In this document: positions 1-64,000 of the stretch, in pieces
How the letters are laid out: each line of letters begins with the position of its first letter
Position numbering within the stretch: position 1 is the stretch's first letter
From: Pseudophaeobacter sp.
GTDB lineage: Bacteria; Pseudomonadota; Alphaproteobacteria; Rhodobacterales; Rhodobacteraceae
Direction: 5' to 3'
Assembly: GCA_027019165.1 (NCBI GenBank)
Contig: JALUXC010000010.1
Span: forward strand, 148,035 to 212,034
DNA length: 64,000 bases
Program-made: the position numbers and the translations under genes
The notes under the pieces: model-generated
Databases searched by the model: none
Told to the model about the DNA's origin: nothing
Seen by the model: only the letters and a program-made list of their open reading frames with translations

Positions 1-3000
1 CCATGCAGTTCTGCTTCCCAGTGATCCACCGTCACTGCGCAGATGACCAGGCTCTCCATGTTCATCATTGTCTCGGCCTGACCTTCCGGATCGTAGAGAT
101 ACGCCATGCCGCCGGTCATGCCGGCGCCAAAGTTGGCACCGATCGAGCCAAGGATCACCGCCACGCCACCAGTCATGTATTCACAGCCGTTCGATCCACA
201 GCCTTCGATCACCACCTTGGCGCCAGAGTTGCGCACCGCAAAACGCTCACCGGCGCGACCCGCTGCAAAGAGGTAGCCATCCGTGGCGCCATAAAGCACG
301 GTGTTGCCGACGATAGTATTCTCGCTTGCCACCAGTGGAGAGGCCATCGGCGGACGGACCACGATCATGCCGCCGGACAGACCTTTGCCGACATAGTCGT
401 TGGCGTCACCGGAGACCTCAAGCTTCAGGCCCGGCGCTGCAAAGGCACCCAGCGACTGCCCCGCCGAACCTTGCAGCTTCACGGTCAGATGATCCGGCTG
501 GAAGGAATTGCGCATGCCAAAGTTGCGCACGATGTGGCTGGAGGTGCGCGTGCCCACGGTGCGGTGGGTATTCTGCACCGCATAGGACAGCTGCATCTTC
601 TCGCCGTCTTGCAAGAACCGTGCCGCATCGCGCACGATTTCCGCGTCCAGCGTATCGGGCACTGCGTTGCGGTCCTTGTCGCGGTTGTAGACGATATCGG
701 CCGCGCCATCGACAGTGATCAGAAGCGGGTTGAGGTCGAGATCATCCAGATGCGCCGACCCGCGAGAGACCTGCGCCAGAAGATCTGCACGACCAATCAC
801 CTCGTCCAGAGATCGCGCCCCGATGGAGGCGAGGATCTCACGCACTTCCTGCGCATAGAAGGTGATGAGGTTCACCACCTTGTCCGCATTTCCGGTGAAC
901 TTGGCGCGCAAGGACTCGTCCTGGGTGCAGACGCCCACGGGGCAGGTGTTCGACTGGCATTGACGCACCATGATGCAGCCCATGGCGATCAGCGCTGCGG
1001 TGCCGATGCCGTATTCCTCGGCGCCCATCATCGCGGCCATGACGATATCACGCCCGGTGCGCAGGCCACCGTCTGTCCGCAGGGTCACGCGATCCCGCAG
1101 GTTGTTCATCGCCAGAACCTGATGCGCCTCGGTCAGGCCCATTTCCCAAGGCAGGCCCGCATACTTGATCGACGTCGCAGGCGAGGCCCCGGTGCCGCCA
1201 TTGTGGCCCGAGATCAGGATGATGTCCGCCTTTGCCTTGGCCACGCCGGCGGCAATAGTGCCCACACCGGAAGAGGCCACCAGCTTTACCGTCACCTTGC
1301 AGCGCGGGTTGATCTGTTTCAGGTCATAGATCAGCTGCGCCAGATCCTCGATCGAGTAGATGTCGTGGTGCGGCGGCGGCGAGATCAGGGTCACGCCCTT
1401 GGTCGAATGGCGCAGGCGCGCAATGAGGTCGGTGACCTTCATGCCCGGTAGCTGGCCACCCTCACCGGGTTTTGCACCCTGGGCTACCTTGATCTCCAGC
1501 TCTTCACACTGGTTCAGGTATTCAGCCGTGACGCCAAAGCGGCCCGAGGCCACCTGTTTGATCTTGGCCGAGGGGTTGTCGCCATTGGGTTCGGGCACGA
1601 AGTGTGCCGGATCTTCCCCGCCTTCACCGGAATCCGACTTGGCACCGATGCGGTTCATCGCGACGTTCAGGGTCTTATGCGCCTCGGGCGACAGCGCGCC
1701 AAGGGACATGCCCGGGGTCACGAACCGCTTGCGGATTGCGGTGATGCTTTCCACCTCTTCCAGCGGGATCGCTTTGCCCAGCGGCTTGATGTCCAGAAGG
1801 TCGCGCAGGTGAATCGGCGGGTTGGCCTGCATCTTTTTCGAATACTGCTGCCACATCTGGTAGGAGGCCTTGTTGCAGGCCATCTGCAGCATGTGCATCG
1901 AGGTCGCTTCCCAGGCGTGGGTCTCACCCGATTTGCGCGCCTTGTAGAAGCCGCCGATGGGCAGAACGTTCTGCTGCTCGCCCCATGCGGTGGCGTGGAT
2001 CTCTTCGGCTTTCACCTGGATGCCAGACACACCGATACCGGAAATCCGGCTGGTCATGCCGGGGAAATACTCGGCGCACATGGCGCGAGACAGGCCCACG
2101 GCTTCGAAGTTCAAACCTCCACGGTAGGAGGAGATCACCGAAATACCCATCTTGGCCATGATCTTCAAAAGACCCTGATCGATGGCTTCGCGGTATCGCG
2201 CTACGTTTTCTGTCAGCGAGCCGTCGAGCAGGCCGCGCTCGATCCGGTCGGCCAGCGAATCTTCGGCCAGATAGGCGTTCACCACGGTGGCGCCGCAGCC
2301 GATCAGCACCGCAAAATAGTGCGGATCGATACATTCCGCCGAGCGCACATTGAGCGAGCAGAAGGTCCGCAGACCCTTGCGCGTCAGATGCGAGTGCACC
2401 GCCGAGGTCGCAAGGATCATCGGCATCGCGATTTTGTCCGCATTTGAATGCTGGTCTGTCAGCACGATATGCCCAGCGCCCGAGCGCACCGCCTCTTCGG
2501 CTTCGGCGCGGATGCGCTGCAGGGCTGCGTTCAACGCGCCTTTGCCGGGGGTAAAGGTGCAATCCACCTCTGCCGGGGGCTCATCCAGTGTTTCCACCAG
2601 CTTGTCCCACTGAGAGTTGGCGACAAAGGGGCTTTCCAACACGATGATCTCGGTCTGGGAGCTGTCCTCATCCAGCACGTTCTTGAGGTTGCCGAACCGC
2701 GTTTTCAACGACATCACACGATATTCGCGCAAGCTATCGATCGGCGGGTTCGTGACCTGGCTGAAGTTCTGGCGGAAGAAATGCGACAACGGGCGGTACT
2801 TCTTGGACAGAACCGCAGAGGGCGTGTCATCGCCCATCGAAGCCAGCGTTTCCTTGCCATCCTCGGCCATGGGCGCGAGGATCTGCTCCAGCTCTTCGAT
2901 GGTGTAGCCAGCCGCGATCTGGCGGCGGCGCAGCTCTTCACCGCTGAACAGCGGTTTTTCATTTACCGTGGCAAGGGTCTCATCCAGATCGTTGATCTTC

Positions 3001-4367
3001 TCTACCCAATCGCCAAAGGGCAGCGCGGCGGCGAGTTTGTCCTTGATCTCGGTGTCGTGGTAGAGCTTGCCCTTTTTCATATCCACGGCCAGCATTTGTC
3101 CCGGGCCAAGCGCGCCTTTTTCAACAACGCTGGCTTCGTCGATCGGAACCATGCCCGCTTCGGAGCCTGCGATCACCAGACCATCGCCGGTCACCACATA
3201 GCGCATCGGGCGCAACCCGTTGCGGTCCAGACCGGCGCAGACCCAGCGGCCATCGGTCATTGCAAGGGCGGCAGGGCCATCCCAGGGCTCCATCACCGAG
3301 TTGCAGTAGGAGTACATGTCGCGCCATGCTTCGGGCAGCTCAACCGCCTGCTTCGACCAGCTTTCGGGCACCAGCATGGTTTTTGCCATCGGCGCAGAGC
3401 GACCTGCGCGGACCAGAACCTCGAACACCGAATCCAGCGCCGCCGAGTCGGAGGAGCCGCCTGCGATGATTGGCTTGATGTCGTCAGCATAGTCGCCAAA
3501 GGTCGAGGACGCCATGCGGATCTCATGGCTCTTCATCCAGTTGATGTTGCCCTTGAGCGTGTTGATCTCACCGTTATGGGCCAGCATGCGGAAGGGCTGC
3601 GCCAACCACCACTGAGGGAAAGTGTTGGTCGAATAGCGCTGGTGATAGATCGCAAAGGCGCTTTCGAACCGTTCGTCCATCAGGTCGGGGTAGAAGACGG
3701 CAACCTGCTCGGCCAGCATCATGCCTTTGTAGATGATCGAGCGGCAGGACAGCGACGCGATGTAGAGCCCGCCAATACCGGCGGCAGCAGCGGCCTTTTC
3801 GATCCGGCGACGGATTACATAGAGCTCACGTTCAAAGGTGTCCTCATCCACGCCCTTGGAGTTGGAGATCAGGATCTGCTCGATCTCCGGGCGGGTGGCG
3901 TTGGCTTTTTCGCCAAGGCAGGTCACATCGACCGGCACATGACGCCAGCCGTAGATGTAATAGCCCATGCGCAGGACTTCGGTCTCCACGATGGTCCGGC
4001 ATTTCTCTTGCGCGCCAAAATCGGTGCGCGGCAGGAAGACCTGGCCGACCGCGATCAGCTGATCGGTGTGAGGCTCGTGACCCGTGCGCTTGATCTGGTC
4101 GTAGAAGAAGGGAACCGGGATCTGCACATGGATACCGGCGCCATCGCCCGTCTTGCCGTCGGCATCGACCGCGCCGCGGTGCCAGATCGCTTTCAGCGCA
4201 TCGATGCCGGCCTCGACCACCTTGCGGCTGGCGCTGCCATCCTTGGAGACAACCAGACCCACACCACAGGAAGAATGCTCTTCTTCCTCGGAGTAGAGAC
4301 CGTTTTCGGCCATCCACTTGCGCTTGGCTTCCTCGGCGCGGACCCATTCTGCATCATATTTGGTCAT
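1..4367 (-). CDS. gltB: Glutamate synthase (NADPH) large subunit, 3' end truncated by window edge
   Basis: Reverse-strand reading from ATG at 4367 gives MTKYDAEWVRAEEAKRKWMAENGLYSEEEEHSSCGVGLVV... with the N-terminal glutamine amidotransferase Cys (SSCGVG); adjacent to gltD. Not in the ORF track as a full ORF because it runs off the window. Confidence 0.95.
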   Translation of the reverse strand, partial: MTKYDAEWVRAEEAKRKWMAENGLYSEEEEHSSCGVGLVVSKDGSASRKVVEAGIDALKAIWHRGAVDADGKTGDGAGIHVQIPVPFFYDQIKRTGHEPHTDQLIAVGQVFLPRTDFGAQEKCRTIVETEVLRMGYYIYGWRHVPVDVTCLGEKANATRPEIEQILISNSKGVDEDTFERELYVIRRRIEKAAAAAGIGGLYIASLSCRSIIYKGMMLAEQVAVFYPDLMDERFESAFAIYHQRYSTNTFPQWWLAQPFRMLAHNGEINTLKGNINWMKSHEIRMASSTFGDYADDIKPIIAGGSSDSAALDSVFEVLVRAGRSAPMAKTMLVPESWSKQAVELPEAWRDMYSYCNSVMEPWDGPAALAMTDGRWVCAGLDRNGLRPMRYVVTGDGLVIAGSEAGMVPIDEASVVEKGALGPGQMLAVDMKKGKLYHDTEIKDKLAAALPFGDWVEKINDLDETLATVNEKPLFSGEELRRRQIAAGYTIEELEQILAPMAEDGKETLASMGDDTPSAVLSKKYRPLSHFFRQNFSQVTNPPIDSLREYRVMSLKTRFGNLKNVLDEDSSQTEIIVLESPFVANSQWDKLVETLDEPPAEVDCTFTPGKGALNAALQRIRAEAEEAVRSGAGHIVLTDQHSNADKIAMPMILATSAVHSHLTRKGLRTFCSLNVRSAECIDPHYFAVLIGCGATVVNAYLAEDSLADRIERGLLDGSLTENVARYREAIDQGLLKIMAKMGISVISSYRGGLNFEAVGLSRAMCAEYFPGMTSRISGIGVSGIQVKAEEIHATAWGEQQNVLPIGGFYKARKSGETHAWEATSMHMLQMACNKASYQMWQQYSKKMQANPPIHLRDLLDIKPLGKAIPLEEVESITAIRKRFVTPGMSLGALSPEAHKTLNVAMNRIGAKSDSGEGGEDPAHFVPEPNGDNPSAKIKQVASGRFGVTAEYLNQCEELEIKVAQGAKPGEGGQLPGMKVTDLIARLRHSTKGVTLISPPPHHDIYSIEDLAQLIYDLKQINPRCKVTVKLVASSGVGTIAAGVAKAKADIILISGHNGGTGASPATSIKYAGLPWEMGLTEAHQVLAMNNLRDRVTLRTDGGLRTGRDIVMAAMMGAEEYGIGTAALIAMGCIMVRQCQSNTCPVGVCTQDESLRAKFTGNADKVVNLITFYAQEVREILASIGARSLDEVIGRADLLAQVSRGSAHLDDLDLNPLLITVDGAADIVYNRDKDRNAVPDTLDAEIVRDAARFLQDGEKMQLSYAVQNTHRTVGTRTSSHIVRNFGMRNSFQPDHLTVKLQGSAGQSLGAFAAPGLKLEVSGDANDYVGKGLSGGMIVVRPPMASPLVASENTIVGNTVLYGATDGYLFAAGRAGERFAVRNSGAKVVIEGCGSNGCEYMTGGVAVILGSIGANFGAGMTGGMAYLYDPEGQAETMMNMESLVICAVTVDHWEAELH

Positions 4368-4445
4368 ATCGTTTTCCTTTGCCTGACGGCGGCGCCTCAC
4401 CTTTCAAAAAGGGGCGCGCAACCCGTTTGGGACCGAAGTCTGTTG

Positions 4446-5885
4446 TTATTCCGCTGCCAGGGCAGCTTTTGCGTTGAAGCGTTCGAGGATCGCATCGGCG
4501 CAGTCGCGCCCGTCCTTAATGGCCCAGACCACCAGGCTGGCGCCGCGCACGATGTCGCCCACCGCATAGACACCGGGCAGATCGGTTGCGCCGGTTTTGA
4601 ACTCCGCCTTGACGGTGCCCCAGCGGGTGACCGGCAGTTCCGGCTGACCCCAGAGCGTCGGCAGATCTTCCGGCTCAAAGCCAAGCGCCTTGATCACCAG
4701 ATCGGCCTCTTCCACATAATCGGCACCTTCAATCACCTCGGGAGCCTGACGGCCGGTGGCATCCGGTTGGCCGAGGCGCATCTTCTGCACCATCACGCCA
4801 GAGACTTTGCCATCGCTGTCGACGAACCCTTTGGGCGCAGACAGCCATTCGAAGATGACGCCTTCTTCCTCGGCGTTCTGGGTTTCACGTTGCGATCCGG
4901 GCATATTGGCGCGGTCGCGGCGATAGAGACATTTGACCGAGGTGGCCCCTTCGCGGATCGAGGTGCGCACGCAGTCCATTGCCGTATCCCCACCGCCGAT
5001 CACCACAACCTTTTTGCCTTCGGCATTCAGCTCACCGCTTTCGAACTCTGGCACCGTGTCGCCAAAGCTGCGCTTGTTGGAGGCCGTCAGGAAGTCGATC
5101 GCCTTGACGATACCTGTAGCGCCGCTGCCCGGCATGGACAGATCGCGGGACTTGTAAACGCCGGTGGCGATGATCACCGCGTCATGCTTGCCGCGGATGT
5201 CCTCGAAGGAGATATCCTCGCCCACGTTGCAGTTCATGACAAAGGTCACGCCGCTGTCCTCAAGCAGCTTGTTGCGGCGCATCACCACGTCTTTTTCCAG
5301 CTTGAAGCCGGGGATACCGTAGGTCAGCAGGCCGCCCGCGCGGTCATAGCGGTCGTAGATGGTGACCTGAACGCCAGCCCGGCGCAGCATGTCGGCCGCA
5401 GCCAGTCCGCCGGGGCCGGCACCGATTATTCCGACGCTCTCGCTGCGCTCCTGCAGCGGAGCAACCGGCTTGACCCAGCCTTGTTCCCAAGCCGTGTCGG
5501 TGATGTATTTCTCGACGGCGCCGATGGTGACGGTGCCATGGCCGGATTGCTCGATCACGCAGTTGCCTTCGCACAGGCGGTCCTGCGGGCAGATGCGGCC
5601 GCAGATCTCGGGGAAGGTATTGGTGGCCTGGCTGGTCTCATAGGCCTCTTCCAGCCGTCCGGTTGCGGTCAGGCGCAGCCAGTCAGGAATGTTGTTGTGC
5701 AGCGGGCAGTGAGACTGGCAATAGGGCACGCCGCATTGGCTGCAGCGGCTCGCCTGCTCTTCGGCCTTGGCGGCGGCGAACTCGGCGTAGATCTCGTTGA
5801 AATCTTCCTTGCGTGCCTCGGCGGCCCGCTTTTCAGGCATGTCGCGTTCGATTTTCACGAATTTGAGCATCGGTTGCTTGGCCAC
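4446..5885 (-). CDS. gltD: Glutamate synthase small subunit (NAD(P)-dependent, FAD/Fe-S)
   Basis: 479 aa; CSQCGVPYCQSHCPLHNNIPDW Fe-S motif, GAGPGGLAAADMLRRAG and GGGDTAMDCVRT nucleotide-binding motifs; adjacent to gltB. Confidence 0.96.
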   Translation of the reverse strand: MAKQPMLKFVKIERDMPEKRAAEARKEDFNEIYAEFAAAKAEEQASRCSQCGVPYCQSHCPLHNNIPDWLRLTATGRLEEAYETSQATNTFPEICGRICPQDRLCEGNCVIEQSGHGTVTIGAVEKYITDTAWEQGWVKPVAPLQERSESVGIIGAGPGGLAAADMLRRAGVQVTIYDRYDRAGGLLTYGIPGFKLEKDVVMRRNKLLEDSGVTFVMNCNVGEDISFEDIRGKHDAVIIATGVYKSRDLSMPGSGATGIVKAIDFLTASNKRSFGDTVPEFESGELNAEGKKVVVIGGGDTAMDCVRTSIREGATSVKCLYRRDRANMPGSQRETQNAEEEGVIFEWLSAPKGFVDSDGKVSGVMVQKMRLGQPDATGRQAPEVIEGADYVEEADLVIKALGFEPEDLPTLWGQPELPVTRWGTVKAEFKTGATDLPGVYAVGDIVRGASLVVWAIKDGRDCADAILERFNAKAALAAE

Positions 5886-6120
5886 GGGTGGACTCCCTTA
5901 TTAGCTTGCTACGAGTGTCATAGTTCGAAGCGCGGCGGATTAAAAGTCAACTATGCTGACCTATTTTGCCAGCAGTTTACCTCTGATACCCGGCGCAGCG
6001 GAAATGTACAGCAATTTTAGGACCGAATCGGACCCAAACCATTTGCTTCCCATTTGGGAGCAGATTCACTAAGCAAAAAGCGTATTTAGGCCTTTCCCGG
6101 CCGCATAGGAGCAGCCTGCC

Positions 6121-6924
6121 ATGTCATTGTTTCACCTCGTTCTGGTGGCCCTTATCCAGGGAATTACGGAATTTCTGCCGATATCTTCTTCGGGGCACCT
6201 GATTCTGCTGCCAGCGCTGAGCGGTATGGAGGACCAGGGACAGGTCATCGATGTGGCGGTTCACGTGGGCACATTGGCGGCTGTAATCATCTATTTCTGG
6301 CGGGATGTGCGGACGGGTCTGATCGGCCTGCCTCGTCTCGTAACCGGTCGCGCTGATACAGAAGGCGCCCGGCTGGCGCTTGGGTTGATCATTGCCACTA
6401 TTCCAACCGTGGTGCTTGGGGCCATCCTGCATTTCTCCGGGTTCAGCGATATGCTGCGCTCCACCGCCGTGATCGGCTGGACGATGCTGATCTTTGGGAT
6501 CGTACTCTATATTGCCGACCAAAAGGGCGCCGAGGTGAAAACGGCCCGCGACTGGGGCCTGCGCGATGCGTTGATCATGGGGCTGTGGCAGATGATCGCA
6601 TTGATCCCCGGCACCTCGCGGTCGGGCATTACCATCACTGGCGCGCGGCAGCTGGGCTATACCCGGACCGAGGGCGCGCGGATCGCCATGCTTATGTCCA
6701 TTCCAACCATCCTCGCCTCGGGCATCCTTCTGGGCGCTGAGGTGGCGGTCGAGGCCAATACAGCCCTGATGCGGGACGGGTTGATTGCCGCGGCTTTTGC
6801 CTTCCTGTCGGCCCTAGCCGCGCTGACCCTGATGATGCGGCTTTTGCGCTCTGTCAGCTTTACACCTTATGTGATCTACCGCGTCATTCTTGGGATCATC
6901 CTTCTGGCTGTGGCCTATAGCTGA
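6121..6924 (+). CDS. uppP: Undecaprenyl-diphosphatase
   Basis: 267 aa; ALIQGITEFLPISSSGHL and PGTSRSGITITGARQLG motifs of the BacA/UppP family. Confidence 0.95.
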   Translation: MSLFHLVLVALIQGITEFLPISSSGHLILLPALSGMEDQGQVIDVAVHVGTLAAVIIYFWRDVRTGLIGLPRLVTGRADTEGARLALGLIIATIPTVVLGAILHFSGFSDMLRSTAVIGWTMLIFGIVLYIADQKGAEVKTARDWGLRDALIMGLWQMIALIPGTSRSGITITGARQLGYTRTEGARIAMLMSIPTILASGILLGAEVAVEANTALMRDGLIAAAFAFLSALAALTLMMRLLRSVSFTPYVIYRVILGIILLAVAYS

Positions 6925-6989
6925 AGCCAAAGAAAAAGCGCGGAGCCAATGCCCCGCGCCAATTTCAAAACCCGTTTCCTGGATCGCCG

Positions 6990-7979
6990 TCAGACGTCGC
7001 CGCGCAGATTACGAGCGGATGCGGTCATCTCGTCATACTGCCCGGAGGGGCGGAATTTCCACAGGTAATCGGGCAGGACAGGACCCAACAGCGAGGGCTC
7101 AATTCCCAGATCTGCGAACCCCTTGGCGCCATCGGCCACAACGTTGTCGCGACCCAGGTTCTTGAGCTGGTCGCGGGTCAGCACCTTGTTCTCGATCAGC
7201 TGGAAGCTGACGAACTGCAGGATATCAAAGCCCAGCGCGATGATCCCGGCCACAAAACGCGGCAGAGAGAGCACAATGCGGCGGCGGTGGATCACAGCCA
7301 GCATGTCCTGCATCAGCTCTTCGAAGGTTTTCACCTCAGGGCCGCCCAGTTCATAAACGCCAGGCTCTGCCTGACCCAGAACACCAGCAACAGCCGCACG
7401 AGCCACGTCATCAACGTAGACCGGCTGGAACCGGGTGGAGCCGCCAGCAATCGGCAGGATCGGCGACAGACGGGTCATCCCGGCAAAGCGGTTGAAGAAC
7501 TGGTCTTCGGTACCAAAGATGATCGAGGGGCGCAGGATCACGGCAACCGGAAAGGCCTCTTGCACAGCGGCCTCACCAGCGGCCTTGGTCTGGGCATAGG
7601 CGCTGTCGCTTTCGGCATCCGCGCCAATGGCAGAGATATGCACCATCTGGCCGACGCCCTGCTCCGCGGCGATCCGGGCGATCCGGCCCGCGCCCTCGGA
7701 CTGGACCGCGTCAAAGGTATTCTTGCCCAGCTCATTGAGAACGCCCACGCAGTTCACTACGGCATCGGCCCCCTGCATGACTGCGGCGACCGAAGCGTCA
7801 TCGCGGATGTTGCAGAAAACCGGCTCGACCTGGCCAGGTACCCCGTAGGGTTTCACATGCATCGCCTCATTCGGACGGCGCACGGCGACGCGGACACGCC
7901 AGCCCTCCTTGGCCATGCGGCGCGCGATGTAACGACCGACAAAACCGGATCCGCCATAGATCGTAACCAGTTTGGACAT
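6990..7979 (-). CDS. Complex I NDUFA9-subunit-like NAD(P)-binding protein (atypical SDR)
   Basis: 329 aa; VTIYGGSGFVGRYIARRMAKEGWRVRVAVRRP Rossmann start; NDUFA9-like composition. Confidence 0.85.
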   Translation of the reverse strand: MSKLVTIYGGSGFVGRYIARRMAKEGWRVRVAVRRPNEAMHVKPYGVPGQVEPVFCNIRDDASVAAVMQGADAVVNCVGVLNELGKNTFDAVQSEGAGRIARIAAEQGVGQMVHISAIGADAESDSAYAQTKAAGEAAVQEAFPVAVILRPSIIFGTEDQFFNRFAGMTRLSPILPIAGGSTRFQPVYVDDVARAAVAGVLGQAEPGVYELGGPEVKTFEELMQDMLAVIHRRRIVLSLPRFVAGIIALGFDILQFVSFQLIENKVLTRDQLKNLGRDNVVADGAKGFADLGIEPSLLGPVLPDYLWKFRPSGQYDEMTASARNLRGDV

Positions 7980-8097
7980 CTTTTGGCTCCTGCAGTTAGC
8001 TCTTGTCCCGATCTACCGGCCCAGAGGCTGTCAAACAAGGCGCAATTCACACCCTGCGTTGCAGTTTCGTCATAAATCCCGGGTTTTGAGCAGGGCC

Positions 8098-9831
8098 TTA
8101 CGTCATCGAGAGCTGAAGGTCACGGAAAACGCCGAACAGATATCCTCGGCAACCTAAATCAGCTTGAGCAAATTTCCGTTTGACGACCGCACGTCCCATG
8201 CGTATACGCCGCTTCACGACACCTGCCCAGGTGGCGGAATTGGTAGACGCGCTAGCTTCAGGTGCTAGTGTCCGTATGGACGTGGAGGTTCGAGTCCTCT
8301 CCTGGGCACCATTCCAGACTTTCGGGTCTGACATTCCCCCTAAAGCCTTGAATGGAAACGACATTTCAGGGGTTCTAGGCCCCTGATTTCGGCAGTATTT
8401 GATGTGGGATTTGAATGCCAGTTTCAGCACCAAACGACGGAGATGAATCTGCATCTGGCCAGGTGTTTCCCAGAGTTTCCAAGGGTTTGTCAGGAATGTA
8501 ATCGCTGGTTCTAGTTTTTCTTCGAAGGTGCCCTTGGGTTCAGAGCGTTTCGCGAGTTTTTCGGCCAGGCGGGCCTTGCTTGCTTCGTGATCGGCGATCT
8601 TTTCCTCATATTTCTGAATCACGGTGGTGTTGCTTGAGGCCATGATCAGCTCGAGCAGCCTGTCGATCTCCTTATCGATTTTCCCAATTTGGCGCTTTCC
8701 TTGGCGCAACAGGTCGGCAGCTTGTGCCCGTCGCGCCTGCCAGATGTGGCGGAACATGGCGGAGAGCATGAGAACAGACGCAGGATTGGGCTGGAGCGTT
8801 TTGACGATCTCGCCAATCTCGCCTTCGATCTGATCGCGTTTGATGGATTTTCCGTAAAAGTCGCAGGTTTTGGTCTGACACAGGTAATAGGCATAGGTTC
8901 CGCCATTGCCCTTCGTAAAAGACGAGCGCAGCGGCACCTCACAGCAATCGCAAACGGCGATACCGCGCAGGGCGAATGCATTGCCGATATTCTTGCGCTT
9001 CGGGGCCTTGGCCTTGCCTGTGCGACGCTCTTGCACCTTGTCGAAGGTTTCCAGCGAGATCAGCGGCTCGTGCTGTGCCTTGAGCCAGTTGATCCCGTAG
9101 CGTTCGGAACAAATATGGCCGGTGTATACCGGTTGGGTCAGAATATCGGTCACCCGTTGCTGGGCAAGCTTGCCGTTCTTGAGATGCGGAAAGTCGGGAA
9201 AGGATTCGAAATAGCGCTTGACCTCGGCCTGACTGCCAAATCGACCATTGGCATAACCTTCGAATGCTTCGCGGATGACACCCGCCAGAGGTTCATCCGG
9301 TACGAGGACCTTGCCGTGCCCCTTTTGGGTTTCGTATTTCAGGCCAACGGGCGCACGGTGGACAAAGTAACCTGCCTGCATCCGTGCCTTCATCTTCTGC
9401 GCGACCTGCCGACCATTCTGCTTGCGCTCCAACTCTCCTTGCGCCGCGATGATGGTCTCGATGAACTCTCCTTCGGGACTGTCCTCTTCGAACTTGAAGT
9501 TCAGACAGGCAATTTGCGCACCCCGCGCACGCAGCGCTTCCCGTAGTTCGAGGTGATATTTTGTGGAGCGGGCGAAGCGTTTCGGATCGTCGAACAGGAC
9601 GATAAAATTCTCTTCCGGTTGTGCGTCGAGGAAAGACAGTAGAGCAACCATGCCAGGGCGCTTCATGAAATCTATGCCGCCGCTGATTGTGTCGGGGAAG
9701 GAGGCCACCACTTCCCAGCCTTTGGAGGCCGCAAACTCACGACACCGGGATTCTTGACTGCTTAGCCCATGGCCCGTCGTCTCCTGACCCCGCGAACTCA
9801 CCCGAGAATATATAACAACTTTCTGTCTCAT
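8098..9831 (-). CDS. Large serine recombinase (resolvase + recombinase + zinc ribbon); ORF runs antisense through tRNA-Leu
   Basis: 577 aa; VVIYSRVSSRGQETTGHGLSSQESRCREFAASKGW N-terminal resolvase motif with catalytic Ser; C-x2-C zinc ribbon (VCDCCEVPLRSS...CQTKTC). The C-terminal segment GAQERTRTSTSIRTLAPEASASTNSATWA is the antisense translation of the tRNA. Confidence 0.92.
   Translation of the reverse strand: MRQKVVIYSRVSSRGQETTGHGLSSQESRCREFAASKGWEVVASFPDTISGGIDFMKRPGMVALLSFLDAQPEENFIVLFDDPKRFARSTKYHLELREALRARGAQIACLNFKFEEDSPEGEFIETIIAAQGELERKQNGRQVAQKMKARMQAGYFVHRAPVGLKYETQKGHGKVLVPDEPLAGVIREAFEGYANGRFGSQAEVKRYFESFPDFPHLKNGKLAQQRVTDILTQPVYTGHICSERYGINWLKAQHEPLISLETFDKVQERRTGKAKAPKRKNIGNAFALRGIAVCDCCEVPLRSSFTKGNGGTYAYYLCQTKTCDFYGKSIKRDQIEGEIGEIVKTLQPNPASVLMLSAMFRHIWQARRAQAADLLRQGKRQIGKIDKEIDRLLELIMASSNTTVIQKYEEKIADHEASKARLAEKLAKRSEPKGTFEEKLEPAITFLTNPWKLWETPGQMQIHLRRLVLKLAFKSHIKYCRNQGPRTPEMSFPFKALGGMSDPKVWNGAQERTRTSTSIRTLAPEASASTNSATWAGVVKRRIRMGRAVVKRKFAQADLGCRGYLFGVFRDLQLSMT
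8225..8311 (+). tRNA. tRNA-Leu (anticodon CAG)
   Basis: GCCCAGG...CCTGGGC acceptor stem, CTAGC-TTCAGGT-GCTAG anticodon arm, long variable arm, GGAGG-TTCGAGT-CCTCT T-arm, encoded CCA. Confidence 0.95.
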
Positions 9832-10088
9832 AGCGCCTCCTTATCATTGGAGTTTAACACAGCCGCTCGCAGGACAGCGGTCAGATCGAGGCTTTGTCCA
9901 CCGGTTTCTCGATTGCTGCTCAAGTCCCAGCCAAGATCGACAAAGGCCACCGCGATGTTCCACAGGGTCTCGACGAATTCGATCTTCTCGGCCTCCGTTG
10001 CATCCTCATGTTCGAGGTAGGGAAGCCAATCCTCAAAATCGAGATGGACGCTCGGTTTTGGTGGCGGTGTCGCGGGGGTGTCTTTCAT
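9828..10088 (-). CDS. Small hypothetical protein translationally coupled to the recombinase
   Basis: 86 aa; stop overlaps the recombinase start (ATGA) and AAGGAGG lies just upstream of the recombinase ATG. Confidence 0.7.
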   Translation of the reverse strand: MKDTPATPPPKPSVHLDFEDWLPYLEHEDATEAEKIEFVETLWNIAVAFVDLGWDLSSNRETGGQSLDLTAVLRAAVLNSNDKEAL

Positions 10089-10131
10089 ATGCGGGCCTTT
10101 CGTTTTTGGGTTTCTTGCCTCTCCTCAATTC

Positions 10132-10146
10132 GAACAAAAGAGGAAC
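10132..10146 (-). promoter_or_regulatory. Putative LexA (SOS) box, alphaproteobacterial type GTTC-N7-GTTC
   Basis: GAACAAAAGAGGAAC on the plus strand = GTTCCTCTTTTGTTC on the minus strand, 43 nt upstream of the 86-aa/recombinase operon start at 10088. Confidence 0.6.
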
Positions 10147-10219
10147 ACGCTATGCAAAATTGTGATGCCTGAAAAGGAATATTTTCTTATTTCCCATATA
10201 GTTGTGGATAACTTGGACG

Positions 10220-10816
10220 TTAGCTCCGGTTGCGAGACGGCAGTTGTTCGGCCTTACGGGGTGCGTTTCCGGCATCGCGAACGGGCTTGTGATAGGCCTG
10301 TTCAACCTCCTTTCCGGCTTTGTAGAGATCCTGGCCATAGGCTGCGGCGTAGCTTTCTTTCATCAGAACCTTGGCTCCGGATTGGGTGATCCCCAATTCG
10401 CCCGCCAGCCGTACTGCCATCCGGTCATAGGCCTGATAAAACGGCATCGTTTCGCCAGCCTGAATGAGACCGGAAATGCTATCGGCATGCGCAAATGCGA
10501 TACTATGTGCAGTCTGTGGAAGCTCCTTCTCAGCCGCCAGCAATGTCTCGCGGGTCTGGTTCATGGTTTCGCCGTAGCGGCCTTTGTAAATGTCGCGCAG
10601 GATGGCCTCGCTGCGCATGGCATCAAAGCGCTCATTGCGGGCAAAGGCATGGGCGTAGTCAGTCAGCTTCTCATGGAAAGAACCAGAACGATTGATCTGA
10701 CCACGTATAATACCGGAGAGTGCCCAGGCCTCAGCAAATTGGGTATCTGTGAGACCACGGCCCGAGAAACTATCTCGGGCGGCCTGAATGCGGGCTTGCT
10801 TGTCATCGTCGTCCAT
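10220..10816 (-). CDS. Hypothetical protein of the element backbone
   Basis: 198 aa ORF co-oriented with neighbours; no recognised motif. Confidence 0.7.
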   Translation of the reverse strand: MDDDDKQARIQAARDSFSGRGLTDTQFAEAWALSGIIRGQINRSGSFHEKLTDYAHAFARNERFDAMRSEAILRDIYKGRYGETMNQTRETLLAAEKELPQTAHSIAFAHADSISGLIQAGETMPFYQAYDRMAVRLAGELGITQSGAKVLMKESYAAAYGQDLYKAGKEVEQAYHKPVRDAGNAPRKAEQLPSRNRS

Positions 10817-10825
10817 AAATTCCTC

Positions 10826-11278
10826 CTATCGGCTGCGTTTGGGACCAGGACGGTCGAACTGCTGTGAAAGCCCGCGCTCCGGTGCCTCGCGCTGGCGAAT
10901 TTCGGCGGTGAGGGCACGGTAGGCGTCCAATTCATCCTTCTTGATCGCCGCCACACGTCTGTCATGATCCTGCTGGACGCGAATGCCTGCCTTTCGGTCC
11001 AAAGCATCCGCATCCGAATATCTCTGCGCCCCCGGCGGCAGAGGTTGATCAAGACGCACACCGCTTTCCTCACGCAGAATGACCTGCTTGGCCTCCGCCA
11101 TGCGTTGCGAAAAGTCCCGCTTGTAGGCGACCTGTTCGCTCATCAGGCGGGCATCGGTATCGCGCAGGATGGACTTGTAGCGATCCCAATCCTCGCCCGT
11201 TCGCAGGGACTTTTGCAGATGATCCTGCAAGGCGCGTTTGAAGACGTCGCCGACGGTTTCTGTCGTGGATAAGCTCAT
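10826..11278 (-). CDS. Hypothetical charged/helical protein of the element backbone
   Basis: ORF 10826..11377; likely start at internal Met (MSLSTTETVGDVFKRALQDHLQKSL...). Confidence 0.65.
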   Translation of the reverse strand: MSLSTTETVGDVFKRALQDHLQKSLRTGEDWDRYKSILRDTDARLMSEQVAYKRDFSQRMAEAKQVILREESGVRLDQPLPPGAQRYSDADALDRKAGIRVQQDHDRRVAAIKKDELDAYRALTAEIRQREAPERGLSQQFDRPGPKRSR

Positions 11279-11325
11279 GAGGTTGCTCCGTAAATTTGCG
11301 CTTCGCCCCTCGCTTTTAGTATGCT

Positions 11326-11598
11326 GTGCACATGAGGGATTTTGAGGTTTATGAAGATATAGAGGACTGGCTCGCACCCATGGGATATGAGGTGTTTTGG
11401 CAGGCCGTCATTTCCACCGGGTTTTACGGCGACGAAGACCGCGCCCATTGCGACCGCACCCTTGCCGAGGGTATTGCGGATATGGAAACGGTCATGAGCG
11501 TGACCAAACGCATGGCGCTCCATCGCATAGTCGAACGGCTCGATCTGCCATTTCGATGCGAGGTGCAGACCAAACCGCATCTTGCCGTGGTAGAGTGA
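11326..11598 (+). CDS. Small hypothetical protein
   Basis: 90 aa ORF, MHMRDFEVYEDIEDWLAPMGYEVFW..., opposite to the tra-like block. Confidence 0.45.
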   Translation: MHMRDFEVYEDIEDWLAPMGYEVFWQAVISTGFYGDEDRAHCDRTLAEGIADMETVMSVTKRMALHRIVERLDLPFRCEVQTKPHLAVVE

Positions 11599-11606
11599 AC
11601 AACCCA

Positions 11607-11849
11607 TCATACCCCCACCCTGAAGAACCGCACCCATGGGCATTGCCCGTTCTTGGCTTCGACCCTACGCCAGCCATGCCAGCCGAGATAATCGCAGCTG
11701 ACATAGACACGCGGGGCAAGCGGGTCGTGCGGGCGGCCATTGTCATGGAAACGGTAGCTGAGCACGATGTGAGGCGAGCCGAAAAGCATAATCACGGCCC
11801 AAACAGACAGTGGGCCAAGCAGCCACAGGAAAAGGGGGAGATACCTCAT
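11607..11849 (-). CDS. Small membrane protein, hypothetical
   Basis: 80 aa with N-terminal hydrophobic segment; start overlaps the coupling protein stop. Confidence 0.6.
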   Translation of the reverse strand: MRYLPLFLWLLGPLSVWAVIMLFGSPHIVLSYRFHDNGRPHDPLAPRVYVSCDYLGWHGWRRVEAKNGQCPWVRFFRVGV

Positions 11850-13258
11850 ATATGGTCCTCCGGCGTGGTCAGGGTAACCTTGGGATCAGAAGGCAGCTTA
11901 CCACCCTCCATCGGGTTCGGAGCCAGTAGATCGCAATAAGGTGCAACCTGGTTCTGGGCAACGGTCGGGGTGACGAAGAAGCCCAGGCCCTTGATATGTA
12001 CTAGCTGCTGACCTTTGGGCATCGCCATCAATTCTGCAGGCGACATCCAGCGTTGTTTGATCAGACTGAGATTGGTGTTGGTCTTCATGCCATCACCGTC
12101 AGCCCCCAAAGACGAGGCCACCGCATGTTGGTCCCCCATTGCCTTGGAGACCCGTTCCGCCTCATCGAAGGACGAAAACCCCAGCCAGCGTTTTACCACG
12201 CAGTTGTCCTCTATAGTCTGGGTTTCCAGCCGCCCGAATTTACGCTCGATCTCGGAGCGTGACTGCGCGAACATCTGGACCGCTCCGCCGAAACTGCGAA
12301 GCGTGGTCAGCCCGTGCGTCAACGTTGATTTAAGCGGGCAATTGGTGAACTCATCGGCCAAAACGAGCAAGGGTCCGGCCCCTGCATAAAGCGCGTCAAA
12401 GAACCCCAGCATGGTCATCGCATAATAGCTGCCGAGCCGCTCCATATGCGCCATGGGGCCGATCACGAAGACGATATATTTGTCCCGGATCAGGTCGAAA
12501 TGGCTGTGTGCCGCCTCAGTCCCGGCCTCATGCAGGCGGCGTCCTTTTTCGTAGAGCCTCAGAGATCTTTGTGCCTCCTCCAGATGCTGGGGGCCATGTT
12601 CATGCCCCTCCATCGCGAGGATTGCATTCGCAGCGGCGGCAAGCGCACCGTCATCTTCTTCGGCCTCAATCTCGGCAAACCCGCGCAGCATGTTAGGGTC
12701 GGAGAGCAGCGTGCAGACCGCGCCGGGCGTTGCCAAGTCGGGATTGCGTTTCAGCAGGCATTCGATGGCAAAGGCAATCAGCTTCTTGGGCCATTCAATG
12801 AAATAGCGGTTCTTCAGATCGCCGCCCGGCGGTTCGGGGACGAGTGCTGCGGTCAAGGTCTCTGTCGCAAACACCGTGTCTCGCGGATCGCGGCGAAAGG
12901 CGGCGACAGCGGACCCGAAAGGATTGAGCGAGATGCGATAGGCTGCCAGTTCCGGGCAGACATTCATGTCGTCTATGACAGCGACCTTCAGACCCATCTT
13001 GGCCAGCATGGGTACGAGCTGGATGGCCAATTCATTCTTGCTGTCCAACGCCAGAACCGCACGGCGTTTTGATGAGGCGACCTCTGACAGGAACGCGGGC
13101 AAGACGGCAGAGGTTGTCTTGCCCGCCCCCGAGCCACCCAGCACCAGATAGTGCCCGTCGAGACCGAAGAGCGCGTCTCCATTCTCTGTCAGGCCGATCA
13201 GCGGTCGACCCTTTGGATCGACCGCCTGTTTCCGACCAGTTGGTGGCCAGCGCATCAT
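11846..13258 (-). CDS. VirD4/TraG-type coupling protein (conjugative ATPase)
   Basis: 470 aa; Walker A LVLGGSGAGKTTSAVLPAFL, Walker B-like LLVLADEFTNCP, TLRSFGGAVQMFAQS. Confidence 0.88.
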   Translation of the reverse strand: MMRWPPTGRKQAVDPKGRPLIGLTENGDALFGLDGHYLVLGGSGAGKTTSAVLPAFLSEVASSKRRAVLALDSKNELAIQLVPMLAKMGLKVAVIDDMNVCPELAAYRISLNPFGSAVAAFRRDPRDTVFATETLTAALVPEPPGGDLKNRYFIEWPKKLIAFAIECLLKRNPDLATPGAVCTLLSDPNMLRGFAEIEAEEDDGALAAAANAILAMEGHEHGPQHLEEAQRSLRLYEKGRRLHEAGTEAAHSHFDLIRDKYIVFVIGPMAHMERLGSYYAMTMLGFFDALYAGAGPLLVLADEFTNCPLKSTLTHGLTTLRSFGGAVQMFAQSRSEIERKFGRLETQTIEDNCVVKRWLGFSSFDEAERVSKAMGDQHAVASSLGADGDGMKTNTNLSLIKQRWMSPAELMAMPKGQQLVHIKGLGFFVTPTVAQNQVAPYCDLLAPNPMEGGKLPSDPKVTLTTPEDHI

Positions 13259-13563
13259 TCGATCAGCCCCCGCGCGCGCAAATCGTCCTCATCGGCCAAC
13301 GTGTCAGCCTTGGGCGCGCCCCCCTGACGGCGATAACGCGCCAGCTTCCGTTCCCGTGCCATCAGACGCCAGGTTTTCCACAGCCCCTCGATTAGCCGCT
13401 TCGTCGCTCCAATCGCCGCAGCCGCAGCAATCAGACCGAACAGAAAGGCTTCAGGCGCATAGAGCTGCCAACTGACCCAGGCCAAACCAAAGCCAAAGGC
13501 GGCCCGCAGGAAGGCGATGTTGATCTCCCTGACAGGCTTGCCGTCGAACCCGGCCGTATTCAT
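13255..13563 (-). CDS. Hypothetical membrane protein
   Basis: ORF 13255..13635, likely start MNTAGFDGKPVREINIAFLRAAFGFGLAW; hydrophobic segments; overlaps the coupling protein start. Confidence 0.6.
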   Translation of the reverse strand: MNTAGFDGKPVREINIAFLRAAFGFGLAWVSWQLYAPEAFLFGLIAAAAAIGATKRLIEGLWKTWRLMARERKLARYRRQGGAPKADTLADEDDLRARGLIE

Positions 13564-14444
13564 TGGCCTGCCCCATAGCTGAGGGGCGTCAGCCGGACAG
13601 CGCCTGCACCGTTGGCTTCGAAATATTCGACCCAAAACTGGCGCAACTCGTCATTGGTACAAAAGTTCAGCCCATCACGCGGTAACGTACCAAATTCCAC
13701 AAGCCGGATATCGACGCTGGCACCGTTAAAATTCTCAGGCGCGATAAAGCGGTAGTCAGGACGTTGGGAGAAGACCTCAAAGCGCGGCAATTCTCCCTCT
13801 TTTTGGCAGAAGCGACCCGCCGGGCTATTGCTGAGGCCATCGGAATAGATCGATAGCCGCGACAGAGGCGAACCAAAGTCATAGCGCGAAATACCTTGAA
13901 GCTGTTCGAGGATGGGCGAGTTCCCCGCCACATGTGACCTATCCTGCGACTGCGTCATCATTGCGTCGACAAAACCCTCGAACCGAGCCTGCGCGTCCCG
14001 ATAGATACGGGCAAGTTTTAGCTGAGAACTGGCGGGCGCGCCGATGGCTTCCTGTTCCCGCGCGGTCTTGGCTGGTTTGCACAATGTGAAAACCGGCTTG
14101 TTGATCGTCGCCGTCGAACCGCTTTCGGTCGTAAACACGGAAAGCTGCCCGTTTGCCGCCATCCGCTCGTATGCCTCTATGAGGCTGTTGCGCAGGTCGC
14201 GTTTCTGACTGGCACTGGTCTGATGAGTTAGCGAGTAATCCACGAAGAGCGCGGTTTGCTCTTGATCGTCGCGAGCGTAGCAATAGTTGGCGTCGATCTG
14301 TTCGGTATTGAGATGGCGGTAGGCAAGAATTCCACCACCGCCCAGGGCCGCGAGAGGAACAGCAACCATGCCCGCGATTAGGGCCGTGGTTTGCAACAGG
14401 CCGCGTTTGGGCTTGCGACGGCGATTGAATTTTGAACGTGTCAT
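13560..14444 (-). CDS. Hypothetical membrane-anchored protein of the element backbone
   Basis: 294 aa; single N-terminal TM (LLQTTALIAGMVAVPLAALGGGGILAY). Confidence 0.7.
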   Translation of the reverse strand: MTRSKFNRRRKPKRGLLQTTALIAGMVAVPLAALGGGGILAYRHLNTEQIDANYCYARDDQEQTALFVDYSLTHQTSASQKRDLRNSLIEAYERMAANGQLSVFTTESGSTATINKPVFTLCKPAKTAREQEAIGAPASSQLKLARIYRDAQARFEGFVDAMMTQSQDRSHVAGNSPILEQLQGISRYDFGSPLSRLSIYSDGLSNSPAGRFCQKEGELPRFEVFSQRPDYRFIAPENFNGASVDIRLVEFGTLPRDGLNFCTNDELRQFWVEYFEANGAGAVRLTPLSYGAGQ

Positions 14445-14454
14445 GTGGATCTCC

Positions 14455-15663
14455 TTAAGCGGCTGCGTTGATGGATGGATTGCGGATAGCGCTCAGTCGT
14501 GCGGTGAAACCGGTATGCGCAGCGCTGATGCGGGCATTTGCTTCTGTACGGGCGTTACGTAGCCGTTCGAGCGAAGGCGGCGCGGTCTCGTTTCCCAACT
14601 CACCGGGATCAATCAGCAGCGCGTCGAGTGCCGTATCAGGTTCAGGTTGAGGCAGGTCCTCACCTGCGACGAAGCATCGCCGTTGCCATTCATCCCGAGA
14701 GAGCACGGCGAGGTCGGCTTTGGCGGTCACAACGCGCCCATTGAAGCGGGTGATATCTTCGAAAAGTGCAACCCGGTCTTCGGGAGCGGCTACGGCATCG
14801 AGGATTTCCTCCTCCGCCTCTTCTGCAATCTCTGCGACCTCTTCCAGCGCGTCTTCGACCAGGCCCTGTGCTTCATCCGCGATATCGCCACCCGCGCCGA
14901 CATAATCGGAATAACCCGGAATCGGATCGAAAAATCCGCCAAAGCCCTTCGCCGCCGCGAGTGCAACAGAGAGCGCAGCGATGATCATGATGACCAACGA
15001 CAGACCATCGTTAAAAGTGGCCCCAAACGGCACCGCTGCGAAATCGAACAGCCCATCATGTCTTCCGGTGATGCGCATCCGCCCGCCAGCAAAGACCATG
15101 ACCATGGCGACAATTGCTTGAGCGGCTAGACCGATCCGGGCAATCCAGCGAGTGGTGAGTTCCGCAGGACTCCAGAGCACGGCTTCGCTGCGATACTGGA
15201 CGAAACGCAGGGTGAAGCCGATGGCGAGGCCAAGCCCGATATTGGCGGTGGCAAAGGTCAAGGCGAAACCAAGTGCGGGGATCAGGTCCACATAGCCATC
15301 GGCAAACAGCCCTGTGGCCGCAAAGATCACTTCCAGCACGAGGCCGATCATGATGATGAACAAGGTCTTTAGAACATCGGGAGTGCGCGGTGGGCGCATG
15401 ATCCGGTTTGCGGCTTGAAAACCGCGCCGCCCGCGTTCGACGTCTTTGGCCGCACTGGCCAATTGCATGAGTTGCACTTCAACGGATGCGGCCTCTATCT
15501 CCATCTGGCGCACTGCTCGGTCCTGCAGAGCTTCTGCCGTACCAGCCGCCCGAATTGCCGCATTTTGCTGTTCATTGAACAGACGCTTGTGCAGTTTCAC
15601 CTGCTGCTTTCGCAGTGGTTTGGCAAGCATGTCTTCTTTTTTGAGATAGGCGGGGCTATGCAT
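14455..15663 (-). CDS. Hypothetical multi-pass membrane protein of the element backbone
   Basis: ORF 14455..15876; likely start MHSPAYLKKEDMLAKPLRKQ; multiple TM segments and an acidic coiled coil. Confidence 0.7.
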   Translation of the reverse strand: MHSPAYLKKEDMLAKPLRKQQVKLHKRLFNEQQNAAIRAAGTAEALQDRAVRQMEIEAASVEVQLMQLASAAKDVERGRRGFQAANRIMRPPRTPDVLKTLFIIMIGLVLEVIFAATGLFADGYVDLIPALGFALTFATANIGLGLAIGFTLRFVQYRSEAVLWSPAELTTRWIARIGLAAQAIVAMVMVFAGGRMRITGRHDGLFDFAAVPFGATFNDGLSLVIMIIAALSVALAAAKGFGGFFDPIPGYSDYVGAGGDIADEAQGLVEDALEEVAEIAEEAEEEILDAVAAPEDRVALFEDITRFNGRVVTAKADLAVLSRDEWQRRCFVAGEDLPQPEPDTALDALLIDPGELGNETAPPSLERLRNARTEANARISAAHTGFTARLSAIRNPSINAAA

Positions 15664-15782
15664 CAGCGGCCTCCTTGGACGGTTGGGGACATCGCGCACA
15701 AGACATGCGCCCTTTTGCCTTAGGACGTCGGAAGCAGTAGGTCGGGCCAGGAGCGGGCTATCTCTGGGCGGATAACCCGGCC

Positions 15783-16124
15783 TTATGCTTTGGCGGATGG
15801 CGAAGCCAGCAAAGCGATTGCTATGATGATCAATGCCAGAGCCAGAAACTTCCTCGGCTCGGTGGTATCTCCCCACCAGATCATGCCGACTACATTGATC
15901 GCGAGAAGTCCACCAACGCTCATCAAAGCCGATGCTGTGCCAAGATCAGCGCCTTTGGCGGATGCCCACACAAAACCAGCAGCGGATGCGCCCCAGAGCG
16001 TGGCCCCGATAATCGCTAAGGGGACGGCGCTTGTGTCCGATGCGAGTCGGAGTGAAACGGTCCCGGTAAACGATGTCAGTGTTGCCAGAAACAGGGCGAG
16101 GTGTGGTTTCCAAAGCTCAAACAT
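15783..16124 (-). CDS. SMR/EamA-like small membrane transporter
   Basis: Four hydrophobic helices, about 113 aa from MFELWKPHLALFLATL...; resembles the small multidrug resistance/EamA fold. Confidence 0.6.
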   Translation of the reverse strand: MFELWKPHLALFLATLTSFTGTVSLRLASDTSAVPLAIIGATLWGASAAGFVWASAKGADLGTASALMSVGGLLAINVVGMIWWGDTTEPRKFLALALIIIAIALLASPSAKA

Positions 16125-16222
16125 TTCAAAGGCTCCGAGAGAAGATACCCGTCCCGTGAAGCACGGAACGGGCACGGCGCTGGGTAATAGAAGAGCGCTT
16201 TGAGGGCGGATCAGGTGGCGTT

Positions 16223-16963
16223 TTAAACGCCCGACGCCGACCTGATCGCTTCTTGTAAAATGGCCCCCGCGTGGATCCGGCAGGCGAAATCGATGAACAT
16301 CGTCTGACCAAGGGTATGCGCATCGGCACGTCGAGTTGGCGGCATTTCCGCAAATCGGAGGAACTTGTTAAGGCCCCCACGCACTTCCTGTCCGAACAGT
16401 TCGCGCATTTCGAAGGTGATTGCGGACCATTCTTGTCCTGGAAAACGCAAGCCACGCCAGTTCTGCATCATCGTTGACCGGTCGAGAAACGCGCGATCCC
16501 ATATCTGTTCTGGGCATAGATTGTCGGGATCAAGCCAATCGTCGTTTAACGTAAAAAGATCGCCCAAATGACAGGAGTAGACCATTGCTACAATCCAGTC
16601 ATAGGCGGCATCGCCGCGAAGGTTCAGCATACAAAGATACTGCGCCAACGTGCTGCGAAACGCGCCATCACGTAGCACAAACTCAGGCCGAGCGATCAGG
16701 TTGCCAGAAAATGTAAGGTCGATTTCCGCCCATTCCGGATGCAGTCTTGGCTTTGGTCCGTGAGTTTGAGCTAACCCGAACAGAAACTTTTCCAGATCCG
16801 CTTTCGATGGTGGTTTGCCATCGAACAGAAAACTGTCGTCGGGGTGCACACCGCGCCCATAGGTCATAGCCCATACGAGCGTTGGGTAAGGTGTAGATGG
16901 CCGCGTGTTATGCGGCAGTACCGCCATCAGGCTGTTCTTACTTTCATGCTGTCGGAAAGTCAT
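16223..16963 (-). CDS. Hypothetical protein
   Basis: ORF 16223..17128, likely start MTFRQHESKNSLMAVL. Confidence 0.55.
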   Translation of the reverse strand: MTFRQHESKNSLMAVLPHNTRPSTPYPTLVWAMTYGRGVHPDDSFLFDGKPPSKADLEKFLFGLAQTHGPKPRLHPEWAEIDLTFSGNLIARPEFVLRDGAFRSTLAQYLCMLNLRGDAAYDWIVAMVYSCHLGDLFTLNDDWLDPDNLCPEQIWDRAFLDRSTMMQNWRGLRFPGQEWSAITFEMRELFGQEVRGGLNKFLRFAEMPPTRRADAHTLGQTMFIDFACRIHAGAILQEAIRSASGV

Positions 16964-17141
16964 TCGACGTCCTTTCGACACCAAACAGGTGCAAAAAAGC
17001 CGAGGACATTGTGCGGAGGTTTCAAGTGGTGCCGCCGAGCACCAAAGAAGAACGGCCGTTTCCCCGCCAAGCCCACCGGCTATCGGCTGTGTCGATGTTG
17101 CACCGAGTCTGACGGCCCCATTCCTCAACGAATCCTCAACA

Positions 17142-17187
17142 GATGAAACTTTGTTTCCGAACGTTCGGTTTCATCCTAGGATGAAAC
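17142..17187. promoter_or_regulatory. Operator-like cluster: GATGAAAC half-sites plus two perfect palindromes
   Basis: GATGAAAC at 17142-17149; CCGAACGTTCGG palindrome at 17157-17168; GTTTCATCCTAGGATGAAAC palindrome at 17168-17187; 27 nt upstream of the 17215 CDS. Confidence 0.55.
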
Positions 17188-17214
17188 GGTAGCAGGATGG
17201 CATTGGAGGACTAG

Positions 17215-18816
17215 ATGGCAGGCTCGGCCACACGTTTGTTTAGCGAACCAAATAGAACTTCTGAAATAGCGGGGTCATTTCGTACTATCGCCGGAGAAGA
17301 GAGCCTAGAGATTGAGACCTTCTACATAGACTACCTAGCGGCTGCCAATCGTACCGCAGTCGATCTCAGCTATTTGTTGAATGAACTCCTTCATATTTTC
17401 AATGAAGAGGACATCCATGTAGTAACAGTGACGGTTGATGAGAAGAACTTCGGCTTTGATTGCAGCATACGCCCAACGGAAAGCACCAACCCGGAAGTAA
17501 TTATTTCTCTGGGCACGTTTTTACTAATAGATCAAGGTACGAATGCAAACCTGGCAAACTCAATTGTGCTGCGTCAGAACTTCGAACGCTGGTTTCTAAC
17601 TAGTGAGTTGGAACGGCAGCCAACATTTTTACGAGACGTGTCCTATCTTTTCAATCCAACGACCAGATCGGTTGTAAATGATGACGAGATTTCATCATTC
17701 ACACATCTTTGGCCGTATCTCACCGACAACTCAGATGTTTGGTGCCTACTCGAGGCAACAGCAAACATGTCGCTCCTCTTCATGTGCTTGCACGAATTAG
17801 GTCATCACTATTCTCGCCATGCCCAAAACAACAGAGATATGGTGTACATTGTGAAAAAATCTCATATTCCGGTTGACTTTTCGAATAGCAGTGACGGTGT
17901 GGAACTTCTTCTATATGATGATGAATTGACGAAAAGTGAATACGAAAAAAGCATGATGCTTCAGCGAGAGTTTGAAGCCGATTGGTTCGCTGTGCAGAAC
18001 TTCCTAACCATGCTCAACCGGCTTGACTCGAAGAGAGCTTTCACGAGGGAGGGTGGAGTTCCGGAGAATATCTGGGGATACTTGCAGTTTGTCTCGATAA
18101 ATACATGTGTCTTTTTCGATGCAGTTTTTAAGGGTGTCGAAAGTGGTGATTGGGAGTATCAATACGATTGTTATAGTCGATACTCTTGCATTTTAACCGC
18201 TGCCAACTACTGGCCGATGCTCGCAACCATTCTTGAGCGAATTTTGGGAAGCTTCGGCGGAGAAGTCGAATTTGACAAGATTGATCAATTACAGAGGGCG
18301 CATAAGTTTGCGTTATCTGTTTGGGATCTCGATCAGCTATTCTCGTTGTGCAACATACCCCAGCTGCTCGGAGACGATAAGAATTTTGATCTTGTGTACA
18401 ATGAAGCGCAGAACGAGCTTGTATTTTTGACGAATGAGGAAACAAAAAGGTCCATTTGTATTTTTGTATCCGAGATTCTGAAATCTGATTGCGTGAATTT
18501 ATACGCAAGTGAAGTAGAGAAATTTCCTGGGATATCCGCGCAAGCGATAGCCAAGAGTCATTCACTTGTTGAGGTGCTGACGGCAAATGTTAAAGCTAGG
18601 CTGACTGGCAAGGATGCCTCACCGGAGGCAGCCGCTATGGCTCAAATGCGTGATAGCTGGCCGACGTTCATCTCAAACCTTAGCCTACTAGAATTGCATA
18701 AGAATGCGCAATTTGTCCGAGAAATGGGTGAAGAGAAAATGTCAAGCTACTATGAAAGGATGTGGAAGTATGCCGAAACAGGTGTTTCCCACGCAGGGTT
18801 CGTGGATAAATCCTAG
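17215..18816 (+). CDS. Uncharacterised HExxH zinc metallopeptidase-like protein (gluzincin; ImmA/IrrE- or M48-like active site)
   Basis: 533 aa; LLFMCLHELGHHYSRHA (HExxH) followed by MLQREFEADWFAVQNFL (ExxAD-type third ligand region); visibly AT-rich. Confidence 0.75.
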   Translation: MAGSATRLFSEPNRTSEIAGSFRTIAGEESLEIETFYIDYLAAANRTAVDLSYLLNELLHIFNEEDIHVVTVTVDEKNFGFDCSIRPTESTNPEVIISLGTFLLIDQGTNANLANSIVLRQNFERWFLTSELERQPTFLRDVSYLFNPTTRSVVNDDEISSFTHLWPYLTDNSDVWCLLEATANMSLLFMCLHELGHHYSRHAQNNRDMVYIVKKSHIPVDFSNSSDGVELLLYDDELTKSEYEKSMMLQREFEADWFAVQNFLTMLNRLDSKRAFTREGGVPENIWGYLQFVSINTCVFFDAVFKGVESGDWEYQYDCYSRYSCILTAANYWPMLATILERILGSFGGEVEFDKIDQLQRAHKFALSVWDLDQLFSLCNIPQLLGDDKNFDLVYNEAQNELVFLTNEETKRSICIFVSEILKSDCVNLYASEVEKFPGISAQAIAKSHSLVEVLTANVKARLTGKDASPEAAAMAQMRDSWPTFISNLSLLELHKNAQFVREMGEEKMSSYYERMWKYAETGVSHAGFVDKS

Positions 18817-18834
18817 CTTCTTGCTCACTGGCTG

Positions 18835-20457
18835 TTATCCAATCGTGTATGAATTGTCGCTAGAGGGCAAAGAAAGTGATTCAACGTGGCACAGAAGGCT
18901 TGCCAAGCCGAAGTCTTTAGCTTCTAGGGCGGCGATTTCTGATGGTAGCCGGTTCTGCCCATCGCGAACTTGAAAGTTCACTGTTTCGCGAGCTCTATTG
19001 ATCAGGCCTGCCTGGTCTAAACTGCTTGCCAGTTCATAAATTTCTTCCATACCTTCCAATTCGATCAAAACCGCTAGTTTTGATATTGCTCCGGTAGCAG
19101 ATATCCAATGTAAACAGTTGCGGCGGTCAGCGGAGCTTCCTGAGCTGTTGATCTGTCCGCCAGATAAAATCGCTTCGATAAAGTCATCGATGCTTCCAAA
19201 GGCTCTCACAGTCGCAATAAGTGCGTCGTCACGTTGCGTCTGATCGCTATTTCTATCATTATTCCTGTTCATAAATATATTAAAAAATGCCTCAGTATTA
19301 TCCTTTCTGTAAGTCTCAAGGGAGGTCTTCATCTGGAGAAAGCCATAGGTCTCTTCGAAGCCAGTAAACTTCCTGCCGAATAATGATAGCATAACATAAA
19401 CATCTGCATCCCACAAATCCGACGAGAGCGCTGTAAGTTGCAATATTTCGAAATTTTCGATGTCGGCGCTGATGTTCGAATCGATCATTGTGTGAATGTC
19501 TTTATCAGCCGAGGCCGCCCTGGACTTTGCCAAGGATTGACTCATTTCTTTTCTTTTTCTTATCAACTGCAAATGATCAGGTTGATTGTCCATCGCAACA
19601 GGGGTTGCAATCAGTTCGGCCGCCGTACCAAACTGCGATTTTGTCAGGATTGTTGAGTCGTTGTCGGCCTCAATGACAATTCCGTCACCGCAGATCTTTC
19701 TATCGAAGCCACGGGCTTGAACACGTCTTTCAAAACTAGCAGGACTCTCCGCGTTTCTCTTGTAAAAATCCAACGTCTCCTGTTCAACCTGAAGCACCTG
19801 ATGATGAACAAAGAACCGGCGCACTTCTATTTGGCGGAGTTTCTTTTCAGATATATCTCTTGCGTAAGTGGTTCGAAGTTCTTGTTTTTTACTCAGCCTT
19901 GGTTTGATCCCGATTTTGGTTAAGGCGTCATGTAGGTTTACTACAGCCAAGGCGTTTGATGAATTTTTGAGGTCCTCATCTTTCAAGTGCCCCTTTACTA
20001 TCAAAAAATCTCGAAATGCTGACAGTTCCCACCATTTGCACCCGTAGCGTGATTTATATTTCTCACCAGTTTTGTTGTCCTTTCGCGGCACACCATCGTA
20101 AATGCGACGCAGAGTGTCATCTGTGAGTATTCTGGCATCGTAATCTATGACTTTTGAATGGTCTGCCAGGGGAACGTCTCTACCCAATCTCTCCTTGATA
20201 TATTCTTTGAAATTGCTCTGAATTTCGTGCGTTTGTTGGCGACTCTTGTGTTCTTCATACGAGAAGGGAAAGTTGTTGACTTCATAAGTCAACTTTTTCC
20301 AGGATGGCTGTTGAACGAGCCTAAATGAGTGACGATACGATTGCAGCTTAATCAACACCAGTCGTTCTTGACTTGGATTAAATTCATATTGCGGGTGAGG
20401 AATGGAACGTTCGGAATGGATCATGTCAAATAGCTCCGCTTGAGCATGTTTTGGCAC
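18835..20457 (-). CDS. Uncharacterised protein with C-terminal ankyrin-like repeats
   Basis: 540 aa; C-terminal DRRNCLHWISATGAISKLAVLIELEG... and RDGQNRLPSEIAALEAKDFGLASLLCHV resemble ankyrin repeats; convergent with 17215..18816 with an 18-nt gap. Confidence 0.6.
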   Translation of the reverse strand: MPKHAQAELFDMIHSERSIPHPQYEFNPSQERLVLIKLQSYRHSFRLVQQPSWKKLTYEVNNFPFSYEEHKSRQQTHEIQSNFKEYIKERLGRDVPLADHSKVIDYDARILTDDTLRRIYDGVPRKDNKTGEKYKSRYGCKWWELSAFRDFLIVKGHLKDEDLKNSSNALAVVNLHDALTKIGIKPRLSKKQELRTTYARDISEKKLRQIEVRRFFVHHQVLQVEQETLDFYKRNAESPASFERRVQARGFDRKICGDGIVIEADNDSTILTKSQFGTAAELIATPVAMDNQPDHLQLIRKRKEMSQSLAKSRAASADKDIHTMIDSNISADIENFEILQLTALSSDLWDADVYVMLSLFGRKFTGFEETYGFLQMKTSLETYRKDNTEAFFNIFMNRNNDRNSDQTQRDDALIATVRAFGSIDDFIEAILSGGQINSSGSSADRRNCLHWISATGAISKLAVLIELEGMEEIYELASSLDQAGLINRARETVNFQVRDGQNRLPSEIAALEAKDFGLASLLCHVESLSLPSSDNSYTIG

Positions 20458-20505
20458 CTGGAGCGAGGTGCTCTAAGCTAAAAATATTTCTCACGTCTTT
20501 CAACC

Positions 20506-20602
20506 CGTGACGAGGCTTGTTGATAGGATTTGCAAAATCGTGACGAGGCAAGATGTGTACGGCGTAATACGCCGTACTTTCTTGCCAAGGGGCTGCGCCC
20601 CG
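20506..20602. repeat. Direct repeats plus perfect inverted repeat next to the resolvase gene (candidate recombination or regulatory site)
   Basis: CGTGACGAGGC at 20506-20516 and 20540-20550; GTACGGCGTA-A-TACGCCGTAC at 20558-20578; GGGGCTGCGCCCC hairpin just downstream. Confidence 0.55.
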
Positions 20603-20621
20603 TTGCATCCCGCTTGGTGGA

Positions 20622-21203
20622 TCATATATCATGGACTGGATAACGTAGCCCCAAACGACGAAAGCTCCTTTGCAATGTGATCCGGGAGACGCCTAGACTG
20701 AAGGCGATGTCTTTGCAGCTCAACGTGGAAAGTTGTCGGTATGCGGCGCGGATATCGCGTTCCGTCAACTTTGGACGGCGCCCCAGTGTCACGCCTCTGG
20801 CACGGGCTGCATCAAGGCCTTCTCTCGTTCTTCGTGATATGATGCGCCTTTCAAACTGCGCGAATAACGCAACGATGCCGAAGAACAGCTCACCTTCATC
20901 GCTCGTTGTATCGAGCGGAAAGCTGAGGATATTGAACTTTACTCCCTGCTGGCACAGCGCGCTGCTGATCAGAATGGCGTCCACGGCAGAGCGAAACGCA
21001 CGGTCAAGATCTACAACTACAAAGGTGTCGCCCGGCTCTAGGTCAGTAAGGAGCTTATCGAAAACCGGACGTTCAGCAGCAACCGCCGAGACATGTTCGA
21101 TGTAGAGTTCGTCGCATTCGGCGCGCAGAACGTCGATCTGACGGTCAGGCGCTTGCGCGCGGGTGGATACGCGGATGTAGCCAAGGCGGCGCGGGTTGGA
21201 CAT
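20622..21203 (-). CDS. Serine resolvase/invertase family recombinase
   Basis: From internal ATG: MSNPRRLGYIRVSTRAQAPDRQIDVLRAE...; FVVVDLDRAFRSAVD, LFAQFERRIISRRTREGLDAARARGVTLGRRPKL; C-terminal HTH. Confidence 0.9.
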   Translation of the reverse strand: MSNPRRLGYIRVSTRAQAPDRQIDVLRAECDELYIEHVSAVAAERPVFDKLLTDLEPGDTFVVVDLDRAFRSAVDAILISSALCQQGVKFNILSFPLDTTSDEGELFFGIVALFAQFERRIISRRTREGLDAARARGVTLGRRPKLTERDIRAAYRQLSTLSCKDIAFSLGVSRITLQRSFRRLGLRYPVHDI

Positions 21204-21355
21204 CGGGTGTGATCGAAAACGATCCTTTCCGATCTGCTTGTCATTCGGCGCTGCCGCCACGTGCCTGCATCTGCAAAGCCGCTGTTTTCTTGATACTTGG
21301 TTTACCGCTTCAGCGGAATCCCTTAAAATTGACACTTGAACAAAAACCATGGTTT

Positions 21356-21697
21356 ATGAACAGCATAGATGCATGGAGTGCGGCAATGGTGGCAGGGGCC
21401 ATCTTCGTCATTCATCCACAGGAAATCCATGCGGAGGGCTTCACCGGAGCGGACTTTGCGACCTGGGAAACGACCGCGCAGGACAGCTTCATCCAGACGT
21501 CTATCACGATGGCAGGCGTGGTGTTCTCGCAAGTCGCACCAAAGAAGTCGGCCTGTGTGGACAACTGGTATCTTGTGGATGGCCAGAAAGCGGCACGGAA
21601 CGCGCATATTCGCAGAACCATCGCGCAGTATGACGGCTATCATCCCAGCGGCACGATCTTAGCAATCCTGCTGGAGGCCTGCGGGCCGTTGAACTGA
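21356..21697 (+). CDS. Small exported hypothetical protein
   Basis: About 113 aa from MNSIDAWSAAMVAGAIFVIHPQEIHAEGF; signal-peptide-like start, two Cys. Confidence 0.55.
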   Translation: MNSIDAWSAAMVAGAIFVIHPQEIHAEGFTGADFATWETTAQDSFIQTSITMAGVVFSQVAPKKSACVDNWYLVDGQKAARNAHIRRTIAQYDGYHPSGTILAILLEACGPLN

Positions 21698-21700
21698 AGA

Positions 21701-22480
21701 TCAACCACCGAGCTTGGGCAGGCCAATGCCTTGTGTCGCCACGTCTGGCGCAGCAGTCTCCGTCTGCGATAAATGCTCCTGCACGACTCTGGGCATCTTC
21801 GACTGGATATCGTTTTCGATGTCGTTCAGATCGTCTAGTGAAGGCGGATTGTCCGGGTCGGAGATCCTGTCGCGCGCGGGACCGAGCATATCGTTCTGAT
21901 AACCATTTGCAGCATCCAACGCGGCTTGCAGATCATCCAAGCGAACTTTCGCGTTCTGTACTTCTTCAAAGCTTGGTTCGTTGCCGGTCCAGATGATTGT
22001 TTCCGCAAGATGATCCTCAACGACAAAGCCATCTTCGCGACGCACCACGCCGTCGGCATCTCGGAACACCCGCGTGCCATCTGGCAGGCGCGCGGCATTG
22101 TTCATCATATCGTCGAGTTCGGATTGGGCCACGTAAACCTGACTATTCAGCTGATCGATAGTGGCTTCGGTTGCTTGTTCTGCGTCCGAGAGCAATCGCA
22201 ACACACCATCGTATTTGGCGCGGTAAACCGGATCGTTGAGCAGTTGTGCTAAGCGCGTCAATGCGCGATGCTGGGCGTCGCGCTCCTTTTTCTTGGCCTC
22301 CTCCGAGCCAGGACCGTCTTTCAGAAACCTCGCTCTGCGCCCGGTCTCGCGTCCCGCGATTTCATTCTGAAGATCATCAAACTCAAGGCGCTTCGTCGCC
22401 GCTATCTCTTTCTGGTCACTCGGTATTTCCACACAAATATTGTACCAGAAAAGGTCATGTTCTCGCAAATCTCGGCCCAT
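21701..22480 (-). CDS. Hypothetical coiled-coil protein
   Basis: 259 aa, highly charged helical content; no recognised family. Confidence 0.55.
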   Translation of the reverse strand: MGRDLREHDLFWYNICVEIPSDQKEIAATKRLEFDDLQNEIAGRETGRRARFLKDGPGSEEAKKKERDAQHRALTRLAQLLNDPVYRAKYDGVLRLLSDAEQATEATIDQLNSQVYVAQSELDDMMNNAARLPDGTRVFRDADGVVRREDGFVVEDHLAETIIWTGNEPSFEEVQNAKVRLDDLQAALDAANGYQNDMLGPARDRISDPDNPPSLDDLNDIENDIQSKMPRVVQEHLSQTETAAPDVATQGIGLPKLGG

Positions 22481-22654
22481 AGCCGTCCTTCATCAAATTG
22501 GACCTCGCCGCAGTGCAGCTTCCCCGAAGCGGCCCTCCATAGTGTCGTGCTGCATGGTCTGACGGATCAAAGACAGCAAGCAGTGCGAACGAAGCTGACA
22601 TTGATCTGTGCGCCTGCGCGTGCTGTGAGGAAATACACCCTTCCTGGAGCTACC

Positions 22655-23866
22655 ATGACTTCCTCCACGTCTGAACAAAACAAGGCTGTCTCGATACGCC
22701 CGCCTGTTCCTGTCACTGTCTGGATGCTGGGTCTCGTGAGCCTGCTGATGGATGTCTCCTCCGAGATGATCAATGCGCTGCTCCCTCTCTATCTTGCCGG
22801 TGGTCTGGGTGCGTCAGCCTTGGCGATCGGCTTCATCGAGGGCTTCTCCGTCGCGGTTGCCACAGTGTCCAAGTTCCTGTCCGGCGTGCTGGCCGATATC
22901 AGTAAACGGGCGAAGCCCTTGGCAGTTCTGGGCTATAGCCTTGGGGCGCTATCACGCTTGGTTTTTCCCTGGGCGATGAGCCTGGACCAGATCGTTCTTG
23001 CGAAAGCCATGGACCGGGTGGGCAAGGGTATTCGGGGCACGCCGCGCGACACTCTGGTGGCCGCTGTCAGCCCGCCGGAGATCCGTGGGGCGAGCTTTGG
23101 GTTGCGCAAGTCGCTCGATGCCCTCGGCGGCTTCCTTGGTCCGCTCCTCGCGGTCGGGGCAATGATCGTATTCGCAGGCGACATTCAGTCCGTTTTCTGG
23201 ATTGCCATTCTCCCAGCTGCGCTCTGCATGATCGTGCTGGTCTTCCTTGTGAAAGAGCCAACGCAAAACCACCCGATGAAGCGTAGTGATTTCCGGCTGG
23301 TTGATGCCCTCCGGCTCAACCGTTCAGTCTGGTGCGCAATTGGCGTGGCCTCGGTAATCATGCTTGCCCGGTTCAGTGAAGCCTTCGTGCTACTGAAGGC
23401 CCTTGAGGCCGGTTTCATGCCGTCTTGGGTTCCAGTCTCCCTTGTCATCATGCATGCGGCCTACAGCCTGACGGCATTTCCTGTCGGCAGGCTGTCAGAC
23501 CGGATAGGGGCTTCGGGACTGCTTGTCTGGAGCCTCGGGTTCCTTATCGCAGCGCATCTGTCGCTCGCCCTTGCTACGACCGCATCGGTCTATGTTCTTG
23601 GCACCATCTTCTGGGGTTTGCACATGGGGTTCTCGCAGGGTTTGCTGGGCGCCATGATCGCGGCCGAGACGCCGGACCACCTGAAGGGCAGTGCGTTTGG
23701 CACGTTCAATCTTGTGACTGGCCTGGTCGTGCTTCTGGGGAATACGCTTGCCGGGTGGCTCTGGCACAGCATGGTATCGGCAACACCATTTCTTGTCGGG
23801 GCGGGCATTTCTGCTGTCGCAATGATGTTGATCACGATACGAAAATTGCGGCGTACTCGCACCTGA
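22655..23866 (+). CDS. MFS transporter
   Basis: From internal ATG: VWMLGLVSLLMDVSSEMINALLPLYLAGGLGASALAIGFIEG...; DRVGKGIRGTPRDTLVA; 10-12 hydrophobic segments. Confidence 0.88.
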   Translation: MTSSTSEQNKAVSIRPPVPVTVWMLGLVSLLMDVSSEMINALLPLYLAGGLGASALAIGFIEGFSVAVATVSKFLSGVLADISKRAKPLAVLGYSLGALSRLVFPWAMSLDQIVLAKAMDRVGKGIRGTPRDTLVAAVSPPEIRGASFGLRKSLDALGGFLGPLLAVGAMIVFAGDIQSVFWIAILPAALCMIVLVFLVKEPTQNHPMKRSDFRLVDALRLNRSVWCAIGVASVIMLARFSEAFVLLKALEAGFMPSWVPVSLVIMHAAYSLTAFPVGRLSDRIGASGLLVWSLGFLIAAHLSLALATTASVYVLGTIFWGLHMGFSQGLLGAMIAAETPDHLKGSAFGTFNLVTGLVVLLGNTLAGWLWHSMVSATPFLVGAGISAVAMMLITIRKLRRTRT

Positions 23867-24145
23867 GCACTTGGAATGCGTTCGCTTTGGGGTTCGAACC
23901 GGCCATGCGGCAGACCTCGTGACCACCGGGGCGAGACCGCGCATGACATGTCCGGCCCTTTCCTGCCGTTCGCCGGGTTGGTCATCCCTGCTGCTCGGTT
24001 TCCCTGAACCTGACATTCGTTGTAGCTGCAGAATTGAAGGTGCCGATGTGCTGAGCCAATTTTGATGCGGCGCCTTTGCGACCTTGGCTTGGCAGTCCTT
24101 GGTTTGGTATGGGCGGTTCGGAATGGCAATTGAAAGGACAGCCCT

Positions 24146-24475
24146 ATGATTCAGCCCGTTTCCTCGTTCAAGGAGAACCTTCAGAACCTGCCATCCATTG
24201 ACGGGATCAAGAGATTGGAGATGGTGGATGCCGCAGGCGATGTGGTCGCGTCCATTGAGAACCAACCGGGCAAGCAGGGGTCCCTGGCGGTCTACCAATA
24301 CCTGTTAGCGACCTATGGGGTTCTGAATGCCGAAGCTGCGACACACGGGCTGGCAGTCTTTGCGGAGCATACCGAGGACGCGCGAAACCGACCCGGCGCG
24401 CATCCGAACATAGACCGCCTGTTCGAAATACAAGGCGGTGGAGCGTCTTTGAACATGCGGCTGGTAGAACAGTAA
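24146..24475 (+). CDS. DUF2322-like protein
   Basis: 109 aa; SIDGIKRLEMVDAAGDVVASIENQPGKQGSLAVYQYL...HPNIDRLFEI. Confidence 0.6.
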   Translation: MIQPVSSFKENLQNLPSIDGIKRLEMVDAAGDVVASIENQPGKQGSLAVYQYLLATYGVLNAEAATHGLAVFAEHTEDARNRPGAHPNIDRLFEIQGGGASLNMRLVEQ

Positions 24476-24750
24476 CCGCCTCTGCTGCCGCTGTCTAAGA
24501 ACTGAGCCGATTTAAGGCAGTGATGCAGGGGAGACCGAGGCCAATTCGGCCCTAACAACCATTCGTCGGGTTAGGCCACGCCGCGATGTAGCTTCACCAG
24601 ATCGGAATTTCGCTGCAAGTGCATGATCTGATTGTCCTCGAACGTAAAGGCTGCGAACAAAGCCGTCGTTTCCTGCTATCTCATGACGATCTATTCCATG
24701 ATCAAAAATGCCATTGTCCAGCAAGAGTTCTGGAACCAAATCTGCGTCTG

Positions 24751-25578
24751 CTATCCCAGTTCCAAGCTGGAAACCGCATAGCATTTGTGCCCGGGCGCAT
24801 CAAACGCGCCTTTGTACATGCGCGCGGTTTTGAAGCCGGGTTGCCATCCTAAGGTATGGCAAAGCTCTGAGAGCGCCCTTGCCGTATCGGGAACATCCAT
24901 ACTGACCGGACCGACGACGCCTGCAGTAGCATGGGCGAGCAGCTGTTGCGCAATGTCCACGTTTTCAGCGATCAGAGGGCCAATCTTGGCACCAGACGTG
25001 CAGGTGCGGATCGTACAAAACCCAGTAATCACGCCTTGGTCACGCTTCACAAAGGTGGTTCTGCCAACGCCTCTGGAAAGCCAAGGGCGCATGTATCTGG
25101 GTTTTGAAACACCGGATGCTGTCGCTTCCATTTGGATCAAGGTTTCTATGTCGCCCTGGTCCGCCACGTCTATGTCTGCTCGATGCTTTGTGCTAAGCAG
25201 CCCCGTAAATCGCGTGGTGCCACCAGTATAGGTGAAACCCGAGGCCCGATAGTTCTCTTGTTGCGCCTCCACACCATCTAAACCCACGGTTCGCGTACCT
25301 GCGTGTTGCAACGCATGTGTCCAAAGCCCAAGCCCAATTCCGCGCCCACGGAAGCCCTTTCGCACGATATATAATCCCAGAAATGCGAAATCGGATGTGT
25401 GGTTCACGACCGAAATGGAGGCGACGTGCTCGCCTTGTTCAACAGCCACAAAGAAGCCCTCTGGGTCGGCAGCGAAAAACGCCGCTGCATCATCACGTCC
25501 TGGATTCCACCCTTCCTCAGCAGCCCAGTCCAGGATCAATGAGAGTTCGCTTAAGGTCGCGGTTCGATATGTCGTCAT
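24751..25578 (-). CDS. GNAT family N-acetyltransferase
   Basis: 275 aa; LGLYIVRKGFRGRGIGLGLWTHAL acetyl-CoA binding motif; two-domain GNAT layout. Confidence 0.85.
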   Translation of the reverse strand: MTTYRTATLSELSLILDWAAEEGWNPGRDDAAAFFAADPEGFFVAVEQGEHVASISVVNHTSDFAFLGLYIVRKGFRGRGIGLGLWTHALQHAGTRTVGLDGVEAQQENYRASGFTYTGGTTRFTGLLSTKHRADIDVADQGDIETLIQMEATASGVSKPRYMRPWLSRGVGRTTFVKRDQGVITGFCTIRTCTSGAKIGPLIAENVDIAQQLLAHATAGVVGPVSMDVPDTARALSELCHTLGWQPGFKTARMYKGAFDAPGHKCYAVSSLELG

Positions 25579-26265
25579 TTCTTCAGAGCTTCTTTCAGGG
25601 AAACCGGCCCGGATGGGCTGTCGCGCAGATCCAGTTGCATGAGAAGGTCAAGAAGGTGCCCCTTCATGATCTCTTCGGCTCCATCCGCATCTGCGTCGCG
25701 AAAGGCGTTCACCAGCCCCATATGTGAAGCTTTATCAGACAAGGCGCTCCGACGGCGCCAATAGAGTGCGATGATCAACGCCGAACGGGCGACCAGCTGC
25801 CCCAACAAGGTTTCGATCAACGTGTGATCGGCAATCCGGGCGATCTGCACATGGAAATCGCCCGAAAGCCTTAAAGCCTCACCAACCTCTTCCCGGTCCA
25901 GCGCGTCCTGCTCTGCTTGCATATGCGCTTCGAGAAAGGCGACATCCTGCGCCGTGGCGCGCAACGCCGCCGCCCGCGCCATGGCGGGCTCGATCAAAGA
26001 CCGCGCTTCAAACACCTCGCGTGCTTCCTTGAGGGTGGGCTTGGCAACGAAGGCCCCCTTGTTGCGCAAAATGGTGACCAGTCCTTTGTGTTGCAGCGAA
26101 TGCAAGGCTTGGCGGACAATGGTGCGGCTGACCTGAAAGACATCTCCAACCTCGTCTTCGCGTAGTTTCGCGCCCGGTTGCAGACGATGGGCGTGAATAG
26201 CTTCTGTCAATTGAACGGCGATCTCTTCTGCCGTTGCTGTTTTGGGTTTCAGAATCACCGACATG
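25575..26265 (-). CDS. GntR-family transcriptional regulator (FCD-type ligand domain)
   Basis: From MSVILKPKTATAEEIAVQLTEAIHAHRLQPGAKLREDEVGDVFQVSRTIVRQALHSLQHKGLV; FCD-like C-terminus. Confidence 0.9.
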
Positions 26266-26486
26266 TGACACCTCCTTTCCGACATGTGCATGCAGAGCGA
26301 CCTGCGCACAAGGCGCGCACGATGTTGGGCCATATCGTATACAATCTGAGCCTATTTTTTACACAAACTTGATCCAAGCCGACAAAGTTCAAGCATCCTG
26401 CTGCCGCGCACAGAGGCAATAACCTGAAACCTCTTGTTCCAGCGCAAGCGAACGGCGCAGCGTCAGAGAACAAACACGGAGGTGTC

Positions 26487-27470
26487 ATGCGCCAAGAACT
26501 GGACCTTGAACTTGTCAGCCTGACAAAGCGGTATGGAGCGACGGTTGCTGTTGATGCGATCAGCTACCACTTCCAGGCGGGCACCTATGCCTGTTTGCTG
26601 GGGCCATCGGGGTGCGGAAAATCATCGACCCTGCGGATGATCGCGGGGCATGAAACTGTCTCGGATGGGTCAATAACGCTGGGCGGTCGGGATATCTCAG
26701 GCCTGCCACCTGCCAAACGTGGCACCGCCATGATGTTCCAAAACTACGCGCTGTTTCCACATCTGACGGTGCGCGACAACGTCGCTTTCAGTCTCAGGAT
26801 GCAAGGCGTCGATACAGCCACGCGCCATGCGCGGGCAGATGAGATGCTTGAACTGGTGGATATGAATGCGCTGGCAGATCGTCTTCCGGCCCAGCTTTCT
26901 GGCGGCCAGCAGCAGCGCGCGGCGCTTGCGCGGGCCCTGATCACGAAGCCGGATGTGCTTTTGCTGGACGAACCACTGTCCGCGCTGGACCCGTTCCTGC
27001 GCATTCGCATGCGCGCAGAGTTGAAAAAACTGCAACGTGAGTTGGGGATCACATTCGTCCACGTCACCCACGGCCAGGACGAGGCTTTGGCGCTGGCCGA
27101 TGAAATTGTGGTCATGAACAATGCGATCATCGAACAAGCGGGCAAGACCCGTGCGGTCTTCGATGCACCACAAACGGCGTTTGTCGCCCGTTTTCTGGGG
27201 TCTCATAACGTTGTGTCGATGCCGGGGGGACTGATCGCCATCAGGTCGGACGCTCTGGAGATCAAACCGACCGCAGAGGCCAAGCTGCCGGGCACCATTA
27301 CCAACATCGAATACCAAGGCACCCATGTGGCACTGACGGCCACCGTTCCCGGCGATCAGGAGGTGACAGCGCTACTGTCTGACAAAGATTTCTTCGGCAG
27401 CCCGAAGGATTTGGGAGAGGCTATCGGCCTCGACTGGAAAGCCGAGGCGGAACACGCCCTGGTCGGATAA
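26487..27470 (+). CDS. ABC transporter ATP-binding protein (spermidine/putrescine type)
   Basis: Walker A LGPSGCGKSSTLRM, signature LSGGQQQRAALARAL, Walker B VLLLDEPLSALD. Confidence 0.95.
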   Translation: MRQELDLELVSLTKRYGATVAVDAISYHFQAGTYACLLGPSGCGKSSTLRMIAGHETVSDGSITLGGRDISGLPPAKRGTAMMFQNYALFPHLTVRDNVAFSLRMQGVDTATRHARADEMLELVDMNALADRLPAQLSGGQQQRAALARALITKPDVLLLDEPLSALDPFLRIRMRAELKKLQRELGITFVHVTHGQDEALALADEIVVMNNAIIEQAGKTRAVFDAPQTAFVARFLGSHNVVSMPGGLIAIRSDALEIKPTAEAKLPGTITNIEYQGTHVALTATVPGDQEVTALLSDKDFFGSPKDLGEAIGLDWKAEAEHALVG

Positions 27471-27496
27471 AAAATGTTCAACAGAGAGGACCAAAC

Positions 27497-28771
27497 ATGA
27501 CGACAATCTCGAAAGTACGCTATTCGCGTCGCTCGATTCTCAAGACGGGTGGCGCGGCGGTGGCGGCCGCCGCGCTTCCGGCTCCTATGGTATGGGGACA
27601 AGAGACGAAAAACATCACCTTGCGCCAGTTCGGGACCGGGGTCTCCAATCTCAATGACGTGGCCATGAAGGTCAAGGAGGACCTTGGCTTCACGCTTGAG
27701 ATGACAGCGCTCGACAGCGACAGCGTGACCCAACGCGCGGCCACCCAGCCCGACAGTTTCGACATTGCCGATATCGAATACTGGATCTGCAAAAAGGTCT
27801 GGCCCACCGGCAACCTGCAAGCGATGGATACCTCCAAGATTGCCAATTACGACAAGATCGTTGGCATCTTCCGCAACGGCAAGCTGACGCCGGAAAGTAC
27901 GATCGCACAAGGCACGGCACCCCATACGGTCGGTTTTGTCGAAGGCCCGGGCGGTCGTGACTTCGTGGACAATGAATCCGGCTGGATGACGCTGATCCCG
28001 ACGATCTACAACGCTGACACGCTGGGCATTCGTCCCGACCTGATAGGGCGTCCCATCAAAAACTGGCACGAGCTTCTGAACCCAGAGTTCAAGGGCAAGG
28101 CGTCGATCCTCGACATCTCCTCCATCGGCATCATGGACATGGCCATGGTGGTGGAATCGATGGGCGAATACACCTACCCCGACAAGGGCAACATGACCCG
28201 CGAAGAGATCGACCTGACCATCGGTATCTTTACCGAGGCCAAGAAGAACGGCCAGTTCCGCGCCTTCTGGAAATCCTTCGACGAGAGCGTCAACCTGATG
28301 GCTTCGGGCGAGGTGGTGATCCAGTCCATGTGGTCGCCCGCCATCACCGCCGTGAAATCGCAAGGCATTCCCTGCGTGTATCAGCCCCTGGAAGAAGGCT
28401 ATCGCAGCTGGGGCGGTGGCATCGGCCTGTCCTCGTCGCTTTCCGGCATGGAACTGGACGCGGCCTATGAGTACATCAACTGGTACCTCTCGGGCTGGGT
28501 TGGCGGCTATCTGATGCGTCAGGGCTACTATTCTGCCGTGCCGGAGACCTCCAAGAACTTCATGAGCGAAAACGAGTGGGGCTACTGGTTCGAAGGTAAG
28601 GAAGCCACCGACATCATCACCTCACCGACCGGCGACACCTTGGCCCAGGCCGGTGAGGTCCGCGATGGTGGATCGTTCGAAGAACGTATGGGCGCCGTGG
28701 CCTGCTGGAACGCCGTCATGGACGAGAACCAGTACATGGTCCGCAAGTGGAACGAGTTCATCGCGGCCTAA
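27497..28771 (+). CDS. ABC transporter substrate-binding protein (Tat-exported)
   Basis: N-terminal SRRSILKTGGAAVAAAALPAPMVWG twin-arginine signal; bacterial solute-binding fold composition; between the ATPase and permeases. Confidence 0.9.
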   Translation: MTTISKVRYSRRSILKTGGAAVAAAALPAPMVWGQETKNITLRQFGTGVSNLNDVAMKVKEDLGFTLEMTALDSDSVTQRAATQPDSFDIADIEYWICKKVWPTGNLQAMDTSKIANYDKIVGIFRNGKLTPESTIAQGTAPHTVGFVEGPGGRDFVDNESGWMTLIPTIYNADTLGIRPDLIGRPIKNWHELLNPEFKGKASILDISSIGIMDMAMVVESMGEYTYPDKGNMTREEIDLTIGIFTEAKKNGQFRAFWKSFDESVNLMASGEVVIQSMWSPAITAVKSQGIPCVYQPLEEGYRSWGGGIGLSSSLSGMELDAAYEYINWYLSGWVGGYLMRQGYYSAVPETSKNFMSENEWGYWFEGKEATDIITSPTGDTLAQAGEVRDGGSFEERMGAVACWNAVMDENQYMVRKWNEFIAA

Positions 28772-28835
28772 GCGATGCACGCCGGAGGGCTTTGGTCCTC
28801 CGGCACTCCAACCTTCAAAAGAACGCAGGGGCAGT

Positions 28836-29687
28836 GTGAAAAACAACTCAGTCATTGGATGGCTCTTAGCCGCGCCGCTTACATTGGTTTTGTCCATCTT
28901 TCTGGTGGCACCGATCATCATGATCGCGGTCGTCAGCTTTTGGGGGGCGACGGAATGGTCGATTTACCCGGCATTTCTGTTCGACAATTATGAATTCCTG
29001 CTGACCTCCGATGTCACCTATCGGGTCTTTTTCAACACGTTCAAATACGCACTGATCACTTGGGGTTTCACTTTACTGATCGGGTTCACGGTCGCCTATT
29101 ACCTGGCCTTCCATATCCGCAGCCTGACCTGGCAGATCGCCCTGTTCCTGCTCTGCACAATCCCGTTTCTGACCTCGAACATCATTCGCATGATTTCCTG
29201 GATCCCATGCCTCGGGCGCAATGGCATTGCGAACTCCACGCTGATCTCGATGGGGGTCATTGATGAGCCGCTTGAATGGCTTCTGTTCAGCGACTTCAGT
29301 GTGATCCTTGCCTTCGTGCATCTCTACACGCTGTTCATGGTGGTCCCGATCTTCAACACGATGATGCGCATCGACAAATCCCTGATCGAAGCGGCGACGG
29401 ATGCAGGCGCCACCGGTTGGCAAACGCTGTGGCATGTCATCGTGCCCCTGACCAAACCCGGCATCATGATCGGCACAATCTTCGTGGTGGCCCTTGTGAT
29501 GGGCGATTTCATCACGGTGCGTTTCATGTCCGGTAGCCAGTCCGCCAACATGGGGCGGCTCATCCAGAACGACATTGCACTGCTGCAATACCCGTCCGCC
29601 TCTGCCACCGCCGTGATCCTGCTTGTAACGGTCCTGCTCTTGATCGGAACGCTTTTGCGCTTCGTCGACATCCGCAAGGAGCTCTGA
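28836..29687 (+). CDS. ABC transporter permease
   Basis: GTG start likely (VKNNSVIGWLLAAPLTLVLSIF); EAATDAGATGWQTLWHVIVPLTKPG EAA motif. Confidence 0.9.
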   Translation: MKNNSVIGWLLAAPLTLVLSIFLVAPIIMIAVVSFWGATEWSIYPAFLFDNYEFLLTSDVTYRVFFNTFKYALITWGFTLLIGFTVAYYLAFHIRSLTWQIALFLLCTIPFLTSNIIRMISWIPCLGRNGIANSTLISMGVIDEPLEWLLFSDFSVILAFVHLYTLFMVVPIFNTMMRIDKSLIEAATDAGATGWQTLWHVIVPLTKPGIMIGTIFVVALVMGDFITVRFMSGSQSANMGRLIQNDIALLQYPSASATAVILLVTVLLLIGTLLRFVDIRKEL

Positions 29688-29689
29688 AA

Positions 29690-30529
29690 ATGGAGCCGCG
29701 TCCCAAGTCCTTTTACTTTCTCAGCGCCTTTTTCGTGCTTTTCCTGATCTTTCTCTACGGTCCAACCCTGACCATCGGCATCCTGTCCTTCCAAGGCCCC
29801 GGCGGCGGCCTGACCTTCCCCATGAGGGGCGTCTCCCTGCATTGGTTCCGGGATCTTTTTGAACAGCAGGCCGTGGGTGATATCTGGGGCTCATTCCGAC
29901 GCTCTTTCGTTTTGGGCCTCATGGTGATGGTCACAACAGTCGTGGTGTCGGTCATGGGTGGGCTGGCGTTTCGCAAGCGCTTCGCAGGCTCCACGGTCCT
30001 ATTTTATCTGATCATCACCTCACTCGTGATCCCCTCGATCCTAATCTCGCTCGGTGTGGGGCTGATCTGGTCGCAATCCGGCCTGCCGGTTCATTGGTCC
30101 AGCTCAGGCTTTGGGGCACAGCTGACATGGACCCTGCCCTTTGGCCTGCTGATCATGTTCGCCGTCTTCAACCGCTTTGACCGCTCCTATGAGGAAGCCG
30201 CCCGTGACCTGGGCGCAAGCCCATGGCAGGTCATCCGCCATGTCGTGCTGCCCATCATTGCGCCCTCTTTGATCGGCGTCGCCCTCTTTGGTTTCACCCT
30301 CAGCTATGACGAATTCGCCCGAACCCTGCTAACCGCTGGAAGCCATAACACGCTGCCGCTCGAGATTTTCGGCATGACAACCAATGTGACCACACCAGTC
30401 CTCTTCGCCCTTGGCACGCTGACAACGGTGTTTTCACTGCTGGTGATCGGCGTATTCCTGCTTGTCGCTTGGGTCATGAACCGCCGTCGAGCGCGTCACG
30501 GGTCCGACGCGGGCCGAGGCATGGTCTGA
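29690..30529 (+). CDS. ABC transporter permease
   Basis: YEEAARDLGASPWQVIRHVVLPIIAPSLIG EAA motif; TM segments. Confidence 0.92.
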   Translation: MEPRPKSFYFLSAFFVLFLIFLYGPTLTIGILSFQGPGGGLTFPMRGVSLHWFRDLFEQQAVGDIWGSFRRSFVLGLMVMVTTVVVSVMGGLAFRKRFAGSTVLFYLIITSLVIPSILISLGVGLIWSQSGLPVHWSSSGFGAQLTWTLPFGLLIMFAVFNRFDRSYEEAARDLGASPWQVIRHVVLPIIAPSLIGVALFGFTLSYDEFARTLLTAGSHNTLPLEIFGMTTNVTTPVLFALGTLTTVFSLLVIGVFLLVAWVMNRRRARHGSDAGRGMV

Positions 30530-31170
30530 TGGCGATTGTTATCATCAATCCCAACAGCACGGCCTCAATGACAGAGGCGATGCTGGCCCAAGCCCGCAGG
30601 GCGGCACCCAACCAGCGTTTCGAAGGTTGGACCTCACACAATGGGCCTGCCTCTATCCAAGGGGTCGAGGACGGAGAAGCAGCAACACCCCCCCTCCTTG
30701 AGCTTGTCGACAAAGCCTCAAGCTCGGGGGCGAATGGCATAATCATCGGTTGCTTTGACGACACCGGTCTCGACGAAGCAACCAAGCGTGCCGACTGTCC
30801 CGTCATCGGTATCGGCCAAGCCTCATATCACTACGCGGCCCTCAGGAACTGGCGGTTCAGTGTCGTAACAACCCTGTCTGTGTCTGTGCCGATTATCGAC
30901 GCCAACATCCGGCGCACGGGTCTGGGAGGATACCTGTCAAAGGTCCGCGCCTCGGAAGTGCCTGTTTTGGAGCTGGAGGCAGATCCCGAAAAGGCCTCTG
31001 AGATCATCAAGTCAGCGGCCCTGCAGGCCCAGAAGCTGGATAGCATCGCTGCCGTCGTTCTGGGATGTGCAGGCATGGTCGAGGTTTCTGACAAAGTCAA
31101 AACAGCACTTGCCATAGAAACCATCGATCCAGTCACCTGCGCCGCGCGCTGCTGGAACTGGCTCAATTGA
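30529..31170 (+). CDS. Asp/Glu/hydantoin racemase family protein
   Basis: MAIVIINPNSTASMTEAML; GIIIGCFDDTGLDEA; AVVLGCAGM: the two-cysteine racemase motifs. Confidence 0.88.
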   Translation: MAIVIINPNSTASMTEAMLAQARRAAPNQRFEGWTSHNGPASIQGVEDGEAATPPLLELVDKASSSGANGIIIGCFDDTGLDEATKRADCPVIGIGQASYHYAALRNWRFSVVTTLSVSVPIIDANIRRTGLGGYLSKVRASEVPVLELEADPEKASEIIKSAALQAQKLDSIAAVVLGCAGMVEVSDKVKTALAIETIDPVTCAARCWNWLN

Positions 31171-31419
31171 TGCGCATGTCCAATGGACAAAGTCAGGTCA
31201 TTTAGTACCGCTCCTGAATTTTGCAGCACCTGCAACTCTGGACTTAAAACCGCCTTGCGGCAATGCAGCAAAGAAGCGGAGTGCTACGCGTTTGGGATGT
31301 CAGCTTTCGGAAAGAGGGCCTGATCAGCTCGCGCTCGCCGCAAAAGTCCGGTCTCCGCCGCCTGTACCATACAACTGTATGTATTTTCGCGATTTCTCTT
31401 GCAACTTTCAATCACATTT

Positions 31420-31434
31420 GTTCTTGGTATGTTC
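31420..31434 (+). promoter_or_regulatory. Putative LexA (SOS) box GTTC-N7-GTTC
   Basis: GTTCTTGGTATGTTC, 35 nt upstream of the ATG of the 88-aa CDS at 31470. Confidence 0.6.
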
Positions 31435-31469
31435 CTACCTGTTGAACCCGTACTGAGTAAGGAGATTTT

Positions 31470-31736
31470 ATGAGTGCAGATAGCAGAAACAGCAATACAG
31501 CCGACAAAGACCCCGGATTGAAGCGCCCGTTCATGCTGGCCTATACCGTCAAGCCGATTGATGATGGCAAGAATTCCGTTTGGAGCAAGATCGGTGCCGC
31601 CTGGGCACATAAGGATGGGGAAGGTTATGAGGTCCGCATGGACGCGCTGCCTGTCGATGGGCGTGTTGTCTTGCGAACGGTGAATGACCGCGATGCCGAG
31701 CAATCCGGCGAGGTTCTTGATCGCTCACCGCAATAG
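31470..31736 (+). CDS. Small hypothetical protein under a putative LexA box
   Basis: 88 aa; AAGGAGATTTT-ATG; FMLAYTVKPIDDGKNSVWSKIGAAWAHKDGEGYEVRMDALPVDGRVVLR. Confidence 0.75.
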   Translation: MSADSRNSNTADKDPGLKRPFMLAYTVKPIDDGKNSVWSKIGAAWAHKDGEGYEVRMDALPVDGRVVLRTVNDRDAEQSGEVLDRSPQ

Positions 31737-31766
31737 AATAGATAAGCCAGTTTACTGCGTGGGGAG

Positions 31767-31798
31767 AGGGCGATCCTGTTGGGTCGCCCTTATTCTTT
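31767..31798 (+). terminator. Rho-independent terminator
   Basis: AGGGCGATCC-TGTT-GGGTCGCCCT stem followed by TATTCTTT, just after the 31470 CDS. Confidence 0.75.
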
Positions 31799-31881
31799 GC
31801 GCACCTCGGCGCAGCCGATCAGGCTCTCGTACAAGCACCAAGCCCGCCCGCGCGGTCTTGGCCATTCGGCGTTCTTCTTTT

Positions 31882-32163
31882 GAAAAGCCAAATCGTTGGC
31901 TTTTCATCCCGCAAGCGGGAACAATCATCACTCCCTGGTGTGGTTTTGTGGCGGCTTTGCCGCCGCATTCGTGGTCTTTGTCGGGGAAGCCGAGAGGCGT
32001 TGCCTCTTCTCTCCCCGCAAGAAAAACAGATCGAAGAGATGCTTGCTTTGACGGTTTCCGGCACGCTGGAGCCTCCGCCAAAGACAGAGCATCTTTCGCC
32101 GATTTTTCTTGTCCCCTCCCATCTCCACTCTCGGCGAGGGCCAAGGGTTGCAAGCGCAACCCC
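31882..32163 (+). other. Hairpin-rich noncoding leader upstream of ardA
   Basis: Consecutive inverted repeats: GAAAAGCCAA/TTGGCTTTTC (31882-31905), TCCCG/CGGGA (31907-31920), GGCGGC/GCCGCC (31950-31964), CGGGGA..AGAGGC/GCCTCT..TCCCCG (31982-32017), AGATGCT..CTTTG/CAAAG..AGCATCT (about 32038-32094), GGGTTGC/GCAACCC (32145-32163). Confidence 0.7.
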
Positions 32164-32187
32164 TGATCCAATTGAGAGGAGAACATC

Positions 32188-32694
32188 ATGACCATTCAAC
32201 TCCATGCCCAACCCTACGATATTTCTGCGGCGGGTTTCTATTTCGACAGCTACGAGGATTATGCCGACAAGGCTTTGAAAATGCGGAACGCTTACGGCGA
32301 TCCCGTCGAAGAATTCGAAATCCAGTTCATCGATGGCGATCAAATCGACTGCGATCTTGCCCGCGCCATCGGCCTCAATCAGGCCAATCTCAAACAGTAT
32401 TTCGATGCGGTGGAAGACTGGGACGACGACGACAAGACTCGCGTGATTTTAGCGGTGGGCGAATGTGGCTACACCTTCGAAGACAGCACCCAGCCGAGCG
32501 ACTTTGATCTGGACATCTATCCCTTCGACACGATGCGCGAATTTGCCGAGCATTTTGTCGAAGAAGGTCTTTTCGGCGACATCCCCGAACGCCTGCAATT
32601 CTACATCGATTATGACGCCATCGCCCGTGATCTGGGCATGGATTATGCCGAGGCTGAGGTCGCTGGCACCCGTTTGATTTACCGCTGCGCATGA
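32188..32694 (+). CDS. ardA: Antirestriction protein ArdA
   Basis: 168 aa; DIYPFDTMREFAEHFVEEGLFGDIPERLQFYIDYDAIARDLGMDYAEAEVAGTRLIYRC typical ArdA C-terminus. Confidence 0.9.
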   Translation: MTIQLHAQPYDISAAGFYFDSYEDYADKALKMRNAYGDPVEEFEIQFIDGDQIDCDLARAIGLNQANLKQYFDAVEDWDDDDKTRVILAVGECGYTFEDSTQPSDFDLDIYPFDTMREFAEHFVEEGLFGDIPERLQFYIDYDAIARDLGMDYAEAEVAGTRLIYRCA

Positions 32695-32777
32695 AGGGAA
32701 TGCAGCCCCAAGCCGTTCCGTGTGAGCGGTTTCAGGGTGCAATCCCGCATCGAGTTATCAGAAAAGGAAACATTCCC

Positions 32778-34541
32778 ATGACATTACAACATATCGACAT
32801 CAACGACCTCACCATTTCCCCGCTCAACGTGCGCAAATACGGCACGAAGGACTGCACCGATCTGGTGATCAGCATCCGCGCCCTTGGCGTTTTACAACCG
32901 CTCTTGGTACGCCCTGCTGGTGAGGGCTTCGAGGTGGTCGCAGGCCAGCGACGTTTGAACGCCTGCCGCATCCTTGCCGAAGAAGGGGAAATCACCCCGA
33001 TCCCGTGCCTTGTGATGGCCGAGGGGGATGACGCAGCCGCAATCGAAGCCTCGCTTGCCGAGAATGTCGAACGCCTTCCCATGGATGAGGTGGATCAGTT
33101 CAAGGCTTTTTCCAAGCTCTTGAAAGAAGGCCGCACAGCCGAGGATATCGCCGAAACCTTCGGCATCACCGAGCGTATGGTTGCGCAGCGTCTGGCTTTG
33201 GGACGGCTGCATGCGCCGATCCTGACCGCCTATCGCAAGGGTGATCTTCATGCCCGTGACATCCGCAACCTGACCATGGCAACCATGAAGCAGCAGAAGG
33301 CATGGTGGTCATTGGTCAAAGACGAAGGCAGCAATGTCCCCACGGGACAGCGTCTGAAAGACTGGCTCTTCGGCGGGGCGCATATCCCGACCGACCATGC
33401 GCTCTTTGACGTGGAAGAATCCGGCTTGCCGGTTGTTGCCGATCTCTTTGGGGAGGACAGCTATTTTGCCGACAGCGAAGCGTTCTGGGCTTCGCAAAAT
33501 GCCGTCATTGCCGAACGGGTTACGGCCTATCACGCAGAGGGCTGGGCAGATGTGATCGTGATGGACGTCGGCGCGTATTTTGCAAACTGGGACTATCGCA
33601 CGGCCTCCAAGGCCAAGGGTGGCAAGGTGTTCATCACCTGCACAAGTCAAGGCGAGGTCAGTTTCCACGAGGGCTATCTGACCAGTGCCGAGGCCAAACG
33701 TCTTGAGAAGGCCGAAGCAGGCACACCGCCTACGCAGAAGCCCGAAATCACCAAAGCCATGCAGAATTATCTCGATCTGCACCGCCATGCCGCCGTGCGC
33801 CGTGACCTTCTGGATGCGCCCGACATGGCCTTGCGCCTGATCGCGGCGCATATGATTGCGGGATCATCGCTCTGGGACGTGCAGGCCGACCCGCAAAAAG
33901 GGACGAAACCCGATATTGCCGAGAGCCTTGCCACCAATACCGCGCAGCAGGCCTTCGAGGCAGAATCTCAGGCCGTGGCGGAACTCCTGGAACGGGATGG
34001 AACATTGCTGGCAACCCGCGGGGGTTATGAGTCGCGCCCCGACATGGCGATTGTGCTGACCAAGCTGATGCTGCTGGATGATACGTCAGTCCTGCGCATC
34101 CTCACATGTCTGATGGCAGACAGTCTCGCAGTGGGCACCGACCTGATCGAAATGCTGGCAGTCGAGTTATCCACGGACATGACCTCTGCGTGGGAAATCG
34201 ACGATACTTTCTTTGATCTGATGCGTGACAAGGAGGCCATTAACGTCATGGTCGCGGAAATCGCGGGCGAAACAGTCGCAAATCAGAACGTGACTGCGAC
34301 TGCCAAGGTGCAGAAATCCATCATCAAGGCCTGCCTTGATGGTACCCGCACCACGCAGGTCGAGAACTGGACACCGCGCTACATGACAGTGCCACCGCAG
34401 GGCTACACCAGCCGCAGCGCTTTTGTGGAACCTTCACTCGAGGCCGAAGGCCTCGCTATCGCGGCGGAAGAACACACTCATGGCTCGGGGCACATGGCAG
34501 TGTTCCGAGCCAGCCCACAAAAAAAGCGCGGCCAGCCCTGA
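32778..34541 (+). CDS. ParB/Spo0J-like nuclease/partition domain protein
   Basis: From MTLQHIDINDLTISPLNVRKYG...; LGVLQPLLVRPAGEGFEVVAGQRRL...AENVERLPMDEVDQFKAF ParB N-terminal motifs plus HTH; long C-terminus; no ParA nearby. Confidence 0.88.
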   Translation: MTLQHIDINDLTISPLNVRKYGTKDCTDLVISIRALGVLQPLLVRPAGEGFEVVAGQRRLNACRILAEEGEITPIPCLVMAEGDDAAAIEASLAENVERLPMDEVDQFKAFSKLLKEGRTAEDIAETFGITERMVAQRLALGRLHAPILTAYRKGDLHARDIRNLTMATMKQQKAWWSLVKDEGSNVPTGQRLKDWLFGGAHIPTDHALFDVEESGLPVVADLFGEDSYFADSEAFWASQNAVIAERVTAYHAEGWADVIVMDVGAYFANWDYRTASKAKGGKVFITCTSQGEVSFHEGYLTSAEAKRLEKAEAGTPPTQKPEITKAMQNYLDLHRHAAVRRDLLDAPDMALRLIAAHMIAGSSLWDVQADPQKGTKPDIAESLATNTAQQAFEAESQAVAELLERDGTLLATRGGYESRPDMAIVLTKLMLLDDTSVLRILTCLMADSLAVGTDLIEMLAVELSTDMTSAWEIDDTFFDLMRDKEAINVMVAEIAGETVANQNVTATAKVQKSIIKACLDGTRTTQVENWTPRYMTVPPQGYTSRSAFVEPSLEAEGLAIAAEEHTHGSGHMAVFRASPQKKRGQP

Positions 34542-34558
34542 CGGGCTGCCCGCGCCGC
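34526..34558 (+). terminator. Probable terminator-like hairpin after parB-like gene
   Basis: GCGCGGCCAGCCC-TGAC-GGGCTGCCCGCGC overlapping the 3' end of the CDS. Confidence 0.45.
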
Positions 34559-34619
34559 ATTTGATATTAAGAACAAGTATGTGGTAGTATAAAGTAGGAT
34601 AATCAAATTGGGGCCATCT

Positions 34620-34871
34620 ATGAGTATGATCAAAAAGAGCATTACCGTGACCGACAGTCAGGACGCCTTCATTCAGGCGCAGATCGCCTCCGGTCACTAT
34701 GCGTCCGACAGCGAAGTGATCCGCGAAGCCCTGCGCGAAAAGGAACTGCGCATGGCCGAGATTGACTCCCTGCGCACGAAGCTGATCGCCTCCGAAGAAA
34801 GCGGTCTCAGCGAGCGCAGTCCCGCCGACATCCGAAAAGCCGCGAAGGAGCGCCTGAAAAACGCTCTATGA
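34620..34871 (+). CDS. parD: Type II antitoxin, ParD-like
   Basis: KKSITVTDSQDAFIQAQIASGHYASDSEVIREALREKE ribbon-helix-helix; overlaps the parE start. Confidence 0.88.
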   Translation: MSMIKKSITVTDSQDAFIQAQIASGHYASDSEVIREALREKELRMAEIDSLRTKLIASEESGLSERSPADIRKAAKERLKNAL

Positions 34872-35161
34872 CAAAACTGACGCTCCGCATTACACATGTC
34901 GCGGATCAGGACCTCGACGATCTCTACACCGAAGGCTTCACGACTTGGGGCGAAGCCCAGGCCGACCGCTACTATGACGGCTTGCTGGAGCGGTTCGAGC
35001 GCATTCGCGAACACCCGAAAATGTATCCGGCGGTCGACGACATCCGCGAAGGCTACCGCCGCTCCGTCTATGAAAAACACAGCATTTACTATGTAATCGA
35101 CGAGGACTCCGTCGAAATCCGAGCGGTCGTAAAGTATCAGGACGTAGCACGCAGGTCATAA
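34868..35161 (+). CDS. parE: Type II toxin, ParE/RelE-like
   Basis: 97 aa; ADQDLDDLYTEGFTTWGEAQADRYYDGLLERFERIREHPKMYPAVDDIREGYRRSVYEKHSIYYVI. Confidence 0.9.
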   Translation: MTKLTLRITHVADQDLDDLYTEGFTTWGEAQADRYYDGLLERFERIREHPKMYPAVDDIREGYRRSVYEKHSIYYVIDEDSVEIRAVVKYQDVARRS

Positions 35162-35265
35162 CCGCAACTCCAACCATTCGCTGCAATCCGTATCAACCGT
35201 CGAGATGCGGACAGAACAGACATGAGCTGCGGTTGCACCAATGACCACTCTTGCGTCAATTTTGC

Positions 35266-35859
35266 TTAGTTCGGTCGCCCAAAGAAACATACATATCCGT
35301 CGGGATCGGTGATTTCAAAACCACGCAGGCCGTCATCAGGATCATCTTGAAGGGGCTTTCTGAAAGAGACACCACGGCTTTCGAATTCTTCAGCCAACCT
35401 ATCGGGATTCGATGCATAAACGAACGCGTCCAAACGAGCCCACTCATGCACTTGATGATTCGGTTTCGGGACGATTTCATCCCCGATGACCTTGATCATT
35501 ATCTGTGCCGCCCCGCGCCCGACGATTGCGAAAAACGCATCCCCTTGAGGACCCTTGAAACGACACTCAAACCCAAGTTTTTTGGTGTAGTATTCTATGG
35601 AAGCCGAGAGATCGCTGACAATGAAGAAAGGCGAGCAAGGGCCTACCGTATCAACGGCTTCAGGTTTTACGCCCTTCTGTCCTGAAAAGACACTGGACCG
35701 CATCGCACGCCAACTCGAAAAACCGAAGTCACGCGCTACTGAAAGTTGTGCATCAGCAAGCCGTGCTTCTTTGCCTTCAGCCTGCCATTGCTGCAATCTT
35801 TGTTTAGCAGTCTTTTTTAGCCACTCGATATTGGCGGATTCAGGGAGTGGTTTTGACAT
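35266..35859 (-). CDS. VOC/glyoxalase-fold protein with an ankyrin-protein-type N-terminal leader
   Basis: N-terminus NIEWLKKTAKQRLQQWQAEGKEARLADAQLSVARDFGFSSW; C-terminus VGPCSPFFIVSDLSASIEYYTKKLGFECRFKGPQGD...ITDPDGYVCFFGRP VOC fold. Confidence 0.85.
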   Translation of the reverse strand: MSKPLPESANIEWLKKTAKQRLQQWQAEGKEARLADAQLSVARDFGFSSWRAMRSSVFSGQKGVKPEAVDTVGPCSPFFIVSDLSASIEYYTKKLGFECRFKGPQGDAFFAIVGRGAAQIMIKVIGDEIVPKPNHQVHEWARLDAFVYASNPDRLAEEFESRGVSFRKPLQDDPDDGLRGFEITDPDGYVCFFGRPN

Positions 35860-36240
35860 GTTTCACCTTCTTCCATGCAGGCCCGGCGTCCGCGTTCTCA
35901 GGCTGAAAAAAGGTCTATGACAGATCAAATTGACAGGTGGGTTCTACCCTTTTCGCGGACCGACGGCATCCTCTGTGCCAATACGATCCATAAAACTCAT
36001 AACTGAGAGGGTGTCAACTTTGTTGAAAGTATGTGCTCCATTTATTGGTATTCGCCGAAGCCGACATTTAAGAGCGTCTCAGCGTCGGTCAATTTGGGCT
36101 CTTTCCGGACCTTCGCTGCGCGCTGTCCAACAAAGGCCGGGAAACGTCAGCAACGCGGACGAGTTGCCGTTTCTTGGATCATCTTGATTTTTCTGCCTAG
36201 TTGAATAGCGTGACCCGAGGCAAAGCTATGGAGCAGCGGC

Positions 36241-36879
36241 ATGATCGATTGGACAGGACTGACCTCAATCCTTGCGGCTTTTTTGATCGTCGCAGCTTCG
36301 CCTGGGCCAGCAACTTTGGCAGTTAGCACGGTGTCTGCTGCTTCTGGGCGCAAAAGCGGAATGATCTTCGGCGCAGGTCTTGCATTCGGTCTCGCGTTTT
36401 GGGGGGTAATCGCCGCAACAGGCCTCGGGGCCATTCTTCAAGCATCCACGCACCTACTGATCGCACTGAAAGTAGGTGGAGGAATCTATCTGCTTTGGCT
36501 GGCATATGGATCGGCTCGCTCTGCAATGCGCGCGGCACCTGAAAAGCCGGGTCTGGACAGTCAATTCCGGTCAAGTGAGAAGCGACTGTTCGTTAAAGGA
36601 CTTGCACTTAACCTGTCCAATCCCAAGGCTGTCGTCGCTTGGATGGCTGCGCTTTCGGTTGGCCTTGGATCTGATGACGGATTGATGGCCATGGTCATAG
36701 CCACGCTTGGATGCGCATTGACCGGGCTTCTCATCTACGCGGCCTATGCGGCTGCATTTTCGCTCTCAGTCATCATGAACGGATACGTGAAGTTCCGTCG
36801 TTGGATCGATGGACTGGTTTCGGCTCTCTTCGCCATTGCTGGGATCGCACTCATCCGGTCAGCGTTGACAAGAAGCTAA
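36241..36879 (+). CDS. LysE family translocator
   Basis: AAFLIVAASPGPATLAVSTVSAASGRKSGMIFGAGLAFG; ALNLSNPKAVVAWMAAL. Confidence 0.9.
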   Translation: MIDWTGLTSILAAFLIVAASPGPATLAVSTVSAASGRKSGMIFGAGLAFGLAFWGVIAATGLGAILQASTHLLIALKVGGGIYLLWLAYGSARSAMRAAPEKPGLDSQFRSSEKRLFVKGLALNLSNPKAVVAWMAALSVGLGSDDGLMAMVIATLGCALTGLLIYAAYAAAFSLSVIMNGYVKFRRWIDGLVSALFAIAGIALIRSALTRS

Positions 36880-37003
36880 CGTTTCCCACGGGCGGTATCC
36901 TTCGATATCAGCCATTCGTTTTATGTGCAGCATCCGTTGAAATGGGCTCTTTTTAGCTTTCTCTGCGGTTTGACTGAATGGCCGCGACATCCGAGTTCCC
37001 GAC

Positions 37004-39706
37004 TTACCCCATAGACGGTCCATCACGGGTTCGGGTCGGGCGGCGTTGTTGTGTTCGATCCATCGCCCAGGTGGGTCGATCTCGATTGTTGACGAAGACG
37101 CCCATGTTTTCGCGGTGGCGGGTCATCGCGACGTAGATAAGGTGGCGATCCATAGAGCGGGAGGTCAGAACGTAGGATTGGTCGACCGTTGCACCTTGGG
37201 ATTTGTGGATGGTGACAGCATAGCCGTGATCGAAGCTGTGGAAGTCGTTTGGATTAAAGCAGACGAGGCGATCTTCATCGCCATCTAGAGCAACAGCCAT
37301 TTGACCGTTCTCCGCTTTTACGACGGTGCCCAGCATGCCGTTCTTGACGCCGATATTTTTGTCATTGCGTGTGAAGACGATGCGGTCGTCTGCTGCAAAG
37401 GCGCGTTTGCCTGTGTCCGTTTTGAACAGGGTTTCAGGTGATGCCTCGCCGTTTGAGCGTAGTGCAGAACGGATGGCCTGGTTGAGCGCATGCACATCCT
37501 TGCGTTTGTGGGCGAAGGCCAGACGGGATTTGGCGGCCCCATTTGCGGCGACATCTATTGCGTAGGTTCCGACCAGTGCCTCAATCGCCGTTTCGCGTGT
37601 GTGACTACGAGATACGGCACCGCGATTTTCATAGCTTTTTATGGCGCTCCACATATCGCCGTCAGCCAGATCGCGCGAGGCTCTTTTCTGCCAATCCGCC
37701 GTCTGGCGGTGGATTTCGGTCAGGCGGTCCGCGCCATGCGTTTTGACGATCTGCCTAAATGGGGTACCCGCCTCGATGGGTTGTAGTTGATCGGGATCGC
37801 CGACCAGTACCAGTTTTGCGCCAATCTCGTTCATTTTGGTGGCAACACGCGCTAACTGTCGTGTGCCGACCATTCCGGCTTCGTCGATGACGAGGACATC
37901 ACCCTTTGAGATCGGTTCATTTCCATTTTCCCATGACAGTTCCAGCGAAGCCAGCGTTCGGCTTTTGATGCCGGAGGCATTCTGTAGTTCCTCTGCCGCT
38001 TTCCCTGCCAGAGCGGCTCCGTGAACAGTAACGCCTTGTTTCGCCCAAGCGTTCTGCGCCGTTGCGAGCAAAGTGCTTTTCCCTGCGCCCGCGAGTCCGA
38101 CAACAGAGGAAAGTTGTTTATCACCCAAAACATGGCGCAGGGCGTGTTGTTGTTCGTCGCTCAGTTTGCCACCGAAGGCCCGTTTCATGTTGGCATTCTG
38201 CGTTTTGATCGCGTCTTTGATATGCGACGCAGACACAGCAAATCCGTGTTGGCTCACCATCAATCCGGTCGCATGAACCAATTTCCGCTCGGCAGCCTGA
38301 TAGTTCTTCGTCGTGAAGACAGGGACAGTCCCATCATCGGGCAACCGCACCAGTTGAGGCGCGCGCATGGCCTGATCCGCCGCCTTTTGCAACGCCATTG
38401 GATCGTCAATCTTCTGAGCGAGCGTACGCAACACATCAACCCGTTTGAAGGCCGCTTTGGTTCGCGAGATATGATCCAGAACCAATTCAGGTGATTTAAC
38501 AAGTTGGGCGGCGGAATATGAGACACCGCCATCGTTCAGAACAAGCGCTTGTTTAGGATCAGTTTGAACTTGCCTGTGGAACGCAACAGACAGGCCTTGT
38601 TTCTGGGCATCCCGCGCGAGGGCTCGCCGTTCGCTGAGATGTTTGGTGATCAGAACCTGTTGCGCCGCACGGTTCTGGTGCTCTGCAGCCCGTGCCTCAG
38701 CTTCAATCTGGCGAAGCCTTATCTGATATTGACCCGTTGCACGCGACAAGAGCCCACGCAGGCCTTTGGGCAGACCGGCTTGTCGCGTTTTGATGTCTTC
38801 AAGGCGTTGGACTGCTTGCCGCTTGAGCAGATCAGCACGTTCTTGGCGTTGTGCTTCAACCAGCTTGGCCCGCCGGGCTTCGAAAGCAGTCTTCTGAGGA
38901 TCGACGGTTTGCCTGAGCAAGTCCTGCAAACGATCAGCGACCTTGTCAACGGACGGCAGGTTCCTCTCAGATCCGAGCCGCGCCCGCATCTCGTTGGGTT
39001 TGACGCCACACCAACGTGAGAGCGACCAGACTTTGCCGGATGCATCGACAGCCACAAAGCCACGCCGATCACCACATGCAAGGACAAAGCCGTGCTCATT
39101 CAGGGCCGCCTCAAACCCCGCCTTAGAATCGGACGCTTCCCAGCACCCCCGAAACATTTTCTTGATGGCCTTCGGATCACGCTTGGTGCGATTGGCTTGC
39201 CCGGCTTCCTCACGGCTGTAATTCAGCGGATCGCGTTTTGCTTTGTTCTCAAACCCGCGCGGAACCTCCCAATCATGGGAGAGGAACAGTTCGTGAGACA
39301 GCGCTGTTAGCTTGCGTTTATAATGCGGCATGTTGATCGCTTTGAGCGCCAGCCCATCAATCCGTGACCAGACAGCATGGGCATGCCGCCGACCATTCTT
39401 TTCGTGGAAGACAATCGCGCGGGGCTGACCCGTGAGACCCAAACGCTGCTCGGCTTGAGCCACCGCCGCTTCGAACTCCGCAACGGATACCTCAGCGTCA
39501 GTGGGTGGGTTCAGAGATAACGAGAACAGGTATTTCTGGCACTGTGTGGCATTGGATATCGCCTCTGCCTCGGCAAACGCGCCAAGCAAATCCTCGGCAA
39601 CGAACCCGCGCATAGAATGCACGGTGACATGATCGTTGTCGCGCGGATTCAGCAAATGCCGTGCGAGTTCGGATCCATAGCCACGTTCGTTGCCCTTAAG
39701 AATCAC
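37004..39706 (-). CDS. Relaxase (VirD2/MobA-like) fused to a RecD/TraA-like helicase
   Basis: 900 aa; N-terminal GYGSELARHLL and three-His GRRHAHAVWSRIDG relaxase motif; C-terminal VVGLAGAGKSTLLATAQNAW, VLVIDEAGMVGTRQLARV helicase motifs. Confidence 0.92.
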   Translation of the reverse strand: MILKGNERGYGSELARHLLNPRDNDHVTVHSMRGFVAEDLLGAFAEAEAISNATQCQKYLFSLSLNPPTDAEVSVAEFEAAVAQAEQRLGLTGQPRAIVFHEKNGRRHAHAVWSRIDGLALKAINMPHYKRKLTALSHELFLSHDWEVPRGFENKAKRDPLNYSREEAGQANRTKRDPKAIKKMFRGCWEASDSKAGFEAALNEHGFVLACGDRRGFVAVDASGKVWSLSRWCGVKPNEMRARLGSERNLPSVDKVADRLQDLLRQTVDPQKTAFEARRAKLVEAQRQERADLLKRQAVQRLEDIKTRQAGLPKGLRGLLSRATGQYQIRLRQIEAEARAAEHQNRAAQQVLITKHLSERRALARDAQKQGLSVAFHRQVQTDPKQALVLNDGGVSYSAAQLVKSPELVLDHISRTKAAFKRVDVLRTLAQKIDDPMALQKAADQAMRAPQLVRLPDDGTVPVFTTKNYQAAERKLVHATGLMVSQHGFAVSASHIKDAIKTQNANMKRAFGGKLSDEQQHALRHVLGDKQLSSVVGLAGAGKSTLLATAQNAWAKQGVTVHGAALAGKAAEELQNASGIKSRTLASLELSWENGNEPISKGDVLVIDEAGMVGTRQLARVATKMNEIGAKLVLVGDPDQLQPIEAGTPFRQIVKTHGADRLTEIHRQTADWQKRASRDLADGDMWSAIKSYENRGAVSRSHTRETAIEALVGTYAIDVAANGAAKSRLAFAHKRKDVHALNQAIRSALRSNGEASPETLFKTDTGKRAFAADDRIVFTRNDKNIGVKNGMLGTVVKAENGQMAVALDGDEDRLVCFNPNDFHSFDHGYAVTIHKSQGATVDQSYVLTSRSMDRHLIYVAMTRHRENMGVFVNNRDRPTWAMDRTQQRRPTRTRDGPSMG

Positions 39707-40143
39707 CGGCGCGACCTTTGCTTTTTGCCGAGCGCCTGCATCAACATCGCCCGAATGGCGGCCAAATGCGCATTGGCTTCGGCAATCTGATCTTTCTCCG
39801 TCTCTCCTACGATCAAGGCACCGATATTGGCATGGTAGGCGAGTTGGTTGAGATTGCTTGCAATCCGAGACTGCCCGAGCAGAGCCAACGCCTCAGCCGC
39901 TGCTTTCTTTTGCTCAACCTGATCCTCAGGCCGTGTCTTGCGCAGCTTGGAATCCTCAGCAAAGACACAAGCCCGCACATAGGCACTCAGCGTCATACCC
40001 GTCGCGAGTTCTTCCAACCGCGCCCGTTCCTCGGGCGTCAGCCTTAGGGTCAATGGTGACAAGGCAGTACGTGTCTTACTCGAAGACGCATTTACGAACA
40101 CTGGCGTGACATTCGGATCATGTGATGATGCAAGACGGGTCAT
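39703..40143 (-). CDS. MobC-like relaxosome protein
   Basis: 146 aa; LRLTPEERARLEELATGMTLSAYVRACVF RHH and LAYHANIGAL; overlaps the relaxase start. Confidence 0.85.
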   Translation of the reverse strand: MTRLASSHDPNVTPVFVNASSSKTRTALSPLTLRLTPEERARLEELATGMTLSAYVRACVFAEDSKLRKTRPEDQVEQKKAAAEALALLGQSRIASNLNQLAYHANIGALIVGETEKDQIAEANAHLAAIRAMLMQALGKKQRSRR

Positions 40144-40484
40144 GGCGAAGGCTCCTCGAAAGAAGCGGCCAATCCCGGTTCGTCATCGGCGTGCTCCAAG
40201 GCACTTTCTGCAGCCTCCGCAAATGCCGATAACCTATGGATAACATCCGGCTCGGCCTGAAGAATGCTTGTCCATTCCTCCAACTCTGTCAGGATCTGCT
40301 CGCACTCAGAAGGTTCTAGGTTATTCCTCCCCGGTGCACCATCCCCATTACTCAGTTCATGTTCCGCGTTGCGATCAGAATAGACGCGAACTAGAGGCTC
40401 GCAAGCCGCACAGGCGTGCTGATCAGCAGGCTTGGACGCCCATGCGAATGATGTCGCGCCCTGATATCCGATAGATCCCGTCAA
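40140..40484 (-). CDS. Hypothetical protein overlapping mobC start (start codon uncertain)
   Basis: 114 aa ORF, ATGA overlap with mobC; its 5' part overlaps the next CDS, so the true start is probably internal. Confidence 0.4.
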   Translation of the reverse strand: MTGSIGYQGATSFAWASKPADQHACAACEPLVRVYSDRNAEHELSNGDGAPGRNNLEPSECEQILTELEEWTSILQAEPDVIHRLSAFAEAAESALEHADDEPGLAASFEEPSP

Positions 40485-40947
40485 TCTTGTTGCGACCCGT
40501 TTTGATATACCACGCGTTCAGTTTCGGGGGGTAATACTGGGCGATGACGCGCGAGTAGAAGTCGAAACGATCAGGTGACAGGCGTTGGCCATTTTTCGAC
40601 GGGCCGTGAAAGCCAAATTGCGTATGCGGCGACACGCATGTATTCGGAAGTCCCAGCAACATGGTACAGGTCGAATAGCAGATCTGCCCGCGGATCTCGA
40701 CGCGGCGGCCGGAGGCCTCGAGGTTTCGCAGCTCGCGCAATCGGTCGCTGATGTAACCGCCGCGATCATTCTGGACAACATAGACCCTGGCCGCAGCCGC
40801 ATTGACCGGGCTGCTACTGGCCGACAGGCACGTGGCGCTAATCACCGCAGCCGCCGCAATCGACCGGCCTACCTTAGAAAGCAGCCCTGTGATCGGCGCA
40901 GTCCTCAGGGGGAAAGCCGTCTTCTTAGCCACATGTTCCATTGCCAA
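40423..40947 (-). CDS. Exported ClpP-like/COG3904-type periplasmic protein
   Basis: 174 aa; signal peptide, IRGQICYSTCTMLLGLPNTCVSPHTQFGFHGPS. Confidence 0.6.
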   Translation of the reverse strand: MAMEHVAKKTAFPLRTAPITGLLSKVGRSIAAAAVISATCLSASSSPVNAAAARVYVVQNDRGGYISDRLRELRNLEASGRRVEIRGQICYSTCTMLLGLPNTCVSPHTQFGFHGPSKNGQRLSPDRFDFYSRVIAQYYPPKLNAWYIKTGRNKIDGIYRISGRDIIRMGVQAC

Positions 40948-41662
40948 ATCCTCGTAGAAGAATTTCCGTTCGAGTTGATTGCTAACGAGGCAAGCGGAAA
41001 CCTTCGGGCTAAACCTGTGGCGAAACTTTGGCCCTTAGTTCCAAGTTTACTAAGATGCGCATGAGCCGGTCCTGCAGCCGATTCCTCCGTGTGCAGATTT
41101 GCGCATCAGGGAAATGATGTGGCGCTTGCAGGTGACTGTGGTCCCTTTGCGGGCGGGCGCGAACAGGAAAGGGAAGTTCCAGCGGGGAGCTCTTGTAGAA
41201 TCGGAGCTTTCAGTCGTCGGACCTCCAACAGTCAGATCCCACTGGATACACAGGGAACTTCAAACACGTTTCCAAGTGCTTTGAGTTGCAGAATCAACGG
41301 AAGAACATCTGACAGAAACTACGGCCACCGCCCCCGGGCAGTTGCTTATCGATTCCCCGTGAGCCGTCCGTAGCCCAACAGGAATCAGCATGCCTGGTCC
41401 TTTACGCTATCTGCAAAAAGAATACGTCATGGTGGATGTTTGCACCTGCGGCACACGCATAGGGAGAGGTGACGTGGCCAGTGCCGGAAGAAGGGCCTCA
41501 GAATGCAGCACAAACCATCCGAACGGGCTCAAACTCATTAGTTAACCATTGATCTCGAAAATCATAAAAATTAGAATTAATTTGCTTATATACGAGTGCA
41601 GGACTACCCGAGCCAGCCAATTTCAGAACCGGCATGGGTGGCAATGATAGACAGATAAGGTT

Positions 41663-42349
41663 TTGAAAATGCAAGATTTCTCCGCAGCACTTCGAAATTC
41701 GGAATCATATTCCGATCTCGGTGAGCGAAAAGCGAATACCCACGGTCTCTATCGCAAATTTGGTAAACGGGCCATCGATATTGTGCTTGTTTTTATGTCC
41801 GCTCCAATCGTGATCCTGCTCCTCCTTCCTGTCCTGGCATTGATTGCGATGGATGGTGGAAACCCGCTGTATTCTCAGCTTCGCCTCGGACGGGGTGGGC
41901 GGTCCTATCGCATGTGGAAACTGCGCTCAATGGTCGTGGACGCCGACAAGAAGCTTGAGGCTTATCTTGCCTCAAACCCGGAAGCAAAGGCTGAATGGGA
42001 CCTGAACCAGAAGCTGAAGGACGACCCTCGTATTACCAAGATCGGTCGCGTGATCCGTAAGACGTCGTTGGATGAGTTGCCGCAGCTGTGGAATGTTCTT
42101 GTGGGCGACATGAGCCTCGTTGGCCCGCGGCCAATGATGGTAAGCCAGAAAGATCTGTACCCGTCCACGGATTACTTTGAGATGAGCCCCGGGATCACCG
42201 GCGCTTGGCAGGTCAGTGCTCGCAATGAAAGCACCTTCGAGGAGCGTGCCATCTACGATCGAAAGTATTTGAAGGACCTGTCAGCAAAGACCGATGCGAT
42301 GATTCTGGTCAAAACTGTGGGCGTGGTCTTCAAGGCGACCGGCCACTAA
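41663..42349 (+). CDS. Exopolysaccharide initiating sugar transferase (ExoY/WcaJ family)
   Basis: 228 aa; GGRSYRMWKLRSMVVDADK, KTSLDELPQLWNVLVGDMSLVGPRP, SPGITGAWQVSARNE. Confidence 0.94.
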   Translation: MKMQDFSAALRNSESYSDLGERKANTHGLYRKFGKRAIDIVLVFMSAPIVILLLLPVLALIAMDGGNPLYSQLRLGRGGRSYRMWKLRSMVVDADKKLEAYLASNPEAKAEWDLNQKLKDDPRITKIGRVIRKTSLDELPQLWNVLVGDMSLVGPRPMMVSQKDLYPSTDYFEMSPGITGAWQVSARNESTFEERAIYDRKYLKDLSAKTDAMILVKTVGVVFKATGH

Positions 42350-42379
42350 GGCCCAGGTCGATCTATCGCCGTCAAAAGA

Positions 42380-42418
42380 AAAGCATCCCTCGCTCTTGAT
42401 GGTGAGGGATGCTTTTTT
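42380..42418 (+). terminator. Rho-independent terminator (possibly bidirectional)
   Basis: AAAGCATCCCTCGC / GTGAGGGATGCTTT stem followed by TTT. Confidence 0.8.
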
Positions 42419-42559
42419 GGTGCGAATGAATTCTCAAAGATGCGCCGCATCACCATTGGGGCGGTACATGGGCAAGGCCTGCAGTCGTCCAATATCCGCG
42501 TACCGGCCTCTGGCGCGATTTCCACCAGAGGCGAGAAGGACCGATTGCTGAGGAGCCTT

Positions 42560-43447
42560 CTACGGCTGCAGCAATCGCTCAAGATAGGCTCCGTAATCGT
42601 TTTTCTTGAACAGATCTGCGCGGGCCTGAAGCTGCTGGTCGTCAATCCAGCCCTGTTCATAGGCGATTTCCTCAAGGCACCCCGTCTGAAGACCCTGGCG
42701 TTTGGTCAGCGTGCGCACGAAATTCCCGGCATCCAGCAGCGATCCATGGGTGCCCGTATCGAGCCAGGCATAGCCCCGCCCCATCGTCTCAACCCGAAGA
42801 GCGCCTTTGTCGAGATACATCTGAAGCAGATCCGTAATCTCCAGTTCCCCGCGAGCAGAGGGTTGAACCCGACGCGCGCGTTCAGGCGCGTCACCATCAA
42901 GAAAATAGAGCCCGGTCACAGCATAGTTCGAGGGAGGGACCTCCGGCTTTTCTATGATCTGCCGGGCGGTTCCATCGCTGTCGAATTCCACGACGCCGTA
43001 ACGTTCCGGATCGGCCACATGATAGCCAAAGACCGTACCGCCTCCATCCTGTTGGTCTGCCGCAGCAAGCAGCTTTGGCAGGCCGTGGCCAAAGAAGATG
43101 TTGTCGCCCAGCACCAATGCAGAGGGCGCGCCATCCAGGAAATCCTCAGCCAGAAGATAAGCCTGTGCCAAACCGTCTGGGCTAGGCTGCACAACGTAGC
43201 TGAGCGACACGCCCCATTGGCTGCCGTCTCCTAGAGTGCGCTGGAACTGCTCCTGATCCTGTGGCGTGGTGATTACGCAGATCTCGCGAATCCCGGCCAG
43301 CATCAAAACCGATAGAGGATAGTAGATCATCGGTTTGTCATAGATCGGAAGCAGCTGCTTTGAAACGCCCATGGTGATCGGGTAGAGCCGGGTGCCAGAC
43401 CCCCCCGCCAGAATGATGCCCTTCCGAGACTTGCCAGATGTTGTCAT
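42560..43447 (-). CDS. rfbA: Glucose-1-phosphate thymidylyltransferase
   Basis: [45 protein letters not shown]. Confidence 0.97.
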
Positions 43448-44295
43448 GCGCTTTCTCCCAGGTCCTTCAAAATCTCATCCAAGCCCGCACGCCAATCTGG
43501 GCGGGAAATTCCAAATACAGTTTTCAAAGTGGAACAATCGAGCCGTGAATTCAGTGGGCGTTGCGCCGGGGTAGGGTAATCGCTTGAAGGGATATCCACC
43601 ACGTCGCAGGACAAGCCAGCGCGGGCAAAGATCTCACGCGCAAAATCCGCCCAATTGGTGTCGGGTTGCCCCGACAAATGGTAGGTTCCGCTTTTTCCTG
43701 GATCCTCAGACAGCTGTTGGGCCATCCCGATACAGGTCTTTGCAATATCCCGCGCCGGGGTCGGCGAGCCGATCTGATCGGCAACGATGGTCAGGCGCCC
43801 CCGCTCGGCTCCGAGCCGCAACATGGTCTTGACGAAATTGTTCCCATGCGCCGAGACCACCCAGGAGGTGCGCAGGATCGCATGCACGCCGCCCGCTGCG
43901 CGAACGGCCTCTTCACCGACCAATTTGGAGCGGCCATAGGCACCCAGGGGGCCTGTGGCATCATCGGGCTGCCAGGGTGCAGTGCCGCCGCCATCAAAAA
44001 CGTAGTCGGTTGAAACGGTTACAAAGGGAATCCCAAGATCGGCGCAGGCCTGCGCCATTGCCGCTGGCGCGACGCCGTTGATCATGGTCGCCAGCTCTTC
44101 TTCGTTCTCGGCTCGGTCCACCGCCGTGTAGGCGGCCGCATTGATTACCGCGTTGGGGGCCTGTGAGTGGATTGCTGCAGCGCAGGCTTCCGGATCGGTC
44201 AGGTCTGCCGTATCCCGCCCCAGACAGACAATATCGTCAAAGGCCGCCAGTTCGCGAGCCAACTGTCCGGTCTTGCCAAAGGTGAGAATGGTCAA
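43444..44295 (-). CDS. rfbD: dTDP-4-dehydrorhamnose reductase
   Basis: [16 protein letters not shown]...[16 protein letters not shown]...[10 protein letters not shown]. Confidence 0.96.
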
Positions 44296-44391
44296 ACGTT
44301 CGGCTCCCTTTCATTCCGGGCTGTCATCAGCCCAACTTCTCGTATTGCCTGGCGTCGTTCTGCGCCTTACCGCCAAAAGCGCGCCAGATGA

Positions 44392-45159
44392 CTAGTCCAG
44401 CAGGCGTTGCTTCAGATTGGAGAGATTTCGGCGCATCCGACTGGCGAAAGTGTCTCTCCGATTGAGCCATTCCTTCGATTTGTCAGGCGGTGTTTGCTCA
44501 ATTGCATCGAACAATGCCGGGAAAACAGATCCGTCCCGCTCAAGAACCGCGTCGTAGTCAATGACGATCAAGCGGCCTATGCCTTCCCAAAACGCACACA
44601 GCTCATCCGTCTGATAGTACCAGCTACCGTTTGTACTTTCCGCATCGGATACACCTTCAAGCAAAGGCGTGACCGATGTTTTGTTGAGCTGGTTCTCGCG
44701 TGATGCCGCCCAGGCTTCGCGAGAGCGCAAACACAAAATCGGGACGATCTCGGAAAACAAAGGCGTGAGGTGCTGAAGCAGCCGCTCGGCCTCCTCGGGC
44801 GTGCGAAGCAGGCAGAATTCTTCGCTGGACATGACAAAATCATGGGCCGCGCTGGCTTCGACCATCTTTGCCAACCCCGCCATGACACGCTGGGTATCGG
44901 CCTCATCCGGCATAGGTGCATTGCGCAAAAGACGCGGACTTGTTTTCAAACTTGGGCGGATAAAGCAGTTCGCGAGCAAGAATGCATTGGCCGAACGTTT
45001 GCGCGCGATGGGCTTACCATAGAGAACTTCGAACCCAGCGCTCCGAAGCTGTGGCGCCATTTCACACAATGCAGCCTGAAAGGAGGTTGTGCCGGTCTTG
45101 TGAGTGCCAACGTGCAGAAACAGGCGTCGATTTTTAACTTCACTCTTGTTACCAGTCAC
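44392..45159 (-). CDS. Sulfotransferase-family-like protein
   Basis: RRLFLHVGTHKTGTTSFQAAL 5'-PSB-like motif; located between rfbD and rfbB. Confidence 0.65.
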   Translation of the reverse strand: MTGNKSEVKNRRLFLHVGTHKTGTTSFQAALCEMAPQLRSAGFEVLYGKPIARKRSANAFLLANCFIRPSLKTSPRLLRNAPMPDEADTQRVMAGLAKMVEASAAHDFVMSSEEFCLLRTPEEAERLLQHLTPLFSEIVPILCLRSREAWAASRENQLNKTSVTPLLEGVSDAESTNGSWYYQTDELCAFWEGIGRLIVIDYDAVLERDGSVFPALFDAIEQTPPDKSKEWLNRRDTFASRMRRNLSNLKQRLLD

Positions 45160-45162
45160 TGC

Positions 45163-46215
45163 CTATTCTCCTTTGCCCAGCCGCTGCCCGACACCGTGGC
45201 GGGTTTGCAAAGGACGCCACCAGGCCTCGTTGTCGAGGTACCATTGCACGGTTTTGGCCAGCCCTTCTTCGACTGTAACACTCGGCTGCCAGCCCAGTTC
45301 GTCTCGGATACGCGAGGGATCAATGGCATAACGTGCATCATGGCCAGGGCGGTCGGTCACGAAGGTGATTTGATCGGCATAGGGTTTGCCATCGGTACGC
45401 GGGCGTTTGTCATCAAGAATGGCGCAAAGCGTCTGTACCAGTTCGAGATTGGTTCGCTCATTCTCGCCGCCAATATTGTAAGAGCGACCCAACGCACCCT
45501 TTTGCAACACCAAGAGAAGCGCATCTGCGTGGTCCTCAACATAAAGCCAGTCGCGGATGTTGGAGCCATCGCCATAGATCGGTAGTGCTTTTCCGGCCAG
45601 TGCGTTGAGGATGACAACCGGGATCAGCTTCTCTGGGAAATGATATGGACCGTAGTTGTTGGAGCAGTTGGTCAGCACCACCGGGAGCCCATAGGTCTCA
45701 GCCCAGGCGCGTACCAGATGATCGCTGGCGGCCTTGGAGGCCGAATAGGGCGAGCGTGGGTCGTAGCTGGTCTCTTCGGTGAACATGACCTCAGGGTCGG
45801 CGGGCAGCGATCCGTAGACCTCGTCCGTCGAGATATGGTGAAAGCGGAAGCCGTCAGGCTTGCCTGCCTGGACCCAGTGCTTGCGGGCTGCCTCCAACAT
45901 GTTGAAGGTGCCGGTGATGTTGGTCTCGATAAAATCGCCGGGCCCGTCGATGGAACGATCCACGTGGCTTTCGGCGGCCAGATGCATAACCGCATCGGGT
46001 CTATGCGCGTCAAAGATCCGGTCCAAAGCGGCGCGGTCCCGGATATCGGCCTGTTCAAAAGCGTAGTTCGGACTTTTCGCCGCCTCGGCCACATTCTCCA
46101 GGCAGGCGGCATAGGTCAGCGCATCAAGGTTCACCACCTGGTGGCCGCGCGCAATCGCCAGACGCACCACGGCAGAGCCGATAAAGCCCGCACCACCGGT
46201 CACAAGTATCTTCAT
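45163..46215 (-). CDS. rfbB: dTDP-glucose 4,6-dehydratase
   Basis: [20 protein letters not shown]...[22 protein letters not shown]...[15 protein letters not shown]. Confidence 0.97.
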
Positions 46216-46218
46216 GGG

Positions 46219-46791
46219 TTATCCTTCCCAGGTGAAGGGGCTGTCGAAATCAGCAAGAGCAGGCGCGGCAGCGTCTTTTTCGGACAACACCGGCGTCCCG
46301 TCATAGCCCCAATCGATGCCGCAGCTGTCCCATGCCACGGCGCCATCGCACTCGGGTGCGTAGTAGTCGGTGCACTTGTATATGATCTCGGTATCGGGCG
46401 CTCGGGTGATGAACCCATGCAGGAAGCCCTTGGGCACCAACAACTGCTTGCCGTTTTCTGCAGTCAGTTCGATGCCAAAATGCTGCCCGTAAGTGGGTGA
46501 ACCTTTTCGGATATCCACTGCAACATCATAAAGGACCCCGCGGCCGCAGCGCACAAGTTTGTCCTGGGCGTGGGGGGGAGACTGAAAATGCAGCCCGCGC
46601 AGAGTGCCCACCTGGGCCGACAAGGAATGATTGTCCTGCACAAAGTCGAAGTCCAGACCGTGATCTGCCATCCGCTTGCGGTTCCAGCTCTCGCTGAAAA
46701 AACCACGTGCGTCCCCGAAGCGGGCAGGTGTCAGTATTTTCAGCCCCAAAATCGGTGTTTCTTCAATCTGCACCACGAAAACCTTTTTCAT
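46219..46791 (-). CDS. rfbC: dTDP-4-dehydrorhamnose 3,5-epimerase
   Basis: LKILTPARFGDARGFFSESWN...LRGLHFQSPPHAQDKLVRC. Confidence 0.97.
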   Translation of the reverse strand: MKKVFVVQIEETPILGLKILTPARFGDARGFFSESWNRKRMADHGLDFDFVQDNHSLSAQVGTLRGLHFQSPPHAQDKLVRCGRGVLYDVAVDIRKGSPTYGQHFGIELTAENGKQLLVPKGFLHGFITRAPDTEIIYKCTDYYAPECDGAVAWDSCGIDWGYDGTPVLSEKDAAAPALADFDSPFTWEG

Positions 46792-46982
46792 CCAACACTT
46801 GCCTAGTGGCTACTCTGGTTTGGGAAAATTTTAAACCCTTCACATTCGTGCCGGGGTCCATTGTTGAGCCGCTCATCTGCATTCGCTGAAAAATTCATAT
46901 TTCGCATGGCTGAAAAGCCCTCAAGCGATGAACAAAACAAAGGTTCGGCCGACGACCCGAGGGTACTGCAGTTCCCGACCAA

Positions 46983-47762
46983 TCAAGACAGACCGGCAAC
47001 AAGACTTTCGGCCTCGCCCTTGCCGATTCTAACTGCAGTCAGCCGATCGGTGGCGTAGGCTCCTGTGTCGACGGAGATACGGCCCCGACCGATGACAGCC
47101 TCATTGACGATAGTATGGCCATGCACGACCCAGACGCCATCGAGCCGCGATTGCTTCAAAAAGGCAGGGTGCCCCCACAAGAGGTGCCGCGGGTCCTGGT
47201 CCTCAACGGGTTTGGCAGGGTCGGCCCCGGCGTGGGACACAAACACATTTCCCGATTCGTACCATAGCGGCAGATCACGGATCCATTGCACCAAGTCTTT
47301 TCCCATCTCGTCGCGAAGTGCTGCACTGCTTTTGCGCAGGGCTTTTTCATCCGACAGATCCACCGGGGGAGAGACGCCGAAACTGGCCAGGGTCTGCAGC
47401 CCGCCATTGCGGAGCCATCGCGCGCCATCCGGCCATGGCTGCTCCAGGAACTGGAGCAGCATCTCCTCATGGTTGCCCTTCAGGCAGGTCATATCCTGGC
47501 GTTTCTGCAAAAACCGGAGCACTTCGGCGCTTTGGTCTCCCCGGTCGACATAGTCGCCAACACACACGACGGAGATATCCGGGGAAAGGCGGCGAAGCAG
47601 TGCTTGCAACAGGTCGAACCGTCCATGGATATCGCCGACTACGTAGAACGGGTGATCCGGCGCGAGATCCTTGAGTGTCGGCGCCCGCCGAAGCATTCTG
47701 GTGGCGCAGTATTTCATGACTTTGCCAAACTCAACGGAGATCATATCACCAAACAGCCTCAT
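46983..47762 (-). CDS. Metallophosphatase (Ser/Thr protein phosphatase-like)
   Basis: FYVVGDIHGRFDLLQALL, VCVGDYVDRGDQSAEVL, CLKGNHEEMLL. Confidence 0.92.
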   Translation of the reverse strand: MRLFGDMISVEFGKVMKYCATRMLRRAPTLKDLAPDHPFYVVGDIHGRFDLLQALLRRLSPDISVVCVGDYVDRGDQSAEVLRFLQKRQDMTCLKGNHEEMLLQFLEQPWPDGARWLRNGGLQTLASFGVSPPVDLSDEKALRKSSAALRDEMGKDLVQWIRDLPLWYESGNVFVSHAGADPAKPVEDQDPRHLLWGHPAFLKQSRLDGVWVVHGHTIVNEAVIGRGRISVDTGAYATDRLTAVRIGKGEAESLVAGLS

Positions 47763-48010
47763 TGTTTAACAGCCGTGATCAGGTGTCCGGAGAATCGCCT
47801 GTGGGAATCAGCAAACTGTGCTGCCCGGACATCATTTCTCAATCCTGACGCCCGGATTGGTCATGTTTGCGGCGACGATCCAGCATTTTTGCCCCGAGTG
47901 AGAGAGATTTTTGCACAATATAGTCAAAATTTTGCATTAATTGAATGCGGCCCAGGGCGTTTCGGTGCTAAACTTCAACAAGTTGTTTAATTGAGTCTAC
48001 AGAGAATATC

Positions 48011-49534
48011 ATGTCGATAATTGGCCGTCGTCGCAGTAAAGTCCGTCCGAATGTCCCGGTTATGGGGATCGGGGCGCTATGTGTTGCAGCGCTGTTTCCG
48101 TTCGCGGGCTTTGCCGCAACCGAACCTGCGCCGTCCTCCTCCGTTGAAGTTACCCCTCAACAGGCTGCCCTGTTTGCGGGTCAGAGACCGTTCACTTGGT
48201 CCCCGGATGGTGGGTTCAGAGATCTTGGTGCATTGCCGCAGGGCCTGACCAGTGGCAATGCATCCGATGTCTTCAACGGGAATCTTGTGATCGGTGTGCT
48301 AACTGGTGAGCAGCAGAGCGTGGCGTTCAGTTGGGACCCTGAGAATGGCGTTGTGTTGCTCAACGCGGCGCCCGGCGCTCAGACTGGCGTCACAGCCGTC
48401 AGTGCAAACGGCAGCGTCTTTGCTGGATGGCAAGAAGGTGCAGAGGGTCGGCGTGCGGGGCTCTGGACAGAAACCGGTTTCCAGGACCTCAACACCGTGG
48501 CACAGCCGCCTGAGGGGGTCACCCTGACAGAGGCGAGCGACATTTCGCCTTCAGGTGATATCGTTGGCATCGCCCGTCAAGTGATCAACGGCGAAGAGCG
48601 CCAGATCGCTTTTGTATGGACGCCTGGTGGCGGATTGAAGTTGCTGCCCAATATCGGTGACGCTGCATTTGAAACGGCGAAATCAGCCTCTGCCGGCGGG
48701 TTCGTAATCGGTCAAGCCATGTCTTCCGGCGTGTCTCAGGGGTATGTCTGGCGCGATGGGGAGCCAGCGCGGCTTTTGACCGCACCGGATGGATCTCCAA
48801 GTGAAGCGCTTGGTGTCAACTCGTCTGGAGACGTGGTCGGTTCGGTTATTGGAGAGCCTACGAGCGCCGTGATTTGGCCACGTGATGGCGGTGATCCAAT
48901 CGACCTCAACACCCGCTTGGTTGGGCCCCTGCCGGACGGCTTTACGCTTGTTCGTGCAGAATCCATCAACGAAGAAGGTCAAATCGCTGCCTATGCACGC
49001 TCTGAGACAGGAGCTATTTCGCTGGTTCTGTTGTCCCCTTCACGCGGGGCGCGGGCCGGTATGTATGTGGCACGGAACCTCGGTGAGGTCTACGTGGATG
49101 AGACTCTGCAGCCCTTGTCTGCCTTGACCATATCCGACGACGGGAGCATTGCCGGGGGCTGTGCTCCGTTGGCACGGTCCTGCCCGGCATTCAACAGCTT
49201 TGGCGCCGAACAGCTTGCTGCACTGGATGGCGTGACCAACTTGTTCACAGGCAATGGACTGGCGGCCTTTGGCGGCTTCACCGGCGCTGGCCTTGGCGGA
49301 TTTGGAGATATTGGCGGAACAGATTTTGGCGGAACAGGTGGCGCTGCTGCGACGACACCCACGACTGGGGGAACAGGTGGTGTTGGACGCGGCACTCCGT
49401 TCTTCCCGCCGGTAACGTCTTCGGCGCCGACAACGACAACAGTCGCCGCAGCTCCGGTGCCGCTGCCTGCTGCGATTTGGGCCTTGTTGCTCTCTTTGGG
49501 GCTGTTGCTTCGTCCTTGGCGCCGCCGGTTCTGA
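48011..49534 (+). CDS. HAF-repeat-like exported protein with C-terminal VPLPA-CTERM-type sorting signal
   Basis: Repeated W..dgG..dLg...G...a..vs..G.vvG segments; C-terminus AAPVPLPAAIWALLLSLGLLLRPWRRRF. Confidence 0.85.
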   Translation: MSIIGRRRSKVRPNVPVMGIGALCVAALFPFAGFAATEPAPSSSVEVTPQQAALFAGQRPFTWSPDGGFRDLGALPQGLTSGNASDVFNGNLVIGVLTGEQQSVAFSWDPENGVVLLNAAPGAQTGVTAVSANGSVFAGWQEGAEGRRAGLWTETGFQDLNTVAQPPEGVTLTEASDISPSGDIVGIARQVINGEERQIAFVWTPGGGLKLLPNIGDAAFETAKSASAGGFVIGQAMSSGVSQGYVWRDGEPARLLTAPDGSPSEALGVNSSGDVVGSVIGEPTSAVIWPRDGGDPIDLNTRLVGPLPDGFTLVRAESINEEGQIAAYARSETGAISLVLLSPSRGARAGMYVARNLGEVYVDETLQPLSALTISDDGSIAGGCAPLARSCPAFNSFGAEQLAALDGVTNLFTGNGLAAFGGFTGAGLGGFGDIGGTDFGGTGGAAATTPTTGGTGGVGRGTPFFPPVTSSAPTTTTVAAAPVPLPAAIWALLLSLGLLLRPWRRRF

Positions 49535-49552
49535 TCTGACCCAAAACGAAAA

Positions 49553-49592
49553 GAAAACACCGGGCAGCGCAAGCGGCCCGGTGTTTTCTTTT
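49553..49592. terminator. Bidirectional terminator between VPLPA-CTERM gene and CpsD-like gene
   Basis: GAAAACACCGGGC / GCCCGGTGTTTTC perfect 13-bp stem, T/A tracts. Confidence 0.85.
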
Positions 49593-49631
49593 CAAAGCTC
49601 AAAAATCTGAGGGCAATAGCGCCAACGGATC

Positions 49632-50468
49632 TCAGTAGCCGTACCCGTATCCGTAACCGCCGTACCCACCTTCGGCAAACTCGCACTTGTTGAGCACAAC
49701 GCCCAGCACATTGGTCTGCGAGGCAAGTTCACGTTCACATCGGTCGATTTCTTCGATTGTGCTGCGTCCGGCTGCCGCAACGATCAACACGCAGTCCACG
49801 TGCTGCATGAACGCCATTGTATCATCGTTCACGAGGACTGGTGGCATATCAAAGATCATTGTGTTGGGCTGATAATCCGCCTCAATGTCCGCCAGAATTT
49901 GCCCAATGCCATCGCCCAGCAGAATATCGGAAGCGTTGTGAACCGGGGCTGAGTTTGTCAGAAAGGCCAGATCGTCTCCGCCCAGAAAGGCCAGATCACC
50001 AAATCTGGCTCGCCCGGAAAGAACATCACCCACCGATCCCTTTTTGCCGTCTTTGCGATTGAGCCCCAACAGCCTGTTCTGGCTGGGGTTTCGCATATCG
50101 ATTTCCATCGAAATGGCGCGGGTGTTCGTTTGCCGAGCGATAGAGAATGCCAGGTTCAGAGAGATTGTGCTTTTTCCACAGGCCGGTGTTGGCGATGTGA
50201 TCGCCAAGCGCCGCCATCCATGTTCCTGCATGGTGCGCAGTGTTCGTGTCCGGAGCATGTCGAACGGGGTTGCCTCTGGATCCGAGCGCATAGACACGAT
50301 CCGGTTGCGGCGCAGGATACGATCCTGCAACTCAGCTTGGGGAATCTCGCTCCAGAGCGGTGGGGTCACAAGGTCACTTTCGGCTTGTCCCGGTGCGCGT
50401 GTGGCGCTCCCTTGACTGCCCTTCTGCTTTTCTCGTGCCTTGATGATTGCGGCTTGAAGGCGTTCCAT
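49632..50468 (-). CDS. CpsD/CapB-like tyrosine autokinase, EPS biosynthesis
   Basis: RRLAITSPTPACGKSTISLNLAFSIAR Walker A-like; C-terminal Tyr cluster GGYGGYGYGYGY. Confidence 0.88.
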   Translation of the reverse strand: MERLQAAIIKAREKQKGSQGSATRAPGQAESDLVTPPLWSEIPQAELQDRILRRNRIVSMRSDPEATPFDMLRTRTLRTMQEHGWRRLAITSPTPACGKSTISLNLAFSIARQTNTRAISMEIDMRNPSQNRLLGLNRKDGKKGSVGDVLSGRARFGDLAFLGGDDLAFLTNSAPVHNASDILLGDGIGQILADIEADYQPNTMIFDMPPVLVNDDTMAFMQHVDCVLIVAAAGRSTIEEIDRCERELASQTNVLGVVLNKCEFAEGGYGGYGYGYGY

Positions 50469-50486
50469 CGAAATTCCGCTCCGTAC

Positions 50487-52079
50487 TCAGATAAATTGGC
50501 CTAGTCCGACCCGGTCGAGCACACGCTCAAGGATCGGAGCAAGCGGGGCAACATGCTGATCAACATACCAGAGGGTCGACGGTACACCGACGCCAATAAG
50601 AAGGAGTATACCAAGCACTGTACTGCGCCGGCGCATCCGCTCGGACTGTGTTGTCATATAGGGGATTGTCGCAAAGGCGCTGATTTGCAGCCCGTTTTCC
50701 AGATCGCGCGGCCTACGCACGGAATTGTTCAACAGTTCACGTACCGCAAAGAGCAAAATCCCTAGGAACAAGCCGCCCATCATGCCGCTGACAGCGATGA
50801 TCGGACGATTGGGGCTGGTTGGCTGCTCAGCCGGAACAGCTTGTTCCACCACCGAGATACGCTGACCGCGAGACAGAGATTCGATCATGCTCCCGGTTTC
50901 CGCGCGCGCCTTGTTGGCGACGGCCTGATTATACTGCTCCTGCAGGTTCTGGTAGTCACGCTCCATCGCCGAAAGGGTCACTGTATTGCCCGGCGTCGCT
51001 TCGATGGTTTCAGAAATTCTCTCCATGCGTTCTTCTGCCGCGACACGCTGGTCCTCAATGTATCCGATCTGCGCATCGATGTCCGCAATCTGAATATCAA
51101 ACAGCGACATCTCGAGGCTCCGGTCCGAGGTGTCGATCACAGGCGCTGCACGCGGTGGCAGGGCTGCAACAGCCGCTTCGGCGGCTTCGATCTGGGACTT
51201 CAGCAACGTCATGCGTGGGTTTGTTTCAGAGAGGGTTGCTGCGAGGCGGGCATATTCGCGACGCAACTCGGCGAGTTGGATCTCTTCAGGGCGGGCCTGC
51301 GATGTGATCGACGTCGTCGGGCCGCGGCGGTCATTGAAATTGATTTGCCCGGTTGTCTCGAAGAGGGTGATCAACTGCTCGCGGCGATCCTGAAGGGCGC
51401 TTTTTTCACGCTCGAGCTGCAGGATGCGCTCTTGCAAGGCGTTTTGCTGGCTGCGGCGAAACTCAAGGCTGTCTGGCAGCGCTTCAAGGTTCTGCTCCTG
51501 AAACTGCAGGATCTGCGCGCTGATCTGACTGAGTGCCTGCTCCAGGCGCTCCACTTCCTGAGTGAAAAAGTCGAGCGTTTGGCGCGCCACGTTTGTCCGC
51601 ATGCGGACGTTTTCCTGCAGGATCAACGTAACGACTTCATTTGTAGTTTGAGCACTTGTCTGAGCGTTGGGAGCTTCAAAGCTTACGGTGACAATCGTCG
51701 CGGAGCGTTCACCCCGGCGAACCTGGGATTTGACGGTCTCAATGCCGATCCGACTGCGCAGGTTTTTGACCTTGTCATCGGCGATCATGCCAGGGTTGTC
51801 GGCGTAAAGGTTTTGATTGTTGGCCAGGTCCAGAAGGATTTCACGGCTCAGGATGCGCTGACGGATGATCTGAAGCGCCTCGATTTCGCCGGTTCGCACT
51901 GTTGTTGCGGCCAGCTCATCGGGTATCTGTTCTGATTCCACGATCAAGGTCGCCTGCGATCTGTAGACCGGAGGCAGTGCAAGAGCGATCGCCACGCCAA
52001 CAATCGTTCCAATTGCAGTCAGGATGAACACATAGGGCAAGTGGCGGCGAAAAAGTCGCCAGAAGTAGTGCAGTTCCAT
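50487..52079 (-). CDS. Polysaccharide chain-length determinant (Wzz/GNVR family)
   Basis: 530 aa; N- and C-terminal TM segments, long coiled coil, YRSQATLIVESEQIP. Confidence 0.9.
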   Translation of the reverse strand: MELHYFWRLFRRHLPYVFILTAIGTIVGVAIALALPPVYRSQATLIVESEQIPDELAATTVRTGEIEALQIIRQRILSREILLDLANNQNLYADNPGMIADDKVKNLRSRIGIETVKSQVRRGERSATIVTVSFEAPNAQTSAQTTNEVVTLILQENVRMRTNVARQTLDFFTQEVERLEQALSQISAQILQFQEQNLEALPDSLEFRRSQQNALQERILQLEREKSALQDRREQLITLFETTGQINFNDRRGPTTSITSQARPEEIQLAELRREYARLAATLSETNPRMTLLKSQIEAAEAAVAALPPRAAPVIDTSDRSLEMSLFDIQIADIDAQIGYIEDQRVAAEERMERISETIEATPGNTVTLSAMERDYQNLQEQYNQAVANKARAETGSMIESLSRGQRISVVEQAVPAEQPTSPNRPIIAVSGMMGGLFLGILLFAVRELLNNSVRRPRDLENGLQISAFATIPYMTTQSERMRRRSTVLGILLLIGVGVPSTLWYVDQHVAPLAPILERVLDRVGLGQFI

Positions 52080-52091
52080 CTCGGCCTAGTC

Positions 52092-53009
52092 CTATTTCTT
52101 ATCATCGCCGCTAAGGCGGTCATTCACATTGGGCGGCGATTGTTCCCCAAGAACAAGCCGTAGTGGATGCGCCCGCCCGGCGCAGAAAAACAGCTGATCG
52201 TCCAGGACTTCCTGCACAATCGCGCCGTCCACATATTGCTGTTCAGCCTCAAACGCATAGAGCAGCGCAAAGTCGCACAGTTGGTTGATGAGGCGTGGAA
52301 TGCCTCCCGTGACCTGTCGGATCTTCGCAAAGGTCTCTGGCAGGAATATTTCGCCCTTCGCCCCGGCCACATGCAGCCGGTGATTGATATAGCTTTCGAC
52401 ATCCGCATCCCCGAGGCGCGGAAGGAAGACGCTGGCGGAAATGCGCTGCGCCAGCTGAGTCATGTCCGATTGCATGATAATGTCGCGCAATTCGGGCTGT
52501 CCCACCAGAACCAATTGAACAAGTTCGTGCTCAGCAAAGTTGATGTTGGTGACCATTCTGAGCTGCTCAAGCGAGTCGCGCCCCAGATTCTGCGCCTCAT
52601 CAAAGATCAGTATGACGCGTCGACCCTTGCCGTACTCGTCGATCAGGAATTCTTCGAAACGCCGGCTCAACGCCGCGTAGGGTTCTTCCTCGCCGTAGTC
52701 CTGTTCGAGTGATGTCAATATCAGCCGCATCAGGTCTGCACGGTCCGTTGCAGTGGAGTTCGAGATGAAGCCGATCACAAGGTCATCAGAAACTGTCTTG
52801 AGAAGGTCGCGAAGAAGGGTGGTTTTCCCAGAGCCAACCTCACCGGTGACCAATGTAATCGGCGCGCGCGCGATCAGACCGTATTGCAAAACCGCGCTCG
52901 CCTTTTTGTGCGTGCGCGACCAGAAGACAAAGTCGGGATCTGGCACCAGGGTGAACGGCCGCCGTTCAAATCCGAAGTGTTCTAGGTAGATATCAAAACT
53001 GAAATTCAT
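52092..53009 (-). CDS. ExeA-like AAA ATPase associated with exosortase/EPS locus
   Basis: MNFSFDIYLEHFGFERRPFTLVPDPDFVFWS; LVTGEVGSGKTTLLRDLL; VILIFDEAQNL. Confidence 0.9.
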   Translation of the reverse strand: MNFSFDIYLEHFGFERRPFTLVPDPDFVFWSRTHKKASAVLQYGLIARAPITLVTGEVGSGKTTLLRDLLKTVSDDLVIGFISNSTATDRADLMRLILTSLEQDYGEEEPYAALSRRFEEFLIDEYGKGRRVILIFDEAQNLGRDSLEQLRMVTNINFAEHELVQLVLVGQPELRDIIMQSDMTQLAQRISASVFLPRLGDADVESYINHRLHVAGAKGEIFLPETFAKIRQVTGGIPRLINQLCDFALLYAFEAEQQYVDGAIVQEVLDDQLFFCAGRAHPLRLVLGEQSPPNVNDRLSGDDKK

Positions 53010-53329
53010 GGTACATCCGAACTGCGTGCAAGGCACGAAAATGTGGGCACAACACAACGGTCCGTTGGTAACCGTTCTGTTTTCTTATGGCAATTGCTTC
53101 GGCCTTCCACGGGGGTACCTATCGCAAAATTCCCCCTGATGCGAGTTAATGGGTGGCAACTAGGCTGATTGTGTCTGATTTGCGCACAGCAAAAGCAGTG
53201 TTTCACTGTGTCGCTGGCATAATGGGGCTAGTTTCGGCAAATGCGGTACGGTTTCCCCATGAACAGTTATTGACTAGATGCTACCTACTTGAGCGGTCGA
53301 TTCTCTGCTCGAATGTCAATGGGGTCAAA

Positions 53330-55753
53330 TTGAGACGTTTTGTTATAGCTTTCTTTATGGTCGCAACGCTGGCTGCATGTCAAAGCAGTGAAGAGCGTGC
53401 GGAGGCCTATTATCAGTCCGCGCTTGAGTTGCTTGAAGAGGGGGACGTTGAGCGCGCCCTGATCGAGTTGCGGAACGTATTCGATAACAACACGCTCCAT
53501 CGCGAAGCGCGGCGGCTTTATGCGGACCTTGTTCTGGAAAGCGGAAACGTCCGCGAAGCCTATGGGCAATACCTGCGACTGGTAGAGCAGTATCCCGACG
53601 CAGTTGACGTACGCAGGCTCCTGGCTGAGATCGCCCTGGACCTCGGCAATTTCAGCGAAGTGACACGCCACGGGACCGCAGTTTATGAAACTGCACCTGA
53701 GGTCCCTGAACACCAGGCGCTGATGATTTTTGTTGAGTATCGGGATGCGCGTCAAAGGCAGAACAACGTTGAGGCCGGCCAGGAAGTCGAAAAGGCAGAA
53801 GCACTGCTCAAAGAGCATCCAAACCTATCCACGGCCCTTCGCATTCTCGTTGACTGGCATGCGACCAGCCCGGCTCCGATGCGGGCGATACCTTATCTTG
53901 ATCGCCTGTTGGAGATGCACCCGGATTCAAGGCCGCTCCACATGGCGCGGCTGGCCGTGCTGCAGCGCGCCGGCGAAACCGAAGAGATCGGAAAACAGCT
54001 GCACTGGCTCTATGAGCGCTTCCCCGAAGACAGCGTGATCGCAGAGCAGCTTGTTCTATGGTACCGCGCGCAACGGGACTTTGACACTTTGGAAACGTTC
54101 CTGCGCGATCGCGCCGGGCCTGTTGACGGTCCGGTTGCGGGCCACATGGCTGTGGTGGAGCTCTTGGCGCAGACGCAAGGTCGGGAAGCGGCCCTGGCCG
54201 AGCTGAACAGACTGGCCGAAGCCAACGGCGAAACCGACCTGTCACGGCGCTATGCCCTTCAAGCCGCGCTTCTGGAGTTCAACGCCGGTGAGCAGGGGCC
54301 AGCGATGGCCGCCATGTTGCGGATCGTGGAGGAGGCCGAGCAGGCCGATCTTGTCAATGAGGCGCGTATCAGCCTGTCGCGAATGAAGGCGGCGACAGGC
54401 GCTGCCGACGAGGCCCGCGTTCTTGTCGAACAGGTCCTGGAGAGCGATCCGGGCAACGTGCCGGGGCTGGTTGCCCGCGCTGCCTGGAATATTCGCGAAG
54501 ACAAGCTGTCCCAAGCGATCACGGGGCTGCGTCAAGCCTTGGATCAGGACCCGCGGAATTCGGACACCCTGATCTTGCTGGCGGAAGCGCATCAGAAGAT
54601 GGGTAATATCGAGCTGGCAGAGCAGCGCCTGGCCCAGGCTGTAGAGGTGACCAACGCGGCTCCGCGCGAGGCATTGATCTATGGTCGGTACCAGATCGCG
54701 CGCGATCAACTTGCGGCGGCGGAACAGGTTCTGACGGATTCCTTCCGCACCTTTGGGGATCTGGAAGTCGCCCGGCTTCTTGGTCAGGTTCTGTTGCAGC
54801 GCGGCGACTTCGAGGGCGCCCGCGGAATCCTGGATCGTCTTGCAAACAGCGAAAACCCGAATGCCGCGCCTTTGGCCCGCGCCCTGCAGGCGGCCATCCT
54901 GTTCAACCAGAACAGAATAGAAGAGGGGTTGGCCTTCTTGCGTCAGACCGCTGGTGCGGAAGGCGAGAACGGTGACTTTGTATCTGCCCTGCAGATTCTG
55001 CGTGTTCAAATGATGTCTGGTCGTCTGGATGATGCGCGCAACCAACTCGCCGTGATGCGCAGCCAATTCCCCGACAATTTGGCTTTGCGTCTTCTCGAAG
55101 GAAACCTGGCTGGCTTGGAAGGCAAGCCGGAAGAGGCCATCCAGATCTACCAGACCCTGCACAATGAACACCCGGACGAGCCGATGGTCTTGCAAAGGTT
55201 CTATTCTGCGCTGCGCGAAGCCGGGCGCGTTGATGAGGCAAAGTCGATTCTGCAGGCCGGGCTTGATCGCCAGCCGGACGCGCATCAGCTGCTGATGCTG
55301 CGTGCCTATGAGTTGGAGCAGGATCTAGAGGCAGAGGGGGCAATCGAAGTTTACGAGCGCCTCTACAAAGAGAACCCCGACAGTCTGATTGTAGCCAACA
55401 ACCTTGCCAGCATGCTTGCGACCCATCGTGTCAATCCAGAGGACATCAAGCGCGCTTATACAATCGCTCAGCGGCTGAACGGCACCAAAATTCCGGCGAT
55501 GCTGGATACGCTGGGGTGGGTTCAGACGCTCAATGGGGAGTATGATGCGGCAATCCTGAATTTGCAGGCTGCCGCGCGCGGCTTGCCGAACAACCCCACT
55601 GTTGCTTTCAATCTGGCTCAGGCCTATGCCAAGGCAGGGCGTGCAGAAGAGGCGCGTGCGGAGTTGCAGCGTGGCTTTGATCTGGCGGGCGGAAATGAGG
55701 GTGTTCCCCAGTTTCAGCGTGCTTTGGATCTCAAAAACGAGCTGGGTGGGTAG
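53330..55753 (+). CDS. TPR-repeat lipoprotein (PEP-CTERM-system PrsT-like)
   Basis: ORF 53153..55753; probable TTG start LRRFVIAFFMVATLAACQ with lipobox; multiple TPRs. Confidence 0.85.
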   Translation: MRRFVIAFFMVATLAACQSSEERAEAYYQSALELLEEGDVERALIELRNVFDNNTLHREARRLYADLVLESGNVREAYGQYLRLVEQYPDAVDVRRLLAEIALDLGNFSEVTRHGTAVYETAPEVPEHQALMIFVEYRDARQRQNNVEAGQEVEKAEALLKEHPNLSTALRILVDWHATSPAPMRAIPYLDRLLEMHPDSRPLHMARLAVLQRAGETEEIGKQLHWLYERFPEDSVIAEQLVLWYRAQRDFDTLETFLRDRAGPVDGPVAGHMAVVELLAQTQGREAALAELNRLAEANGETDLSRRYALQAALLEFNAGEQGPAMAAMLRIVEEAEQADLVNEARISLSRMKAATGAADEARVLVEQVLESDPGNVPGLVARAAWNIREDKLSQAITGLRQALDQDPRNSDTLILLAEAHQKMGNIELAEQRLAQAVEVTNAAPREALIYGRYQIARDQLAAAEQVLTDSFRTFGDLEVARLLGQVLLQRGDFEGARGILDRLANSENPNAAPLARALQAAILFNQNRIEEGLAFLRQTAGAEGENGDFVSALQILRVQMMSGRLDDARNQLAVMRSQFPDNLALRLLEGNLAGLEGKPEEAIQIYQTLHNEHPDEPMVLQRFYSALREAGRVDEAKSILQAGLDRQPDAHQLLMLRAYELEQDLEAEGAIEVYERLYKENPDSLIVANNLASMLATHRVNPEDIKRAYTIAQRLNGTKIPAMLDTLGWVQTLNGEYDAAILNLQAAARGLPNNPTVAFNLAQAYAKAGRAEEARAELQRGFDLAGGNEGVPQFQRALDLKNELGG

Positions 55754-55909
55754 CGACGGAATAGGCTGAAAAACTGATGTGACCTACAGGGCACGGCTGG
55801 ATAGGAACGTCGGCTTTTCATTTGTCGATGGTAAATAAAGTGTGTAAATCTCGGCGCGTACGTCTAACGATTCTGGCGCGTGCTACGAATTTGGAGCAGG
55901 ATTTTCGAA

Positions 55910-56518
55910 ATGAAAACGAACAACAAAGCGATCGCTCTCTTTGCTTGGGTGATTATGGCCTGTGTAGGTATCATCGCCACTGGGGTTGAGGCTGCCAGCT
56001 ACAAGATCCGTTCGGGCGATGTGCTGCGGGTGGAAGTGCTTGAAGATGAATCGATCAATCGTGACGTTCTGGTCGGACCAGACGGAAGCATTTCTGTTCC
56101 TCTGGTCGGTGTTATCTCCGTTTCGGGTAACACCCTGACCGAGGCGAGCAGCCGTCTGGCAGGCGCGCTGGCACCCAATTTTGCAAATACTCCGAACGTC
56201 TTGGTGTCGTTGCGCGAGCGCAATAGCACAAGCGGTGGCTCGGTCTCTCGCAAGGTCTATGTGATCGGTGAGGTGAATAAGCCCGGCTATGTGGACGTGG
56301 ACCGGAATACGACCCTTTTGCAGGCTCTGGCTTTGGCCGGTGGCGTCACCGACTTTGCGGCCGTCAAGCGCATCCAGCTGCGCCGTGTGTCCGGTGGTTC
56401 CGAGACCGTGTATCGCTTCGACTACAGCAAAGTGCTGGACGGTGTAAGCAATGTTGGCACCAGCGCTGTCACCGGGGGCGATGTAATCGTTGTTCCCACC
56501 CGTCGCCTGTTTGAGTGA
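55910..56518 (+). CDS. Polysaccharide export protein (Wza-like)
   Basis: From MKTNNKAIALFAWVIMACVG; YKIRSGDVLRVEVLEDESINRDVLVGPDGSISVPLVG; SLBB-like VYVIGEVNKPGYV. Confidence 0.92.
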   Translation: MKTNNKAIALFAWVIMACVGIIATGVEAASYKIRSGDVLRVEVLEDESINRDVLVGPDGSISVPLVGVISVSGNTLTEASSRLAGALAPNFANTPNVLVSLRERNSTSGGSVSRKVYVIGEVNKPGYVDVDRNTTLLQALALAGGVTDFAAVKRIQLRRVSGGSETVYRFDYSKVLDGVSNVGTSAVTGGDVIVVPTRRLFE

Positions 56519-56530
56519 TCTTGGGGTGTT

Positions 56531-57784
56531 ATGAACCATCTAGGTAAAAGTCTGACCCTGTTCGCAGGGTTGATTTCCTTGTCTGTGTCTTCGCCCGCAG
56601 CGGGGCAAGACACCGGTGGCAAAACAATGCGTTTTGAGCTTTCGGAACGCGTCGAAGCGGTGCGAAATCCGACGCTCAACCCCGGACAGGATGACTCTGA
56701 GATTTTGTCTACGACAAACCTTGGGTACGAGTTGTCCAGCAAAACCCGCAGCGATGAGTTGTCTCTTCGTCTGCAAGCTGCGTTGCGTGTCCCGTTGGGA
56801 AGCAGTTCGGACGATCCGGATATCGACGATACCGGCGCCACTTTGAGCTATCGGCATATTGCGCCTGGGGCGACCTTTACGGCACTGGCGTCCATCCGTC
56901 GCAGAGACTTGTCGTATCTGAAATCATTCGATCTGGATGATGATGACGACATTGACGCGCTCAACAACACCGGCGACCGGATTAACTCCAGTCTGCAATT
57001 CGGGGTCGAGGTCGGAGAGGACAGGCCGTTTGGCTGGGGCGCTTCGGTCGGAGCAAGCCAAGTTCGTTACAAGAACCTTGGTGCGGGTTCGACCCTTACG
57101 GATTACGACAGTGAGAATGCAACGCTGACCGGGCGATTCGATCTGTCGCAAGTGACCCAGCTGACATCCAGCCTGAGCTATTCTCAAAGCCAGGAAGAAG
57201 GCAGCAGCCGATTGCGCACCTATGGTGCAAACTTCGCGCTTAGCTATCTGCGCGATACAAGCGAGTACCGCACCTCCCTGTCGTTCGCCTGGCCAGATCA
57301 ATCGAATGACCGCGTTACGTTGACGGTGGGAAACACAACTCAGTTCAGCGATCGTGGACAAATCTCTTTTGACGTTGGGGGAACCTTCTCGGACGGGGGC
57401 TCAACACAGTTTGTTGGCCGCCTAGACTACCAAAACCAGCTGACACCCAACAGTAATGCGCGCGTCAACATACAACGTCAGGTGAGCGACGCCAGCGATG
57501 GCGCGGTCGTTCTGCGGACACGCGGGCAGGTTGGATACGATTACTCAGTGACGCCTTTGGCAACACTGGCTTTTGATCTACGCTATCTGGAGCGCGAAAA
57601 CCTCAGCAATGGTTCCGATCTTGAGGAATATGGCGTGAGCGTGAGCGTGAATCGCCAGTTGACGACGGACTGGTTGCTGACCGTTGGGCTGGGGCAAACG
57701 TCACGCAAGGAAACCGGGCTTGCGACAGCCAAGTCGGAAACAATTTACTTTTCCATTGGGCGGGCGTGGACCGGCAGGTTCTGA
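56531..57784 (+). CDS. Outer-membrane beta-barrel protein of the EPS/exosortase locus
   Basis: 417 aa; signal peptide, alternating beta pattern, C-terminal ...IYFSIGRAWTGRF. Confidence 0.8.
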   Translation: MNHLGKSLTLFAGLISLSVSSPAAGQDTGGKTMRFELSERVEAVRNPTLNPGQDDSEILSTTNLGYELSSKTRSDELSLRLQAALRVPLGSSSDDPDIDDTGATLSYRHIAPGATFTALASIRRRDLSYLKSFDLDDDDDIDALNNTGDRINSSLQFGVEVGEDRPFGWGASVGASQVRYKNLGAGSTLTDYDSENATLTGRFDLSQVTQLTSSLSYSQSQEEGSSRLRTYGANFALSYLRDTSEYRTSLSFAWPDQSNDRVTLTVGNTTQFSDRGQISFDVGGTFSDGGSTQFVGRLDYQNQLTPNSNARVNIQRQVSDASDGAVVLRTRGQVGYDYSVTPLATLAFDLRYLERENLSNGSDLEEYGVSVSVNRQLTTDWLLTVGLGQTSRKETGLATAKSETIYFSIGRAWTGRF

Positions 57785-57875
57785 AACACTAGGTTGATGT
57801 GAAATGCATGCGCCAAGATGGGCTTGGATGATCTGATCCAAGCCACCTCTTGTTTGTTTATTCGGGATTATTGCG

Positions 57876-59474
57876 ATGCCCACTGGACCCTCTGTTGCCA
57901 ATCCCTCTGTGTTGCAAGGCCGAATGCCTGTCGGCGTCATCCTTCTGGTTCTGCTGTGCATGGTCAGTGCACCTGTGCTGTGGCTGGGTATTTCATCTCT
58001 GCTAGAAGTCTGGGTCACACCCGAATACAGCCACGGTCCGCTGATCCCGCTGATTTCTCTCTACCTTTTCCTTCGGGAGCTGCGGGACAAGGAACCGGTT
58101 GCCAGGACGACGCCGGTAAACCGCCGTCCCGGCGTTCTGGTGATCCTCGGCGCTCTTTTGCTTGCTGTGATCGGAAATCTTGCCTCCGTGCCGGATCTGG
58201 TCGCATACGCTCTGATCATTTGGGTTGGTGGGGTCGTCCTCGTCTGTTTTGGGTGGGCAGAAGGTCGCCGCCATCAGATGCCGGTATTGCATCTGATCTT
58301 CATGCTGCCATTGCCACAGATCCTGTATTGGAAGCTGACGATCTTCCTGCAGGGTGTCTCCTCTGAACTTGGGGTCTGGTTCATCAAGCTCGCCGCCGTG
58401 CCGGTCTACCTTGATGGCAACATTATTGATCTCGGGCCCTATAAGCTTCAGGTGGCCGAAGCCTGTTCGGGGCTGCGTTATCTGTTCCCGATCCTCAGCT
58501 TTTCCTACCTGACCGCAATTCTGTACCGAGGGCCTTTCTGGCATAAGGCCTTTCTCTTTGCCTTTGCGGCGCCGCTCACGGTGTTCATGAATGCCTTCCG
58601 CATTGGCGTGATCGGTGTGCTGGTGAATTCTTATGGGATCGAACAGGCGGACGGATTTTTGCACTTCTTCGAAGGCTGGGTGATCTTTGGCGCATGTGTC
58701 GCCATACTGTTCCTTACCGCGGTCCTGTTGCAACGTCTGAACCGCAGTCATCTCAGCCTCGCAGAAACCATCGACATGGATTTCAATGGCCTCGGCGGTG
58801 AGGCAGCCAAGGTGATGACGTTCCCGGCAAACCGCGCCCTGACCGCTTCGGTGGTACTCAGTCTTCTGATCTCTGCCACTTATGTTCTGACGCCGCATGC
58901 GGACAATGAGCCCCCGCGGCGGGATTCCTTTGCCTTGTTCCCAAGTCGGCTGGATGGATGGTCAGGGTTCTTCAGCACGCTGGAGCCAAATGTCGAAAAG
59001 GTGCTTGGCGCAACTGACTATGCGAACTCCGCCTATATTGGTCCAGACTCGGACATTCCTGTTGAGTTTTTCGCGGCCTGGTACAGGAGCCAGACCGAAG
59101 GGGAGGGGATCCATTCCCCTGAGGTCTGCCTGCCAAATGGTGGTTGGGAGATCTTCTCTTTGGATCCCTATGAGGTGTCTATGCCCGAAACGGTCTATGG
59201 CACATTCACGGTAAACCGCGCCATCGTCGAAAAGGGGTTCGAGCGCCAGTTGGTCTACTATTGGTTCGAGCAGCGTGGAACTCGGATGACAAATGACGTG
59301 ACCGCCAAATTGTCCGTCCTGCGGGACACTGTGATACGGGGGCGCAGCGACGGCGCCATGGTGCGCTTTGTAACCCGTATCGATCCAGACGAAACAGAAG
59401 GTGACGCGACGCGTCGGCTCGAAGAGCTCATGTCCCGTGTTCTCAAGATCCTGCCCCGATACATCCCTGAATAG
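57876..59474 (+). CDS. Exosortase (XrtD/VPLPA-CTERM-type) fused to a C-terminal EpsI domain
   Basis: AEACSGLRYLFP (catalytic Cys), NAFRIGVIG (Arg), GFLHFFEGW (His); EpsI motif IHSPEVCLPNGGWEI. Confidence 0.92.
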   Translation: MPTGPSVANPSVLQGRMPVGVILLVLLCMVSAPVLWLGISSLLEVWVTPEYSHGPLIPLISLYLFLRELRDKEPVARTTPVNRRPGVLVILGALLLAVIGNLASVPDLVAYALIIWVGGVVLVCFGWAEGRRHQMPVLHLIFMLPLPQILYWKLTIFLQGVSSELGVWFIKLAAVPVYLDGNIIDLGPYKLQVAEACSGLRYLFPILSFSYLTAILYRGPFWHKAFLFAFAAPLTVFMNAFRIGVIGVLVNSYGIEQADGFLHFFEGWVIFGACVAILFLTAVLLQRLNRSHLSLAETIDMDFNGLGGEAAKVMTFPANRALTASVVLSLLISATYVLTPHADNEPPRRDSFALFPSRLDGWSGFFSTLEPNVEKVLGATDYANSAYIGPDSDIPVEFFAAWYRSQTEGEGIHSPEVCLPNGGWEIFSLDPYEVSMPETVYGTFTVNRAIVEKGFERQLVYYWFEQRGTRMTNDVTAKLSVLRDTVIRGRSDGAMVRFVTRIDPDETEGDATRRLEELMSRVLKILPRYIPE

Positions 59475-59875
59475 GGTGTTGGGCACTCGGCCTGATGTCG
59501 CGCGGAAGGGTCCTATCGCGAACGAACGCCTCTTTCGTTCTTCTTAATATGCCCACTATTCCAATGAATTCGGGACGATTCGCCCATTTTTTGCGGCCCG
59601 CAGGCGGCCCATCGAGCGCAGCCCCTCATTGGTAGAGGGTAGGTGGATAACGCACAAGAATCGGTGGAATTTTGTCTAAATTGGCAACAATGCCTCCGGA
59701 TCTGTGCAAATTTTCCCGCCAGAAATGCCGAAGACGTTAACATTATGTTGCTGTGTGGAGGGGTATGAAGTATTTTAATCATATCGTCGGCAATTCTCTT
59801 GGGCCACTAAGAGCATTGCCTAGGGTGCAGGCATCCGTGGGTGGATGTCGTGATAACAAATTTGAGGATGGTAAA

Positions 59876-60334
59876 GTGATTAAAGCTCTCAAATACGTAG
59901 CTGCCGCGGCTGTTGCCACGCTGGCTCCGATGTCGGCCTCCGCGCTGACATACTTCTCTGCGTACGGTGACGGTGACACCTACAACTTCTCCGACGGCTA
60001 CCAGTCGCTGGTTGGTGTTGCCTTGGCTCCAGAAGGCGCCGGCACCATCACTCTGAACATCGTCAATGACATCGGCGCTAACCTGCGGTTTGCTTTCGAT
60101 CTCGTTGCCGAGACTCTGAGCGGTGTTACATATACTTTCGCTGGTGCTCCGGTAACTCCGGACTTCGGTGCTCCGGTTGCAGGTTCCACGCAGCTGGTGA
60201 TCAACTACACCGGCGCGAATGTTGGTGACCAGATCGCATTCGCTATGTCTGCTGTTCCGGTTCCGGCAGCTGCAGCTCTGATGCTGACCGCAATGGGTGC
60301 CCTGGCACTGGTGCGTCGCAACAAGCAAGCGTAA
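59876..60334 (+). CDS. Small VPLPA/VPVPA-CTERM-type exported protein
   Basis: GTG start with GAGG; signal peptide IKALKYVAAAAVATLAPMSASA; C-terminus SAVPVPAAAALMLTAMGALALVRRNKQA. Confidence 0.85.
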   Translation: MIKALKYVAAAAVATLAPMSASALTYFSAYGDGDTYNFSDGYQSLVGVALAPEGAGTITLNIVNDIGANLRFAFDLVAETLSGVTYTFAGAPVTPDFGAPVAGSTQLVINYTGANVGDQIAFAMSAVPVPAAAALMLTAMGALALVRRNKQA

Positions 60335-60360
60335 GCCAAGCGTAGAATGCGCGAAATAGA

Positions 60361-60397
60361 AGGGAGCGGCTCCACAGGGCCGCTCCCTTTCTCGTTT
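60361..60397 (+). terminator. Rho-independent terminator
   Basis: AGGGAGCGG / CCGCTCCCT stem followed by TTCTCGTTTTT. Confidence 0.85.
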
Positions 60398-60452
60398 TTG
60401 GGCATGCATGCAATTCCGAATGCAGGCAGTCCAGATCGGTCTGATAAGTGGC

Positions 60453-63400
60453 TTATAGAATACTGAAGTGATCTGAGCCGATGTCCGCCATGAAGGCAAA
60501 ATCGTCGATTTGCCCGTCAAAACCGTTGCCCCATTTTCGGCCCACAGACAGTCCCCAGTGTTGTGCATCCGGGGTGGTGCCGCTTGCATCGATTGAATCA
60601 AGCACGGTGCCGTCGACGCTAATACGCAATTGCCCCAGACTGTCCGAGTAGGCGATTTCCACCTCATGCCAGTCTCGGTCGGCCAATACATCTGCGTCCG
60701 TTGAGACTTCGAACCGGCCCTCTGACGTTGTCATGCTGAAGACAAGATCGTCATCCACAACGTCAAGGTGGAACGCCTTGTGAATTCCAAAGACATTGCG
60801 TCCGTCAGAGGTATCGCTCTTCATATCGAGCGAGAAGAGAAAGTCATCCTGACCGAAAAGGTCCTCGTAGCCCTTCGAGACCTCAAGTGCAGCCTTGTCC
60901 GAGGACACGTCAAGCACCTGAGAATTCCTTGCCTCTGAGAACACGAAATCTGCGTCCGCTGATTGAAGCTGCGCGCCGCCCCCGGAAAGATCCGCCAGTT
61001 TGCTGCCGTCAAAGTCGAAAGCAAGAATGGCCTCTCCCGGCAGGTCGTGCGCGGCAGGATCGAACAAGCCGTCAATGACATGCGGCCCTTCCTGAACGGT
61101 CGGTTTGTCCGAAACCGTTATGTAGTTCACCAGCGCGTCAACAGTATCCCCACCCCATGGATGGCCGAAGTTCAATCCCCAGTACTTGACGGGGGCGGTC
61201 GTGCCACTGTGCTCTCCACTGGCCGCAAGAGTGTCATCAATGAACAGCTGCAGGCTGTTGGAGCCGCTGTCATACTGAATGCTGACTTTGTGCGCTTCTC
61301 CGTCCCAGTCTTTTGGCCCCGTCGCGATCTGCTCCCAACCATCCGAGGTCTGGAGCCTCAGAACCATCTGCCCGCTTTCATTCAGCGACAGATCCAGTGT
61401 GTTGTGAAGATAGGCGATGGTTCCGCTGCTATCGGCATCCTGCATCTGCAGCGTAAACTCCACAGAGAACCCATCCGCTTCATAAAACACGTCATTCTGT
61501 CGTGTCAGAGCCAAGCTGTTTTCGCTGATGTTTATGCCCGCGGCAGTCCAGGGACCTATGCCACTGAGGCTGTAGTCGAGCTTGATGGCCTCGACCCCGT
61601 TTTCATCCCAGAAAAGATGGCCAAGGAAATTCGGCGCGGCATCGGATGAAATATCTTCGATCGCAGAGCCATCCCGTTCCAAGTTTTCCCTCAGCAGATA
61701 CACATCCCGGACTTTGGCCGACAGCCCATCATTCCAAGTGTTGCCCACCGTCAAACCCCAATACATCTTGGGGTTTGTCGTTCCGTGGGCTTCGACGGTA
61801 TCTGTCACCTTTCCGTCCACCAGAAGCGCCAGGCTCCCTTGCTCACCATCGTAGACAAAGTTCAAATGATGTGCGGCTTCATCTGCAAAGATCGCAACGC
61901 CACTCACCAAGTCGTATTCACCTTCGTCCGTCACCATGGTGAACCAGACATGCCCTTCTGCGTCGATTCTGGCCGTCAAGGTTTGCGGCATGTCCAGAAA
62001 TGTGCCCGCCATGCCGTCTTCCCGGTCCAGCGTGATGCCAAGATTGAAACTGCTCAGATTGAAAAGGCCATCGTTGGACCGCTCGACCTCCATTCTCGAA
62101 CGGCCGCCAATCTCAACCCAGCCATCCACAATGGTCGCATCCCCTTCCAAGACGACGTCATTCCCAACGTCGGCTTTTTCAGCCAGACCGGGTCCAGAAA
62201 GATCAAGGTCGAACACAAAGGGCGAATCGATGTCGATGCTGCGTGTAATTTGATCTTTCGTGCCATCCGGCAGCGTGACCACCAAGGTGTAATCATGTGA
62301 GCCCGTGGTGCCAAAGTCGTGCTTTACGGTCACACCCTTCTTTTCGGTTCCGTCGCCGAAAATCCAAGTGAATTCCGCTCCGGCATCAACCGCCAGACCG
62401 GTCGCGGATCGGGAGTGTTCCGCTGTCAGCGTGACTTCCGACTGGTCGAACTTGGAGACCGTTACATCTGCGACGGCCAACAGATCATCTGCTGCTGCCT
62501 CAAACCACGTCAAAGAGCTGCCTGCCTCGCCATTCAACGGGCTGTCCGGACGCAGCATTAGATCCCGCAGGTCACCGCTGCCGCCTGCCTCGATATTGAT
62601 GAAGTGGTCTTTGTAGTCATCCCCGGTGCCAAGGATAATGTTGTCGCCCTCATTGCGAACAATATGTGCGACGTTGTTCTCAACAACGGCATTGGTACCA
62701 CCGATGTCGATCATACCCACCATAGTAGATGGTGTTGTAGAACCGTCAGCCTCGATGATGTAGACGTCCGAGCTGTTCAAAACGGTATTGTTTCGAACCG
62801 TCGCATTATTGGTATCGTTGATATATATCGCATTTCGGTGAGCGCCAAAGAGGAGGTTGTTCTCAATGAGAACATTCTCGAAGACCTTACTTCCGTCTTC
62901 GACGTTTTGATTGTGTCCAAAGATGAGTTGATAACGAGGTCCGCCACTGGCATCCAAAATGTTATTGGAAATAGTAATGTTTTCATTATCTACCGTCGTT
63001 CGAAAACCCCATAGTTGAATAAAGTCGGGGTGATTGAAATCTGTTGTGGATCCGGTCATGTCGTGCAAATGATTTTCCTGCACATTCATTCCTGAAACGC
63101 CGCCGATCCGGATGCCGTCCCCTTGCAGGCCCTGAATATCGTTCCTTATTACATCAACGTCAGTACAGTCTCTGAAAGCAAGGCCGTGATAAAAATCAGA
63201 GATCTCGTTGTTCTCAAAAACGACACCGTCCGACCATTTGACAACGGCGGCGCTGCTGGCAGCCTCATAGTTGTCAGTGGTGCCCGGAGGGCCTTTGGCC
63301 GAACCTTCCATCACGTTGTTTTTGAACGTGATATTTCTGCATGACATCAGGTCGATTACGGAGCTTGGATAGGGTGAATCATTTCCGAGATCTACAATCT

Positions 63401-63650
63401 TGAGATTTTCGAAGGAAACGTTTTCAATTCCCTGCATGCGCACCGCAGTCACTGTTGCAGGATCGTCCGCGTCCAAAGATTTGATAGAGATGCTTGGGTT
63501 GACGTTATTTTCGTCCTTGTCCCAAGAGACGATTTCAAAATCCACTCCCGGTGCCAATAAAATTTCCCCACCGCCGTCGGCGACGAGGGCTTTGAAAGCG
63601 GAATCCAAATCATCTTGAGTATAACATACAACCGTTTTTGCTTCACTCAT
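60453..63650 (-). CDS. Right-handed beta-helix + PKD + three LamG-like module protein (polysaccharide-active or adhesive, function unknown)
   Basis: Start MSEAKTVVCYTQDDLDSAF likely; beta-helix N..I..N repeats; FTWIFGDGTEKKGVTVKHDFGTTGSHDYTLVVTLPDG PKD; three C-terminal modules each with YWGL..G..W/HWGL..G..WG. Confidence 0.8.
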   Translation of the reverse strand: MSEAKTVVCYTQDDLDSAFKALVADGGGEILLAPGVDFEIVSWDKDENNVNPSISIKSLDADDPATVTAVRMQGIENVSFENLKIVDLGNDSPYPSSVIDLMSCRNITFKNNVMEGSAKGPPGTTDNYEAASSAAVVKWSDGVVFENNEISDFYHGLAFRDCTDVDVIRNDIQGLQGDGIRIGGVSGMNVQENHLHDMTGSTTDFNHPDFIQLWGFRTTVDNENITISNNILDASGGPRYQLIFGHNQNVEDGSKVFENVLIENNLLFGAHRNAIYINDTNNATVRNNTVLNSSDVYIIEADGSTTPSTMVGMIDIGGTNAVVENNVAHIVRNEGDNIILGTGDDYKDHFINIEAGGSGDLRDLMLRPDSPLNGEAGSSLTWFEAAADDLLAVADVTVSKFDQSEVTLTAEHSRSATGLAVDAGAEFTWIFGDGTEKKGVTVKHDFGTTGSHDYTLVVTLPDGTKDQITRSIDIDSPFVFDLDLSGPGLAEKADVGNDVVLEGDATIVDGWVEIGGRSRMEVERSNDGLFNLSSFNLGITLDREDGMAGTFLDMPQTLTARIDAEGHVWFTMVTDEGEYDLVSGVAIFADEAAHHLNFVYDGEQGSLALLVDGKVTDTVEAHGTTNPKMYWGLTVGNTWNDGLSAKVRDVYLLRENLERDGSAIEDISSDAAPNFLGHLFWDENGVEAIKLDYSLSGIGPWTAAGINISENSLALTRQNDVFYEADGFSVEFTLQMQDADSSGTIAYLHNTLDLSLNESGQMVLRLQTSDGWEQIATGPKDWDGEAHKVSIQYDSGSNSLQLFIDDTLAASGEHSGTTAPVKYWGLNFGHPWGGDTVDALVNYITVSDKPTVQEGPHVIDGLFDPAAHDLPGEAILAFDFDGSKLADLSGGGAQLQSADADFVFSEARNSQVLDVSSDKAALEVSKGYEDLFGQDDFLFSLDMKSDTSDGRNVFGIHKAFHLDVVDDDLVFSMTTSEGRFEVSTDADVLADRDWHEVEIAYSDSLGQLRISVDGTVLDSIDASGTTPDAQHWGLSVGRKWGNGFDGQIDDFAFMADIGSDHFSIL

Positions 63651-63873
63651 GATTGCGCCCTTTTCCATCACGTGCCCAAACCTCAAGGCATCGTTAACGG
63701 GGGCGGGGGCCTGCAGTGGAAGAATTTCAGGCTGAAATGTGTCTTTCCGTTATAACTTTATGTTAATTCATTCTCAGGCAGCATTTAGTTCAGGTTTCTT
63801 TGAGTAGACTCAAAAAAATTGAATGAATTTTGCCTGTTCGAGGTTCAGCGGTGTATGAAGGATCGCTTCCCAT

Positions 63874-64000
63874 GGCTCTGTTGCACAAATCGTGGTGTGA
63901 ACAGAGTTCCCCTTTCCCTGGAGACACTTATCCTACGGGCTCAGTGACGGGTATGCCAAGAGCGGTGTAGCGGTTGAGCACCGCGATCCGGACTTGGAGC
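63874..64000 (-). mobile_element. Partial IS5-family-like insertion sequence (right part beyond window)
   Basis: Terminal inverted-repeat-like GGCTCTGTTGCACAAATCG at 63874 followed by the transposase C-terminus on the minus strand. Confidence 0.75.
63928..64000 (-). CDS. IS5-family-like transposase, C-terminal fragment
   Basis: Minus-strand reading ...LQVRIAVLNRYTALGIPVTEPVG*, similar to IS5/IS903-group transposase C-termini. Confidence 0.7.
   Translation of the reverse strand, partial: LQVRIAVLNRYTALGIPVTEPVG

Follow-up and report, generated by a model that had tools for sequence, protein, structure and literature searches.

The antirestriction gene ardA of Pseudophaeobacter sp. (assembly GCA_027019165.1, contig JALUXC010000010.1) is preceded by a dense run of inverted repeats, raising the question of what such DNA might be doing there. 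Coordinates given here are those of the window, the whole 64,000-nt stretch that was analysed, which corresponds to contig positions 148,035 to 212,034. An earlier interpretation made from the letters alone (the sequence-only reading) had proposed that the repeats may act as a single-strand promoter or ssi site, with a cis-regulatory RNA as the alternative. What is known of single-strand promoters comes mainly from enterobacterial plasmids, and searches for them have relied on known Frpo/ssi sequences together with E. coli consensus hexamers (PMC11541004). The best explanation of the results described below is that the region belongs to a portable family of structured leaders found at one end of relaxase-carrying alphaproteobacterial elements. 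That the leader is single-strand-promoter-like and serves establishment genes, with no sequence relation to the leaders of ColIb-P9, is a reading to which we would give roughly an even chance.

The ardA locus and the folding of its leader

The ardA gene (32188-32694, + strand; Pfam PF07275, E=5.3e-7) has an RBS-like AGGAGA (32177-32182, + strand), read from the sequence, 5 nt 5' of its start and is followed by a ParB-like gene (32691-34541, + strand; PF02195 and PF17762). Both genes had been recognised in the sequence-only reading, but that picture of the locus was incomplete, as it missed a relaxase with a RecD/TraA-like helicase domain (37004-39706, - strand; PF03432, E=2.8e-10; PF13604, E=2.6e-55) and a NikA/MobC-like accessory gene (39703-40143, - strand; PF21983, E=1.3e-7). 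The relaxase, which matches TIGR02768 (TraA_Ti) with E=4.4e-160 at a score under the family cut-off, is convergent with ardA and shares the region 5-8 kb downstream with the accessory gene. The space from the ParB-like gene to the relaxase contains genes for a ParD-like antitoxin and a ParE-like toxin (34608-35161), and dTDP-rhamnose biosynthesis genes (42560-46791) adjoin the element, close to the end of the 212-kb contig. Upstream of the leader is a small ORF, orf88 (31470-31736), for which Pfam and NCBIfam give no match. It is preceded by a GTTC-N7-GTTC box (31420-31434) that we take to be an alphaproteobacterial LexA-type box, and orf88 is therefore probably SOS-regulated. Similar boxes are present in loci L005, L006 and L007, whilst in L089 and L090 a stretch of structured appearance, like another leader type, precedes orf88 homologues downstream of ardA.

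When folded as RNA, 31882-32163 has an energy of -126.9 kcal/mol (z -6.42 against 200 dinucleotide shuffles). As DNA, the + and - strands give z -6.33 and z -5.50 respectively, again with 200 shuffles each, and in none of the three cases did a single shuffle fold as well. Every inverted repeat named in the sequence-only reading is present where it had been placed, and its expectation of better folding than in shuffled controls was thus borne out.

The run of hairpins is conserved in part. Its first two members, GAAAAGCCAA/TTGGCTTTTC (31882-31905) and TCCCG/CGGGA (31907-31920), are local hairpins outside the conserved blocks, whereas 31945-32163 forms the conserved core of the leader, homology in relatives beginning somewhere between ~31932 and ~31977. 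The core opens with a partly conserved hairpin GGCGGC/GCCGCC (31948-31966), which has pair-changed counterparts in L005, L027, L031 and L035, followed by a compound hairpin CGGGGA..AGAGGC/GCCTCT..TCCCCG (31982-32017) that is kept in leaders of the A1 and A2 types described below. Next comes a long imperfect hairpin (32018-32111) with interchangeable apical modules and an outer stem, CAAGAAAAA/TTTTTCTTG, that covaries (A-U/G-C and U-A/C-G). A small hairpin of 3 bp, GGC-GAGG-GCC (32133-32142), shows GGC/GCC to GCC/GGC covariation in relatives, and the 3' hairpin GGGTTGC/GCAACCC (32145-32162) is conserved with exchanged pairs. The 3-bp hairpin had been overlooked in the original list, as had element 2 further upstream (~31799-31876, + strand), the diverged form of a conserved structured element with the consensus GGGCTNTCGTGAACCRARCC..GGTYTYGGCCATNCGGCTTCSATCCCTTGCGC and a stem CCAAG..CTTGG (31838-31861). 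Element 2 is optional, being present upstream of ardA in many relatives and missing from several leader types; in an exact-pattern search, every match lay upstream of ardA and nowhere else.

A consensus scan of 31200-32400 detected no sigma-70-like -35/-10 on the + strand, although alphaproteobacterial or divergent promoters could escape such a scan, and no promoter-like site on the - strand inside the leader. A sigma-54 (-24/-12) reading of GGCCAAGGGTTGCA was rejected, the spacing being one off and the site, judged by eye, not conserved. In Rfam, neither the window leader nor those of 12 relatives reached the gathering score of any family, and permissive E-values brought chance matches only.

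Related leaders and the genes behind them

Eighty ardA loci were collected, nearly all of them alphaproteobacterial according to their record titles with a few from assemblies labelled otherwise, and most of those listed show a visibly structured leader before ardA. By DNA similarity the leaders fall into groups of 34 (the window included), 12, 8, 4, 4, 3 and 2, plus eleven singletons. Within the group of 34, types A1, A2 and B were distinguished by visual inspection, with a few members omitted, and the remaining groups were named C to G8; singletons were left out of pooled tests. The types have their 3' part in common and differ in their apical modules.

The stems are also supported by covariation among these relatives, as the sequence-only reading had envisaged. 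In an alignment of 28 A1 leaders, 35 cells that have changed on both sides keep their pairing, compared with 14.0 (sd 2.5) in shuffles. Paired cells amount to 83.9% in this alignment against 38-56% with slid partners, a comparison flattered by the structure having been written by hand from A1 itself. A - strand alignment of 11 sequences contains 43 pairs, 13 of them with double changes, and in strand-neutral folds of eight leader types more than one Watson-Crick pair type is seen at 116 of 550 pairs. We conclude that a family of covarying leaders, of which 31945-32163 forms the core, is located upstream of ardA across the Alphaproteobacteria. Searched against plasmids, leader DNA found no matches and the ArdA protein three partial ones from Sulfitobacter. 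Six pattern-scan matches in viral contigs were dismissed as chance, having a coding-like context and no ardA or relaxase matches.

A covariance model (R2) was made from A1, and its structure was set down once the pair counts had been inspected; an earlier model (R1), which comprised 3 pairs only, was not used for searches. Across 385 alphaproteobacterial genomes, R2 produced 16 matches in 13 genomes, the window counted. The match in the window (32018-32164) scores 106.8 bits, the window belonging to the training set, and those in L153 to L158 and L160 are weaker, at under ~40 bits. The genes behind R2 leaders encode ArdA of the window type (L146, L147 and L157), canonical ArdA (L149, E=1.9e-44, and L150), an N6/N4 DNA methylase (L151, E=2.4e-35, with a truncated methylase copy behind L159), a NikA-like protein (L158) and, identified by eye, an orf88 homologue (L161), whilst L153, L154, L156 and L160 are followed by ORFs without a name. 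At three of the 16 leaders (L148, L152 and L155) no ORF begins at the expected place. The distance from leader to start codon is ~20-30 nt before canonical ArdA, the methylase, the NikA-like gene, the orf88 homologue and others. Since canonical ArdA, a DNA methyltransferase and a NikA-like gene are also found behind it, the leader is portable and not exclusive to window-type ardA. Establishment and anti-defence genes (two kinds of ArdA, the methylase and the NikA-like gene) are thus found directly downstream, with a relaxase in the same elements, and the conserved, covarying fold lies directly before ardA or another establishment gene. A separate covarying alphaproteobacterial family of this kind yields a model that finds such genes by their leader and not by their own sequence, including the four without a name, and makes early ssDNA expression testable outside the Enterobacteria.

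The same positions bear on the possibility that the structure is an ssi-type priming site for second-strand synthesis, used by primase, PriA or an RNA-polymerase primer, with its proximity to genes incidental. A strand-biased structure of many hairpins within a mobilisable element would suit this function, and Frpo reportedly both transcribes and primes, to go by the title of Masai and Arai's 1997 paper as cited in PMC11541004. Wherever there is an ORF, however, the leader is directly 5' of it, with an RBS, and in one genome (G258) the leader is repeated before genes, which priming alone would not need. We regard this explanation as improbable.

Strand bias of the fold

Wobble pairs can indicate which strand of a conserved structure is under constraint: if it is the mRNA fold, G.T should appear on the + strand, and if it is the other strand, A.C should do so. 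Counts from RNAalifold gave G.T:A.C of 93:87 in structures derived from the + strand, 58:126 in those derived from the - strand and 37:47 for the pairs common to both. Each of the two strand counts is biased by its own energy model, and they were replaced by a strand-neutral version in which G.T and A.C carry equal weight. In the conserved stems obtained in this way, the + strand has 147 G.T cells against 290 A.C cells, which owing to shared ancestry are not independent. Slid partners provide a background of 425:545, over which the excess of A.C is ~1.5, and composition accounts for part of this. A TPP riboswitch control taken from relatives goes in the opposite direction, at 42:7 (a raw count, with no slid background). 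When the types are taken separately, the - strand is preferred in six of the eight; type E shows no preference (11:9), and the counts of type D point to the + strand (46:32).

Folding energies were also compared. RNAalifold alignment energy is lower on the - strand in seven of the eight types, as is single-sequence energy in 65 of 77 leaders, a figure partly explained by composition. By shuffled z-score, the - strand is favoured in 45 of 77 leaders, with no significant strand difference (p=0.17); applied to the TPP control, this measure preferred the mRNA strand in no more than 17 of 27. Our conclusion rests on the wobble counts and not on per-sequence z-scores: since A.C exceeds G.T, opposite to the TPP control, the constraint on the fold appears to act on the template strand of ardA and not in the mRNA, for which there is statistical support but not proof.

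This result bears on the alternative of a cis-regulatory RNA, in which a folded 5' leader of the ardA mRNA would control translation or termination. A conserved, covarying leader directly 5' of the RBS would suit such an RNA, and both the z-score of the + strand RNA fold and the wobble preference of type D are in keeping with it. The mRNA strand is, however, deficient in G.U-type wobble in the pooled counts where the riboswitch shows an excess, - strand alignments fold better in all types but one and no Rfam family is matched at gathering score. The alternative is weakened accordingly and we consider it quite unlikely. An antisense RNA made from the - strand could also bear the structure and would share the - strand bias. 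A TPP-like RNA would be expected to have a wobble excess of ~6:1, whereas that seen here is ~2:1 (~1.5 over background), and the leader has no promoter-like - strand site from which such an RNA might start, making this very improbable.

Candidate element ends and likeness to known systems

In nearly all relatives where a relaxase was found, it is convergent with ardA (exceptions include L003, L019, L034 and L071), and in the independent genome set a convergent relaxase was found at up to 3 kb from the leader in 6 of 12. Minimal elements consist of leader, ardA, relaxase and mobC with no visible integrase; those in L042, L044, L046, L073, L075, L077 and L165 are an estimated ~2.3-2.8 kb in size and have these parts only, L165 being without ardA. 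To the right of the leader ardA, relaxase and mobC are conserved, and to the left almost no genes are, orf88 alone being found in some loci. Matches to the left flank of the window stop inside the neighbouring gene in relatives and so give no boundary.

On the mobC side, conservation has a sharp onset at TGGYG. A candidate right end, TGGTGCACC..GGAG..TAGAAC (40295-40341, - strand, inner extent approximate), marks this onset in the window; the onset is conserved in ~23 relatives and nothing is conserved beyond it. The alignment pattern forces TGG, so that information comes from the positions after it and from the flank alone; a start codon there could also mimic the onset. The stretch looks like a DNA site because it is interrupted by an in-frame TAG in several copies, and our inference is that the transferred strand has its 5' end here. 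An oriT upstream of mobC was rejected, as apart from the right-end site there is no conserved noncoding DNA there. In L086 (reversed), the C-terminal half of another ardA directly adjoins residue 29 of the relaxase (8228-8488), as though a deletion had fused two tandem elements, and one more leader with an ardA fragment follows at ~12077.

The strongest rival explanation is that the leader is itself an end of the mobile element, an oriT or termination site where the transferred strand would have its 3' end and be recognised, as a folded single strand, by the relaxase; its place before ardA would then follow from the architecture of the element. Its position at a boundary of conservation, the minimal elements without visible integrase, the three leaders that persist without an ORF and the - strand bias all fit. 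Against such an end, leaders have the same orientation and a similar spacing to RBS and start codon before unrelated genes, the L159 leader precedes a second methyltransferase copy ~10 kb from the relaxase, that of L161 precedes an orf88 homologue, and many leaders lack element 2, which would be the best candidate for an oriT. On balance we find this explanation somewhat unlikely. The leader might conceivably serve both as an anti-defence single-strand promoter and as the ssDNA-recognised end of a ~2.5 kb, integrase-free, relaxase-driven element inserted in a T-DNA-like manner, with a sharp, relaxase-bound right end and a variable left end; this dual role is rather improbable.

If the leader is a single-strand promoter, the ardA template strand would be the strand entering the recipient. 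The incoming single strand would fold, RNA polymerase would initiate on the folded ssDNA and ardA, with parB behind it, would be expressed ahead of second-strand synthesis, allowing early ArdA to shield the incoming DNA from restriction. The leader would then act as the Frpo/ssi promoters of enterobacterial plasmids do. Part of what the sequence-only reading proposed in this respect has gained support, from the fold, its conservation and covariation, the association with antirestriction and relaxase genes, the template-strand wobble bias and portability; neither a sigma-70-like -35/-10 on the + strand of the window leader nor sequence similarity to ColIb-P9 leaders was found. The missing + strand site and the lack of such similarity count against the promoter, as do the three leaders without a gene, the + strand lean of type D, the neutrality of type E, the share of the A.C excess that composition accounts for and the shuffled z-scores, which do not separate the strands. 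In the usual layout, oriT is upstream of the relaxase operon and the relaxase enters last. By this rule it is the + strand, not the ardA template, that would be transferred, which also argues against a promoter.

Amongst known systems, structured 5' leaders and riboswitches are alike in position and covariation, but here the wobble asymmetry is reversed relative to the TPP control and Rfam has no match. The recognition structures of oriT and relaxase, and HUH-mediated element ends (IS91-type, T-DNA), likewise place hairpins at the end of a relaxase element whose other end is sharp. Unlike these, the leaders keep a regular relation to RBS and start codon and are also found before genes in other positions.

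Frpo/ssi promoters have their -35 and -10 inside a hairpin. The window leader is without an E. coli-type -35/-10, and alphaproteobacterial leaders differ further from Frpo/ssi in having several modular architectures with conserved loops and in their location, which is an end of small elements that carry a relaxase and not a mapped leading region. Compared with the ardA and ssb leaders of ColIb-P9, they show chance-level matches of 11-19 nt only (E 0.73 or worse); in a 250-nt shuffle control, the ColIb-P9 ssb leader alone, and not that of ardA, folds better than chance. The likeness is one of arrangement. Frpo/ssi of F and IncI plasmids (ColIb-P9 ardA, ssb and psiB) also consist of long structured DNA directly before anti-defence or establishment genes, and in the ColIb-P9 ardA and ssb leaders it is again the template strand that folds with lower energy. 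According to PMC11541004, anti-defence genes of leading regions are encoded by the strand that is transferred and have ssDNA promoters. In ColIb-P9 the ssb, ParB-like, psiB, psiA and ardA genes are grouped in one orientation, and two of these kinds of gene, ArdA and ParB-like, are the same as those found in the alphaproteobacterial elements.
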